In this document: positions 1 to 34,546 of the stretch, piece after piece | Position numbering within the stretch: the stretch's first letter is position 1 | Layout of the letters: every line of letters begins with the position of its first letter | NCBI GenBank assembly: GCA_016183025.1 | Contig: JACPFL010000090.1 | Location: 1 to 34,546, forward strand | DNA length: 34,546 nt | Direction of reading: 5' to 3' | DNA from: Deltaproteobacteria bacterium | GTDB taxonomy: Bacteria; Desulfobacterota; JACPFL01 | Made by a program: the position numbers and the translations under genes | The notes under the pieces: generated by a model | The model's input: the letters and a program-made list of their open reading frames with translations, nothing else | Database searches by the model: none | Told to the model about the DNA's origin: nothing

Positions 1-2
1 CC

Positions 3-173
3 CCTGGCGTGGCGTTCCTCGCGGCTGTCGCGCCTGCTGCGTACCTCCAGTGCGCCGGCCTCCCGCTGGAGCTCGCGGCTCCCTGGGGCAGCGGACTCGT
101 CGCCGGGGCACTGCTAGGCGGGCTCCTGTGGCAGGGGCTCGGGAGGCGAGCGGGAGGTGCGCTCGGCTCCTGA
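3..173 (+). CDS. C-terminal end of an integral membrane protein (5' truncated)
   Basis: An open frame enters from the left edge and stops at TGA 171-173. The 56 visible residues are strongly hydrophobic: an alanine/valine-rich segment with one Cys (AAYLQCAGL), then a second Gly/Ala/Leu-rich segment and a short basic tail (GLGRRAGG). This looks like the last one or two membrane helices of a transporter or thiol-redox membrane protein. Because the next gene is a MerP-like protein, a metal transporter is plausible, but too little is present to name a family. The frame after the TGA closes quickly, so this UGA is an ordinary stop. Confidence 0.45.
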   Translation, partial: PGVAFLAAVAPAAYLQCAGLPLELAAPWGSGLVAGALLGGLLWQGLGRRAGGALGS

Positions 174-203
174 GGAGTGTCGCGGGTGATGGAGCGGGTT
201 GCA

Positions 204-229
204 TGAGGTCTGGTCCGTCTCGGACCTCA
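204..229 (+). repeat. Inverted repeat upstream of the first HMA selenoprotein gene
   Basis: TGAGGTC (204-210) is exactly mirrored by GACCTCA (223-229), and inner pairs including GU extend it to about 10 bp around a 6 nt loop. It lies 30 bases after the preceding stop and about 90 bases before the next start. There is no T-tract, so it is a weak intrinsic terminator at best; an operator or mRNA hairpin is equally possible. Confidence 0.4.
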
Positions 230-318
230 GGGGGCGCGGGGCTAGGAGCAGAGACCAGGACTGTCGGGAGGTGAGACCGTATTCGGTCCCCGCCCGGCGC
301 TATTCACGGGAGGCGCAC

Positions 319-828
319 ATGAGAAAGACCACGAGGGGGATAGTTGCTGGCCTGGGGCTGGGGTTCACTGTCCTGGCGGGCCTGCCGGGCTCCGCACGGC
401 AGGTGCTGGCCCAGGTGGAGGAGGCGACGATCAAGATCCAGGGGACGATGACCTGCGTCCTCTGAGCGTACGGGATCGACAAGTCCCTACAGCGCCTGGA
501 TGGCGTTGCCAGATCGAAGACGTCCCACGAGACCCACCTGGCCCACGTCACGTTCAAGCCCGGCAAGCCCGTGGACTTCGAGGAGTTGGCCCGGGCTGTG
601 GACAAGGCCGGGTTCAAGGCTGGGGAGATCCAGATCCGGGCCACCGGCACCCTGACGATCGCGGGCGGGCACCTGGCCCTGAAGGTGGCGGGGAGTGACC
701 AGGTGATCCCCCTCGTCGAGGACGAGCAGGCGGCCAGGCTCAGAGGGGAAGCAGGCCGGCGGGGCACCCTCACCGGGCGGGCCCGCGGGAAGGCCCTGGC
801 GGTGGAGACGTTCGTCCCGAAGCCGTGA
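319..828 (+). CDS. Secreted MerP-like HMA-domain selenoprotein (CxxU)
   Basis: The 169-codon frame starts at ATG 319 behind GGGAGG (309-314) and contains TGA at 463-465, read here as selenocysteine 49. Residues 1-31 are a signal peptide (basic start, hydrophobic core, AQ at the end). Residues 35-105 are a heavy-metal-associated (MerP/CopZ) fold in which the usual MTCxxC loop reads MTC-VL-U, followed by a typical beta-alpha-beta continuation (VTFKPGKPVDFEELARAVDK). About 60 further residues form a beta-rich tail of unknown role. HMA domains bind soft metal ions through the two chalcogen residues; in the periplasm this would be a Hg/Cu scavenger handing ions to a transporter. Without readthrough neither half makes sense: the first stops inside the metal loop and the second lacks it. 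The start is clear; Sec is an inference from the Cys position. Confidence 0.85.
490..508 (+). promoter_or_regulatory. SECIS-like hairpin after UGA 463-465
   Basis: Bases 490-496 pair with 502-508 (7 bp, one GU) around the loop TGGAT. The loop starts 31 bases after the UGA and has G as its second base, matching the published loose bacterial SECIS rules (apical loop 16-37 bases after UGA, a G within the first two loop bases). Found by eye, not by a folding program. Confidence 0.5.
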
Positions 829-856
829 GGGGCGGATAAGCCGAGACGGGGGTGCC

Positions 857-1753
857 ATGCGAGAGAAGCCGGATCCGATGACGAGATGGCCCTGTCATCG
901 TCGCGTGCGAGTTGTCCAGACCTGGGTACTGGTGGGCAGCCTCGTGGTGCTCGCGGGCAGTGTGCTGGCTGCCGCCGGGCCGATGTGCCCGCTCCTGTTC
1001 CATTCGAACCGGGAGGGCTCCTATCACGTCTACCGGTTGGACCCCGATGGTTCTGTGACACGCCTGACCCAGGGCCCTGGCAGCCACATGAACCCCGCGG
1101 CCTCCCGAGATGGCCGGGTCATCGCCTACGACCGGGATGGTGATGTCTACGTAACTGACCGGGAGGGCCGGTCGCACCGGCGGCTGACCACTGACGCGAA
1201 GGCCAATGCCTGCCCGGTCCTCTCCCCTGATGGCCGCTGGATGGCCTACCAGAGCAACCGTGCCGGGCGGTTTCAGATCTACCTTCAGGACCTCCGGAGC
1301 GGGCAGGACCAGGTCTTCGTACAGAGCCGCGGCCACGACGGCTGTCCGGCGTTCGGACCGGATGGACGGCGGATCGCCTTCCTGAGTGACCGGGACGGGC
1401 AGGGGGAGATCTACGTGGTGAATCGCGACAGCCGGCAGCAGGAGCGGCTGACCGTTCACGAGGCCATGGACATGGACCCGGCCTTCTCCCCCGACGGGAC
1501 CAGGATCGTGTTCGCCTCGGACCGCGACGGGCACTTCGAGCTCTACCTCCTTGACCTCCGGACTCGGACCCTGGAGCGGCTCACGCGGGGGCCGCGCTCC
1601 AGCATCCAGCCGGCCTTCTCCCCGGATGGCCAGTGGGTGGCATTCGAACGGGACGGGGACGTCCACCTGCTGGACCTCCGGACGCGCCGAGAGGTGAACG
1701 TGACTGATGGCAAGGGGTATAGCGGGGCCCCCGTATGGCTCCCCTGTCCCTGA
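857..1753 (+). CDS. Secreted TolB-like beta-propeller (PD40 repeats)
   Basis: This is a 298-residue protein. After an N-terminal hydrophobic segment (about residues 22-42) it carries six or so repeats of the form (F/A)SPDGxxIxFxSDRDGxxExYxxD, the PD40/WD40-like repeat of TolB propellers: SPDGRWMAYQSNRAG, GPDGRRIAFLSDRDG, SPDGTRIVFASDRDG, SPDGQWVAFERDG. Only the propeller is present; the N-terminal domain of true TolB is absent and no tol/pal genes are near. It therefore is probably a periplasmic scaffold or binding protein of this metal island, not TolB itself. It follows the HMA selenoprotein by 28 bases and precedes the permease gene by 15, so it is probably co-transcribed. Confidence 0.8.
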   Translation: MREKPDPMTRWPCHRRVRVVQTWVLVGSLVVLAGSVLAAAGPMCPLLFHSNREGSYHVYRLDPDGSVTRLTQGPGSHMNPAASRDGRVIAYDRDGDVYVTDREGRSHRRLTTDAKANACPVLSPDGRWMAYQSNRAGRFQIYLQDLRSGQDQVFVQSRGHDGCPAFGPDGRRIAFLSDRDGQGEIYVVNRDSRQQERLTVHEAMDMDPAFSPDGTRIVFASDRDGHFELYLLDLRTRTLERLTRGPRSSIQPAFSPDGQWVAFERDGDVHLLDLRTRREVNVTDGKGYSGAPVWLPCP

Positions 1754-1768
1754 TCGGAGCGGTGACCC

Positions 1769-2806
1769 ATGCGCGAGTTCCTGGGCGAGACGGGGCTCTT
1801 CCTGTACGCGACCGCGAACCATGTGTTCGGGATGATGTACTGGATCTGGTTCCCCGGCCTGGTGGTGTCCGGCTACCTCTGGCTCCGGTGGCACCACGTG
1901 CTGGCCGCTGCCCTCCTGGAGCGGCAGAGGGAGAGGGAGAGCAGCCCGGCCTGGCTCACGGCGCTCCTGCTGGGGATCACGGGCTCCCCGGACCGCGGCA
2001 CCAGTCTGGACGAAGCGCGCCACCTGGTGTCGCGCGGGGCTGGGGCGCGATCAGTCCTCCTGCACCTCGTCGCCAGCCAGCAGCTAGCCCCGTACGCCCT
2101 GGCCTTCCTCGTGACGAACCTCGGGCTCGAGTTTTTCTTGGGCCAGCTCTTGGGAGCGCTCGCCATGGCGCTGGTAGCGTCAGGGCTTGTCCGGCTGGTC
2201 CCGGATGACCGCTGGGAACAGGCCCGGAAGGCGCAGGCCTGGGCCACTACGGACGAGCCCCGGCTGCTCACTGGGGGCATGCCATCCAGGCCCATGCGCG
2301 GGATCCTTCGGTACCTGGCCGGGGAGGTTCGGGTCCTGTGGAAAGGCGTCGTGGTCGGGCTCGTGCTGGCAGGGCTGATCGGCGCGGCGGGCCGGACCGA
2401 CTGGTGGCCGGACCTGGGCAAGGTGGGCGGCGGTGGGTTCTGGACGGCCCTGCTCAACGCCGTGGCCGGCGCCGCGCTGGCCCTCGTCTTCTTCGCGGCC
2501 CCCATCGGGCATCAGCTTGTCGGGACGATGCTCTGGAAGGCCTACACCCTGACGTTTCCCGGGATCGTGGCGTTCTTCCTGGCTACGCTGGCCACCCCCC
2601 GGGCCATCCGTCACTACTGCCGCATGTACGGGGCCGGTCTGGGCCTGTACCTGGGCGGCATCTTCCTTGTCTCGGCGGCCATCGGCGCGCTCTTCGTCGC
2701 GGGCCTGTTCTGGGTTGTGGGATTTGAGGTGACGCACGTGCCGCGGTTCCACGAGATCGTGAACGAGATCATGATATTCTTCTCGGTTTTCGGGAAGACG
2801 ATGTAG
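1769..2806 (+). CDS. Multi-pass membrane protein, predicted permease (ArsP/DUF318-like, tentative)
   Basis: A 345-residue polytopic protein with about eight hydrophobic segments. The first half (helices near 10-45 and 105-145) and second half (190-215, 228-260, 270-290, 295-330) are separated by a polar loop at about 150-185. The layout of two helix bundles with short re-entrant Gly/Pro-rich stretches (TFPGIVAFFLATLATP) resembles the predicted permeases of the ArsP/DUF318 group, which export organoarsenicals or metals, but no diagnostic motif is conclusive. Cys is nearly absent (one, in HYCRMYG). Its position among metal-binding secreted proteins suggests efflux of a metal or organometal. Confidence 0.6.
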   Translation: MREFLGETGLFLYATANHVFGMMYWIWFPGLVVSGYLWLRWHHVLAAALLERQRERESSPAWLTALLLGITGSPDRGTSLDEARHLVSRGAGARSVLLHLVASQQLAPYALAFLVTNLGLEFFLGQLLGALAMALVASGLVRLVPDDRWEQARKAQAWATTDEPRLLTGGMPSRPMRGILRYLAGEVRVLWKGVVVGLVLAGLIGAAGRTDWWPDLGKVGGGGFWTALLNAVAGAALALVFFAAPIGHQLVGTMLWKAYTLTFPGIVAFFLATLATPRAIRHYCRMYGAGLGLYLGGIFLVSAAIGALFVAGLFWVVGFEVTHVPRFHEIVNEIMIFFSVFGKTM

Positions 2807-2844
2807 AGAGTTCCATGCGTCATGCGAGACTCCCCGGAGGGCGG

Positions 2845-3165
2845 ATGAGGCGGAGAGTGGCGGTCGGGGTATGGGTGGTTATCCTGCTGGGGGTGCTGGT
2901 CCCGGCGCTGGGAAGCGGGGCGACCCGCCCGTTCGAGGGGGAGGGCGAGGTTGTCGCGGTGGACCTGGAGAAATCGTCGGTCACGATCAAACACGGGGAG
3001 ATCCGGGGGCTGATGAGCCCCATGACCATGGAGTTCACGGCGAAGTCCCGCGAGCTCCTGAAGGGGGTGAGGCCCGGGGACAAGGTGCGGTTCACGCTGG
3101 AGCGGTCGGGGCTGAGCGTCATCTTGACGGAGATCCTCCGCCAGGGGGAGACGGATTCGAAATAG
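2845..3165 (+). CDS. CusF/CopK-type periplasmic metal-binding protein
   Basis: After a signal peptide (about 25 residues from ATG 2845) comes a small beta-barrel domain with the CusF-like pattern: GEVVAVDLEKSSVTIKHGEI, then GLMSPMTMEF, then LLKGVRPGDKVRFTLE. In CusF the Met residues of this MxxMTM segment plus a His/Trp bind Cu(I) or Ag(I); here His (KHGEI) and the PMTM methionines are kept, so metal binding is likely. ATG 2815 is an alternative in-frame start; 2845 has the better ribosome site (GGAGG 2836-2840) and a cleaner signal peptide. It starts shortly after the permease gene stops. Confidence 0.8.
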   Translation: MRRRVAVGVWVVILLGVLVPALGSGATRPFEGEGEVVAVDLEKSSVTIKHGEIRGLMSPMTMEFTAKSRELLKGVRPGDKVRFTLERSGLSVILTEILRQGETDSK

Positions 3166-3229
3166 GGGGGTCCGCTGGTGGCCGCAGAGGCGACGGGTGC
3201 CCTGCGACCAGGGGAGGAGGCCCATGTGC

Positions 3230-3613
3230 ATGACACGAAGAAGTGGCTGGCTGCTAGTGGGGCTAGGACTGGCTTTAGTGCTAATCCTCGGCGCGGAGGG
3301 CATGGCCCAGGAACAGCAGATCTATGCCCGGGGGAACGTCACGGCGGTGCAGGTGGAAAGGTGCGGCCATAAGCCGGGTAGCTGTGAAGGAACCCTGTCG
3401 CTGAACAGCCACGGGAAGGCCATCACCGTAAAGGTGACGGGCGCGTCGGTCATCAAGATGGATGACAAGCCCATGATGCTCCCCGGGATCAAGGCCGGTG
3501 ATGAGGTGACCGTGGTCTACGTGGAGCAGGCGGACGGGAACGTCGCCAGGGTCGTGGAATACTACATGAAGCCCGGCGAGCACCGTCCTGCCGGGTCCAG
3601 TCCCCGGCATTAG
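3230..3613 (+). CDS. Secreted Cx6CEG protein of unknown function, copy 1
   Basis: ATG 3230 lies 9 bases after AGGAGG (3215-3220); ATG 3224 and GTG 3197 are longer options. A signal peptide ending near MAQE precedes a roughly 100-residue beta-rich domain. Its hallmark is a cysteine pair in CGHKPGSCEG (Cx6C followed by EG), then GKAITVKV, then PMMLPGIKAGDEVTVVYVEQ. The gene at 4365-4715 encodes a clear paralog with the same framework. I do not recognise a named family. The paired cysteines, secretion and neighbours suggest a small OB-like metal- or thiol-binding protein. Confidence 0.75.
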   Translation: MTRRSGWLLVGLGLALVLILGAEGMAQEQQIYARGNVTAVQVERCGHKPGSCEGTLSLNSHGKAITVKVTGASVIKMDDKPMMLPGIKAGDEVTVVYVEQADGNVARVVEYYMKPGEHRPAGSSPRH

Positions 3614-3643
3614 GGCATCGTGACCGGGCTTCGAGGGGCTTGC

Positions 3644-4183
3644 ATGATCCAAGGATCACGGGCCTCGAACGGTCGGACGGGCGTCCGTGTGCGGACCCGG
3701 CCGGCTGTGGCGGTGGCCACGGCGCTGCTGGTCGTGCTCGCGGGATGGTCCGCGAGCCTAGCCGGCAGCCTCGGGGAGCGCGCGCCCGCCTTCGCCCTGC
3801 CGGGGCTGGTGAACGGCAGGCTGGTGAGCCTCCAGGAGTTCCGGGGCCGGCCCGTGGTGCTGAACTTCTTCGCGGCGTGGTGCCAGCCTTGCTGGGCGGA
3901 GATGCCCGTGCTGCAGCGCGCCTACGAGCGCTACCGGGCCAGTGGAGTGGTCGTCATCGGGATCGGTGTGTTCGATGACGCCCGCTCGCTCCGGGCCATG
4001 GTCGAAAAGCTCGGGATAACCTTCCCCGTCGTCTACGACCGGGACGGGGTGGCTGCCCGGGCGTACCGGCTGTGGGGCCTGCCGTTGACACTCGGCATTG
4101 ACGCCAGAGGCACGATTCGCCGAGTACTGCCGGGCGCGCTGGATGAACAGCGGCTCGAGAAGGCGATTCAGGTTCTGCGGTAA
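3644..4183 (+). CDS. TlpA/ResA-like thioredoxin-fold protein, membrane-anchored or secreted
   Basis: About 179 residues from ATG 3644 (GTG 3620 is upstream and in frame). A hydrophobic segment at about 20-42 is a signal peptide or anchor. The rest is a complete AhpC/TSA-TlpA fold: APAFALPGLVNGRLVSLQEFRGRPVVLNFFAAWC-QPC, with the redox pair Cys80/Cys83 in WCQPC, and the cis-Pro region LWGLPLTLGIDARG. Family members reduce or rearrange disulfides outside the cytoplasm, often for haem or copper protein maturation. Here it may keep the cysteine/selenocysteine loops of the neighbouring secreted metal proteins reduced. The frame ends at TAA. Confidence 0.85.
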   Translation: MIQGSRASNGRTGVRVRTRPAVAVATALLVVLAGWSASLAGSLGERAPAFALPGLVNGRLVSLQEFRGRPVVLNFFAAWCQPCWAEMPVLQRAYERYRASGVVVIGIGVFDDARSLRAMVEKLGITFPVVYDRDGVAARAYRLWGLPLTLGIDARGTIRRVLPGALDEQRLEKAIQVLR

Positions 4184-4364
4184 GCACGTAGAGACGGGCT
4201 TCCTGGTGGGGGGCGACCATGCGAGGGCTCATGCCTGAACAGGCGGGGGGGTGACCCCACCCCGGGTGAGGAGTAGGGCCTCCCTCGGGCTTCCCGGACC
4301 GAGAACAAGACCGGGGAGGGATACGTGCTGCGCCTAGGTGCGCATAGGAAGGAGGGTCACAGAC

Positions 4365-4715
4365 ATGAGGGCAGTGATCCGTCTGCTTGCCCCGGTTGCT
4401 CTATCCCCTTTCCTCCTTTGGGGCCTCATTGTGGGTCCTTCGCTGGCCTCCGAGGAGGGGAGCTATGAGGGTCGCGTCCAGGACGTCAAAGTGATCAAGT
4501 GCGGCCTCCCGCCGGCGGAGTGTGAGGGCTCGCTGCTTCTTGACGTGGCCGGGAGACCGGTGACCATCGCCCTGAAGCTCGGGCCGAAGGAACTCGTCAG
4601 GGGCCAGGAAACGATCGGTCTGCCCATGATCCGCCCTGGCGACGTGGTCACCGTCCGATATGTGCGGCAGGGGGATGAGCTGGTGGCCCGCAGCGTTCGG
4701 GTCCATCCCCGCTAG
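4365..4715 (+). CDS. Secreted Cx6CEG protein of unknown function, copy 2
   Basis: ATG 4365 follows AAGGAGG (4349-4355) at good spacing. The 116-residue product has a signal peptide (about 1-32, ending SLASEE) and the same domain as the protein at 3230-3613: VIKCGLPPAECEGSLLLD, GRPVTIALKL, IGLPMIRPGDVVTVRYVRQ, ARSV. The two copies share Cx6CEG, the LPxIxxGDxVTVxYV stretch and the terminal ARxV, so they arose by duplication and diverged strongly. Function is unknown; a metal or oxyanion binding role is inferred from context. The 180 bases before it contain small GC hairpins (for example 4248-4263) but no gene. Confidence 0.75.
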   Translation: MRAVIRLLAPVALSPFLLWGLIVGPSLASEEGSYEGRVQDVKVIKCGLPPAECEGSLLLDVAGRPVTIALKLGPKELVRGQETIGLPMIRPGDVVTVRYVRQGDELVARSVRVHPR

Positions 4716-4807
4716 GTGAGGTGGCTGACGGGATGGGCCCCATGCAAGTCCTCCAGCACGATGCCGGTGAGATTGCCACAAGCACAAAAGAGGGGAGGGA
4801 GAAAGGC

Positions 4808-5107
4808 ATGCGCGTAAGAACAATTGCCGCTCTTGTGACGGTTCTGGGTGTCATCGGCCTCGGGGCCAGCCTCGGCCTCAGCCAGCCGATGACAGGGATG
4901 GAGCAGCAGGCTCCTGGTGGGGAGATGCCCATGGGGCCGGGTCCGGGAATGATGGGCGGGCAGATGGGCCAGATGCCGATGATGCCCATGATGCAGATGA
5001 TGAACGAGTGCGCCCGGATGATGGCACAGATGGGCGGTGGCATGGGAGGCACGGCCCCCGGGCAGACGCCTGCGCAGCCCGGGACGCCGGCACCCCGGGG
5101 GAGGTAA
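4808..5107 (+). CDS. Small secreted methionine-rich protein
   Basis: A 99-residue product from ATG 4808 behind a GAGGGAG site. Residues 1-25 are a signal peptide. The mature part is nearly all Gly, Pro, Gln and Met, with about 18 methionines and a single Cys within some 50 residues (MPMMPMMQMMNECARMMAQM). Clustered methionines of this kind bind soft monovalent metals such as Cu(I) and Ag(I) in periplasmic chaperones and in CopB/PcoE-like proteins. The middle may form an amphipathic helix with a methionine face. It is probably a metal sponge; no enzymatic fold is visible. Confidence 0.75.
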   Translation: MRVRTIAALVTVLGVIGLGASLGLSQPMTGMEQQAPGGEMPMGPGPGMMGGQMGQMPMMPMMQMMNECARMMAQMGGGMGGTAPGQTPAQPGTPAPRGR

Positions 5108-5120
5108 GGAGGGTCAGGTG

Positions 5121-5369
5121 ATGGCAGGACCAGCGGTGCGTGTGTACTCCGAGCCCGGGTGACTTTTTTCGGACCAGGCGAAGGAGTTCCTGTCGCGCCA
5201 TCAGATTGCGTTCACGGACCATGACACGGCCAGCGACCCCGCCGCGCTGGAGGAGGCGCTGCGGCTGAACCGAGGCGTCCGGGTGACGCCGGTGATCGCG
5301 GTAGGGGAGGAGGTCGTGGTCGGCTTTGACGAGCCACGGTTGCGCCGCCTGCTGGGGCTGGAGGGGTGA
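5121..5369 (+). CDS. Glutaredoxin-like selenoprotein (UxxS)
   Basis: ATG 5121 follows AAGGAGGG (5107-5114). TGA 5160-5162 is codon 14 of 83 and falls exactly where glutaredoxins have the first Cys of CPxC: VRVYSEPG-U-LFSDQAKEFL. After it the family pattern runs on undisturbed: LSRHQIAFTDHD, then the cis-Pro loop GVRVTPVIAVGEEVVVGFD, and a closing helix RLRRLLGLEG. The second Cys of the motif is Ser, giving a monothiol-type (here monoselenol) UxxS site. There is no signal peptide, so it is cytosolic. It could reduce glutathione- or metal-linked mixed disulfides in metal detoxification. It sits 27 bases before the double-UGA HMA gene. Confidence in the fold is high; Sec is inferred from position. 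Confidence 0.85.
5163..5192 (+). promoter_or_regulatory. Candidate SECIS region of the glutaredoxin gene
   Basis: Two alternative hairpins follow UGA 5160-5162. One pairs 5175-5178 with 5189-5192 (CAGG/CCTG) around a 10-base loop with G second, starting 16 bases after the UGA. The other pairs 5164-5171 with 5179-5186 (8 bp with several GU) around GACCAGG but is only 9 bases away. This is the weakest SECIS candidate in the window. Confidence 0.3.
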
Positions 5370-5395
5370 CCTCGCCGATTCCCGGATGAGGGCCC

Positions 5396-5659
5396 ATGGA
5401 ACGAGCGCAAGTCCTGCTCCGGATCACCGGCATGACCTGAGGACGCTGAGCCGCCCGGGTGCGGGGGGCTTTGGAGAAGCTCCAGGGCGTGCAGGAAGCG
5501 ACGGTGGATTGGGAGGAAGGATCGGCCCTGGTCTCCTACGATCCGGAGGGCCTGACGCTCCAGCAGCTCCAGGAGGCTGTGGAGGCCTCCTCTGACGCCG
5601 ACCATGTGTACCGGGTCGTCGGGAGCCGGCTGGCGGAACCCTGGCCGCCTCCGAGATGA
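5396..5659 (+). CDS. HMA-domain protein with two in-frame UGAs (GMTUGRU)
   Basis: From ATG 5396 the frame meets TGA at 5438-5440 and again at 5447-5449, then stays open to TGA 5657-5659 (87 residues). Both UGAs replace exactly the two cysteines of the HMA signature GMTCxxC, giving ITGMT-U-GR-U-AARVRGALEKLQGV. The rest is a full HMA domain: the helix after the loop, VQEATVDWEEGSALVSYDPEGLTLQQLQEAVEA, and a short tail. The paralog at 10563 has Cys at the first and UGA at the second position, so cysteine and UGA interchange within this locus. A diselenol metal site would bind Hg(II) or Cu(I) very tightly. No signal peptide is seen, so it is a cytosolic chaperone-like protein. Ordinary gene callers would report only the fragment after the second UGA. 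Confidence 0.85.
5468..5488 (+). promoter_or_regulatory. SECIS-like hairpin of the double-UGA HMA gene
   Basis: Bases 5468-5476 pair with 5480-5488 (9 bp, two GU) around AAG. The loop starts 27 bases after the second UGA and 36 after the first, so one element could lie in range of both. The same structure at the same spacing occurs after the UGA of the paralog (10704-10724); two GU pairs here are GC there. The underlying codons encode the same Ala-Leu-Glu, so the changes are synonymous. Confidence 0.5.
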
Positions 5660-5726
5660 GGCGGTGTGGGACCGGCCGGGACAGTATGAAGCGGTAGGGG
5701 GATACAGCGGAAGGAGGGAGGAGGGC

Positions 5727-6401
5727 ATGGGACCGAGGAAGCTCTGGTCAACCCTCGCTCTGGTTGGGATTTCCACTCTGGTCTGGCTAGCGGGGACGAT
5801 AACTGGCGCGGCGGCCGGATTCCAGCAGGCGCCGGGCTCGGGGGCGGAGGGTCGGGTGCTCGTCTATGTGACGCCCCGCTTCCTTACGGTCAATGCCACC
5901 TGCCTCCGTCAGGAGCCGTGCGAGCGGGAGGTCCGGACTGCGCTGGAGAAGACGGCGGGGATCGGCAAGATCATGGCCTACCGCCCGCAGGGGGCCATGA
6001 TGGTGGACTATGAGGGCAAGCGGATCACGCCGGAGCAGCTGACGGGGGTCGTCACCAGGGCGATGGCTGGCGAGCCGGTCCGCTGGACGCCGATCGAGGT
6101 CCGGTACACGGGCTCCCGGAAGGTCCCCAACAAGCTCGTGGCGCAGGTCAGCCCGGGGCGGGTGACCCTGGTCTCAGAACGGTTCCTCTGAATTTCCTGT
6201 GCGACGCGTGCCGTCGCATGGATCGAGAAGTTGCCGGGGATCACGAAAGTGGAGTTCTTCGGGCCTGAGCACATGATCGTGGCGGACTACGACGCGAAGA
6301 AGGTCAACGGGAAGGGCATCGCCGCCATGGGGCTGATGTCCCTGGAGATGGACCCTATCTACGCGGCCCTGCCGGAGTACACGATCGAATACGTCAAGTG
6401 A
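5727..6401 (+). CDS. Secreted tandem HMA-like selenoprotein (second domain UxxC)
   Basis: The 224-residue frame starts at ATG 5727 after GGAGGGAGGAGGG and includes TGA 6189-6191 as codon 155. Residues 1-36 are a signal peptide. Two related HMA-like domains follow. Domain 1 (about 46-120) has a modified loop, RFLTVNATC-LRQEP-C, and GIGKIMAYRPQGAMMVDYEGKRITPEQL. Domain 2 (about 145-215) repeats the pattern as RFL-U-IS-C-ATRAVAWIEKLPGITKVEFFGPEHMIVADYDAKKV. Both loops begin with RFL, so the domains are an internal duplication, and the UGA is the first metal ligand of domain 2. Translation ending at the UGA would leave a complete first domain, so a shorter product is also possible. It would act in the periplasm as a soft-metal binder. 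Confidence 0.8.
6197..6221 (+). promoter_or_regulatory. SECIS-like hairpin after UGA 6189-6191
   Basis: Bases 6197-6205 pair with 6213-6221 (9 bp, including six consecutive Watson-Crick pairs TGCGAC/GTCGCA) around the loop GCGTGCC, which begins with G. The loop starts 14 bases after the UGA, slightly closer than the usual 16-37. It is the most stable-looking hairpin of the set. Confidence 0.5.
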
Positions 6402-6444
6402 CCTGGGCCCTGGCACAGGAGCACCCAACATCGGGGAACATTCG

Positions 6445-7062
6445 ATGTCCGAGTGGGCAGAAGAGATCGAGCGCTATCTGGCGAGCTTTTCCCCGGAAGA
6501 GGTGGCGGTGAGCCGGTATGCCTTCCGCGCCATCCTCGCCGGCGCGCCCGCGACGCTGACCGAGTTGCCCGGCGCCCTCAGCCTGTCGCCCGCAGCGGTC
6601 GAGGCCGCCGTCCGCCGGCTCACCGAGCGGGGAATCATGGCGATGGCCCCCCAGCCCCAACGGATCGTGGGGGTCCGTGGGCTGTCCTCGGTCGAAACGG
6701 ACCATCGCCTCACGCTGGGAGGGCGCCAGCTCTACGCCTGGTGCGCCGTGGATGGGGTGGGGATCCCGGCCGCGCTCAGGGCCGACGCTCGGGTGGAATC
6801 CCGCTGCCACCACTGCGGGGTCCCGCTGAGCCTGGAGCTCAAGGGCGGGGCCGTCGTTGAGGCGCCGGAGGGGCTGGTGATCTGGGCCGCGGAGCGGGAT
6901 CTGAGCCGGTCTCTCCGGGCCTACACCTGACCGCTCATCAACTTCTTCTGCTCGGTCGAGCACATGCAGGCGTGGGAAGTGACTGCCCCACGGCCGGGCC
7001 GGATGCTGACCCTCGGGGGGGCCGCTGCCCTGGGCCCCCGCCTATGGGGGAGCCTTCTGTGA
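6445..7062 (+). CDS. merB: MerB-type organomercurial lyase, selenoprotein form
   Basis: Reading through TGA 6928-6930 as codon 162 gives 205 residues, close to MerB length (about 212). The N-terminal winged-helix region (residues 1-80) is followed by the MerB core: LYAWCAVD supplies the catalytic pair Cys100/Asp103 (Cys96/Asp99 in plasmid R831b MerB), SRCHHCG holds the structural Cys, and after the UGA comes PLINFFCSVEHMQAW, matching the CHVHFFAS...W segment that carries catalytic Cys159. The UGA aligns with that Cys159. MerB cleaves the C-Hg bond of organomercurials by protonolysis, giving Hg(II) for MerA. The frame ends at TGA 7060-7062. No merA or merR is in this window. The TGA truncation alone would remove an essential residue, so Sec readthrough or a pseudogene are the alternatives; the intact tail argues for readthrough. 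Confidence 0.88.
6949..6962 (+). promoter_or_regulatory. SECIS-like hairpin in merB with GGTC loop
   Basis: TGCTC (6949-6953) pairs perfectly with GAGCA (6958-6962) around the tetraloop GGTC. The loop starts 23 bases after the UGA. The E. coli fdhF SECIS has a GGUCU apical loop recognised by SelB, so loop and spacing both fit well. Confidence 0.6.
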
Positions 7063-7204
7063 GGCGGATGGGTGGCGGCTGACAAGCCCACGTGCATTTC
7101 TCGCGTGATTGGAGAGATTTTCGCCGGCTGACCTGTGAACCATTTGATCATTCCGGGAGTATTAGGAGAGTGGGGCAAGGAGCATGAGGCGGAGGGGCAC
7201 CCCG

Positions 7205-8611
7205 ATGGCAAAGGACGACGCGCCAGTTCTCAGAGGAGGGTTCGGCCCTCGCCAGGAGGGCGAAGCTCTCCTGGTCTGTCTCCAGCGGAAGGAGGGCCTG
7301 GAGGCCGTCCTGGACAGCATCACGAGGGACGGACTCATCACGGTCGACGAGACCGGGCAGGTCGCCGTCTTCAACCGGGCGGCGGAGCAGCTCACCGGGC
7401 TGACCCGGACAGAGGCTTCGGGGTTGACGGCCGAGGAGCTGTTCACCCGGATCCTGGGGTCGGGTTCGCTCATCAAGCAGGCGCTGGCCGAAGGCCGGTA
7501 TGGGCCTGATGAGGAGCAGGAAGTGCTCTCCCGAGACGGGAGCCGTCGCCGGGTGGCTGTCACGGCGAGCCCGATCCTAGAGGACACGGGGCAGCGGGCG
7601 GGGATCATGGTGGTCCTGCGGGACATCCAGGATCTCCACGAGCTGCGGGAGCAGCTCATCGACCGCTTTCGGTTCCACCACCTCATCGGGAAGAGCCGTC
7701 CCATGCAGGCGGTCTACCAGTTGATCCGGCAGGTGGCCGGCAGCGGGGTCCGAGGCCCGTTCGTTCCGGTGAACTGCGCGGCTTTGCCGGAGGGGCTGTT
7801 GGAGAGCGAGCTGTTCGGACATGTCCGGGGGGCCTTCACCGGAGCCCACCAGGACCGCACCGGTCGCTTCGACGCGGCGAACGGGGGAACCATCTTTCTG
7901 GACGAGATCGGCGAGATGAGCCCCCTCATCCAGGTGAAGCTGCTGCGGGTCCTGCAGGGGCACGAGTTCGAGCGGGTGGGGGAGAGCAAGCCCCGGCGGG
8001 TGGATGTCCGGGTCCTGGCGGCGACGAACCGGAACCTGTGGGAGCTGGTGCAGGCGGGGAAGTTCCGGGACGACCTGTACTACCGCCTGAACGTCGTGAC
8101 GATCCACCTCCCGCCCCTGCGCGAGCGGCGGGACGACATTCCCCTGCTGCTGGACCACTTCATCGGAAAATTCAGCCGGCAGCTCGGCAAGGAGGTCCGG
8201 TCGGTCAGCCGTCCCGCGCTGCGGGCGCTGATGGGCTACGACTGGCCGGGGAACGTCCGGGAGCTGGCCAACGTGATCGAGCGGGCGGTCCTGCTCACAG
8301 CGGGGCGCTCCATCGACATCGAGGATCTGGCGCTGGGTCGGGACCGGGGGAGGCCGCGCGCGGGCGGGCCCGCCGCTGGGCCCATGATGCCAACCGAGAG
8401 CGGAGCGGGGGGCCGTCCCGCTCCGGAAACCGGGCTCGCCCTCAAGGACCTTGAGCAGGCCCACATCGCTTGGGTCCTGGCCCATACAGAGGGGCGGCGC
8501 AACCAGGCCGCAGCACTCCTCGGCATCAGCCTGCGCAGCCTCTACCGGAAGCTCCGTGAGTACGGCTTGAGCGGGGGCCCTGCGGGAGCGGGACCGGGAG
8601 AGGCAGCCTGA
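7205..8611 (+). CDS. Sigma54-dependent activator (PAS-AAA-Fis) lacking the Walker A loop
   Basis: A 468-residue regulator from ATG 7205, placed 8 bases after GGAGGGG; ATG 7184 is an alternative. Residues 30-150 are a PAS sensor ([29 protein letters not shown]). The sigma54 AAA+ domain follows with [23 protein letters not shown], the sigma54-contact loop GAFTGA (209-214), Walker [13 protein letters not shown] (228-238), sensor [12 protein letters not shown], arginine-finger region [12 protein letters not shown] and sensor [18 protein letters not shown]. The C-terminus is a Fis-type HTH ([23 protein letters not shown]). Between QVAGS (176-180) and VRGPF the usual 25 or so residues containing GESGTGKE are missing without loss of frame. 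ATP binding should be crippled. It lies between the merB-type and merE-type genes and near a sigma54 promoter (9070), so it is probably the local regulator. Confidence 0.9.
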
Positions 8612-9123
8612 CGGCGACTGGCTGGAAGCGCCACATACTGCTAGCCACGGCGGCTGTGACCTGTCCCTGTCACATCCCGGTGTTGGCGGCGATCCTCGGG
8701 GGGACGGCCCTGGGTGGCTTTCTAGCGGAGCACTGGGCTCTGGCCGTGGGGGCGGCCAGCTTCCTGTTCGCGTTCAGCCTCGGAGCCTGGCTCAGCAGTC
8801 GGCCTCGCGCCGCAGCTTCGGGGTGCGGGGGCGGCGGCCTCGATCCTCAATCTCTTCCTAGTCAGGGGTTGGCGTGGTCAGGGGTTGGCGTGCGAGGACA
8901 GCATGAAGGGACTGCAGATCTGGCACGGAGCCCCTGCCAGCTCTGGCGGTTAGCCGTGTCAGATCTGGCGGTAGCTTTCCCGCGAGCGTGGGCCCGGGCA
9001 GTGTTTGGCCAAGAGCCGTTTCGCGGCGGGGAGTTACATGGCCTCATTCATCCGGCGGGCGGACCTGCCGGGCATACCCCTTGCGTAAGCAGCTCAGAGC
9101 AAAGCCGAGGATGTCCTGGCTAG
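8608..9123 (+). CDS. merE: MerE-like mercury transporter with odd start and long tail
   Basis: The core [55 protein letters not shown] matches the small MerE family (TGYLWG..VLTCPCHLPILA...GAFIGEHW), a two-helix inner-membrane protein that moves Hg(II) and methylmercury through its CPC motif. No ATG exists: the only standard start in frame is GTG 8656, which would cut the first helix just before CPC. CTG 8608, overlapping the regulator's TGA as CTGA and preceded by GGAGAGG (8597-8603), fits the expected N-terminus better. After about residue 70 similarity ends and the frame continues roughly 100 residues through low-complexity sequence, crossing a 16-base tandem duplication (8861-8892). That tail is probably not real family sequence; the true stop may have been lost by the duplication. 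Confidence 0.7.
8861..8892 (+). repeat. Tandem duplication of a 16-bp unit
   Basis: GTCAGGGGTTGGCGTG occurs twice back to back with no mismatch. Sixteen is not a multiple of three, so the duplication changes the frame of anything translated across it. With a single copy the merE-like frame would end some 25 codons further on, at TAG 8951-8953. Confidence 0.9.
8919..8986 (+). repeat. Three degenerate 22-23 bp repeats, candidate activator sites
   Basis: TCTGGC recurs at 8919, 8942 and 8964, followed each time by a short spacer and AGC (TCTGGCGGTTAGC, TCTGGCGGTAGC). The period is 23 then 22 bp, about two helical turns. The first unit contains a perfect dyad CTGGCA/TGCCAG (8920-8925 and 8935-8940); the second an imperfect TCTGGC/GTCAGA. 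They lie about 110-180 bp upstream of the transcription start expected from the sigma54 promoter at 9070, the usual place for enhancer sites of NtrC-type activators. Confidence 0.5.
9070..9085 (+). promoter_or_regulatory. Sigma54 (-24/-12) promoter
   Basis: GGGCATACCCCTTGCG matches the consensus TGGCAY-N5-TTGC at every conserved base except the first T. The GG (9071-9072) and GC (9083-9084) dinucleotides are exactly 10 bases apart. Transcription should start near 9096 and serve the DUF302, membrane protein and HMA selenoprotein genes. A sigma54 activator gene ends less than 500 bases upstream. Confidence 0.6.
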
Positions 9124-9232
9124 CCGAAGGAGGATGAGCGGGGCACTGCCCGACGGGGCTGGGGCCGACTGATGGTGAGGGACGTCAGCAGGTCCTGCCC
9201 GGGAAAGTCCCTCAAGACAAGGAGGGTGTTCC

Positions 9233-9688
9233 ATGAAGAAGAAGGTGCTGCTGGTCGTGGGACTGCTGCTCGCCCTGGGCGCGAGCGCCTGGGCGCAGAC
9301 CCTGGAGCGCGTGGACCGGGTGTCGAACAGCGGCTTTGACAAGACGGTGCGCCAGCTCGAGGTGGCGATCAAAGGGAAGGGCATGATGGTCGTGGCGGTG
9401 ATCGACCATCAGAACATGATGCGCATGGTGGGGATGAACGTCCGGGGAAGCAAGACCCTGGAGTTCGGCAAAGCCGAGATGGGGAAGATGATCCTGGGGA
9501 GCCATCCGGAGGCGGGGCTGGAGAACCCTGCGAAGCTCTACGTCTTTGAGCGGGGCGACGGAAAGACGGTGGTGAGCTACTACAAGCCTTCGGGCGGGTT
9601 TGCCACCTACAGGGCAGATAGCCTGCGCCAAGTCGGCCAGATGATGGACCAGGTGCTGGCGGAGATCGCGGCCGAAGGGACCCGCTAG
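9233..9688 (+). CDS. Secreted DUF302-domain protein
   Basis: ATG 9233 follows AAGGAGG at ideal spacing. A classic signal peptide (MKKKVLLVVGLLLALGASAWAQ) is followed by a DUF302 domain: SGFDKTVRQLEVAIKGKGMMVVAVIDH, SKTLEFGKAEMGKMILGSHPEAGLENPAKLYVFERGDGKTVVSYYKPSGGF. DUF302 proteins are small dimeric periplasmic or cytosolic proteins of unknown biochemical role; the conserved asparagine/lysine (ENPAKLYVFE) is kept. It is the first gene after the sigma54 promoter. The mature protein carries many methionines (MMVVA, NMMRMVGMN), which may bind soft metals. Confidence 0.85.
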   Translation: MKKKVLLVVGLLLALGASAWAQTLERVDRVSNSGFDKTVRQLEVAIKGKGMMVVAVIDHQNMMRMVGMNVRGSKTLEFGKAEMGKMILGSHPEAGLENPAKLYVFERGDGKTVVSYYKPSGGFATYRADSLRQVGQMMDQVLAEIAAEGTR

Positions 9689-9708
9689 CCAGGGTTGGAG
9701 CACGAACG

Positions 9709-10554
9709 ATGCTCATCACGTGGATCGATCTCCTCTTTGTGGTCGCCGGTCTGGCAGCCATGGCTGTGGGGCTCAGGCGGCGGTGGGCAGTGCCGCCGCC
9801 TGAGCCAGCGCCGCCGTCATCAGCCGGAGAGCTTGTCCTGACGGGCCTCGCCCTGGTGCCGGCGGCGGTCGGCCCCAACGTCCTCGTTGTGGCCCTGACC
9901 CCAGGGATGCCGGGCATGCCGATCCTCACCCGCTGGGTGCTCCTGCCATCGATCCTTCTCCTGCTCGTAGTGTGGGGAGCGGCGTTCGCCCGGGGGTACG
10001 CGCGGCTACAGAACCGGATCTGGACCGGCCTCTGGATCGGGGCGGCGAGCACGGCGGCGCTGGACGTGTTTCGTCTCACCAGCTTCAGCCTGGGACTCCT
10101 ACCGGGGAATCTGCCCCGGATGTTCGGGGTCCTGATCCTCGACACCATGGCCGGCGGCCCCACGCCGTTCTCGGACTTCGCAGGCTCCCTGTACCACTAC
10201 TGGGTCAGCGCCTGCTTCGGCCTGACCTATGCCCTGATCTGCGGGCGCACCCGCTGGTGGGGGGGCCTGATCTGGGGCCTGCTCATCGAGGTGGGGATGA
10301 TGACCACCCCGCCGATGGTCATCGCCATGGACACGGGGTACTTCGGCCTGAAGCTGGGCCAGGGGATCTTCAACGGAGTGTTCCTGGGAAGCCTCGTCCC
10401 CCATGTGTCGTACGGCATTGCCCTCGGCCTGCTCCTGGAACGGTACGTGCGGCATACGGGGTCGGTCTTCGGGCTAGCCGCGCGGCTGCTGCGTCCGGCC
10501 GTCGCGCAGGGTGCGCCGGGGCCGCTGGATTCGCCGGCGCTCCGGCATCGGTAG
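9709..10554 (+). CDS. Polytopic membrane protein of unknown family
   Basis: A 281-residue protein with about seven hydrophobic segments (about residues 5-22, 42-68, 78-98, 105-130, 140-170, 183-205, 222-246). It has no signal peptide other than helix 1, no Cys-rich motif in the membrane and no ATPase domain. Conserved-looking features are DTMAGGPTPFSDFAGSLYHYW and GYFGLKLGQGIFNGVFLGSLVPHVSYG. I do not recognise the family. It is 20 bases after the DUF302 gene and 8 bases before the HMA selenoprotein gene, so the three form an operon, and it may be a metal transporter fed by that chaperone. Confidence 0.75.
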   Translation: MLITWIDLLFVVAGLAAMAVGLRRRWAVPPPEPAPPSSAGELVLTGLALVPAAVGPNVLVVALTPGMPGMPILTRWVLLPSILLLLVVWGAAFARGYARLQNRIWTGLWIGAASTAALDVFRLTSFSLGLLPGNLPRMFGVLILDTMAGGPTPFSDFAGSLYHYWVSACFGLTYALICGRTRWWGGLIWGLLIEVGMMTTPPMVIAMDTGYFGLKLGQGIFNGVFLGSLVPHVSYGIALGLLLERYVRHTGSVFGLAARLLRPAVAQGAPGPLDSPALRHR

Positions 10555-10562
10555 CGTCATCC

Positions 10563-10910
10563 ATGGTGAAGTGGCGCAACCTGTGGCATGACCCTGGGAT
10601 CTTCCCGGACCCGGCGGGGCAAGCCCCAACCGGTGGGAACCAGCAGGTCCGCCTGAAGGTCACGGGGATGCTGTGTGGCCTGTGAGCCCGCCGGGTGCGG
10701 GGGGCCCTGGAGGGGCTCCCGGGCGTGGTCAGGGCTGAGGTAAGCCTGGCGAGCGATGCCGCGGAGGTCGTCTGCGCTCGCCCCTTCGCGTGGGAACAGG
10801 TTGAGTCGGCCGTTCGGGCGACGGTCATCCTACCGGGTCTCCGGCGCCTGCTCGATCGGCTCGGGCGGGCCTGGGGCCTGGGGCGGTCGGGCGCACGGGG
10901 CCCCGGCTGA
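10563..10910 (+). CDS. HMA-domain selenoprotein (GMLCGLU)
   Basis: From ATG 10563 the frame contains TGA 10683-10685 as codon 41 and ends at TGA 10908-10910 (115 residues). VRLKVTGMLC-GL-U-ARRVRGALEGLPGVVRAEVSLASDAAEVVC is an HMA domain whose second metal ligand is the UGA. It aligns directly with the double-UGA protein at 5396 (U-AARVRGALEKLQGV): first ligand Cys here, UGA there; second ligand UGA in both. About 28 extra residues precede the domain and a helix rich in Leu/Arg follows. With no signal peptide it should act on the cytosolic side, perhaps delivering metal to or from the membrane protein encoded 8 bases upstream. Confidence 0.83.
10704..10724 (+). promoter_or_regulatory. SECIS-like hairpin after UGA 10683-10685
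   Basis: Bases 10704-10712 pair with 10716-10724 (one mismatch at 10708/10720) around GGG. The loop starts 27 bases after the UGA, exactly as in the paralog at 5468-5488. Confidence 0.5.
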
Positions 10911-11061
10911 AGTACCTGAGCGCGGGATTGTTTAAGGCCGGCGGCTTTGCGGCAATCGCCCCTGAGCGCCGCTCGGACCTCTCACTAGGCAAGCCCGGAC
11001 GCACGAACAGAGTTTGCGCGACGGAACCAGAAAGGGGCAATATGGTGCCGGAGAGGTTTCG

Positions 11062-12762
11062 ATGGTGGAGCAGGCTCGGCAGCCCGGGCCGACGACGAAG
11101 ATCACCATTGTCCACCTGAGCGGGCGTCGCCGCGGGAAGGTAGACGTCTTCGCCCGCCCGCGGATCACCGTGGGCAGCGGCCCCTGGCGGGACCTCCGCT
11201 TCTCACCCCGCCACCACCCTCAGGTCGCCCCCTTCCACGCCGAGATCCGGTTCGAGAACTGCGAGTACCTCCTCCGGGCGCAGAGCGGAGATGCGCCGGT
11301 CTTCGTGAACAATTTGGGGGTCAGCGAGATCCTGCTGCAGGACGGCGATGTCATCGAGTTCGGGGAGGGTGGGCCGAAGGTGCGGTTTCGCGTGAATCCT
11401 GAGGAGTATGCGGCGTGCCGTCCCTTCCGGCAGATCCTGGAGGACTCCAAGGCCCTGGCCCGGCAGTATCAGCGCGGACTCCTGACCCGAGGGACGGTGT
11501 TCTTCAAGGAGCTGGCGCGGGAGAGCGCCCTCGAATCCTTCCGGCGCTTGCGCCTGGCCCTGATCCCGGCGCTCGTCCTGCTCGCCGTGACGGCGGGATT
11601 GACCGTGTACCTGGTGAGCCGCGAGGCCCGACAGCGGCAGGAGATCGTGACCCTGCAGGGTCGCGTGACGGCCGAGACGGCGCAGCGTGAGCGTGTGCTG
11701 CGGGAGGCCGCGGCGGAGCGAGATCGCCTGGCGCGATCCCTGACCGTGCAGAAGGAGCTTCAGGAGCGAAGGCTGACCGCGTTGCAGGCGGAGAATCGCC
11801 GGTTGGAAGCGGACCTCAAGGCGGCCATGCAGAACGCGCGGGCGCGGGAAGGCGAGGTGGCCCGCCTGCGCCGCGAGCTGGCGGCGGGGATGGCACGGAC
11901 GCGCCAGCTCGAGGAGGAGCGCGAGGCGCCGGAACAGATCATCCGGCAGTTCGCCGGCGGGGTCGGGCTGATCCATGTGGCGGTCCAGTTCCTGGAGCCC
12001 GGCAGCCGCAGGCCCCTGCGTCACATGACGCCCGTGTCGGCGGAAGGCTCGCGGAGCGAGAACGTGTCGCCGGCCGGGGAGGGGCCACCGGTCACCATGA
12101 CCTCTCTGGGGACCGGGTTCCTGCTGGACGCTCGGGGGTGGGTGGCCACGAACGAGCACGTGGCCCGTCCGTGGCGGACGCTAGAGAGCGTCCAGCCGAT
12201 CCTGGCCGCGGGGTACATCCCTGAGGTGATCCGCCTCCAGGTGTTCTTCCCGGGCCATCCCGAGCCCTTCCCGATGGCTCAGATGGCCGTGTCGGACCGG
12301 GCCGATGTGGCGCTGCTCCGCGTCGACCTGAGGGGACGGAAGGTTCCAGTGCTGTCCGCCGACCCGTTGAGCACTCGACCCCAACCGGGGCAGCCAGTGG
12401 TCCTGATCGGCTATCCTCTGGCGCTCCAGGGGCTCCTGGCCAAGGCCGAGGCTGCGGTCGCGCGAGAGATTCTTGAGGCCACCTCGGGGGATCTGGAAAA
12501 CGTGATTCGGGGACTCGCCCGGCGAGGGCTGATCCGCCCGCTCTCCACCCAGGGCCACCTCACCGATGTGCTGCCCCACCAGATCGTGTACGACGCCCAG
12601 ACGACGATCGGGGGGAGCGGGGGCCCTCTCTTTAACCTTCAGGGAAGAGTCATCGCGGTCAACCAGGCCGTCATGGCGAGCTTCGGGGGGTCGAACTTCG
12701 GCGTGCCCATCCAGGAGGCGCTGGACCTTCTACACGCGCACGCCGCCAGCGCCCGGCGCTGA
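11062..12762 (+). CDS. FHA domain - transmembrane - coiled coil - trypsin-like serine protease
   Basis: Start ATG 11062 lies just after GGAGAGG; a TTG start at 11014 would add 16 residues. The 566-residue protein is modular. Residues 13-111 are an FHA domain (phosphothreonine-peptide reader) in the cytosol, with ITVGSGPWRDLRF, FHAEIRF and VFVNNLGV standing in for the usual GR-SxxH-NG signature. One membrane helix lies at about 165-186. A long charged coiled coil runs about 187-290. Residues 350-560 are a trypsin/DegP-type protease domain with His366 (TNEHVA), Asp415 (ADVALLRVD) and Ser519 (GGSGGPLF), so it should be active outside the membrane. There is no PDZ domain. A phospho-signal inside could be coupled to proteolysis outside; the target is unknown. 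Confidence 0.88.
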   Translation: MVEQARQPGPTTKITIVHLSGRRRGKVDVFARPRITVGSGPWRDLRFSPRHHPQVAPFHAEIRFENCEYLLRAQSGDAPVFVNNLGVSEILLQDGDVIEFGEGGPKVRFRVNPEEYAACRPFRQILEDSKALARQYQRGLLTRGTVFFKELARESALESFRRLRLALIPALVLLAVTAGLTVYLVSREARQRQEIVTLQGRVTAETAQRERVLREAAAERDRLARSLTVQKELQERRLTALQAENRRLEADLKAAMQNARAREGEVARLRRELAAGMARTRQLEEEREAPEQIIRQFAGGVGLIHVAVQFLEPGSRRPLRHMTPVSAEGSRSENVSPAGEGPPVTMTSLGTGFLLDARGWVATNEHVARPWRTLESVQPILAAGYIPEVIRLQVFFPGHPEPFPMAQMAVSDRADVALLRVDLRGRKVPVLSADPLSTRPQPGQPVVLIGYPLALQGLLAKAEAAVAREILEATSGDLENVIRGLARRGLIRPLSTQGHLTDVLPHQIVYDAQTTIGGSGGPLFNLQGRVIAVNQAVMASFGGSNFGVPIQEALDLLHAHAASARR

Positions 12763-12825
12763 AACGGAACTGAGGCCTCCAGGATGGCCATCGGCTGACC
12801 GGGTGCACTGTGTCTGAGGCCGGCC

Positions 12826-13479
12826 ATGGTGGGGACGCTCTTCAGATTGTTTGAAGGCGCCGGTCCCTGGGTCGTGCTGGTCGGGGTGGCCCTGGACAAC
12901 GCTGGGGTGGTGCCGGTGGCCGGAGAACTGTACCTGTTGTTAGCGGCTCCATTCGCACGGGGGCTCGACGGCATGCTCGCACTCTTCGTGGCTGGGGCGC
13001 TGGGGGCCTTTCTGGGTGACCAGGGCGCTTACCTCATGGGTCGGCTGGGCGGGAGACGAATCATCGACTTCTACTGCCGGGTGACGCTGTGTTCGGCCCA
13101 GTGCAGCCGGACGACCACGACCTTCTTTGCGCGCTATGGGCTGCTCACCCTGCTCTTCGCCCGGTTCGTCATCGGAGTGCGGACCCTGGCCTGTCCGCTG
13201 GCGGGGAGCGCAGGCATCCCCTACGGGCGGTTCGCCCTCTATGATGCGCTGGGGGCTATGTTGTGGGCCGGGATCTACACGGCGCTGGCCACGGTGTTTC
13301 GAGCCGAGGCCCGTCGGCTGGTGGAGTCCTCGGAGGACCTCATGCAGGGGGTTCTGCTGCTCGTGGTGGTTCTTATGGGAGGCCTGGTGGCATACCGCTA
13401 TGTCCGCCGGAAGCGATATGGAGCGGGCGCTGTTCCTCTTAGGCAAGGGGATGAAGCCGGCGCCCCGTCACCGTCGTGA
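12826..13479 (+). CDS. DedA/SNARE-associated family membrane protein
   Basis: A 217-residue protein with the DedA (SNARE_assoc) architecture: an N-terminal re-entrant stretch with GELYLLLAAPFA, GALGAFLGDQGAYLMGRLGG, then FFARYGLLTLLFARFVIGVRTLACPLAGSAGIPYGRFALYDALGAMLWAGIY, carrying the conserved FARF-x-P/R-like glycine-rich motif. DedA proteins are proton-motive-force-dependent lipid flippases or carriers; some homologs aid metal or selenite resistance. Unusual here is a cysteine cluster in the cytosolic loop (FYCRVTLCSAQC) just before the second re-entrant region. It could bind metal, which would suit this neighbourhood. Confidence 0.85.
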   Translation: MVGTLFRLFEGAGPWVVLVGVALDNAGVVPVAGELYLLLAAPFARGLDGMLALFVAGALGAFLGDQGAYLMGRLGGRRIIDFYCRVTLCSAQCSRTTTTFFARYGLLTLLFARFVIGVRTLACPLAGSAGIPYGRFALYDALGAMLWAGIYTALATVFRAEARRLVESSEDLMQGVLLLVVVLMGGLVAYRYVRRKRYGAGAVPLRQGDEAGAPSPS

Positions 13480-13542
13480 GCTCGGGTCCTCCCGATAGCT
13501 TGGGGCCCGGACGGAGAGATTCTGCTCCGTTCAGCCCCATCT

Positions 13543-13572
13543 GAGGCTCTGAAATTCGAGTCTCTGAAATCC
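13543..13572 (+). repeat. Tandem 15-bp direct repeat upstream of SBP56
   Basis: GAGGCTCTGAAATTC is followed directly by GAGTCTCTGAAATCC (two differences). It lies in the 220-base gap before the SBP56 gene, about 50 bases before a TTGACA hexamer at 13620-13625 whose -10 (near 13643) is poor. It could be an operator; no regulator gene is adjacent. Confidence 0.55.
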
Positions 13573-13701
13573 AACCCCCGGCGGATCGAGCCGGTAGAGC
13601 ACGGTGAGTGCATTCTCGTTTGACAAAGCGGCGAGCTGGAGGCTACCCGTGACATCACAGCATGGCGGTACTGGGCCATGGAACCGCAAGGAGGGTCGCC
13701 C

Positions 13702-14916
13702 ATGAGACGCGGGATGATGATTTGCGGCTGTCTCTTCGCCGGGCTCCTCACCGCGGGAGCCGCTCTCGCCGAACCATGCCTCTCTCCCTACGTCAAGCGC
13801 CTGGCGGGCCCGGAGAAGTACCTCTACGTCTCCGCGGTGGACGCCGACGCCAAGGACAACGACTTTCTCGCCGTGATCGATGTGAACCCGGCCTCGGCAA
13901 CGTACGGTCGGGCGCTCACGACAGTGGACCTGGGCTCGGCTGGGAACGAGCCGCACCACATGGGGTTCACCGACGACCGGACCAAGATCTGGATGGGCAC
14001 CCTCCTCTCCAGGCGGCTCTTCATCATCGATGTGGCCGCCGACCCGGCCACGCCCAAGATCGTCAAGACCATCGACGACATCACCGCGCTCACGGGGCTC
14101 CACGGCCCCCACACCTACTACGCGCTTCCGGGGCGGATGCTCCTCACGTTCCTCTCCTCTGCGGACGGCAATCCCCCGGGGGGCATGGCGGAGTTCACCA
14201 ACGACGGGCAACTGATCCGGGTGTTCAAGAACCCGGCCGGGGCGCCCTACGCCTACGACGCGGCCGTGAAGCCGCAAATCAACCGCCTGATCACCTCGAG
14301 CTTCACGCCGCTGCGGAACTACTCGAAGCCGCTCTCCCAGTGGGACATGAAGGACGGCGGCAACACCCTGCTCGTCTGGGACTTCAAGGAGCGGAAGCTC
14401 CTCCAGACCCTCGTCACCGACCCGGTGCCGTTGGAGGTGCGCTGGAGCCTCAAGCCGGGCAAAGCGTACGGCTGGACCAACTCGGCGCTGGGCGACTCCC
14501 TGTGGTTCTTCAGCCGGGGGAAGAACGGCCGCTTCTCCACGAGGAAGGCGGCGGACCTGGGGAAGGGGTGCCTCCCGGCTGACCTCCGTCAGTCGCCGGA
14601 CGACCGTTACCTCTACGTCTCCTGCTTCATGAAGAGCGAGATCCAGGTCTGGGACGTGTCCAAGCCCGACAGGCCGCGCCTCCACGACATCGTGGTGCCG
14701 GGCGTCTCCCCGAACATGATGCACGTGTCAGGGGACGGCAAGCGGATGTACATCACCAACTCGCTCCTCTCGACCATGGACTACGCGCAGAACTTCTGGG
14801 TCCGGCTGACCCACATCGGCCCGGACGGCCGGCTCAAGATGGACCCGTTCTTCAACGTGGACTTCACCAAGTTCCCCACCGGGCCGGCACGGGCCCACGA
14901 CATGCTCCTGAACTGA
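13702..14916 (+). CDS. mtoX: SBP56 selenium-binding protein / methanethiol oxidase type
   Basis: ATG 13702 is 6 bases after AAGGAGGG. The 404-residue protein has a signal peptide (to about residue 24) and then the SBP56 seven-bladed propeller over its whole length: KYLYVSAVDADAKDNDFLAVIDVNP, GNEPHHMGF, HGPHTYYALPGRMLLTFLS, LPLEVRW-like PLEVRWSLKP, ADLRQSPDDRYLYVSCF, SPNMMHVSGDGKRMYITNSL, AHDMLLN at the end. The histidines of NEPHHMG, HGPH and the C-terminal AHD are the copper ligands expected of methanethiol oxidase, which oxidises CH3SH to formaldehyde, H2S and H2O2 in the periplasm. Human SBP56 binds selenium. A SCO1 copper chaperone gene follows directly, as at known mtoX loci. Methanethiol or methylselenol are possible substrates. 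Confidence 0.9.
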   Translation: MRRGMMICGCLFAGLLTAGAALAEPCLSPYVKRLAGPEKYLYVSAVDADAKDNDFLAVIDVNPASATYGRALTTVDLGSAGNEPHHMGFTDDRTKIWMGTLLSRRLFIIDVAADPATPKIVKTIDDITALTGLHGPHTYYALPGRMLLTFLSSADGNPPGGMAEFTNDGQLIRVFKNPAGAPYAYDAAVKPQINRLITSSFTPLRNYSKPLSQWDMKDGGNTLLVWDFKERKLLQTLVTDPVPLEVRWSLKPGKAYGWTNSALGDSLWFFSRGKNGRFSTRKAADLGKGCLPADLRQSPDDRYLYVSCFMKSEIQVWDVSKPDRPRLHDIVVPGVSPNMMHVSGDGKRMYITNSLLSTMDYAQNFWVRLTHIGPDGRLKMDPFFNVDFTKFPTGPARAHDMLLN

Positions 14917-14919
14917 GCC

Positions 14920-15570
14920 GTGACCCCTGGGCGCCGGCTCAGCGTCGGGGTCCTGGCCGGGGTGTGGCTGCTGGCGGCTGCGCCCCGGCTCGCCCACCCC
15001 CACGGACCGGGCGCCTCCCGGCCAGCCGTCCCCGGCAGGCAGGCGCTCTCGTCGAGTCCCAACCTGGGGGTCATCCGTCCCGCCCCTGACTTCACGCTCG
15101 TAGATTTTAAGGGGCGATCGGTCCGCCTGTCAGAGTTCCAGGGACGGGTCGTGCTTCTGGCCTTCATCTACACCTCCTGTCCAGGGGCCTGCCCGCTGCT
15201 CACCCAGCGGATGGCCCTGCTCCAGGCCCGGCTCCGGGAGGCTCGGCTCCTCCCCTCCCGCGTCGGCCTCCTGTCCGTGACCGTTGACCCTGAACGCGAC
15301 AGTGCCGAGACCCTGGCGCGCTACGCCAAAGGGTTCGGCGCCGACTCCGAGGGGTGGCGGTTCCTCAGGGAGAGCCAGGAGCGTCTCAGGCCGGTCCTGA
15401 CCGCCTACGACGAGTGGACCAAGCCGATCCCCGGAGGCGAGATCGACCACCCGGCCCGCCTCTACCTCATCGACCCGCGCGGGCGGATCCGGGAGATCTA
15501 CAGCCTGTCGCTCTTCGACGAGCGCCAGGCTTACTTGGACATCCAGGCCCTTCTCCGGGAGTCTCGGTAA
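14920..15570 (+). CDS. SCO1/SenC copper chaperone
   Basis: GTG 14920 starts 3 bases after the SBP56 stop, so the two are translationally linked. The 216-residue product has an N-terminal signal or anchor (residues 8-22) and the SCO thioredoxin fold: APDFTLVDFKGRSVRLSEFQGRVVLLAFIYTSCPGAC, with copper ligands Cys87 and Cys91 (Cx3C) and His177 (GGEIDHPARLYLIDPRG). SCO1 proteins deliver Cu to the CuA site of cytochrome oxidase or to other copper enzymes. Next to SBP56 it most likely metallates that protein. Confidence 0.9.
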   Translation: MTPGRRLSVGVLAGVWLLAAAPRLAHPHGPGASRPAVPGRQALSSSPNLGVIRPAPDFTLVDFKGRSVRLSEFQGRVVLLAFIYTSCPGACPLLTQRMALLQARLREARLLPSRVGLLSVTVDPERDSAETLARYAKGFGADSEGWRFLRESQERLRPVLTAYDEWTKPIPGGEIDHPARLYLIDPRGRIREIYSLSLFDERQAYLDIQALLRESR

Positions 15571-15657
15571 CGGGTCCCGCGACACCTCGACCTTCGCCAT
15601 CGCCCGCCCTCCCTGTTGGGTTCCGTATCCGGTGATGGGAGACGACAGATGAGCTCG

Positions 15658-15686
15658 TTGACGTTTACTGGATCGGATGCTACGGT
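15658..15686 (+). promoter_or_regulatory. Candidate sigma70 promoter for the molybdenum hydroxylase operon
   Basis: TTGACG (15658-15663) and TACGGT (15681-15686) are separated by 17 bases in the 160-base gap before the FAD-subunit gene at 15732. The -10 is only partly consensus. Confidence 0.35.
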
Positions 15687-15731
15687 GACGATTCGGTCCC
15701 GTTCCCGACTGGCTCGCCTGCAGAGGACCCG

Positions 15732-16601
15732 ATGCGACGCTTTGAGCTGCTCATGCCGACCTCGCTCGACGAGGCCTCCCGTCTGCTGCGGGAGCGGGAG
15801 GGGGACGTCAAGCTGATCGCTGGCGGGGCGTCGCTCCTCATCCTGATGAAGTCCGGGGTCTATCAGCCGTCCTGCCTGGTCAGCCTGCAGCGGATCCCCG
15901 GCCTGGCCGATGTCCACTTCGACCCCGGGGAGGGGCTCCGGATCGGCGCCCTGACCACGCACCGCGTGATCGAACGCTCTCCGGTCGTGCGCGAGCGGCT
16001 GCCGGTGCTCTCGGAGATGGCCCGGATGGTGGCCAACGTGCGCATCCGGAACACCGGGACCATCGGGGGCAACCTCTGCCAGGCCGACAGCCACGCGGAC
16101 CCGCCCCCGCTCCTGCTCGCCCTGGGCGCCCGGGTGCGGGCGAAGGGGGGGAAGGGGACGCGGACGATCCCGCTGGAGGAGTTCCTGCTCGACTACTACC
16201 AGACGGCGCTCCAGCCCGACGAGGTCGTGACGGAGGTGGCGGTCCCGCCGCTGCCTGCCGGCTCCACGGCCGCGTACCTGCGTCACACCGTCCGCTCGGC
16301 CGAGGACTTCCCATGCATCGGAGCGGCGGCGGTGGTGGAGTGGCAGGATGGGATCTGTCGGCAGGTGCGCCTGGTCCTGGGCGGGGTGGCGGCTGTGCCG
16401 CAGCGGGCGCGTCAGGCCGAAGCGCTGGCCCGCGGGCGGAGCCTGACCGAGCCCCTCATCGGGCAGATGGCTGAGGCAGCCGCGGAGGAGGTGGAGCCCA
16501 TCAGTGATTTCTACGGGTCGGCCTGGTACAAGAAACGGATGGCCGGAGTGTTCGCCCGGCGGGTCCTGCTGGTGGCCTGGGCACAGCGGACGGGACGATG
16601 A
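15732..16601 (+). CDS. Molybdenum hydroxylase FAD subunit (CoxM-like)
   Basis: A 289-residue medium subunit. The N-terminal FAD domain shows FELLMPTSLDEASRLLRE, KLIAGGASLLILMKSG, and the twin FAD motif RNTGTIGGNLCQADSHADPPPLLLALGA; the C-terminal CO dehydrogenase flavoprotein domain ends EPISDFYGSAWYKKRMAGVFARR. It passes electrons from the 2Fe-2S clusters to the acceptor. It lacks the extra 4Fe-4S loop of 4-hydroxybenzoyl-CoA reductase. It is the first gene of an M-L-S-G operon; the large-subunit gene starts 37 bases after it. Confidence 0.9.
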   Translation: MRRFELLMPTSLDEASRLLREREGDVKLIAGGASLLILMKSGVYQPSCLVSLQRIPGLADVHFDPGEGLRIGALTTHRVIERSPVVRERLPVLSEMARMVANVRIRNTGTIGGNLCQADSHADPPPLLLALGARVRAKGGKGTRTIPLEEFLLDYYQTALQPDEVVTEVAVPPLPAGSTAAYLRHTVRSAEDFPCIGAAAVVEWQDGICRQVRLVLGGVAAVPQRARQAEALARGRSLTEPLIGQMAEAAAEEVEPISDFYGSAWYKKRMAGVFARRVLLVAWAQRTGR

Positions 16602-16638
16602 GCGACCTGGCCCGGACTGAGACGGAGGGGACGCGAGG

Positions 16639-18972
16639 ATGAGCGGCGAGGGAATGGGGATGGCCCTGGAGATCGTGGGCCAGTCGGTGCCTCGCTCCGA
16701 CGGTCAGGAGAAGGTGGCCGGGCAGGCCCGGTACATGGACGCCATCGACCTGCCCGGGATGCTGGTCGGCCGGGTCCTGCGCTCGACGGTCCCCCACGGC
16801 CGGCTCCGCCGGGTGGACGCCGAGAAGGCGCGCCGGGTCCCGGGGGTGGTGACGGTGGTGACCGGGGAATCCCTGAGGCGGGACGGACGCCTGAACCCCT
16901 ACTACGGCCCGGCCCTATTGGACCAGCCGGTGCTGGCCATCGACAAGGTCCTGTACGTAGGGGACCCGGTGGCCGCCGTGGCTGCGGTGGACGAGGAGTC
17001 CGCGCTGGAGGCCCTGGACCTGATCGAGGTCGAGTACGAGGAGCTCCCCGCGGTGTTCGAGCCCCTGGACGCCATCGCGCCCGGAGCGCCCCTGCTCCAC
17101 GAGGGGGAGCTGAAGCCCGGCGGCCTGTTCGTGGACCTCACCGACGTGCACCCGGTGCCCGGGACCAACATCTGCAACCACTACGTCATGAAGAAAGGGG
17201 ACGGGGAGGCCGGGTTTCGCCACGCGGACATCGTGATCGAGCAGACGTTCAGCATCCCCGAGACCCAGCACTACCCGCTGGAGCCTCACTCGGTCCTGGC
17301 CTGGGTGGACCCGTCGGGCCGGATCGCGCTCTATGCCAACACCCAGCAGCCCTTCATCGTCCGCGCGCAGCTCGCCGACATCTTCCAGGTCCCCCCCTCC
17401 CACATCCGGATCATGGTCCCCTACCTGGGCGGGGCCTACGGCGCCAAGTGCTATCCCAAGGCCGAGCCCATCGCCACGGTCCTGGCGTGGTTCGCCCGCC
17501 GGCCGGTGAAGCTGACGTTCACCCGGGAGGAGGTCTTCCTGACCATCACCAAGCATGCCACGGTGGTGAAGATGAAGTCGGGGGCCATGCGTGACGGCAC
17601 GCTGGTGGCCCGCAAGGTGGAGTGCTACCTGGGGACCGGCGCCTACGCGGAGATCGGCCCCCGGGTGTCGAAGAAGATGGGGACCAACGGCGCGGGCCCC
17701 TACCGGATCCCGCACGTGCAGATGGACGCCTACTGCATCATCTACACGAACAAGCCGCCGGCCGGCGCCTTCCGGGGCTACGGCCTCCCTCAGGTCACCT
17801 GGGCCTTCGAGCAGCAGATGGACACCCTGGCCCGGGAGCTGCGGATCGACCCGGTGGAGATCCGGCTGAAGAACCTGTTCGTGGACGGCGACACCTTCTG
17901 GTACGGCGAGCGGCTGAACGCCCTCGGGCTCCGGGAGTGCCTGTTGAAGGCCGCCGCGGCCATCCGCTGGGGGGAGCCGAGCCAGGCGCTTCCGGGGAAG
18001 CGGCGGGGCAAGGGGCTCGCCATCATGCTCAAGACCCTCACCCACGGCGCCTCGATCGCGTTCGTCAAGGTGGATGACGACGGCACGGCCAAGGTTCTGA
18101 CCAGCACCGTGGAGATGGGCCAGGGGTCCGACACCGTGCTGGCGCAGATCGCGGCCGAGGAGCTCGGGCTGCCCGTCGAGCGGGTCTCCATGGCGCACCC
18201 CGACACCGACTTCACGCCGTTCGACGACAAGACGTCGGGGAGTCGCTCTACCGTGGCCATGGGGAAGGCCGTGCTCCTGGCGGCCCGGGAGGCGCGGGAA
18301 CGCCTGCTCGAGCTGGCCGCCGAACAGCTCGAGGCCTCGGTGCACGACCTGGAGGTCCGCCGCGGGCAGGTCCGCGTCCGCGGCACGGACCGGGCCCTCG
18401 ACGTGGCGCAGGTGGTCCGCGCCCACTTCCGGTCCAAGGGCGGGACGATCATGGGCCGCGGGGAATTCCACACGAAGCTCGCCCGGGAGGAGTTCTGGTT
18501 CGCCGCGGCCGGGGCGGCCGAGGTGGAGGTGGACCCGGAGACCGGCGAGGTGAGGGTCCTGAAGTACGTCGGGGCCTGCGACGTGGGCAAGGCGATCAAC
18601 CCCCACCTCTGCCAGCAGCAGGTGCTGGGCGGAGCAGTGATGGGGCTGGGCCAGACCTTCTCGGAGGAGATGGTGTACGACCACGGCCAGCTCCTGAACC
18701 CCTCCCTCATCAACTACAAGCTCCCGGCCTTCCGGGACCTGCCCGCCCAGCTCGAGGTCATCCTGCTGGAGACCCCGTACAGCGAGGGGCCGTTCGGGGC
18801 CAAGGGGGTGGGGGAGTCGGCGGTCCCGCCGGTGGCCGCCGCCATCGGCAACGCCCTCGTCGACGCCATCGGGGTGCGCCTGTACGAACTGCCCATCACG
18901 GCCGAGAAGGTGCTGAAGGCCCTGGAGGAGGCAGGCGGTGCGGGGCCGGTCGGCGCGGGGGGGGCACGGTGA
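16639..18972 (+). CDS. Molybdenum hydroxylase large (MoCo) subunit, xanthine dehydrogenase/CoxL family
   Basis: A complete 777-residue molybdopterin subunit. QSVPRSDGQEKVAGQARYMDAIDLPGMLVG marks the start of the small hammerhead domain; the Mo-binding domains follow with PYLGGAYGAKCYPKAEP, the active-site loop GAFRGYGLPQ, TSTVEMGQGSDTVLAQ and the catalytic base GAKGVGESAVPP. The loop GAFRGYG differs from the AYxCSFR of form I CO dehydrogenase, which has the S-Cys bridging Cu. It is therefore an aerobic-type hydroxylase of the xanthine/aldehyde class acting on an unknown heterocycle, aldehyde or CoA thioester, not a proven CO oxidiser. Its last codons overlap the small-subunit start (GTGA). 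Confidence 0.9.
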   Translation: MSGEGMGMALEIVGQSVPRSDGQEKVAGQARYMDAIDLPGMLVGRVLRSTVPHGRLRRVDAEKARRVPGVVTVVTGESLRRDGRLNPYYGPALLDQPVLAIDKVLYVGDPVAAVAAVDEESALEALDLIEVEYEELPAVFEPLDAIAPGAPLLHEGELKPGGLFVDLTDVHPVPGTNICNHYVMKKGDGEAGFRHADIVIEQTFSIPETQHYPLEPHSVLAWVDPSGRIALYANTQQPFIVRAQLADIFQVPPSHIRIMVPYLGGAYGAKCYPKAEPIATVLAWFARRPVKLTFTREEVFLTITKHATVVKMKSGAMRDGTLVARKVECYLGTGAYAEIGPRVSKKMGTNGAGPYRIPHVQMDAYCIIYTNKPPAGAFRGYGLPQVTWAFEQQMDTLARELRIDPVEIRLKNLFVDGDTFWYGERLNALGLRECLLKAAAAIRWGEPSQALPGKRRGKGLAIMLKTLTHGASIAFVKVDDDGTAKVLTSTVEMGQGSDTVLAQIAAEELGLPVERVSMAHPDTDFTPFDDKTSGSRSTVAMGKAVLLAAREARERLLELAAEQLEASVHDLEVRRGQVRVRGTDRALDVAQVVRAHFRSKGGTIMGRGEFHTKLAREEFWFAAAGAAEVEVDPETGEVRVLKYVGACDVGKAINPHLCQQQVLGGAVMGLGQTFSEEMVYDHGQLLNPSLINYKLPAFRDLPAQLEVILLETPYSEGPFGAKGVGESAVPPVAAAIGNALVDAIGVRLYELPITAEKVLKALEEAGGAGPVGAGGAR

Positions 18973-19442
18973 CCCCGATCGAGCTCTCCCTGACGGTCAA
19001 CGGCGAGCGCCGCGCCCTGACCGTCCCGCCTCAGCGGCTGCTCCTGGAGATGCTGCAGCGGGACCTCCACCTGACCGGCACGAAGGAGGGGTGCGGGGTC
19101 GGGGTCTGCGGGGCGTGCACGGTGCTCATGGACGGCCGCCCGGTCAGCGCCTGCCTGGTGCTGGCCGCGCACGCGGACGGCCACGAGGTCACGACCATCG
19201 AGGGGCTCGGCCGGGACGGGCAGCGCCACCCCGTGCAGGCGGCGTTCCTGGAGTGGAGCGCCTTCCAGTGCGGCTACTGCACCCCGGGGATGATCCTGGC
19301 GGCCACGGCGCTGCTGCAGGAGCACCCGGCGCCCTCCGAGGAGGAGATCCGGGAGTACATGTCGGGGAACATCTGCCGGTGCACCGGCTACATGGACATC
19401 ATCAGGGCCATCCAGTCCTGCACAGGAGGAGCCAAACGATGA
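18969..19442 (+). CDS. Molybdenum hydroxylase 2Fe-2S subunit (CoxS-like)
   Basis: GTG 18969 overlaps the large-subunit stop by 4 bases. The 157-residue protein has the N-terminal plant-type ferredoxin cluster (GCGVGVCGACTVLMDGRPVSAC) and the C-terminal four-helix cluster (QCGYCTPGMILAA ... NICRCTGYMDIIRAI). All eight cluster cysteines are present. It transfers electrons from the Mo centre to FAD. Confidence 0.93.
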   Translation: MTPIELSLTVNGERRALTVPPQRLLLEMLQRDLHLTGTKEGCGVGVCGACTVLMDGRPVSACLVLAAHADGHEVTTIEGLGRDGQRHPVQAAFLEWSAFQCGYCTPGMILAATALLQEHPAPSEEEIREYMSGNICRCTGYMDIIRAIQSCTGGAKR

Positions 19443-19891
19443 TCTTCGAGGACACGTTCACGGTGAAGGCCCCCATCCAGAAGATCTGGGGGTTCCTGCT
19501 CGACCCCCAGAAGATGGCCTCCTGCATCCCGGGGGCCGAGAAGATCGACGTCATCGACGAGCGCAACTATCACGTGGTGGCAGGGGCCAAGGTCTCCTTT
19601 CTCAGCGTGAGCTTCGCCATGAAGGTGACCGTGACCGAGATGCAGCCGCCCACCCGGCTCGTCTCGGTGGGCGAGGGGATGGACCAGAAGCTGAAGGACC
19701 GGGTCAAGCTGACCACCGAGCTGAACCTGCGCGAGGTGGGCCCGCAGGAGACCGAGGTGAGCTACAAGATCGACATGGCGGTGTTCGGGAAGCTCGCCTC
19801 CATCGGGTTCAGCGTCATCAAGGGGAAGGCCAAGCGGATGGCCGGCGAGTTCACGAACACCATCAAGACCCGCCTGGAGGCCGAGGCCTAG
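19439..19891 (+). CDS. CoxG-like SRPBCC protein
   Basis: ATG 19439 overlaps the small-subunit stop (ATGA), with AGGAGG just upstream. The 150-residue START-like (SRPBCC) protein shows the CoxG pattern: FTVKAPIQKIWGFLLDPQKMASCIPGAEKI, KVSFLSVSFAMKVTVTEM, and a C-terminal FGKLASIGFSVIKGKAKRMAGEF helix. CoxG proteins accompany Mo hydroxylases and are thought to recruit the enzyme to the membrane or carry its hydrophobic electron acceptor. This supports respiratory-chain coupling of the hydroxylase. Confidence 0.88.
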   Translation: MIFEDTFTVKAPIQKIWGFLLDPQKMASCIPGAEKIDVIDERNYHVVAGAKVSFLSVSFAMKVTVTEMQPPTRLVSVGEGMDQKLKDRVKLTTELNLREVGPQETEVSYKIDMAVFGKLASIGFSVIKGKAKRMAGEFTNTIKTRLEAEA

Positions 19892-19910
19892 TCCTCTCCC
19901 GCCCTTCCTC

Positions 19911-20942
19911 ATGAAGGCCGTCATCCTCCGCGCCCACGGGGGGGCTGACCAGCTCCGATACGAGGAGGTCGATCCCCCCCGCATCGGCCCCGACCAGGTC
20001 CTGGTGCGGGTGCGGGCCGTCTCCGTGAACCGGACGCTGGACATCGAGGTCCGGGAGCGCGGGGCCGGGTTCGGCGTGAAGCTGCCGCACATCACCGGGG
20101 CCGATCCGGTCGGCGAGGTGGCGGCTGTGGGCGCCTCGGTGCGCGGGGTCCGCGAGGGGGACCGGGTGGCCGCGTACCCCTTTCTCACGTGTCAGGCCTG
20201 CGAGTGCTGCACGCGGGGAGAGGAGAACGCCTGCGTGGCCCTGCGGGTCATCGGCGTCCATGCCTGGGGCGGCTACGCGGAGTACGTGGCCCTGCCCGAA
20301 CGGAACGTGCTGCCGCTGCCCGCCGGGCTCCCGTTCGAGGAGGCCGCCGCGGTGCCGCTCTCGTACTCCGTCGCCTGGCACCTGCTCACGGCCCGGGGCA
20401 GGGTGAAGCCCGGTGAGACGGTCCTGGTGCTCGCGGCCGGCAGTGGCCTGGGGATCGCGGGGATTCAGATCGCGAAGCTCTGCGGGGCCCGGGTCATCGC
20501 CGCCGCCGGGACCGACGAGAAGCTCACGCGGGCCAAGGCCCTGGGCGCGGACGCCGGAGTCAACTACGCCCGGGAGGGCTGGAGCCAGGACGTCCGCCGC
20601 CTGACCGGCGACCGGGGGGTGGACCTCGTGTACGAGAACGTCGGGGCGGCGACCTGGAGCCAGAGCCTGGCCTGCCTGGCCCGGCAGGGGCGGGTGGTCA
20701 CCTGCGGGACCCACGGCGGCAACCTCGCCGAGATTGACATCCGGAGCCTCTACCGCCACCAGATCTCCCTGCTCTTCTCCGCGGGCAGCACCCGCGCGGA
20801 GGCTGAAGAGGTGCTGCGTCAGGTGGGCGCGGGGAAACTCCGGGCGGTGGTGGACCGGGTCTTCCCCCTGGCCCAGGCGCCAGCCGCCCAGCAACACGTT
20901 CTGGACCGCAGGAACTTCGGGAAGGTCATCCTCACGCCCTGA
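19911..20942 (+). CDS. Medium-chain dehydrogenase/quinone oxidoreductase-type protein
   Basis: A 343-residue MDR protein with an N-terminal GroES-like domain and a Rossmann domain (VLVLAAGSGLGIAGIQIAKLCGARVIA). The structural-zinc motif is complete (CQACECCTRGEENAC). The catalytic-zinc Cys of alcohol dehydrogenases is absent: the position reads SVNRTLDIEV, as in quinone oxidoreductases and enoyl reductases. It therefore is probably an NAD(P)H-dependent reductase or dehydrogenase without a catalytic zinc; substrate unknown. It starts 19 bases after coxG, likely in the same transcript. Confidence 0.85.
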   Translation: MKAVILRAHGGADQLRYEEVDPPRIGPDQVLVRVRAVSVNRTLDIEVRERGAGFGVKLPHITGADPVGEVAAVGASVRGVREGDRVAAYPFLTCQACECCTRGEENACVALRVIGVHAWGGYAEYVALPERNVLPLPAGLPFEEAAAVPLSYSVAWHLLTARGRVKPGETVLVLAAGSGLGIAGIQIAKLCGARVIAAAGTDEKLTRAKALGADAGVNYAREGWSQDVRRLTGDRGVDLVYENVGAATWSQSLACLARQGRVVTCGTHGGNLAEIDIRSLYRHQISLLFSAGSTRAEAEEVLRQVGAGKLRAVVDRVFPLAQAPAAQQHVLDRRNFGKVILTP

Positions 20943-21083
20943 TGTCTTGCCGCCGCGCGGGCCCGAACGCCTTGCTTTAGCACGGGTGGAGCCGGTAGAA
21001 TGAAACGAAACCTCAAGGGGTCACGCCGGGTTGCCGAGAAGGACAAGGATCGGGTCTCCTCTCGCGCAGCAAAGGGGGCGGGC

Positions 21084-22037
21084 ATGGACGCCAGGGTGAT
21101 GAGGCATCTGCTCCGCCAGATGCTCCTCATCCGCCGCTTCGAGGAGAAGGCCGCCGAGATGTACGCGCTGGGGAAGATCGGCGGCTTTCTCCACCTGTAC
21201 ATCGGCCAGGAGGCCGTGGCTGCGGGGGCCATGTCGGCCATCCGAGAGGACGACTACGCCATCTCCCACTACCGCGAGCACGGCCACTGCCTGGCGAAGG
21301 GAACCGATCCCCAGCGGATCATGGCCGAGCTCTTCGGCCGCCATGGCGGGCTGTCCAAGGGGAAGGGCGGCTCGATGCACCTGTTCGACCGGGCCCACAA
21401 CTTCCTCGGGGGGCATGCCATCGTCGGGGGCCACATCCCCATCGCCACCGGCGTGGGGTTTGCCATCAAGTACGAGGGGAAGGACCAGGTCGTCCTCTGC
21501 TTCTTCGGCGACGGCGCTGTCAACCAGGGTGTCTTGCACGAGTCGTTCAACCTGGCCATGCTCTGGAAGCTCCCCGTGATCTACATCTGCGAGAACAACT
21601 GGTACGCGATGGGCACCCCGCTGGAGAAGGCCTCCGCGGTGCAGGACCTGTACAAGAAGGCTGCCGCCTACGAGATGCCCGGCGAGCCCGTGGACGGGAT
21701 GGATGTCCTGGCCGTGCGGGAGTGCGTCGGGCGGGCCGTGGCCCGGGCGCGGGGGGAGAGCCTCCCCACCTTCATCGAAGCCCGGACGTACCGCTACCGC
21801 GGCCACTCCATGCGCGACCCGAGCGCGGCCATCTACCGCACCCGCGAGGAGGTCGAGGAGCAGAAGAAGCGCGACCCCATCGTCCGGTTCCAGCAGTGCC
21901 TGATGGAGCAGGGGGCCCTGGACGAGGACGAGTGGCGGAAGATGGATAAAGAGGTCACTGACGTCGTGGATGAGGCGGTCGCCTACGCCGACGCGAGCCC
22001 GGAGCCGCCGCTGGGAGTCCTCTACGAGGACGTCTGA
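21084..22037 (+). CDS. pdhA: Pyruvate (2-oxoacid) dehydrogenase E1 alpha
   Basis: A ThDP-dependent E1 alpha chain, 317 residues from ATG 21084 (MDARVMRHLLRQMLLIRRFEEK, the usual family start, with AGGGGG upstream); ATG 21000 would add 28 charged residues. Key features: YALGKIGGFLHLYIGQEAVAAGA, YREHGHCLAKG, GKGGSMHLFD, the ThDP/Mg motif GDGAVNQGVLHESFNLAMLWKLPVIYICENN, and the phospho-loop-like RYRGHSMRDPS. These features favour pyruvate over branched-chain acids; acetoin dehydrogenase is the main alternative. Confidence 0.9.
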   Translation: MDARVMRHLLRQMLLIRRFEEKAAEMYALGKIGGFLHLYIGQEAVAAGAMSAIREDDYAISHYREHGHCLAKGTDPQRIMAELFGRHGGLSKGKGGSMHLFDRAHNFLGGHAIVGGHIPIATGVGFAIKYEGKDQVVLCFFGDGAVNQGVLHESFNLAMLWKLPVIYICENNWYAMGTPLEKASAVQDLYKKAAAYEMPGEPVDGMDVLAVRECVGRAVARARGESLPTFIEARTYRYRGHSMRDPSAAIYRTREEVEEQKKRDPIVRFQQCLMEQGALDEDEWRKMDKEVTDVVDEAVAYADASPEPPLGVLYEDV

Positions 22038-22049
22038 GGAGGGGTGGCG

Positions 22050-23030
22050 ATGGCGCAGATGGCGTACCGCGATGCCCTGAACCAGGCCCTCCGGGAGGAG
22101 ATGGCGCGCGACCCGCGGGTCTTCCTGATGGGCGAGGAGGTGGGCCTGTACGAGGGGGCCTACAAGGTCAGCAAGGGGCTGCTGCAGGAGTTCGGCCCGA
22201 AGCGGGTGATCGACACGCCGATCGCGGAGGCGGGGTTCACGGGGGTGGGGATCGGGGCCGCGATGGTGGGGCTCCGGCCGGTCATCGAGATGATGACCTT
22301 CAACTTCGCCATCCTGGCCCTCGATCAGATCGTCAACCACGCGGCGAAGATCTCCTACATGTCCGGCGGCCAGTACCGGGTCCCGATCGTCATCCGCGGC
22401 CCCGGGGGGGCCGCCTTCCAGCTCGCGGCCCAGCACTCCCAGAGCATGGAGTCCTACTTCTGTCACGTCCCCGGGCTCAAGGTGGTCATGCCTGCCACGC
22501 CCGCCGACGCCAAGGGGCTCCTGAAGAGCGCCATCCGGGATGACGGCCCGGTGATCTTCATCGAGTCCGAGGTGCTCTACGGCTTCCGCGGAGAGGTGGA
22601 CGAGGAGGAGCACCTGATCCCGCTGGGCGTGGCCGAGGTGAAGCGGCCCGGCGAGGACGTGACGATCGTGGCCTGGTCCAAGACCCTCCACCTGGCCCTG
22701 GAGGCCGCCGAGGCGCTCGAGCAGGAGGGGGTCTCCTGTGAGGTCGTGGACCCGCGGACCCTCCGCCCCCTGGACAAGGAGACCATCCTGAACTCCGTCC
22801 GCAAGACCAACCGCGTGGTCGTCCTGGAAGAGGGGGCCCGCTTCTCCGGGGTGGGCGCGGAACTGGCCAGCCTCATCTCCGAGGAGGTCTTCGACCTGCT
22901 GGATGCCCCGGTGTACCGGGTCCCCGGCATCGATGTCCCCATGCCCTACGCCCGGAACCTGGAGCGCGCCAAGATCCCGACCAAGGAGCGGGTGATCGAG
23001 GCGGTCCACCACGTCCTCTACCGGCAGTAG
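22050..23030 (+). CDS. pdhB: Pyruvate (2-oxoacid) dehydrogenase E1 beta
   Basis: ATG 22050, 12 bases after the alpha stop and behind GAGGAGGGG. The 326-residue chain carries the transketolase pyrimidine domain (VFLMGEEVGLYEGAYKVSKGLLQEFG, with Glu of GEEVG activating ThDP; DTPIAEAGFTGVGIGAAMVGLRPVIEMM) and the C-terminal domain (DPRTLRPLDKETILNSVRKTNRVVVLEEG). It forms the heterotetrameric E1 with the preceding gene product. The pattern RPVIEMMTFNF is typical of pyruvate dehydrogenase. Confidence 0.92.
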   Translation: MAQMAYRDALNQALREEMARDPRVFLMGEEVGLYEGAYKVSKGLLQEFGPKRVIDTPIAEAGFTGVGIGAAMVGLRPVIEMMTFNFAILALDQIVNHAAKISYMSGGQYRVPIVIRGPGGAAFQLAAQHSQSMESYFCHVPGLKVVMPATPADAKGLLKSAIRDDGPVIFIESEVLYGFRGEVDEEEHLIPLGVAEVKRPGEDVTIVAWSKTLHLALEAAEALEQEGVSCEVVDPRTLRPLDKETILNSVRKTNRVVVLEEGARFSGVGAELASLISEEVFDLLDAPVYRVPGIDVPMPYARNLERAKIPTKERVIEAVHHVLYRQ

Positions 23031-23062
23031 CCGGGCCTGCCTGCCACAGAAGGAGCCGAATC

Positions 23063-24331
23063 GTGGCCTACCGCGTGGTGATGCCCAAGGTCAGCGACGC
23101 GACGGAGGAGGGGCGTCTCGTCAAGTGGCTCAAGCAGGAGGGCGACCGGGTCGAGTCCGGCGAGCCGATCGCGGAGATCGAGTCAGACAAGGGCGTCCTC
23201 GAGATGGAAGCCTTCAGCGGGGGCGTGCTCCGGAAGGTCATCGGGCGGGAGGGGGAAATCTACCCGGTGGGTGCCGTCCTGGGTGTCATCGCCGAGCCGG
23301 ACGAGAACCTGGAGTCGCTCCTGGCCCTGGGGGCGGGCGCGGGTGCCCCCCCTGCGACCCCGGCGCCGGGGCCTGCAGAGAGGGCGCAGGCGTCCGCAGA
23401 GAAGGCGGTGCGGCCCGCCGCAGAGCCGGCGCCGACGCCGGCAGAGAAGGTCAAGGCCTCGCCCCTGGCCCGCAACCTGGCCGCAGAGGCCGGGATTGAC
23501 CTCAGTCAGGTCCGGGGGAGCGGCCCGGGCGGCCGGGTCGTGAAGGAGGACGTCGAGGCATTCCTGCAGGCGCGGGCCGCCGCGCCCGCGCCCACCCCCG
23601 CTGCAGCCCGGCCACCGCTGCGGGCGGTCAGCCGCCCCTCGCCCGAGGTGGAGTTCGAGGAGCGCGACCTGAGCCTCATGCGGAAGGCCATCGCGCGGCG
23701 TCTGATCCAGAGCAAGGCCCCGGTCCCGCACTTCTACCTCACCACCGAGGTGGACATGGAGGGGTGCGCCCGCCTCCGGGAGGCGATCGGGGCCCTGGGT
23801 GACCTGCCGAAGGTGACCTACACCGACCTCATCATCAAGGCCTGCGCCGTGGCCCTGACCCGCCACCCCGAGGTGAACGCCGCCTTCATGGGCGACAAGC
23901 TCCGCCTGTACAGCCGGGTCCGCATCGGGTTGGCCGTGGCCGTCGAGGACGGGCTCATCACTCCGGTGATCCGGGACGCGGACCGCAAGGGGCTGCGGCA
24001 GATCGCCGAGGAGGCCCACGAGCTCGCGGCGCGCGCCCGCGACCGGCGACTCAGGCCCGAGGAATACACCGGGGCGACCTTCAGCGTGTCCAACCTCGGG
24101 ATGTTTGACGTAGAGGAGTTCTCCGCGGTGATCAACCCGCCCGAGGCCTGCATCCTCGCGGTCGGGGCGGTCGCGGACAAGCCGGTGGCCGAGGGCGGCC
24201 AGGTGGTCGTCCGCAAGCGGATGCGGCTCACCCTCTCGTGCGATCATCGAGCGGTGGACGGGGCCACCGGGGCACGGTTCCTCCAGGAGGTCAAGCGCAT
24301 CCTGGAGCAGCCGGCGCTGCTGGCCCTCTAG
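23063..24331 (+). CDS. pdhC: Dihydrolipoamide acyltransferase E2
   Basis: GTG 23063 after AAGGAGC gives a 422-residue E2 with one lipoyl domain (Lys43 in ESDKGVLEM is the lipoylation site), an Ala/Pro-rich linker (about 95-130), a peripheral subunit-binding domain (ASPLARNLAAEAGIDLSQVRGSG), a second linker and the catalytic core ending LSCDHRAVDGATGARFL, with the HxxxDG catalytic His. It moves acetyl groups from E1 to CoA. E1 and E3 are on either side in the same operon. Confidence 0.92.
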   Translation: MAYRVVMPKVSDATEEGRLVKWLKQEGDRVESGEPIAEIESDKGVLEMEAFSGGVLRKVIGREGEIYPVGAVLGVIAEPDENLESLLALGAGAGAPPATPAPGPAERAQASAEKAVRPAAEPAPTPAEKVKASPLARNLAAEAGIDLSQVRGSGPGGRVVKEDVEAFLQARAAAPAPTPAAARPPLRAVSRPSPEVEFEERDLSLMRKAIARRLIQSKAPVPHFYLTTEVDMEGCARLREAIGALGDLPKVTYTDLIIKACAVALTRHPEVNAAFMGDKLRLYSRVRIGLAVAVEDGLITPVIRDADRKGLRQIAEEAHELAARARDRRLRPEEYTGATFSVSNLGMFDVEEFSAVINPPEACILAVGAVADKPVAEGGQVVVRKRMRLTLSCDHRAVDGATGARFLQEVKRILEQPALLAL

Positions 24332-24355
24332 GGGCCCCGGACGGAGTCGAGGCGG

Positions 24356-25747
24356 ATGGCGCAGAGCGTGGACGTGGCGATCGTGGGGGCGGGGCCTGGC
24401 GGGTACGTGGCCGCGATCCGGGCCGCGCAGCTCGGGATGAAGGTCGCGGTGGTGGAGGAGGGGCGCGTGGGCGGGGTCTGCCTGAACGTGGGCTGCATCC
24501 CCACCAAGGCCCTGCTGCGCAGCGCCGAGGTGGTCTCCCTGGTCCGCCGCGCGGGCGACTTCGGGATCAGCTTCGACAACCTGCGCATCGACTTCGGCGC
24601 GGCCGTGACCCGGAGCCGGCAGATCGTCAGCCGCCTGGTCAAAGGGGTCGAGTACCTCTTCAAGAAGAACAAGATCACGCTGATCCCGGGACGGGGCCGG
24701 CTCACGGGGCCGGGGCGCCTCGAGGTGGACGGGCCGCAGGGGCGTGAGGGCGTGCAGGCACGCGTCATCATCCTGGCGACGGGCTCGCGCCCGAAGACGC
24801 TCCCGGGGCTGGCGTTCGACAGCAGGCGGGTCATCTCGAGCACCGAGGCGCTGGAGCTGAAGGAGGTGCCCCGAACCCTGGCCATCATCGGGGCCGGGGC
24901 CGTGGGGATGGAGTTCGCGGATGTCTTTGCCGCCTACGGGGCGCAGGTCACCCTCATCGAGATGCTGCCGAGCGTCCTCCCCGTCGAGGACCCCGAGGCC
25001 GCCGCGGTGGTGGCCAAGGCCTTCACGGCCCGCGGGATGACGCTCCTGACCAGCGCCCGCGTGGACGGGTTGACGCCGGAGGCCCAGGGGGTCCGTCTGA
25101 CCGCCACGGTCCAGGGTCAGCCGCGGGAGGTCGAGGCCGAGGTCGTCCTGGTCGCGGTGGGGCGGGCGCCGAACGTGGAGGGGCTCGGGCTGGAGGCGCT
25201 CGGCGTGGCCCAGGAGCGGGGATTCATCAAGGTCGGGCGGGACCTGCAGAGCAGCGTCCCCGGGATCTACGCGATCGGCGACCTGGTCGGCCCGCCGATG
25301 CTGGCCCACAAGGCCATGGCCGAGGGGGTGGCGGCGGCGGAGGCGATCGCCGGGGTCGAGGGGCCGGGGGTCAACTACAGCGCGATCGCCAACGTGACCT
25401 ACTGTCGCCCGGAGGTCGCCAGCCTGGGGCTCACGGAGGGGCAGGCCCGGGAGCGCGGGCACGAGGTCCGGGTGGGCAAGTTCCCGCTGCAGGCCAGCGG
25501 CCGCGCGCTCACCCTGGGCGAGCCCGAAGGGCTGGTGAAGGTCGTGGCGGATGCGGCATCCGGGGAGCTGATCGGCGTCCACATCGTCGGGCACGGCGCA
25601 TCCGACCTCATCGCCGAGGCGGCGCTGGCGCGGACCCTGGAGGCGACCCCTGAGGAGATCGCCCGCACGGTGCATCCCCACCCGACCCTGCCGGAGGCGC
25701 TGTTCGAGGCCTGCCTGGCCGCGCTCGGACGCGCCCTCCATTCCTAG
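24356..25747 (+). CDS. lpdA: Dihydrolipoamide dehydrogenase E3
   Basis: A 463-residue flavoprotein with the FAD motif VDVAIVGAGPGGYVAAIRAAQLG, the redox disulfide Cys42/Cys47 (GGVCLNVGCIPTK), the NAD motif AIIGAGAVGMEFADVFAAYG, second FAD motif GIYAIGDLVG and the C-terminal interface with the catalytic His-Glu pair (HPHPTLPE). It reoxidises the E2 lipoyl group with NAD. It is 24 bases after the E2 stop. Confidence 0.94.
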   Translation: MAQSVDVAIVGAGPGGYVAAIRAAQLGMKVAVVEEGRVGGVCLNVGCIPTKALLRSAEVVSLVRRAGDFGISFDNLRIDFGAAVTRSRQIVSRLVKGVEYLFKKNKITLIPGRGRLTGPGRLEVDGPQGREGVQARVIILATGSRPKTLPGLAFDSRRVISSTEALELKEVPRTLAIIGAGAVGMEFADVFAAYGAQVTLIEMLPSVLPVEDPEAAAVVAKAFTARGMTLLTSARVDGLTPEAQGVRLTATVQGQPREVEAEVVLVAVGRAPNVEGLGLEALGVAQERGFIKVGRDLQSSVPGIYAIGDLVGPPMLAHKAMAEGVAAAEAIAGVEGPGVNYSAIANVTYCRPEVASLGLTEGQARERGHEVRVGKFPLQASGRALTLGEPEGLVKVVADAASGELIGVHIVGHGASDLIAEAALARTLEATPEEIARTVHPHPTLPEALFEACLAALGRALHS

Positions 25748-25766
25748 ACCGGCGAGGGGGGCTGCG

Positions 25767-26879
25767 GTGAGATCGCTTCCCCTGCACGCGCGGCACCAGG
25801 CCCGAGGCGCGACGTTCGTGGAGCGGGCCGGGTGGGCCGCCCCCGCCCACTACGGGGACCCGGTGGCCGAGCACCTGGCCGTGCGCCGCGGCGCCGGGCT
25901 CGCGGACCTGTCGGCCCGGGGCAAGCTCTGGCTCTCCGGGGAGGACCGCCAGAGCTTCCTGCACAGCCTGCTCTCGAATGACATCCAGGGGCTTCACCCT
26001 GGACAGGGGACCTACGCGACCCTGCTCACCGACAAGGGGAAGATGCTGGCCGACCTGCGGGTCTATCACCTGGGCGACCGGCTGCTCCTGGACCTCGAGC
26101 CGGAGCTGACGGCCCGGATGGTGGAGATCCTGAACGGCTACATCATCGCCGACGATGTGCTGGTCGAGGACGCCACCGAGGCCCTGGCTCTGCTCTCTGT
26201 CCATGGGCCGGCCGCCCGCGAACTCCTCGGCAAGCTGCTCACCGACCTCCCGTCCCCGGAGCCACATCGGAACACCCGGAACCGGATCAGCGGGCAGGAC
26301 GTGATTGCCGTGCGGGGGGACCGCACCGGGGAGGAGGGGTATGACCTCTACGTCCCCGTCTCCGGCGCCGCTGCGCTGTGGGAGGCGCTGATCGAGGTCG
26401 GCGCTCCGCGGGGGCTGCGCCCCGTGGGGGAGGCGGCGCTCGAGAGCCTCAGGATCGAGGCGGGTCTGCCCCGCTACGGCGCGGACATGACGGAGGAGAC
26501 GATCCCGATCGAGGCGGGGCTCGAGGCGCGGGCCATCAGCTACACGAAGGGGTGCTACATCGGGCAAGAGGTCATCGCGCGTATCAAGGCGCGGGGCCAC
26601 GTGAACCGGCACCTGGTGGGGCTCCTCCTCCGCGGCGCGGCCGTGCCCACGCCGGGCAGCCCCATCCTGGCCGGCGAACGGCAGGTAGGGATGGTGACCA
26701 GCAGCGCCTATTCGCCGGTGCTCGGGTGTGCCATTGCGCTCGGCTATGTCCGCGCGGAGGCCGCCAGGCCAGGCACCACCGTGACGGTGCGTGAGGGACA
26801 GGAGATGCTGGCGGGCGCGGTGGCCCCGCTCCCGTTCCCGCCAGGGGTCGGCGCGACCGCTTCGCAAGAGCCCCGGTGA
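25767..26879 (+). CDS. GcvT/YgfZ-type folate-binding protein
   Basis: GTG 25767 after GGCGAGGGGG. The 370-residue protein has the GCV_T fold (GLADLSARGKLWLSGEDRQSFLHSLLSNDIQGLHPGQGTYATLLTDKGKMLADLRV) and contains KGCYIGQEVIARIKARGHVNRHL, the KGCYxGQE signature of YgfZ/IBA57. YgfZ assists repair or assembly of certain Fe-S enzymes using tetrahydrofolate; aminomethyltransferase is the alternative. Its position between lipoamide enzymes and an Fe-S ferredoxin oxidoreductase suits an Fe-S maturation role. The H protein and GcvP are not nearby, which argues against the glycine cleavage system. Confidence 0.82.
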   Translation: MRSLPLHARHQARGATFVERAGWAAPAHYGDPVAEHLAVRRGAGLADLSARGKLWLSGEDRQSFLHSLLSNDIQGLHPGQGTYATLLTDKGKMLADLRVYHLGDRLLLDLEPELTARMVEILNGYIIADDVLVEDATEALALLSVHGPAARELLGKLLTDLPSPEPHRNTRNRISGQDVIAVRGDRTGEEGYDLYVPVSGAAALWEALIEVGAPRGLRPVGEAALESLRIEAGLPRYGADMTEETIPIEAGLEARAISYTKGCYIGQEVIARIKARGHVNRHLVGLLLRGAAVPTPGSPILAGERQVGMVTSSAYSPVLGCAIALGYVRAEAARPGTTVTVREGQEMLAGAVAPLPFPPGVGATASQEPR

Positions 26880-26922
26880 ACTTCAGGAGATCACCGGTAT
26901 CACCGGGCAGCGCGAAAAAGCC

Positions 26923-26951
26923 TTGGCCCGGGCCCGAAGATGTTCTATAAT
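26923..26951 (+). promoter_or_regulatory. Sigma70 promoter of the 2-oxoacid:ferredoxin oxidoreductase genes
   Basis: TTGGCC (26923-26928), 17-base spacer, then a perfect TATAAT (26946-26951), in a locally AT-rich patch of an otherwise GC-rich region. Transcription should start near 26958, about 20 bases before the gene. Confidence 0.7.
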
Positions 26952-26976
26952 AGATAAAACACGTCTGGAGGGGATG

Positions 26977-28713
26977 ATGGAAGCGCGACGCGATATCGTC
27001 GTCGGGATCGGCGGGGAGGGCGGCGAGGGGGTCATCGTCACCGGCGATATGCTGACCCTGGCTGGAGCCCGCTCCGGACAGCACGTCTTCACGACCCGCA
27101 CGTTCCCGGCCGAGATCAAGGGCGGGTACTGCAACTTCCAGCTCCGCATGGGTGACGAGCCGATGCACTCCCATGGGGACGCGCTGGACGTGCTGGTCTG
27201 CTTCAACGAGGAGGCGGTCATCAACGGCAAGAAGGACCTCAGGCCCGGGGGCACGCTCGTGTACGACACGGCCCCGGCCACCGAGGCCCAGGCCCAGCGG
27301 GTGCCGGGGGTGCGGCTGATCGGGCTCCCCATGACGAAGATTGCCAGCGAGGAGCTGAAGGCCCCCCTCAGCAAGAACATGGTGGCGCTCGGGGCCACGG
27401 CCTACCTGCTGTCCATCCCCTTCGGATCCATCGAGAAGCTCATCACTGACCGCTTCAAGCGGAAGGGCGAGAAGGTCCTGGCGGCGAACATCGCGGCCAT
27501 CAAGGCCGGCCACGCCTTTGTGGAGGAGCGCTGCAAGGACCGGGTCCGGACGTACCAGCCGGTGAAGGCGGACGACCGGCTCCTCCTGTCCGGAAACCAG
27601 GCCCTGGCCCTGGGCACCCTGGCGGCCGGGGTCAGACTCTGTGCGGCCTATCCGATCACGCCGGCCTCGGACATCATGGAGTTCCTGGCGGACGTCCTGC
27701 CCCGGTTCGGCGGCGCGGTGGTCCAGGCCGAGGACGAGATGTCGGCGCTCGGGATGGTCCTCGGGGCCATGTACACGGGCCGCCGGGCCTTCACCAGCAC
27801 CTCGGGTCCCGGGCTGTCACTCATGACGGAGATGATCGGGCTGGCCTCCATGGCCGAGGTCCCGGCGGTCATCTTCGACATCCAGCGTTCCGGCCCCTGC
27901 ACCGGGATGCCGACCAAGACCGCTCAGGCCGACCTGCTCTTCGCCGTCTTCGGCGGGAGCGGGGACGCGCCCCGCATCGTGCTGGCCCCCACGGACGTGG
28001 AGGACTGCTACTACGTGACGCAGAAGTGCTTCGACCTGGCCGAGCGCTACTCGATGCCGGTCATCATGCTCTCCGACCTTTCCCTGGGCCACCGTCGGCA
28101 GACGGTCCCCCGGCTGCGGCTCCCGGAGAACGGGCAGGGCAACGGGCAGAGGCATGAGCAGCCCCAGCAGTGGGCGCACTACCGGCGGTACGAGATCACG
28201 GAGAGCGGGGTCTCCCCACGGGCCGTCCCGGGTGAGGAAGGCGGCTTCCACACCGTCACCGGCCTGGAGCACGACGAGTTCGGGGCCCCCTGCTACGAGC
28301 CCTCCATGCACCAGGCCATGAACGCCAAACGGTTCCGGAAGTTCGCCACGCTGGCCCGTGAAGGCAACGGGGTCAAGCTCGCCGGGGACGCCCAGGCCGA
28401 GGTCGGCATCCTGGGGTGGGGCTCCACCTACGGGGCGGTCCTGGAGGCGGTCGCCCGGGTCCGCGGCGAGGGGCGCCGGGTGAAGGTCCTCTACCCGACG
28501 CTGCTGAACCCGATGCCCCGGAAGGAGATCGGCGAGTTCCTCCGCTCCGTGAAGAAGGTCGTCGTCCCCGAGTTGAACTTCACGGGGCACTTTGCCACGC
28601 TGCTCCGGGCGGAGTTCGGCATCGATCCCATCCGGCTGGATCTCTGCCAGGGCGTCCCGTTCACCCCTGGCCAGATCTACGCCACGATCAAGGAGGTCAT
28701 CGGTCGTGACTAA
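26977..28713 (+). CDS. korA: 2-oxoacid:ferredoxin oxidoreductase, fused gamma-alpha subunit
   Basis: Start ATG 26977 (5 bases after GGAGG; ATG 26974 is directly adjacent). The 578-residue chain is a fusion: residues 5-185 are the gamma domain (VVGIGGEGGEGVIVTGDMLTLAGA ... FPAEIKGGYCNFQLRMGDEP), residues 200-430 the alpha pyrimidine domain (CAAYPITPASDIMEFLA, VVQAEDEMSALGMVLGAMYTGRRAFTSTSGPGLSLMTEMIGLASMAEVP, RSGPCTGMPTKTAQADL), then domain II (VGILGWGSTYGAVLEAV). This two-subunit layout is typical of 2-oxoglutarate or related 2-oxoacid:ferredoxin oxidoreductases, which make acyl-CoA, CO2 and reduced ferredoxin. Exact substrate cannot be read from the sequence. Confidence 0.9.
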   Translation: MEARRDIVVGIGGEGGEGVIVTGDMLTLAGARSGQHVFTTRTFPAEIKGGYCNFQLRMGDEPMHSHGDALDVLVCFNEEAVINGKKDLRPGGTLVYDTAPATEAQAQRVPGVRLIGLPMTKIASEELKAPLSKNMVALGATAYLLSIPFGSIEKLITDRFKRKGEKVLAANIAAIKAGHAFVEERCKDRVRTYQPVKADDRLLLSGNQALALGTLAAGVRLCAAYPITPASDIMEFLADVLPRFGGAVVQAEDEMSALGMVLGAMYTGRRAFTSTSGPGLSLMTEMIGLASMAEVPAVIFDIQRSGPCTGMPTKTAQADLLFAVFGGSGDAPRIVLAPTDVEDCYYVTQKCFDLAERYSMPVIMLSDLSLGHRRQTVPRLRLPENGQGNGQRHEQPQQWAHYRRYEITESGVSPRAVPGEEGGFHTVTGLEHDEFGAPCYEPSMHQAMNAKRFRKFATLAREGNGVKLAGDAQAEVGILGWGSTYGAVLEAVARVRGEGRRVKVLYPTLLNPMPRKEIGEFLRSVKKVVVPELNFTGHFATLLRAEFGIDPIRLDLCQGVPFTPGQIYATIKEVIGRD

Positions 28714-29554
28714 GCTTGCGAAGGAGGCCTACAAGGGGAACGTCAAGCCGATCTGGTGCCCGGGGTGTGGGGACTTCGGCGTGTTGACGTCGCTCTACAT
28801 GGCGATGGCGGAGCTGGAGCTGGACCCGAAGAAGGTCGTGGTCGTCTCCGGGATCGGCTGCTCCGGGCGGCTGCCGGCCTTCGTGAAGGACTACGGGTTC
28901 CACGGCGTGCACGGCCGGGCCCTGCCGATCGCTCAGGGGGTGAAGCTGGCCCGCCCTGAGCTCACCGTGATCGTGGTGGGCGGGGACGGCGACGGGTTCG
29001 GGATCGGGGGCGGCCACCTGCCCCATGCGGCCCGGCGCAACGTGGACCTCACCTACATCGTGCTGGACAACAACACGTACGGGCTGACCAAGGGGCAGAC
29101 CTCGCCCACCAGCGTGGTCGGCTACCAGACCGGCTCGACCCCCTACGGGAACGTCGAGGAGCCGCTGAACCCGATCGCCCTGACCCTGGCCCACGACGCC
29201 TCGTTCGTGGCCCGGGGCTACTCGGCCCAGGCCAAGCACATGACGGAGCTGATCATGGAGGCGGTCCAGCACCGGGGGTTCTCCTTTATCCAGGCCCTGA
29301 GCCCCTGCGTGACGTTCAACCACCGCGAGACGTTCAAGTTCTACGCCAGTCTGGTCCAGCCCATCCCCGTGGAGCACGACCCCACCAACAAGCTCAAGGC
29401 CTTCGAGCTGGCGTACAATCACGAGAAGGTCTGGCTGGGGGTGTTCTACCAGGTGAAGAAGGCCCCGTGGGACGAGAAGATCGAGGCGGTCCAGCACCGG
29501 GCGCGGGAGAAGGGGCCGGCCGACCTGGAGAAGATCGTGGCACGCTTTGCCTAG
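28706..29554 (+). CDS. korB: 2-oxoacid:ferredoxin oxidoreductase beta subunit
   Basis: GTG 28706 overlaps the previous stop by 8 bases, with AAGGAGG inside the upstream gene, so translation is coupled. The 282-residue subunit carries the 4Fe-4S cysteines (WCPGCGDFGVLTS, GIGCSGRLP, and a later Cys in SPCVTFN) and the ThDP/Mg site GGDGDGFGIGGGHLPHAARRNVDLTYIVLDNNTYGLTKGQTSPTS. It pairs with the fused gamma-alpha chain. The gene ends 14 bases from the convergent LysR gene. Confidence 0.93.
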   Translation: MTKLAKEAYKGNVKPIWCPGCGDFGVLTSLYMAMAELELDPKKVVVVSGIGCSGRLPAFVKDYGFHGVHGRALPIAQGVKLARPELTVIVVGGDGDGFGIGGGHLPHAARRNVDLTYIVLDNNTYGLTKGQTSPTSVVGYQTGSTPYGNVEEPLNPIALTLAHDASFVARGYSAQAKHMTELIMEAVQHRGFSFIQALSPCVTFNHRETFKFYASLVQPIPVEHDPTNKLKAFELAYNHEKVWLGVFYQVKKAPWDEKIEAVQHRAREKGPADLEKIVARFA

Positions 29555-29568
29555 CCGGCCCCCTCGGT

Positions 29569-30465
29569 CTAGTCTGAGCACCCCTTCAGGACGAACTGCA
29601 GGAACGCCTCGGCCAGCGGGGAGCGCGTGCGCCCGGCATGGGTGGCGATGTAGAAGTCCCGCAGGACCCGCAGCCCGTGGACCGGGACGGTGACGAGCGC
29701 CCCGCGGCTCAGCTCCTCCTGCACCGCGCGACGCGACACGAAGGCCACCCCGAGCCCGGCCCGCACCGCCTGTTTCAGCGCCTCGGTACTCCCCATCTCG
29801 GTGAGGATCTGCATCTCGGGCAGGCGCATGCCGGCCTGCGCGAGGGCGGCCTGCAGGGCCGCGCGTGACCCGGAGCCTTTCTCCCGGATGACGAACGGCT
29901 CCTCCCTGAGATCAGCGAGGGCGACCTCGCGGCGGGCCGCCCAGCGGTGGCCTGGCGGCAGGATCAGGATCAGCTCGTCCTTCAGGAAGCGGCGGAACCG
30001 GAGCTTCTCGTCCCGCTGGCGGGCCCCCACGATCCCGATCTCGACCTGCCCCTCCTGGGCCAGGGTCAGGATGCGCGCGGTGTCCCGGATGATGAGGGTG
30101 ACCGCGATGCCCGGGTAGAGGCCCTTGAACCGTCCCAGGAGGCCGGGCAGCAGGTACTCCCCCGGGATGGTGCTGGCCCCGATCACCAGCTCGCCGATCA
30201 TTTTCCCCAGGAAATGGTGGATGGCCTTCTGGGCCTCCCCGTGGAGCGCGAGGATCTGGCTGGCGTAGCGGTGCAGGAGCTGTCCGGCCCGCGTGGGGAC
30301 GGCCTGCTTGCCCAGCCGGTCCAGGAGGCGGCACCCCAGCTCCCCTTCCAGCGCCTTGATGTGGGCGCTCACGGTGGGCTGGGCCAGGAGCACGGCCTCA
30401 GCGGCCCGGGAGAAGCTCTTCAGCTCCACGACTTTGCAGAAGACCTCGATCTGTCGGAGATCCAC
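29569..30465 (-). CDS. LysR-family transcriptional regulator (CysB/CbbR-like)
   Basis: The 298-residue protein starts at GTG (30465 on the minus strand) with AGGGAG upstream. An N-terminal winged HTH (MDLRQIEVFCKVVELKSFSRAAEAVLLAQPTVSAHIKALEGELGCRLLDRLG) is followed by a type-2 periplasmic-binding-like effector domain (residues 90-295). It is divergent from tatC and convergent with the oxidoreductase genes. The effector is unknown. LysR proteins usually act on divergent or nearby operons; the adjoining metabolic genes are possible targets, but no T-N11-A site was confirmed. Confidence 0.93.
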   Translation of the reverse strand: MDLRQIEVFCKVVELKSFSRAAEAVLLAQPTVSAHIKALEGELGCRLLDRLGKQAVPTRAGQLLHRYASQILALHGEAQKAIHHFLGKMIGELVIGASTIPGEYLLPGLLGRFKGLYPGIAVTLIIRDTARILTLAQEGQVEIGIVGARQRDEKLRFRRFLKDELILILPPGHRWAARREVALADLREEPFVIREKGSGSRAALQAALAQAGMRLPEMQILTEMGSTEALKQAVRAGLGVAFVSRRAVQEELSRGALVTVPVHGLRVLRDFYIATHAGRTRSPLAEAFLQFVLKGCSD

Positions 30466-30546
30466 GGCACGCTCCCTGCGATCGGCTGCGCGCGTGTCAT
30501 CTTAGCCGTCCCGGCCGGCCGGCGCAATCGCGGGTGGGTGCGGCTT

Positions 30547-30575
30547 TTGACAGGTGGCCGGACGCCCCCTATGAT
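30547..30575 (+). promoter_or_regulatory. Near-perfect sigma70 promoter upstream of tatC
   Basis: TTGACA (30547-30552), 17-base spacer, TATGAT (30570-30575), in the 211-base gap between divergent LysR and tatC genes. Predicted start near 30582, only a few bases before ATG 30585, which opens a 21-codon frame ending TAG 30648-30650. That mini-frame may be a leaderless leader peptide or chance; the tatC start is about 95 bases downstream. Confidence 0.6.
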
Positions 30576-30676
30576 GGTGGCGCCATGATCACCGTGAGAG
30601 CCTGCACAGCACGCCTCTGGCCCGACGGCCCCCTCGGGACGGCGGGGTAGGGGCGCCCCTCGGGACACGGGGCCGC

Positions 30677-31396
30677 TTGGATCGCGCGACGCTCTTCAAG
30701 CAGCTTGAGACCCTGCGCTGGGCGTTCATCCGCGTGGCTCTGTACGTCCTCGGGTTCGGGCTCCTGAGCTACGCCTTCTCCCGTCCCCTCCTGCTCCTGG
30801 TGCAGCGCCCCCTGGGGCTCCCGCTCTACTACTACGGCCTACCGGACGCGTTCCTCGCCAACATCCGCATCGGCCTCTTCGGCGGGCTCTTCCTGGCGGT
30901 GCCCTTCGTGTTCCGCGAGCTCTGGGTGGGTCTGGTCCCCCTGGTGCTCCCCGACTACCGGCGGTACTCGGTGCCGGTCATCGCGGCCGCCACCGTGCTC
31001 TTCCTGGCCGGCGCCACCCTGTGCTACTTCGTCGTCCTCCCCTCGGGCGTGCAGTTCCTGATCAGCTACCAGACCGACACGCTCAAACCGATGATCTCCC
31101 TGAAGACCTACGTGACGTTCTGCGTGGCCTTCATCTTCGCGTTCGGCTTCGTCTTCGAGATGCCCTTGGTGCTCCTGGTCCTGAACCGGGCCGGGCTGGT
31201 GAGCAGGGGCCGGCTCGTGCGGCAACGGCGCTACGCGGTCCTGGCCAGCGCCATCATCTCGGCCGTGCTGACGCCGACCCCGGATGTCTATAACATGATG
31301 CTCATGATGGTCCCGATGGTGGTCCTCTACGAGCTGAGCATCCTGGTGATCCGCCTGTTTGGCCGGCCGGAGCCGAAGCCCGCCCCGGCCTGCTGA
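30677..31396 (+). CDS. tatC: Twin-arginine translocase subunit TatC
   Basis: The frame has no ATG before its first conserved residues; TTG 30677 (MDRATLFKQLETLRWAFIRVALYV) gives a natural TatC start of the form LxELRxRxxxA. The 239-residue protein has six membrane helices with TatC marks: FLANIRIGLFGGLFLAVPFVFRELW, PDYRRYSVPVIAAATVLFLAGATLCYFVVLP, YVTFCVAFIFAFGFVFEMPLVLLVLNRAGLVS, and the end SAVLTPTPDVYNMMLMMVPMVVLYELSIL. TatC receives folded twin-arginine precursors, for instance molybdoenzymes. tatA/tatB are not adjacent. Confidence 0.92.
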   Translation: MDRATLFKQLETLRWAFIRVALYVLGFGLLSYAFSRPLLLLVQRPLGLPLYYYGLPDAFLANIRIGLFGGLFLAVPFVFRELWVGLVPLVLPDYRRYSVPVIAAATVLFLAGATLCYFVVLPSGVQFLISYQTDTLKPMISLKTYVTFCVAFIFAFGFVFEMPLVLLVLNRAGLVSRGRLVRQRRYAVLASAIISAVLTPTPDVYNMMLMMVPMVVLYELSILVIRLFGRPEPKPAPAC

Positions 31397-31424
31397 GATT
31401 CTCCTCCCGCCGATCGCGAGCCTG

Positions 31425-31451
31425 TTGGCCACCGGCGTTTCCGGATATAAT
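31425..31451 (+). promoter_or_regulatory. Candidate promoter of the retropepsin-like gene
   Basis: A perfect TATAAT (31446-31451) is preceded by TTGGCC (31425-31430), the same -35 hexamer as at 26923 but with a 15-base spacer. The gene starts 18 bases after the -10, with AGAGGA between. Confidence 0.4.
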
Positions 31452-31468
31452 CTCTCCAGAGGAACGAA

Positions 31469-31828
31469 ATGGGGACATTTGCGGTCAAGGTCACTCTCAG
31501 CCACCCTGAACGTCGAGCAATCCAGATGACCCTGGATCTGCTGGTGGACACCGGGGCCACCTGGAGCCTCATTCCCGCCGAGGCCGCTCGTTCCCTGGGC
31601 GTCGAGCCCTCAGAGACCCGTCCGGTTCGGACCGCCGATGGCCGCCAGCTCGTCCTCCCCCTGGGCGAGGTCCGGTTCACCATCGATGGCCGGAGCCTGA
31701 CGACCCCCTGCCTCATCGGCGGCCCTGAGTCGCCGGCTCTGCTCGGGGCCGTCACCCTGGAAGCATTCGGTCTCGCGCCCGATCCGGTGCAGAAGATCCT
31801 GGTGCCGGTCACCGGGCTCCTGCTGTAG
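31469..31828 (+). CDS. Retropepsin-like aspartic protease domain protein
   Basis: A 119-residue cytosolic protein with the active-site motif LLVDTGATWSLIP (Asp-Thr-Gly) and the second-half pattern LLGAVTLEAFGL of single-domain retroviral-type proteases, which work as dimers. Between them lie VRTADGRQLVLPLGEVRFTIDG and TTPCLIGG, the flap-like region. Such small bacterial DTG proteins are common near toxin-antitoxin or mobile sequences and mostly lack known substrates. Confidence 0.82.
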   Translation: MGTFAVKVTLSHPERRAIQMTLDLLVDTGATWSLIPAEAARSLGVEPSETRPVRTADGRQLVLPLGEVRFTIDGRSLTTPCLIGGPESPALLGAVTLEAFGLAPDPVQKILVPVTGLLL

Positions 31829-32502
31829 CAGGCCTGCGGTTTGATCAGACCGGGATCAGCCCGCCCGCGTCGTGATGGCCGACCTCCGGGACGTGACCGG
31901 CGGCTCGCGGGCGCGACGGGCACAATGACCCCCCTGCCCAGCTTGACCCCCGACCTCGGCGGGATGAGAATTACCGTACTTGCCAGCCTTGCGTGGCCCG
32001 GAGAGAAACGACCGTCTGGAGTGACCTGATCTGTCACATCCGCGTGGTACGCTGAAGCAGGATGGCGACGGTGGGCGACCCAGCCATCAGATGCTGAGCT
32101 CCGGCAGCCGCTGGCGCCGGCGGAACAGCAGACGCTCTGGGCGCAGTACCGCAAGCCGGTCCAAGGGAAGCTCCCAGTCGGCGTAGCGAGCTACGAAGCA
32201 TGGACGGAGCGCGCAATCGAGCGGGTCCGCGAGCACTTCGATGCGGACGGTCTCGCCCTGGGCCCGGGGCACAGGCGCCTGGTCGAGCGCGGCTTTTCCA
32301 CGGCGGGGGGCGTGATGGCTACCAAAGCCCGTGAGGGCCGGCCTCATCCCGTCGTCTCCCGACCGCTCCAGGCTCGGTTCCTCTCGATTCCCGAGACGCC
32401 GCTCTGCTACTGGCTCGGGGGGCGGTTCTTCGAGCTCTGGGTGGGGCGGACGCTGGGCGACGTGCCCGGCGTGGAAGTATACTGCCCTGTGGAGGATTGA
32501 GC
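31829..32502 (+). other. Decayed intergenic stretch with an untidy open frame
   Basis: No convincing complete gene is seen over about 670 bases. From about 32042 a + frame without ATG stays open to TGA 32498-32500 and reads like protein in its second half (VSRPLQARFLSIPETPLCYWLGGRFFELWVGR...), ending 2 bases before the nucleotidyltransferase ATG, so it could be the 3' end of a lost gene. The first part (31841-32029) contains short unrelated frames. No known family recognised. Confidence 0.35.
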
Positions 32503-32836
32503 ATGACCGACCCAATCCTGGAGCGGGATCCGAAGCTTGCCGAGATCATCCGGCGCCTCGTGGCCGCCTACCAGCCCGAGCGGATCTATCTCTTCGGCTC
32601 CGTGGCGCGCGGCGAGGCGGGGCCGGACAGTGACTACGACCTGCTGGTGGTTGTGCCGGACGATGCGCCGCCGGAGCAGAAGCGAAGCCGGCTCGCATAC
32701 GAGGCGCTCCGGGGCACCGCCAATGGCGACAGACGTCATCGTATGGGCTCACTCTGCCTTCGAGCGACGCAAGCGGGTGCCCGCCTCGCTTCCGGCCACT
32801 GTATTGCGCGAAGGGAGGCTTGTCCATGCCACATGA
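32503..32836 (+). pseudogene. MNT-type nucleotidyltransferase, frameshifted
   Basis: ATG 32503 opens an MNT antitoxin-like domain with the catalytic nucleotidyltransferase pattern: LVAAYQPERIYLFGSVARGEAGPDSDYDLLVVV (GSxxRG plus DSDxD). Homology runs on to YEALRGT near 32718, then moves to the +1 frame as MATDVIVWAHSAFERRKRVPASLPATVLREGRLVHAT, ending TGA 32834-32836. One inserted base near 32720 explains it. The restored product would be about 110 residues, the normal length, and would overlap the HEPN start by 11 bases as in intact MNT-HEPN pairs. The uncorrected frame instead runs on into meaningless sequence until 32874. True decay or an assembly error are both possible. Confidence 0.8.
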
Positions 32837-33134
32837 TCCCGAATTCTTGGCGGAGACACGGTCTTGGCTCCTGAAGGCTGAACAGAACCTCAGAGCAGGG
32901 GATGTGCTGCTTAAGGCGGACCCAGCGCTCTACGGGGACGTCGTCTTCCACTGCCAGCAGGCGGTCGAGAAGGCGTGGAAGGCGTTCCTGTTCTGGCACG
33001 ACGTGCCCTTTCGTACAGTTCGCTTGCACGCGGGTCGATCCACCTCGGCAGGCTTTTCCGGGGCGTTATCAAGACCGCGCGAGACGCGATTGCCGGGATC
33101 CGGTTTACGAACAACGTTATCGACAGTGTCTTGA
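32826..33134 (+). pseudogene. HEPN-domain protein with destroyed C-terminus
   Basis: ATG 32826 begins a HEPN domain (MPHDPEFLAETRSWLLKAEQNLRAGDVLLKADPALYGDVVFHCQQAVEKAWKAFLFWHDVPFR). Right after, where KTHDL and the Rx4-6H motif region should follow, the sequence becomes unrelated (TVRLHAGRSTSAGF...) and the frame ends within about 45 residues. A different frame over 33042-33166 reads FRGVIKTARDAIAGIRFTNNVIDSVLIEDAYIYRST and could be the end of another protein joined here by deletion. The MNT-HEPN pair is therefore a dead toxin-antitoxin-type module, or at least its second half is lost. Confidence 0.75.
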
Positions 33135-33207
33135 TTGAGGACGCGTATATCTACCGGAGCACTTGATGATCACCTCAGCCTGCTGACGGTAAGGCCGGGC
33201 TGGCTAC

Positions 33208-33237
33208 TTGACAGACCCTGCACGAGCCGCGAAGATT
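33208..33237 (+). promoter_or_regulatory. Candidate tRNA promoter
   Basis: TTGACA (33208-33213) with AAGATT (33232-33237) 18 bases later, ending 10 bases before the tRNA 5' end. The -35 is perfect, the -10 weak. Confidence 0.45.
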
Positions 33238-33246
33238 AGTGGGGGG

Positions 33247-33323
33247 GGCGGCGTAGCTCAGGTGGTTAGAGCGGAGGTCTCATAAGCCTCTTGTCCGGGG
33301 TTCGAGTCCCTGCGCCGCCACCA
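33247..33323 (+). tRNA. tRNA-Met (CAT), elongator type
   Basis: Full cloverleaf. The acceptor GGCGGCG (33247-33253) pairs with CGCCGCC (33313-33319), followed by A and an encoded CCA (33321-33323). The anticodon stem is GAGGT/GCCTC with loop CTCATAA and anticodon CAT at 33281-33283; the T arm has TTCGAGT. G1-C72 pairs and the anticodon stem lacks three GC pairs, so it is not the initiator; elongator Met is the best call, with a lysidine-modified Ile tRNA as the less likely alternative. Confidence 0.95.
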
Positions 33324-33376
33324 CCACTTACCTTCTGTTTGCTGTCTGGCCCGGTGAGTCCGCCCTTGGATGTCCC

Positions 33377-34546
33377 ATGAGACGGTTGCTCCCCACGGTC
33401 CGACGGACCATCGAGCAGCACGGGCTCGTCACCCCTGGGGACCGCATCCTGGTCGCGGTCTCCGGCGGGGTTGACTCGGTGGTCCTCCTCGACGTGCTCC
33501 AGGCCCTGGCCCCTCGCTGGGGCCTGAGCCTCTACGTCGGCCACGTGAACCACGGTCTGCGCCCCGAGGCCGAGGCGGAGGCATGCTGGGTGGCCGAGCT
33601 GGCCCGGAGCCGGGGCGTGCCCTGCGCCGTCCGCCGGCTGGACGGTCGCCGGGAAGGGCCGAAGGGCCAATCGCCCCAGGCGCGCTACCGCCTGCTGCGC
33701 TACCAGGCCCTCGAAGCGATGGCCGATGAGGTGGGCGCGAGCCGCCTGGCCACGGGCCATCACGCCGACGACCAGGCGGAGACCATCCTTTTGCGCCTGC
33801 TCCGCGGGGCCGGTCTCAGGGGGCTGGCCGGGATCCCGATGGTGCGCGAGGGGCGGATCATCCGGCCGCTCCTGGAGGTCTGGCGCGCGGAGATCGAGGC
33901 GCACGCCCGGGCGCGAGGGCTCGCGTCCCTCACCGACCCCACGAATGCCCGGCCCCTGTACCTCCGCAACCGGATCCGCCACGAGCTCCTGCCCCTGCTC
34001 GAGAAGGGCTACAACCCGCGCCTGCGGGCCCACCTGCGGGCGCTGGCACGCCAGGCCGGGGAGGACGAGGCCTTCTTGACCGAGCAGGCGCTCCAGGCCC
34101 TCGTGAGTGTAATTCGGACCCGGGAGCCGGGCACAGTCACCCTGGATTGCGCGGCCCTGCTCCGCCTGCACCCGGCCCTGCGGCCGCGGGTGTTGCGCCT
34201 GGCCCTGGAGGAGATGGGAGCGCGGAGCTGGGGGCGCGCGCACCTGACCGCGCTCCAGGAGCTGGCTGCGGGACGCGGGGCGGGACGGCTCGTGTTGCCG
34301 GGCGGGCTTGCCGTGGTGCGGGACGCCGGGGCGCTGCGGCTGTCCACCGGACCTGTCTCGGTCGCGGCCCCTTTTGCGGTCGTCTTGCAGGTCCCGGGCA
34401 CCACGCCCATCCCCGAGGCGGGGGTCGCGCTCCGGTGCACCCTGGTCCCGGCGAGCGAGGTCCGGGGGGTCAAGGAGGAGGGGGCGCTCTATCGCGACCA
34501 GGGTGCCCTGCCGGGCCCGCTCCTGGCGCGCGGTCAGGTGCGCGCG
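33377..34546 (+). CDS. tilS: tRNA(Ile)-lysidine synthase TilS (3' truncated by the window)
   Basis: ATG 33377 opens a frame of 390 codons that leaves the window. The N-terminal N-type ATP pyrophosphatase has the PP-loop ILVAVSGGVDSVVLLDVLQAL, then GHVNHGLRPEAEAEACWVAELARSRGVPC, ATGHHADDQAETILLRLLRGAGLRGLAGIP and PLYLRNRIRHELLPLLE, all standard TilS motifs, followed by the TilS substrate-binding middle and the beginning of the C-terminal domain. TilS adds lysine to C34 of tRNA-Ile(CAU) so that it reads AUA. It often precedes hpt and ftsH, which would lie outside. It starts 53 bases after a CAT-anticodon tRNA. Confidence 0.94.
   Translation, partial: MRRLLPTVRRTIEQHGLVTPGDRILVAVSGGVDSVVLLDVLQALAPRWGLSLYVGHVNHGLRPEAEAEACWVAELARSRGVPCAVRRLDGRREGPKGQSPQARYRLLRYQALEAMADEVGASRLATGHHADDQAETILLRLLRGAGLRGLAGIPMVREGRIIRPLLEVWRAEIEAHARARGLASLTDPTNARPLYLRNRIRHELLPLLEKGYNPRLRAHLRALARQAGEDEAFLTEQALQALVSVIRTREPGTVTLDCAALLRLHPALRPRVLRLALEEMGARSWGRAHLTALQELAAGRGAGRLVLPGGLAVVRDAGALRLSTGPVSVAAPFAVVLQVPGTTPIPEAGVALRCTLVPASEVRGVKEEGALYRDQGALPGPLLARGQVRA

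Follow-up and report, generated by a model that had tools for sequence, protein, structure and literature searches.

Seven in-frame UGA codons in six genes of a bacterial contig are predicted, with good support, to be read as selenocysteine (Sec) in place of metal-binding or catalytic cysteines, and the region that holds them is probably a selenoprotein island that handles soft metals, with mercury and organomercury the likeliest. The window, i.e. the complete stretch of DNA that was analysed (34,546 nucleotides), is the whole of contig C171 in a 3.68-Mb genome bin of 308 contigs with a completeness of 90%. An initial annotation had counted seven UGAs in six genes, and all positions were confirmed on the plus strand between 319 and 10,910. 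The codons start at 463 (HMA1), 5160 (glutaredoxin), 5438 and 5447 (HMA2), 6189 (HMA3), 6928 (MerB) and 10683 (HMA4). The six genes and the neighbours interspersed among them all share one direction.

The first gene, HMA1 (319..828, plus strand like all genes in this paragraph), encodes a secreted-looking HMA/MerP-like protein with the motif GTMTCVLU (candidate Sec codon 463-465; PF00403 40.5 bits; NF041115 47.4 bits, below the cut-off of 95). It is followed by an ordinary gene for a WD40-like beta-propeller protein, which stops at UGA (857..1753; PF07676 172.6 bits), by an ArsP_1-type permease with a paralog on contig C302 (1769..2806; PF03773 53.2 bits, above cut-off) and by a CusF-like periplasmic metal-binding protein (2845..3165; PF11604 70.4 bits). 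Two secreted proteins share a CG-x5-CEG motif; the one at 3197..3613 matches DUF5666 only below threshold, and the one at 4338..4715 matches no family model. Between them lies a TlpA/ResA-type thioredoxin with ordinary cysteines in its WCQPC motif (3620..4183; ResA model 104.8 bits, below cut-off). A secreted, methionine-rich protein with no match in Pfam (4721..5107) precedes the Uxx-star-type glutaredoxin-like selenoprotein, which carries PGULFS (5121..5369; Sec codon 5160-5162; PF00462 38.6 bits). Next come HMA2, a CopZ/MerP-like protein with GMTUGRU (5396..5659; Sec codons 5438-5440 and 5447-5449; PF00403 59.7 bits; NF041115 65.5, below the cut-off of 95), HMA3, a secreted-looking double HMA-like protein with FLUISC and weak MerP/HMA similarity (5727..6401; Sec codon 6189-6191), and the organomercurial lyase MerB with TUPLINFFCS (6445..7062; Sec codon 6928-6930, corresponding to E. 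coli Cys159; PF03243 91.3 bits). The remainder consists of a PAS plus sigma-54 activator (7184..8611), a MerE-like mercury transporter with CPC and a MerE domain at residues 1-44 (8656..9123; PF05052 43.2 bits, cut-off of 22.8 passed), a secreted DUF302 protein (9233..9688; PF03625 44.7 bits), a membrane protein that matches no family model (9709..10554) and HMA4 with GMLCGLU (10563..10910; Sec codon 10683-10685; PF00403 34.5 bits; NF041115 44.3, below the cut-off of 95).

Reading of the UGA codons

The models PF00403 (HMA1, HMA2, HMA4), PF00462 (glutaredoxin) and PF03243 (MerB) span the UGAs, all with scores above cut-off, and codon usage 3' of every UGA is that of coding sequence in the continued frame. 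The initial annotation had placed each UGA exactly at a metal-binding or redox cysteine. This is clear in five genes and weak in the double-HMA gene HMA3, where the U aligns to the first Cys of the CopA CxxC in a sub-threshold alignment only. Two outcomes had been named beforehand as speaking against the proposal, UGAs scattered away from cysteines and a bin devoid of Sec machinery, and neither was found: the UGAs lie at Cys positions, and selA (620 bits), selB (364.8), selD (338.2) and tRNA-Sec (80.2) are all present in the bin with scores above the curated cut-offs. The selD gene itself carries an in-frame UGA, and downstream of it lies a perfect 9-bp hairpin (loop GTC).

A short stretch with so many in-frame UGAs could also arise if UGA had been reassigned to a sense codon throughout the genome. 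However, UGA is the stop codon of 12 of the 28 neighbouring genes (including those ending at 1751-1753, 8609-8611 and 14914-14916) and also terminates all six candidate selenoprotein genes, so that a wholesale change of code is excluded. With the Sec machinery complete as well, we assign this explanation practically no weight, in agreement with the initial annotation, which had thought it unlikely.

Paralogous copies in the same genome provide further evidence. Contig C302 is a partial second island with HMA1', a relative of the permease, a glutaredoxin and then a heavy-metal P1B ATPase. HMA1' is 53% identical to HMA1 and the second glutaredoxin is 94% identical to the island copy, both with UGA at the same codon. 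The end of C302 overlaps the start of contig C281 by 172 bp at 93% identity, and the two contigs are thus probably neighbours. C281 carries HMA5, with GMTCSGU, and a decayed HMA2' that has lost the metal motif, while contig C10 carries a relative of HMA4 with LLCDLU in which the UGA is kept. In the 68 codons after the UGA the two glutaredoxins show 20 differences, 18 of which fall on codon position 3 (dN 0.007, dS 0.455). Of all the evidence, we consider this ratio the most compelling sign that translation continues past the UGA and that the downstream frame is under selection. The dN/dS values for HMA2/HMA2' are 0.124/0.553; those of the HMA1 pair (0.43/0.61) and the HMA4 pair (0.59/1.05) reflect a divergence too high for strong evidence.

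The loss of the metal motif in HMA2' indicates that some copies do decay, and the UGAs might accordingly be ordinary stops in genes that are truncated or broken, or might stem from errors in the assembly. Against this stand the strong purifying selection on the glutaredoxin pair after the UGA, the location of the UGAs at Cys columns and their retention in paralogs, the coding usage downstream and the presence of the Sec machinery. Decay or ordinary termination is thus largely refuted, and we consider it very improbable.

A hairpin follows the UGA in each of the six genes (all on the plus strand): in HMA1 at 490..508 (7-bp stem, loop TGGAT), in the glutaredoxin gene at 5178..5196 (7 bp with one bulge, loop AGTT), in HMA2 at 5465..5483 (loop GGA), in HMA3 at 6197..6221 (10-bp stem, loop CGTGC), in merB at 6949..6962 (5-bp stem, loop GGTC; the weakest of the set) and in HMA4 at 10700..10720 (loop GGA). 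A folding-energy test did not separate most of the sites from the background of this GC-rich DNA. After it had failed, we adopted a stem score that uses loops of 3-6 bases, a G in the first two positions and a distance of 15-35 bases downstream of the UGA. Its mean was 7.0 for seven genes (the six and HMA5) versus 3.9 for 3,288 UGAs from the same genome, and 0 of 20,000 draws reached 7.0; the set includes paralogous HMAs and is not fully independent. Sec-HMA genes scored 6.5-8.0 and Cys-HMA genes 2-7. Individually the hairpins are weak, and the score of merB is equalled by 27% of background UGAs. HMA2, HMA4 and HMA5 have a GGA loop at +23 in common, with differing, compensating stems; this loop encodes a shared Leu-Glu, and protein conservation may thus account for part of the likeness. 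We therefore call these structures SECIS-like, not SECIS. Taken together, the UGAs on family Cys columns, the retention of UGA in the paralogs of two genes and the elevation of the hairpins above background as a set go beyond chance.

MerB and the HMA proteins

The MerB of the island is predicted to have a true MerB fold. Its modelled structure (pLDDT 90.3) superimposes on Hg-bound MerB2 (5c17) with a TM score of 0.94, and the same entry is its nearest neighbour in the PDB by both sequence and fold (E 2.5e-28). The residues used to define MerB are C96, D99, C117 and C159 (PMC8261052). Three of these are kept and position 159 is the UGA; Cys100 aligns with C96, Asp103 with D99 and Sec162 with C159 of the E. 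coli plasmid MerB. At the U column, homologs from Chloroflexota, Fraserbacteria and an Asgard archaeon, as well as one from a genome of the same phylum, have the Cys of CPLINFFC; the residue is Cys in homologs L028-L030 and L076, and Sec in SaoL and in relatives with two UGAs. The protein scores below the curated equivalog models (NF009710, 94.5 versus 193; NF033555, 87.9 versus 200) and is thus assigned to the MerB superfamily (PF03243), not to these equivalogs. No MerB was found in the viral contigs searched.

Among the HMA proteins, HMA5 on C281, outside the window, reaches 105.6 bits with NF041115 and so exceeds the cut-off of 95. The highest-scoring Sec-HMAs occurred only in this genome among those searched, a set without genomes of the same class. 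HMA3 remains below the cut-offs of both PF00403 (17.1 bits) and the MerP model TIGR02052 (27.1 bits). Relatives of it were absent from 395 genomes of the phylum and from plasmids, none in the PDB was convincing, and no Cys-bearing homolog was found. Two TGA-bearing HMAs from the phylum (L118, L124) were rejected as comparable Sec-HMAs because their TGA lies off the HMA Cys.

Mercury or copper as the metal handled

MerB, MerE, the MerP-like HMAs and the ArsP-type permease occur together, with a merA-like gene elsewhere in the genome, and for this reason a role in organomercury or soft-metal handling is the best reading of the protein families. The initial annotation had suggested a dedicated selenium-based system of this kind; the suggestion stands as the preferred one on family grounds, with copper as a serious rival.

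Mercury is bound by selenium even more tightly than by sulfur. Membrane transport of organometal or Hg would fall to MerE and the ArsP-like permease, and MerB would bind R-Hg through Se and S (Sec162, Cys100, Asp103) and protonate the carbon. The released Hg(II) could then pass to the Sec-HMA carriers, HMA2 and HMA4 in the cytoplasm and HMA1 and HMA3 in the periplasm, while the Uxx-star glutaredoxin may keep the selenols reduced or act as a metal relay. The pathway would end at the merA-like reductase (contig C244), at the second island's P1B ATPase, or at both. The gene on C244 is made up of HMA and reductase pieces that lie in two frames (87 and 149 bits), with an apparent frameshift, and is cut off at the contig end. 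The PAS/sigma-54 protein is probably the regulator of the island; a search for sigma-54 promoters gave fewer matches than expected by chance. The window genes that were scanned include neither MerR nor MerT.

The main task of the same selenoproteins might instead be copper trafficking and copper/redox homeostasis, e.g. by supplying the methanethiol oxidase MtoX, with MerB and MerE secondary. The CusF-like protein at 2845-3165 would fit such a role, as would the P1B ATPase in the second island and the Sec-HMA on C10, which adjoins TlpA and a P1B ATPase with two HMAs. Moreover, MtoX/SBP56 (13678-14916) pairs with SCO1 (14920-15570), as is known for methanethiol oxidase that depends on Cu (PMC5739008). 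However, MtoX lies outside the six-gene set, beyond FHA/trypsin and DedA-like genes, and both MerE and the ArsP-like permease belong to types associated with organometals or mercury. MerB, in addition, keeps C96, D99 and C117 with Sec at 159 and has MerB2 as its nearest relative. Copper handling is thus the main and a serious rival, which we nevertheless judge unlikely.

Relation to published selenoprotein systems

Many of the part types are already known. A 2026 review lists as selenoproteins the MerB-like SaoL, HgcA/B, a UxxU metal-binding protein, the mercuric transport protein and Uxx-star glutaredoxins (PMC13188914). By its account, the SAO system (Sec-assisted organometallic; Haft and Gwadz 2023) and Tso are published multi-selenoprotein operons, and it cites a MAG of Methylomirabilota that has 63 selenoprotein genes (PMC13188914). 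Since Sec-HMA-type, Uxx-star and SaoL selenoproteins as well as the SAO and Tso operons appear in that review, the kind of system is not new (PMC13188914). The initial annotation had raised the possibility of an undescribed operon type; going by what the review describes, this does not hold for the part types or for multi-selenoprotein operons as such (PMC13188914), and what is left of it is the gene combination, which we saw only here, and the second island in the genome. None of the other genomes searched, a set without genomes of the same class, contained this combination, which may be rare.

The island and the SAO system each have a MerB-like protein in which Sec occupies the C159 column (the SaoL column), and in both, as far as the review's description goes, several selenoproteins are grouped in a cluster tied to organometals. 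One could regard the island as a member of the published SAO system. Its MerB, however, reaches only 54.8 bits with the SaoL model (NF040728; cut-off 140), whereas a true SaoL in genome G125 reaches 172.8; it is nearer to canonical MerB/MerB2 and is without the CU motif. The island genes lack an ABC transporter; where SAO is described as having ABC transporter parts, they include MerE, an ArsP-like permease and Sec-HMA carriers. A search of the genome for SaoB, run without a positive control, was empty. Membership in SAO therefore seems highly doubtful. Tso (three selenoprotein operon), known here by the description in the review, likewise groups several selenoprotein genes (PMC13188914).

With mer operons the island shares the MerB fold with C96/D99/C117, MerE and MerP-like HMA proteins. 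It differs in having Sec at catalytic and metal-binding positions, a sigma-54 regulator with MerR and MerT not seen, and a merA-like gene on a separate contig. The island HMAs resemble the UxxU metal-binding family NF041115 in their HMA fold and in the Sec in the metal-binding motif, but HMA1, HMA2 and HMA4 fall below its cut-off, and CxxU occurs besides UxxU. The glutaredoxin has the PGUxx(S/T)-type active site of the Uxx-star family NF041212, with a score of 65.3 just under the cut-off of 66.

As a tentative proposal, which we would put at somewhat less than an even chance, the island may represent a selenium-dependent mer-type organomercury system, partly duplicated within the genome, in which a canonical-type MerB with Sec at Cys159, independent of SaoL, is linked to several Sec-HMA carriers and a Sec glutaredoxin. 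Little is understood of what Sec does in metal-binding proteins. If the proposal is true, the natural Cys homologs would allow a direct test of whether Sec speeds C-Hg cleavage and Hg transfer. Sec-MerBs would be overlooked by surveys for methylmercury degraders that require Cys159 or that depend on standard gene calls ending at UGA.

Separately, the search of 395 same-phylum genomes returned 59 MerB-like matches, 35 of them with two UGAs. No NCBIfam model scored above cut-off in those scanned, and conserved neighbours were sought and not found. In those translated and aligned, the two UGAs occupy the C96 and C159 columns. Judged from these alignments, a family of MerB-like genes in which UGA stands at the two catalytic cysteine positions occurs widely in the phylum.

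MerB-like proteins with two UGA codons

In the 395 genomes of the same phylum, two UGAs were found in 35 of the 59 MerB matches. The MerB-like family from these genomes has UGA at both catalytic Cys positions (the C96 and C159 columns, E. coli numbering), with the motif GQUAFES...AUSTMN. Double-UGA genes of this kind were recorded at loci L023, L025, L073, L074, L079, L081, L082 and L084-L089, and those scanned against the NCBIfam models gave no hit above cut-off. Loci L026, L103 and L105 form another MerB-like group with the motif UAVDAF/UAADAF; the L026 gene carries a second UGA in DAFUKESVYF and a third close to the C-terminus.

Stop codons and other genes of the window

UGA is the terminal stop in all six selenoprotein genes of the island (319-10910), compared to 12 of 28 neighbours. 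Two similar small secreted proteins (3197-3613 and 4338-4715), each with CG-x5-CEG, have no curated family. At 13678-15570, a methanethiol oxidase gene (SBP56/MtoX) is followed by SCO1, and no mauG was noticed.

Metal genes on other contigs

A second island, paralogous to that of the window, is carried by L059 (C302, minus strand) and L050 (C281), probably neighbouring contigs that overlap by 172 bp (93%). It encodes Sec HMA1', Sec glutaredoxin', a P1B ATPase with YPC in place of CPC, a CcdA-like protein and Sec HMA5. The HMA2 paralog at L050:1100-1350 either has lost its metal-binding motif, with an in-frame fusion to adjoining sequence, or is the product of an assembly join. Close to the end of L056 (C244) lies a merA-like gene with an N-terminal Cys HMA, apparently frameshifted and truncated by the contig end. 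In L051 (C10), a Sec HMA (LLCDLU, around 7200) adjoins TlpA and a P1B ATPase, which uses Cys in both of its own HMAs.

Follow-up and report, generated by a model that had tools for sequence, protein, structure and literature searches.

A predicted UxxU selenoprotein of the HMA family encoded near a putative selenocysteine-containing MerB

Introduction

This locus raises the question whether two in-frame UGA codons lying nine bases apart, exactly where the loop of a metal-binding HMA domain would carry its two cysteines, are read as selenocysteine (Sec), by which signal both could be recoded and which metal such a site might bind. The window (i.e. the whole stretch of DNA analysed here, 34,546 nucleotides) is part of a fragmented genome assembly of an uncultured bacterium with 3.68 Mb in 308 contigs that is 90% complete. 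The gene in focus and its two UGA codons are:

5396..5659, + strand, predicted UxxU HMA-domain metal-binding selenoprotein, 87 aa (PF00403, NF041115, AlphaFold2, Foldseek)
5438..5440, + strand, UGA1, predicted Sec15, first ligand of GMTUGRU (aligned to Cys of CxxC in HMA relatives)
5447..5449, + strand, UGA2, predicted Sec18, second ligand of GMTUGRU (aligned to Cys of CxxC in HMA relatives)

There is hardly any doubt in our view that 5396–5659 encodes a genuine selenoprotein with a UxxU motif, and Sec would be incorporated at UGA1 as well as at UGA2.

Reading frame, domain and fold

The frame starts with ATG at 5396, contains TGA at 5438–5440 and 5447–5449 and ends with the stop codon at 5657–5659. 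With UGA read as Sec its product is MERAQVLLRITGMT-U-GR-U-AARVRGALEKLQGVQEATVDWEEGSALVSYDPEGLTLQQLQEAVEASSDADHVYRVVGSRLAEPWPPPR. The Pfam profile PF00403 (HMA) spans both UGAs (residues 8–64) with 59.7 bits at a gathering cut-off of 24.8 and the metal loop reads GMTUxxU, thus by score and by loop the product is a member of the HMA family. The original prediction, according to which UGAs occupy both cysteine positions of GMTCxxC in an otherwise intact HMA domain, was thereby confirmed together with its coordinates. A signal peptide is not apparent in this product. The Cys version was modelled with AlphaFold2 without alignment (mean pLDDT 87.5); its topology is strand-helix-strand-strand-helix-strand, and both U positions lie where helix 1 begins. 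Foldseek matches for this model comprise MerP (1osd, 1afi), CopZ (6ff2, 2qif) and copper ATPase domains, and phmmer led from the sequence to the same three groups. The protein is probably a stand-alone cytosolic HMA metallochaperone of the MerP/CopZ type.

Selenocysteine machinery and placement of UGA codons

Absence of selA/B/C/D had been named beforehand as an argument against Sec, but profile searches revealed selA (620 bits) and selB (364.8 bits), and selD and tRNA-Sec (80.2 bits, gathering score 47) are also found in this genome. The selD gene contains an in-frame UGA of its own at HGAGUACK. A general change of the code with UGA read as Trp was ruled out by the presence of tRNA-Sec and selB and by Cys at the respective positions in relatives.

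Genome-wide, seven TGAs occur in six HMA domains and all seven, including the two in focus, fall on metal-Cys positions. The motifs concerned are UGRU (5396–5659), CVLU and CGLU (both in the window), CSGU (contig C281), CDLU (C10) and CELU (C302). If TGAs were placed at random the probability of this outcome would be ~(2/62)^7, hence their placement in HMA domains is not due to chance. As is typical of selenoproteins, UGA is aligned with Cys in homologs and is itself found in more than one homolog. Cysteine at the UGA positions of ordinary relatives had been regarded as a possible objection; it favours Sec and does not refute it.

As UGC and UGU are only one base away from UGA, both codons could also be nonsense changes in a pseudogene or sequencing errors. 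This reading is extremely improbable. Both UGAs are located exactly at the metal ligands, and likewise placed UGAs are present in five more HMA domains and at the C159 position of MerB in the same genome. The part following the UGAs has a paralogous copy that is 78% identical, with dN 0.12 and dS 0.55 (dN/dS ~0.22), which means that this part is under selection at the protein level. Finally, independent UxxU genes recur in a second genome (see below), which contradicts error or decay. Ligand-only UGAs, the paralog pair and this recurrence together leave little room for such an origin, and it was dropped because the UGAs recur at ligand positions only.

The paralogous copy mentioned above (C281:1132–1317) is truncated at its N-terminus and lacks both UGAs. 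The region C281 1–3540 contains the end of a metal P-type ATPase (with C-terminal HMA), this UGA-less truncated copy, an HMA gene, a CcdA-like gene and the CSGU selenoprotein.

Relatives and recurrence of the UxxU motif

In a search through order, class and phylum (395 phylum genomes, E<=1e-12), in which the class was represented by the window genome alone, no close ortholog was detected besides the window genome. A scan of genome contigs matched one ordinary CxxC protein of the CopA type in a Planctomycetota MAG. Among the matches listed for the 395 phylum genomes one other genome (G026) carries two TGAs within an HMA domain (EGMIUPAUPVVVKRALEGLDGV), and the gene after it is likewise UxxU and HMA-like (GGFVUMGUPDAIVSALEGVEGV). 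The gene order there (contig C122, locus L087, 338–2066) is MerR, thioredoxin-like, MerT-like, UxxU HMA and UxxU HMA-like; MerR reaches 146 bits, slightly below its cut-off, and the match of the MerT-like gene is weak. The comparison of homologs foreseen in the original prediction thus revealed recurrence of UxxU in two HMA-type genes of G026, in addition to the CxxU paralogs within the window genome.

Candidate SECIS hairpins

Two hairpins downstream of the UGAs have to be considered:

5465..5483, + strand, candidate bSECIS with 7-bp stem GGGGCUU/AAGCUCC and loop UGGAG at 5472–5476 (comparative register and bSECIS rules)
5448..5471, + strand, alternative hairpin with loop GGUG at 5458–5461, 17 nt after UGA1, −17.4 kcal/mol, overlapping 5465–5483

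Published rules for bSECIS comprise a loop of 3–9 nt with G in the first two positions, a stem of 4–16 bp, a distance of 16–37 nt from the UGA and an energy of <= −7.5 kcal/mol (PMC13188914). All of them are satisfied by hairpin 5465–5483, which is 31 nt away from UGA1 and 22 nt from UGA2, both within the published range of 16–37 nt; its energy is −7.8 kcal/mol, compared to −8.7 kcal/mol for the minimum-energy fold. A single hairpin in reach of both UGAs had been anticipated at 5468–5488; its existence is supported by the conserved register described below, while its position is near to, but not identical with, the anticipated one.

All seven Sec HMA genes tested show a perfect stem of 6–8 bp with a loop of 5–6 nt, (U)GGAN, at conserved Leu-Glu/Asp codons. 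Stem sequences vary among these genes with the pairing being kept, e.g., UU/AA in 5465–5483 and CC/GG in the gene with the UGA at 10683. In the 22-nt register a stem of >=6 bp is present in 5/5 Sec genes vs 1/44 Cys HMA domains (Fisher p 3e-6), and comparison of the shared register with codon-resampled (synonymous) versions gave a combined p of 1.4e-5. This register was chosen by visual inspection of the first four genes and was fixed before the G026 sequence was examined; the first UxxU gene of G026 then showed the same register and the second one has the loop at the same place. In this GC-rich genome the energy of the hairpin after the UGA in any single gene is unexceptional if compared to codon-resampled sequence. 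Since energy alone is not significant, the register and the Cys controls were taken as evidence for SECIS. The hairpin of the paralog C281:1132–1317 contains a mismatch, which as one case is merely suggestive.

The CGLU and CDLU paralogs likewise have their hairpin 22 nt after the UGA (CSGU and both genes of G026 differ from this by at most one nt), and in the CVLU and CELU paralogs the spacing is 31 nt. As both spacings are seen elsewhere in the same genome, one hairpin can serve both UGAs, and we consider it fairly likely that 5465–5483 is the common SECIS of UGA1 and UGA2. Folding of the mRNA, as it had been suggested, placed this candidate hairpin in range of both codons and also disclosed the stronger overlapping hairpin 5448–5471 that could serve UGA1 alone. 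The same diselenol protein might thus be made with a separate SECIS for each UGA, in that 5448–5471 acts on UGA1, is melted by the ribosome and gives way to 5465–5483 for UGA2. Both structures fit the bSECIS rules and, as they overlap, only one can form at a time, which a sequential switch requires. Nevertheless, this arrangement is rather unlikely: no equivalent of 5448–5471 is found among the best hairpins of the two UxxU genes of G026, where UGA1 has its best candidate in the shared hairpin at a distance of 32 nt, and the 31-nt spacing is already used by the single-Sec relatives with CVLU and CELU.

With three genes in two genomes a comparative case is now available for one SECIS serving UGAs nine bases apart, in which processive bacterial Sec insertion can be tested. 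A scan for promoters and terminators gave nothing beyond chance.

Gene neighbourhood and other predicted selenoproteins

The following genes of the window are relevant for the interpretation of the UxxU protein:

319..828, + strand, HMA-domain selenoprotein with CVLU (UGA 463–465) and N-terminal hydrophobic leader (PF00403 40.3 bits)
1769..2806, + strand, ArsP_1-type permease (PF03773, 53.2 bits)
2815–3165, CusF (near 5396–5659)
5121..5369, + strand, UXX-star glutaredoxin-like selenoprotein, UGA 5160–5162 in GULFS (NF041212 65.3 bits, 0.7 bit under the cut-off of 66; PF00462)
5727..6401, + strand, protein of secreted type containing two HMA-like repeats, UGA 6189–6191 (weak MerP/HMA matches on the repeats)
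6445..7062, + strand, MerB-family organomercurial lyase, UGA 6928–6930 at the position of catalytic Cys159 (PF03243, phmmer against MerB structures)
10563..10889, + strand, HMA-domain selenoprotein with CGLU (UGA 10683–10685; PF00403 34.7 bits)

The UXX-star glutaredoxin (5121–5369), the UxxU HMA gene, the HMA-repeat protein (5727–6401) and MerB (6445–7062) form a run on the + strand with short gaps. In the HMA-repeat protein the first repeat carries CLRQEPC and the second UISC, and GC3 is high on both sides of its UGA. The two CxxU proteins of the window have partners elsewhere in the genome (CVLU with CELU in C302, CGLU with CDLU in C10). The hairpin of 319–828 has the loop UGGAU 31 nt after its UGA, and that of 10563–10889 has the loop UGGAG in the same register as in 5396–5659. 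At least six genes within 10.6 kb would be truncated or missed by standard callers.

Concerning MerB, reading through the UGA at 6928 raises the PF03243 score from 61.1 to 91.3 bits and extends the matched part of the profile from 1–74 to 1–124 of 126 positions. In phmmer alignments with solved MerB structures this UGA (6928–6930) is found on the Cys159 column, and the equivalents of Cys96 and Asp99 are kept (WCAVD). Cys159 is a catalytic residue of MerB. A hairpin with GGUC loop follows 23 nt after the UGA but, with −5.4 kcal/mol, it is weaker than the bSECIS rule demands. The protein scores 94.7 against true MerB, in contrast with 54.8 against SaoL (NF040728) where the cut-off is 140. The predicted Sec at position 159 of this MerB is possibly more unusual than the UxxU HMA protein itself; in a limited set of papers no report was found of a true-MerB-like enzyme with Sec at Cys159 in a cluster of six selenoproteins.

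Relationship with known families

The best NCBIfam match of the product of 5396–5659 is NF041115 (UxxU_metal_bind) with 65.4 bits, which is under the curated cut-off of 95. This family is listed as predicted metal-binding protein or putative mercuric reductase with UxxU and two Sec (PMC13188914). Like the protein described here it has an HMA-type domain with Sec in place of both motif cysteines, i.e. the UxxU feature is shared. In contrast, those phylum genomes that score above the cut-off have no stop codon in the domain. Our protein, though not filed as a member because of the cut-off, would work like one. The claim that a diselenol HMA site is remarkable has therefore to be qualified, since a predicted family with this feature is already named (NF041115, PMC13188914) and the novelty is reduced.

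With MerP (TIGR02052) the protein has in common the fold, the position of the GMTCxxC loop and the neighbourhood of mercury genes. It is no member of that family as it reaches 42.1 bits at a cut-off of 92.55, has no leader peptide and carries Sec instead of Cys. Two reads of MerP selenoproteins are known from the GOS survey (PMC2398784). CopZ (NF033795, NF047957) is likewise a stand-alone cytosolic HMA domain and was matched with 58.0 and 51.8 bits, but these scores are under the cut-offs of 91 and 85 and both Cys are replaced by Sec in our protein. NF045683 (MerT_CopZ_Se, MerT/CopZ fusion-like heavy metal transport selenoprotein) is also a Sec family with a CopZ-like HMA part; it is, however, a fusion with MerT of which the HMA part alone is matched (32.3 bits, cut-off 375).

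The Sec-assisted organometallic (SAO) system with the MerB-like SaoL (NF040728) resembles the window cluster in that several selenoproteins surround a MerB-like organometal lyase. In contrast with SAO, MerB of the window is below the SaoL cut-off and the other Sec genes match HMA and glutaredoxin families and not sao; the genes scanned at 319–10889 matched families other than saoB, saoC, saoP, saoT and saoX. Thus Sec MerP reads, MerT/CopZ Sec fusions, UXX-star glutaredoxins, the MerB-like SaoL and the UxxU family are known already. Less expected is the company, namely a true-MerB-like enzyme with Sec159 within a cluster of six selenoproteins.

Proposed function

Taken as a whole, a diselenolate chaperone of the MerP/CopZ type with shared SECIS, soft-metal cargo and subsequent handover is the best explanation, and we regard it as probable. 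Sec-tRNA delivered by SelB would decode UGA1 and then UGA2, most likely both with the help of hairpin 5465–5483. The resulting diselenolate pair in the HMA loop could bind a soft thiophilic ion. The most probable candidate is Hg(II) set free by the Sec-containing MerB nearby, with Cu(I) as the alternative. By ligand exchange this ion might be handed over to a reductase or an exporter, and the neighbouring UXX-star glutaredoxin may keep the Sec pair reduced (diselenide reduction). Identity of the metal and of the partners is suggested by the gene context. The presence of Sec-MerB in this run of genes, an HMA plus MerA-like locus in the genome and the UXX-star glutaredoxin all point to mercury, which we slightly favour as the main cargo.

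Mercury is not indicated by the sequence of the protein itself, since CopZ models outscore MerP with 58.0 vs 42.1 bits. A CopZ-like Cu(I) chaperone, in which the diselenolate raises the affinity for Cu(I) and MerB is an incidental neighbour, would also agree with CusF (2815–3165) nearby, with the ArsP-type permease and CusF being encoded upstream in the window, and with the metal P-type ATPase gene near the C281 paralog. We consider copper only tentatively, as MerB lies one gene downstream on the same strand with short gaps and the UxxU pair of G026 adjoins MerR and a MerT-like gene. The Sec pair could further be a redox centre (diselenide/selenol) as in UXX-star and thioredoxin-like selenoproteins and not a metal site at all. 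Oxidoreductases represent most selenoproteins of known function (PMC2398784) and a glutaredoxin-like selenoprotein adjoins the UxxU gene. Such a role is improbable nonetheless because fold and motif are those of HMA and not of thioredoxin, with the entire GMTCxxC metal loop retained.

If the diselenolate chaperone indeed carries mercury, the window might represent a mercury detoxification rebuilt with selenium: Hg(II) from MerB with Sec159 would be taken over by the chaperone and passed from selenol to selenol among further Sec HMA proteins and the UXX-star glutaredoxin, with a single SECIS serving two UGAs three codons apart. This extended scenario is speculative and, in its entirety, rather doubtful. 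Mercury is bound far more tightly by selenium than by sulfur. This tight binding leads to the question how a chaperone with two selenols releases its metal, for which the cluster offers a natural set of proteins (UxxU, CxxU and Sec-MerB).

Two further observations concern metal genes of this genome. In contig C244 (locus L054) from ~1530 to the end an HMA gene precedes a gene for a MerA-like reductase. The GTCVNIGC site of this reductase is normal, and its frame shifts near the contig end, likely due to an assembly frameshift. In the window, 4721–5107 encodes a small Met/Gly-rich protein (MMGGQMGQMPMMPMMQMM...) beside the metal genes that is without family match and is perhaps a Met-rich copper binder.

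Follow-up and report, generated by a model that had tools for sequence, protein, structure and literature searches.

The question raised by this locus is whether an in-frame UGA ends a MerB-like gene or is read as the second catalytic residue of an organomercurial lyase, and how such an enzyme would work among its neighbours. In the window (the whole stretch of 34,546 nucleotides analysed here), we favour, with a probability of about 0.8, a MerB/MerB2-type lyase that has selenocysteine (Sec), inserted by SelA, SelB, SelD and tRNA-Sec, in place of the second catalytic cysteine and that is encoded inside a packed run of Sec-bearing metal-handling genes. The gene content points to what appears to be a selenium-armed mercury-detoxification cluster.

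The MerB-like gene (6445-7062, + strand) encodes 205 residues; its codon 162, at 6928-6930, is TGA, the only one in frame. PF03243 matches residues 80-200 and spans the UGA with 91.3 bits, above the gathering score of 27. In phmmer comparisons with PDB sequences, residue 162 falls on the catalytic Cys159 of R831b-type MerB (3f2g/1s6l) and on the equivalent cysteine of MerB2 (5c17). A multiple alignment agrees, placing Cys100 on Cys96, Asp103 on Asp99, Cys121 on Cys117 and UGA162 on Cys159. The first-pass annotation, which had put the UGA on Cys159 of R831b MerB, held Cys100 and Asp103 to be intact and proposed alignment with MerB structures as a check, is thereby upheld on each count; the Cys96/Asp99/Cys159 catalytic set is complete only if Sec counts as cysteine. 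The MerB fold is predicted with high confidence: the AlphaFold model has a mean pLDDT of 90 and TM scores of 0.93 to MerB2 (5c17) and 0.77 to R831b MerB, with a low-confidence loop at 158-160, directly before residue 162. The protein thus shares with MerB/MerB2 (5c17; R831b 1s6l, 3f2f; PF03243) the fold and the Cys96, Asp99 and structural Cys117 columns, but it has a UGA (Sec) codon for Cys159 and a CxxC (RCHHC) where MerB/MerB2 has the single Cys117. By its NCBIfam scores it is a divergent MerB, under the cut-offs of both NF009710 (94.5 of 193 bits) and NF033555 (87.9 of 200 bits).

Homologs with an ordinary cysteine, the search for which had been proposed as a check, exist: four close ones (L017-L020) read CPLINFFC at the place of the UGA, and TGC or TGT stands at this codon in homologs outside the lineage, from Anaerolineaceae, Njordarchaeum, Fraserbacteria and a Proteobacteria MAG. 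The reading frame continues intact for 43 residues after the UGA. Compared with L017, residues 163-180 are 12/18 identical (67%) and residues 80-161 31/82 (38%); the higher identity of the tail indicates that it is under constraint, in line with the initial claim that the sequence after the UGA is the conserved MerB tail. No other genome of the host's class was among those compared. The viral contigs searched held no related MerB, and plasmid matches were all below 60% identity, the three examined carrying cysteine.

A third difference from MerB/MerB2 is the gene setting: no merA, merR or merT, as a classical mer operon would have, lies beside merB, only MerP- and MerE-like neighbours. Six window genes carry seven in-frame UGAs, and five of the six lie in a same-strand run (319-7062) with intergenic gaps of 5-154 nt. 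The run (all genes on the + strand) begins with a secreted HMA/MerP-like selenoprotein with a CVLU motif (319-828, UGA 463-465; PF00403 40.5 bits, NF041115 47 bits), which has a CELU paralog on contig C302. It continues with an ArsP_1-family permease (1769-2806; PF03773 53 bits), a CusF-like periplasmic metal-binding protein (2815-3165; PF11604 70 bits) and a TlpA/ResA-like thiol-disulfide oxidoreductase in the cysteine form CQPC (3620-4183; NF002854 104.8 bits). Directly upstream of merB are a Uxx-star glutaredoxin-like selenoprotein (5121-5369, UGA 5160-5162, PGULFS; NF041212 65.3 bits against a cut-off of 66), an HMA metal-binding selenoprotein with a UxxU motif, GMTUGRU (5396-5659, UGAs 5438-5440 and 5447-5449; PF00403 59.7 bits, NF041115 65.5 bits), and a secreted two-domain MerP-like selenoprotein with a UxxC motif, FLUISC (5727-6401, UGA 6189-6191), for which the TIGR02052 match is weak (27 bits) and which finds no match in the 394 other genomes of the phylum. 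Downstream, also on the + strand, lie a PAS-sigma54 activator (7184-8611; PF00158 181 bits), a possible regulator of the cluster, and an open reading frame (8656-9123) whose N-terminal part resembles the mercury transporter MerE (NF010310 48.8 bits over residues 1-44; the true start may lie upstream). The sixth UGA gene, outside the main run, encodes an HMA-like selenoprotein, GMLCGLU (10563-10910, + strand, UGA 10683-10685; NF041115 37.9 bits with one TGA).

These neighbours resemble known kinds of selenoprotein, namely UxxU_metal_bind (NF041115), Uxx-star (NF041212) and MerT_CopZ_Se (NF045683), but all score below the curated cut-offs. Sec in the mercury-transport proteins MerP and MerT is a published prediction (Zhang and Gladyshev, PMC2398784; PMC9312934), and in the available portions of those reports no organomercurial lyase is linked to the putative selenoproteins; the literature searched held no cluster joining such selenoproteins to a Sec-containing MerB. 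Elsewhere in the genome, a gene on contig C244 (L097, 6506-7520) joins an HMA domain to a downstream MerA-type motif, GTCVNIGCVPSK; it appears to suffer a frame break and runs off the end of the contig. A genome search for MerT gave no match, as did its control search, and a genome search for HgcA found none. Other HMA proteins of the same genome likewise have a UGA within the CxxC motif: CSGU in L096 (C281), CELU in L098 (C302) and CDLU in L099 (C10). Further along the window are a selenium-binding protein/methanethiol oxidase-like gene (13678-14916; NF052453 301 bits against a cut-off of 650), which is followed by a SCO1/ResA-like gene, and a tRNA gene (33247-33320; Rfam RF00005, 65 bits).

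Sec in a MerB-like protein is not wholly new, given that SaoL ("alkylmercury lyase MerB-like protein") is already catalogued as a predicted MerB-like selenoprotein in PMC9312934 and PMC13188914; within the SAO system it is the organometallic lyase (NF040728; Haft and Gwadz 2023, via PMC13188914). The window protein could then be a SaoL-like lyase acting on some unknown organometal other than organomercury, with the cluster a variant on the SAO idea. One relative, L023, is recognised by the SaoL model (175 bits) and in our alignment reads CU at the Cys159 column; it is on this reading that SaoL's Sec is placed in the same column as that of the window MerB. The ArsP-type permease in the cluster moreover makes an organoarsenical role thinkable. 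However, the window MerB scores 54.8 bits on NF040728, against a cut-off of 140, and it has TU where the SaoL-type L023 and L025 have CU. In the tree its place is among the Cys-type MerB and MerB2 sequences, apart from the SaoL rows, no Sao family besides this weak SaoL match was found among the window proteins scanned, and the MerE- and MerP-like neighbours speak for mercury. We therefore consider a SaoL-like role unlikely; judged by its sequence, the window MerB is a non-SaoL protein, from another MerB branch and in another gene setting.

How might a Sec-containing MerB work? In the established mechanism two cysteines bind Hg, protonolysis is aided by an aspartate, and the Hg is finally drawn off by thiols (PMC4525700; PMC8261052), which by analogy makes Cys100 and Sec162 the probable Hg ligands and Asp103 the probable helper in the window protein. 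Organomercury arriving at the active site would be taken by Cys100 and Sec162, the C-Hg bond would undergo protonolysis assisted by Asp103, and the resulting Hg(II) could then be passed to small thiols or to selenol/thiol HMA carriers, and also to the MerA-like reductase encoded on the other contig. The sequence, the residue columns, the Sec machinery and the gene context are observed; the presence of Sec in the protein, the substrate, the sequence of Hg hand-overs and a possible benefit from selenium we infer. A faster or safer transfer of Hg due to selenium would be plausible, and the first-pass annotation's suggestions that a selenolate would bind Hg more tightly or could speed protonolysis are, for this enzyme, hypothetical. 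A more specific and still tentative version is a selenolate-to-selenolate relay, in which Hg would move from the Sec-containing MerB to the UxxU, CxxU and UxxC HMA carriers, and in which the double-Sec MerB families of relatives, described below, would reflect repeated recruitment of Sec. The Hg-Se bond is very strong, and this general chemistry gives some weight to another reading, that the protein is a mercury trap or sensor from which the product is not released; in the computed mechanism, the product is released only when both cysteines have let go of Hg (PMC4525700). Yet the catalytic cysteine and aspartate are kept, the protein is predicted to fold like MerB2, and the adjoining UxxU and CxxU carriers could accept Hg by selenium exchange, so that a trap or sensor seems improbable to us and a working lyase remains the preferred reading.

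Whether the UGA is read as Sec at all can be judged from the rest of the genome. Family searches of the host genome recovered SelA (620 bits), SelB (365 bits), tRNA-Sec (80 bits) and SelD (338 bits), so that the absence of Sec machinery, which the first-pass annotation had named as a possible refutation, does not apply. An in-frame UGA also interrupts selD itself (GAGUACK), and a long stem built around GGUCC comes after it. A change of genetic code, in which UGA would stand for an amino acid throughout, was considered and rejected: among the 32 window gene ends listed, UGA is the commonest stop (17, against 11 UAG and 4 UAA), and UGA is thus not reassigned. All seven in-frame UGAs of the window occur where a metal- or redox-active cysteine would be expected, a pattern that neither chance nor sequencing error explains. 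The annotation's call on the MerB UGA is borne out by these data, but its account covers one of the seven UGAs and overlooked both the cluster and the catalogued precedent of SaoL for Sec in this MerB column. With the cysteine homologs, the conserved tail, the complete Sec machinery, the neighbouring UGA genes and a plausible bacterial SECIS element (bSECIS), Sec at the Cys159 position of MerB is strongly supported, while the identity of the residue and any catalytic benefit are matters that we infer.

For the hairpin, published rules exist: according to PMC13188914, a bSECIS has a stem of 4-16 bp, a loop of 3-9 nt with an early G, a spacing of 16-37 nt and a minimum free energy of at most -7.5 kcal/mol. 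The candidate after the MerB UGA (6949-6962, + strand, TGCTC-GGTC-GAGCA) lies inside the ranges for stem (5 bp), loop (GGUC) and spacing (23 nt from the UGA to the loop), but the isolated stem reaches -5.4 kcal/mol against the limit of -7.5, the fold of 50 nt giving -11.2. A GGTC-loop hairpin had been described here at a spacing of nine codons; the hairpin is present, but its stem starts 18 nt (six codons) downstream. A GGTC tetraloop closed by at least five pairs at similar spacing follows 22 of the 7372 window codons (0.3%). On the other hand, the conserved S-V-E-H peptide favours such a stem, and a cysteine homolog, L066, also forms a short one at the same place, with an AGTT loop, so that the MerB stem is partly dictated by the protein. 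Given its weak energy and this partly peptide-driven stem, we regard the hairpin as supporting and not decisive evidence, and as a plausible bSECIS. Plain folding energy after each UGA is uninformative in this GC-rich DNA, where about 16% of codons are followed by a bSECIS-like hairpin of -7.5 or lower by chance. The generic hairpin test is informative for the two-domain MerP-like gene only, in which the UGA is followed by a hairpin of 10 pairs, of a kind that 0.15% of codons have behind them. A hairpin at equal spacing is common to the CVLU gene and the CELU paralog, with changes that preserve the pairing; after the Uxx-star UGA, no hairpin fitting the bSECIS model was found.

The weakness of the MerB hairpin, and the fact that the standard code ends the frame at 6930, would suit a true stop or recent decay leaving a truncated MerB without Cys159. 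This reading is very unlikely in view of the intact and conserved 43-residue tail, the six further UGAs on functional cysteine positions of five other genes and the complete Sec machinery. A sequencing or assembly error in a TGC or TGT codon, which had also been named as a possible refutation and for which one may invoke the host assembly (308 contigs, about 90% completeness, probed here by family searches), is hardly credible: a lone error is implausible when seven would have to occur independently, all at metal- or redox-active cysteine codons, and relatives carry UGA in the same MerB column.

Hg-Se chemistry is usually seen as a cause of the toxicity of mercury to selenoproteins. In the window cluster, selenocysteine is apparently used on purpose for mercury handling, and the cluster and the MerB families with two UGAs make the effect of a selenolate on C-Hg protonolysis or on Hg transfer directly testable. 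Because the standard code ends such frames at the UGA, the capacity to cleave organomercury in such lineages may also be under-counted.

In a survey of 395 genomes of the phylum, 32 had a MerB-like match, most of them with one or two internal UGAs. Family A (16 loci: L029-L033, L035, L036, L038, L039, L041-L043, L045, L046, L048 and L051) has, in the alignment, UGA at both catalytic cysteine columns and Glu in place of Asp99, and shows no conserved neighbours; with this Glu, such a double-UGA MerB (for example L030, 1438-2187) could also have a different organometal as its substrate. Family B (L044, L047 and L049) also has UGA at both columns and keeps the Asp. UGA at the Cys159 column only is found in the SaoL-type L023 and L025, and also in L037. 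No model of NCBIfam 20.0 takes the tested members of families A and B, which score 42-50 of 140 bits for SaoL and 35-56 of 193-200 bits for the MerB models. A single Sec clade is rejected (p-AU 5.5e-7), which implies repeated gain or loss of Sec at the Cys159 position, the long branches of the MerB tree calling for caution on the exact number of such events. All 19 double-UGA genes have a GGUC-loop hairpin at a fixed 19 nt after the second UGA; 98.5% of its pair cells are standard, and seven cells are changed on both sides, against a shuffled mean of 2.3 and 0-2 in slid controls. In L037 (1297-1758, - strand), the UGA at the Cys159 column stands in the sequence SLURKMVF, and the near relatives L027 and L028 carry cysteine at that place.
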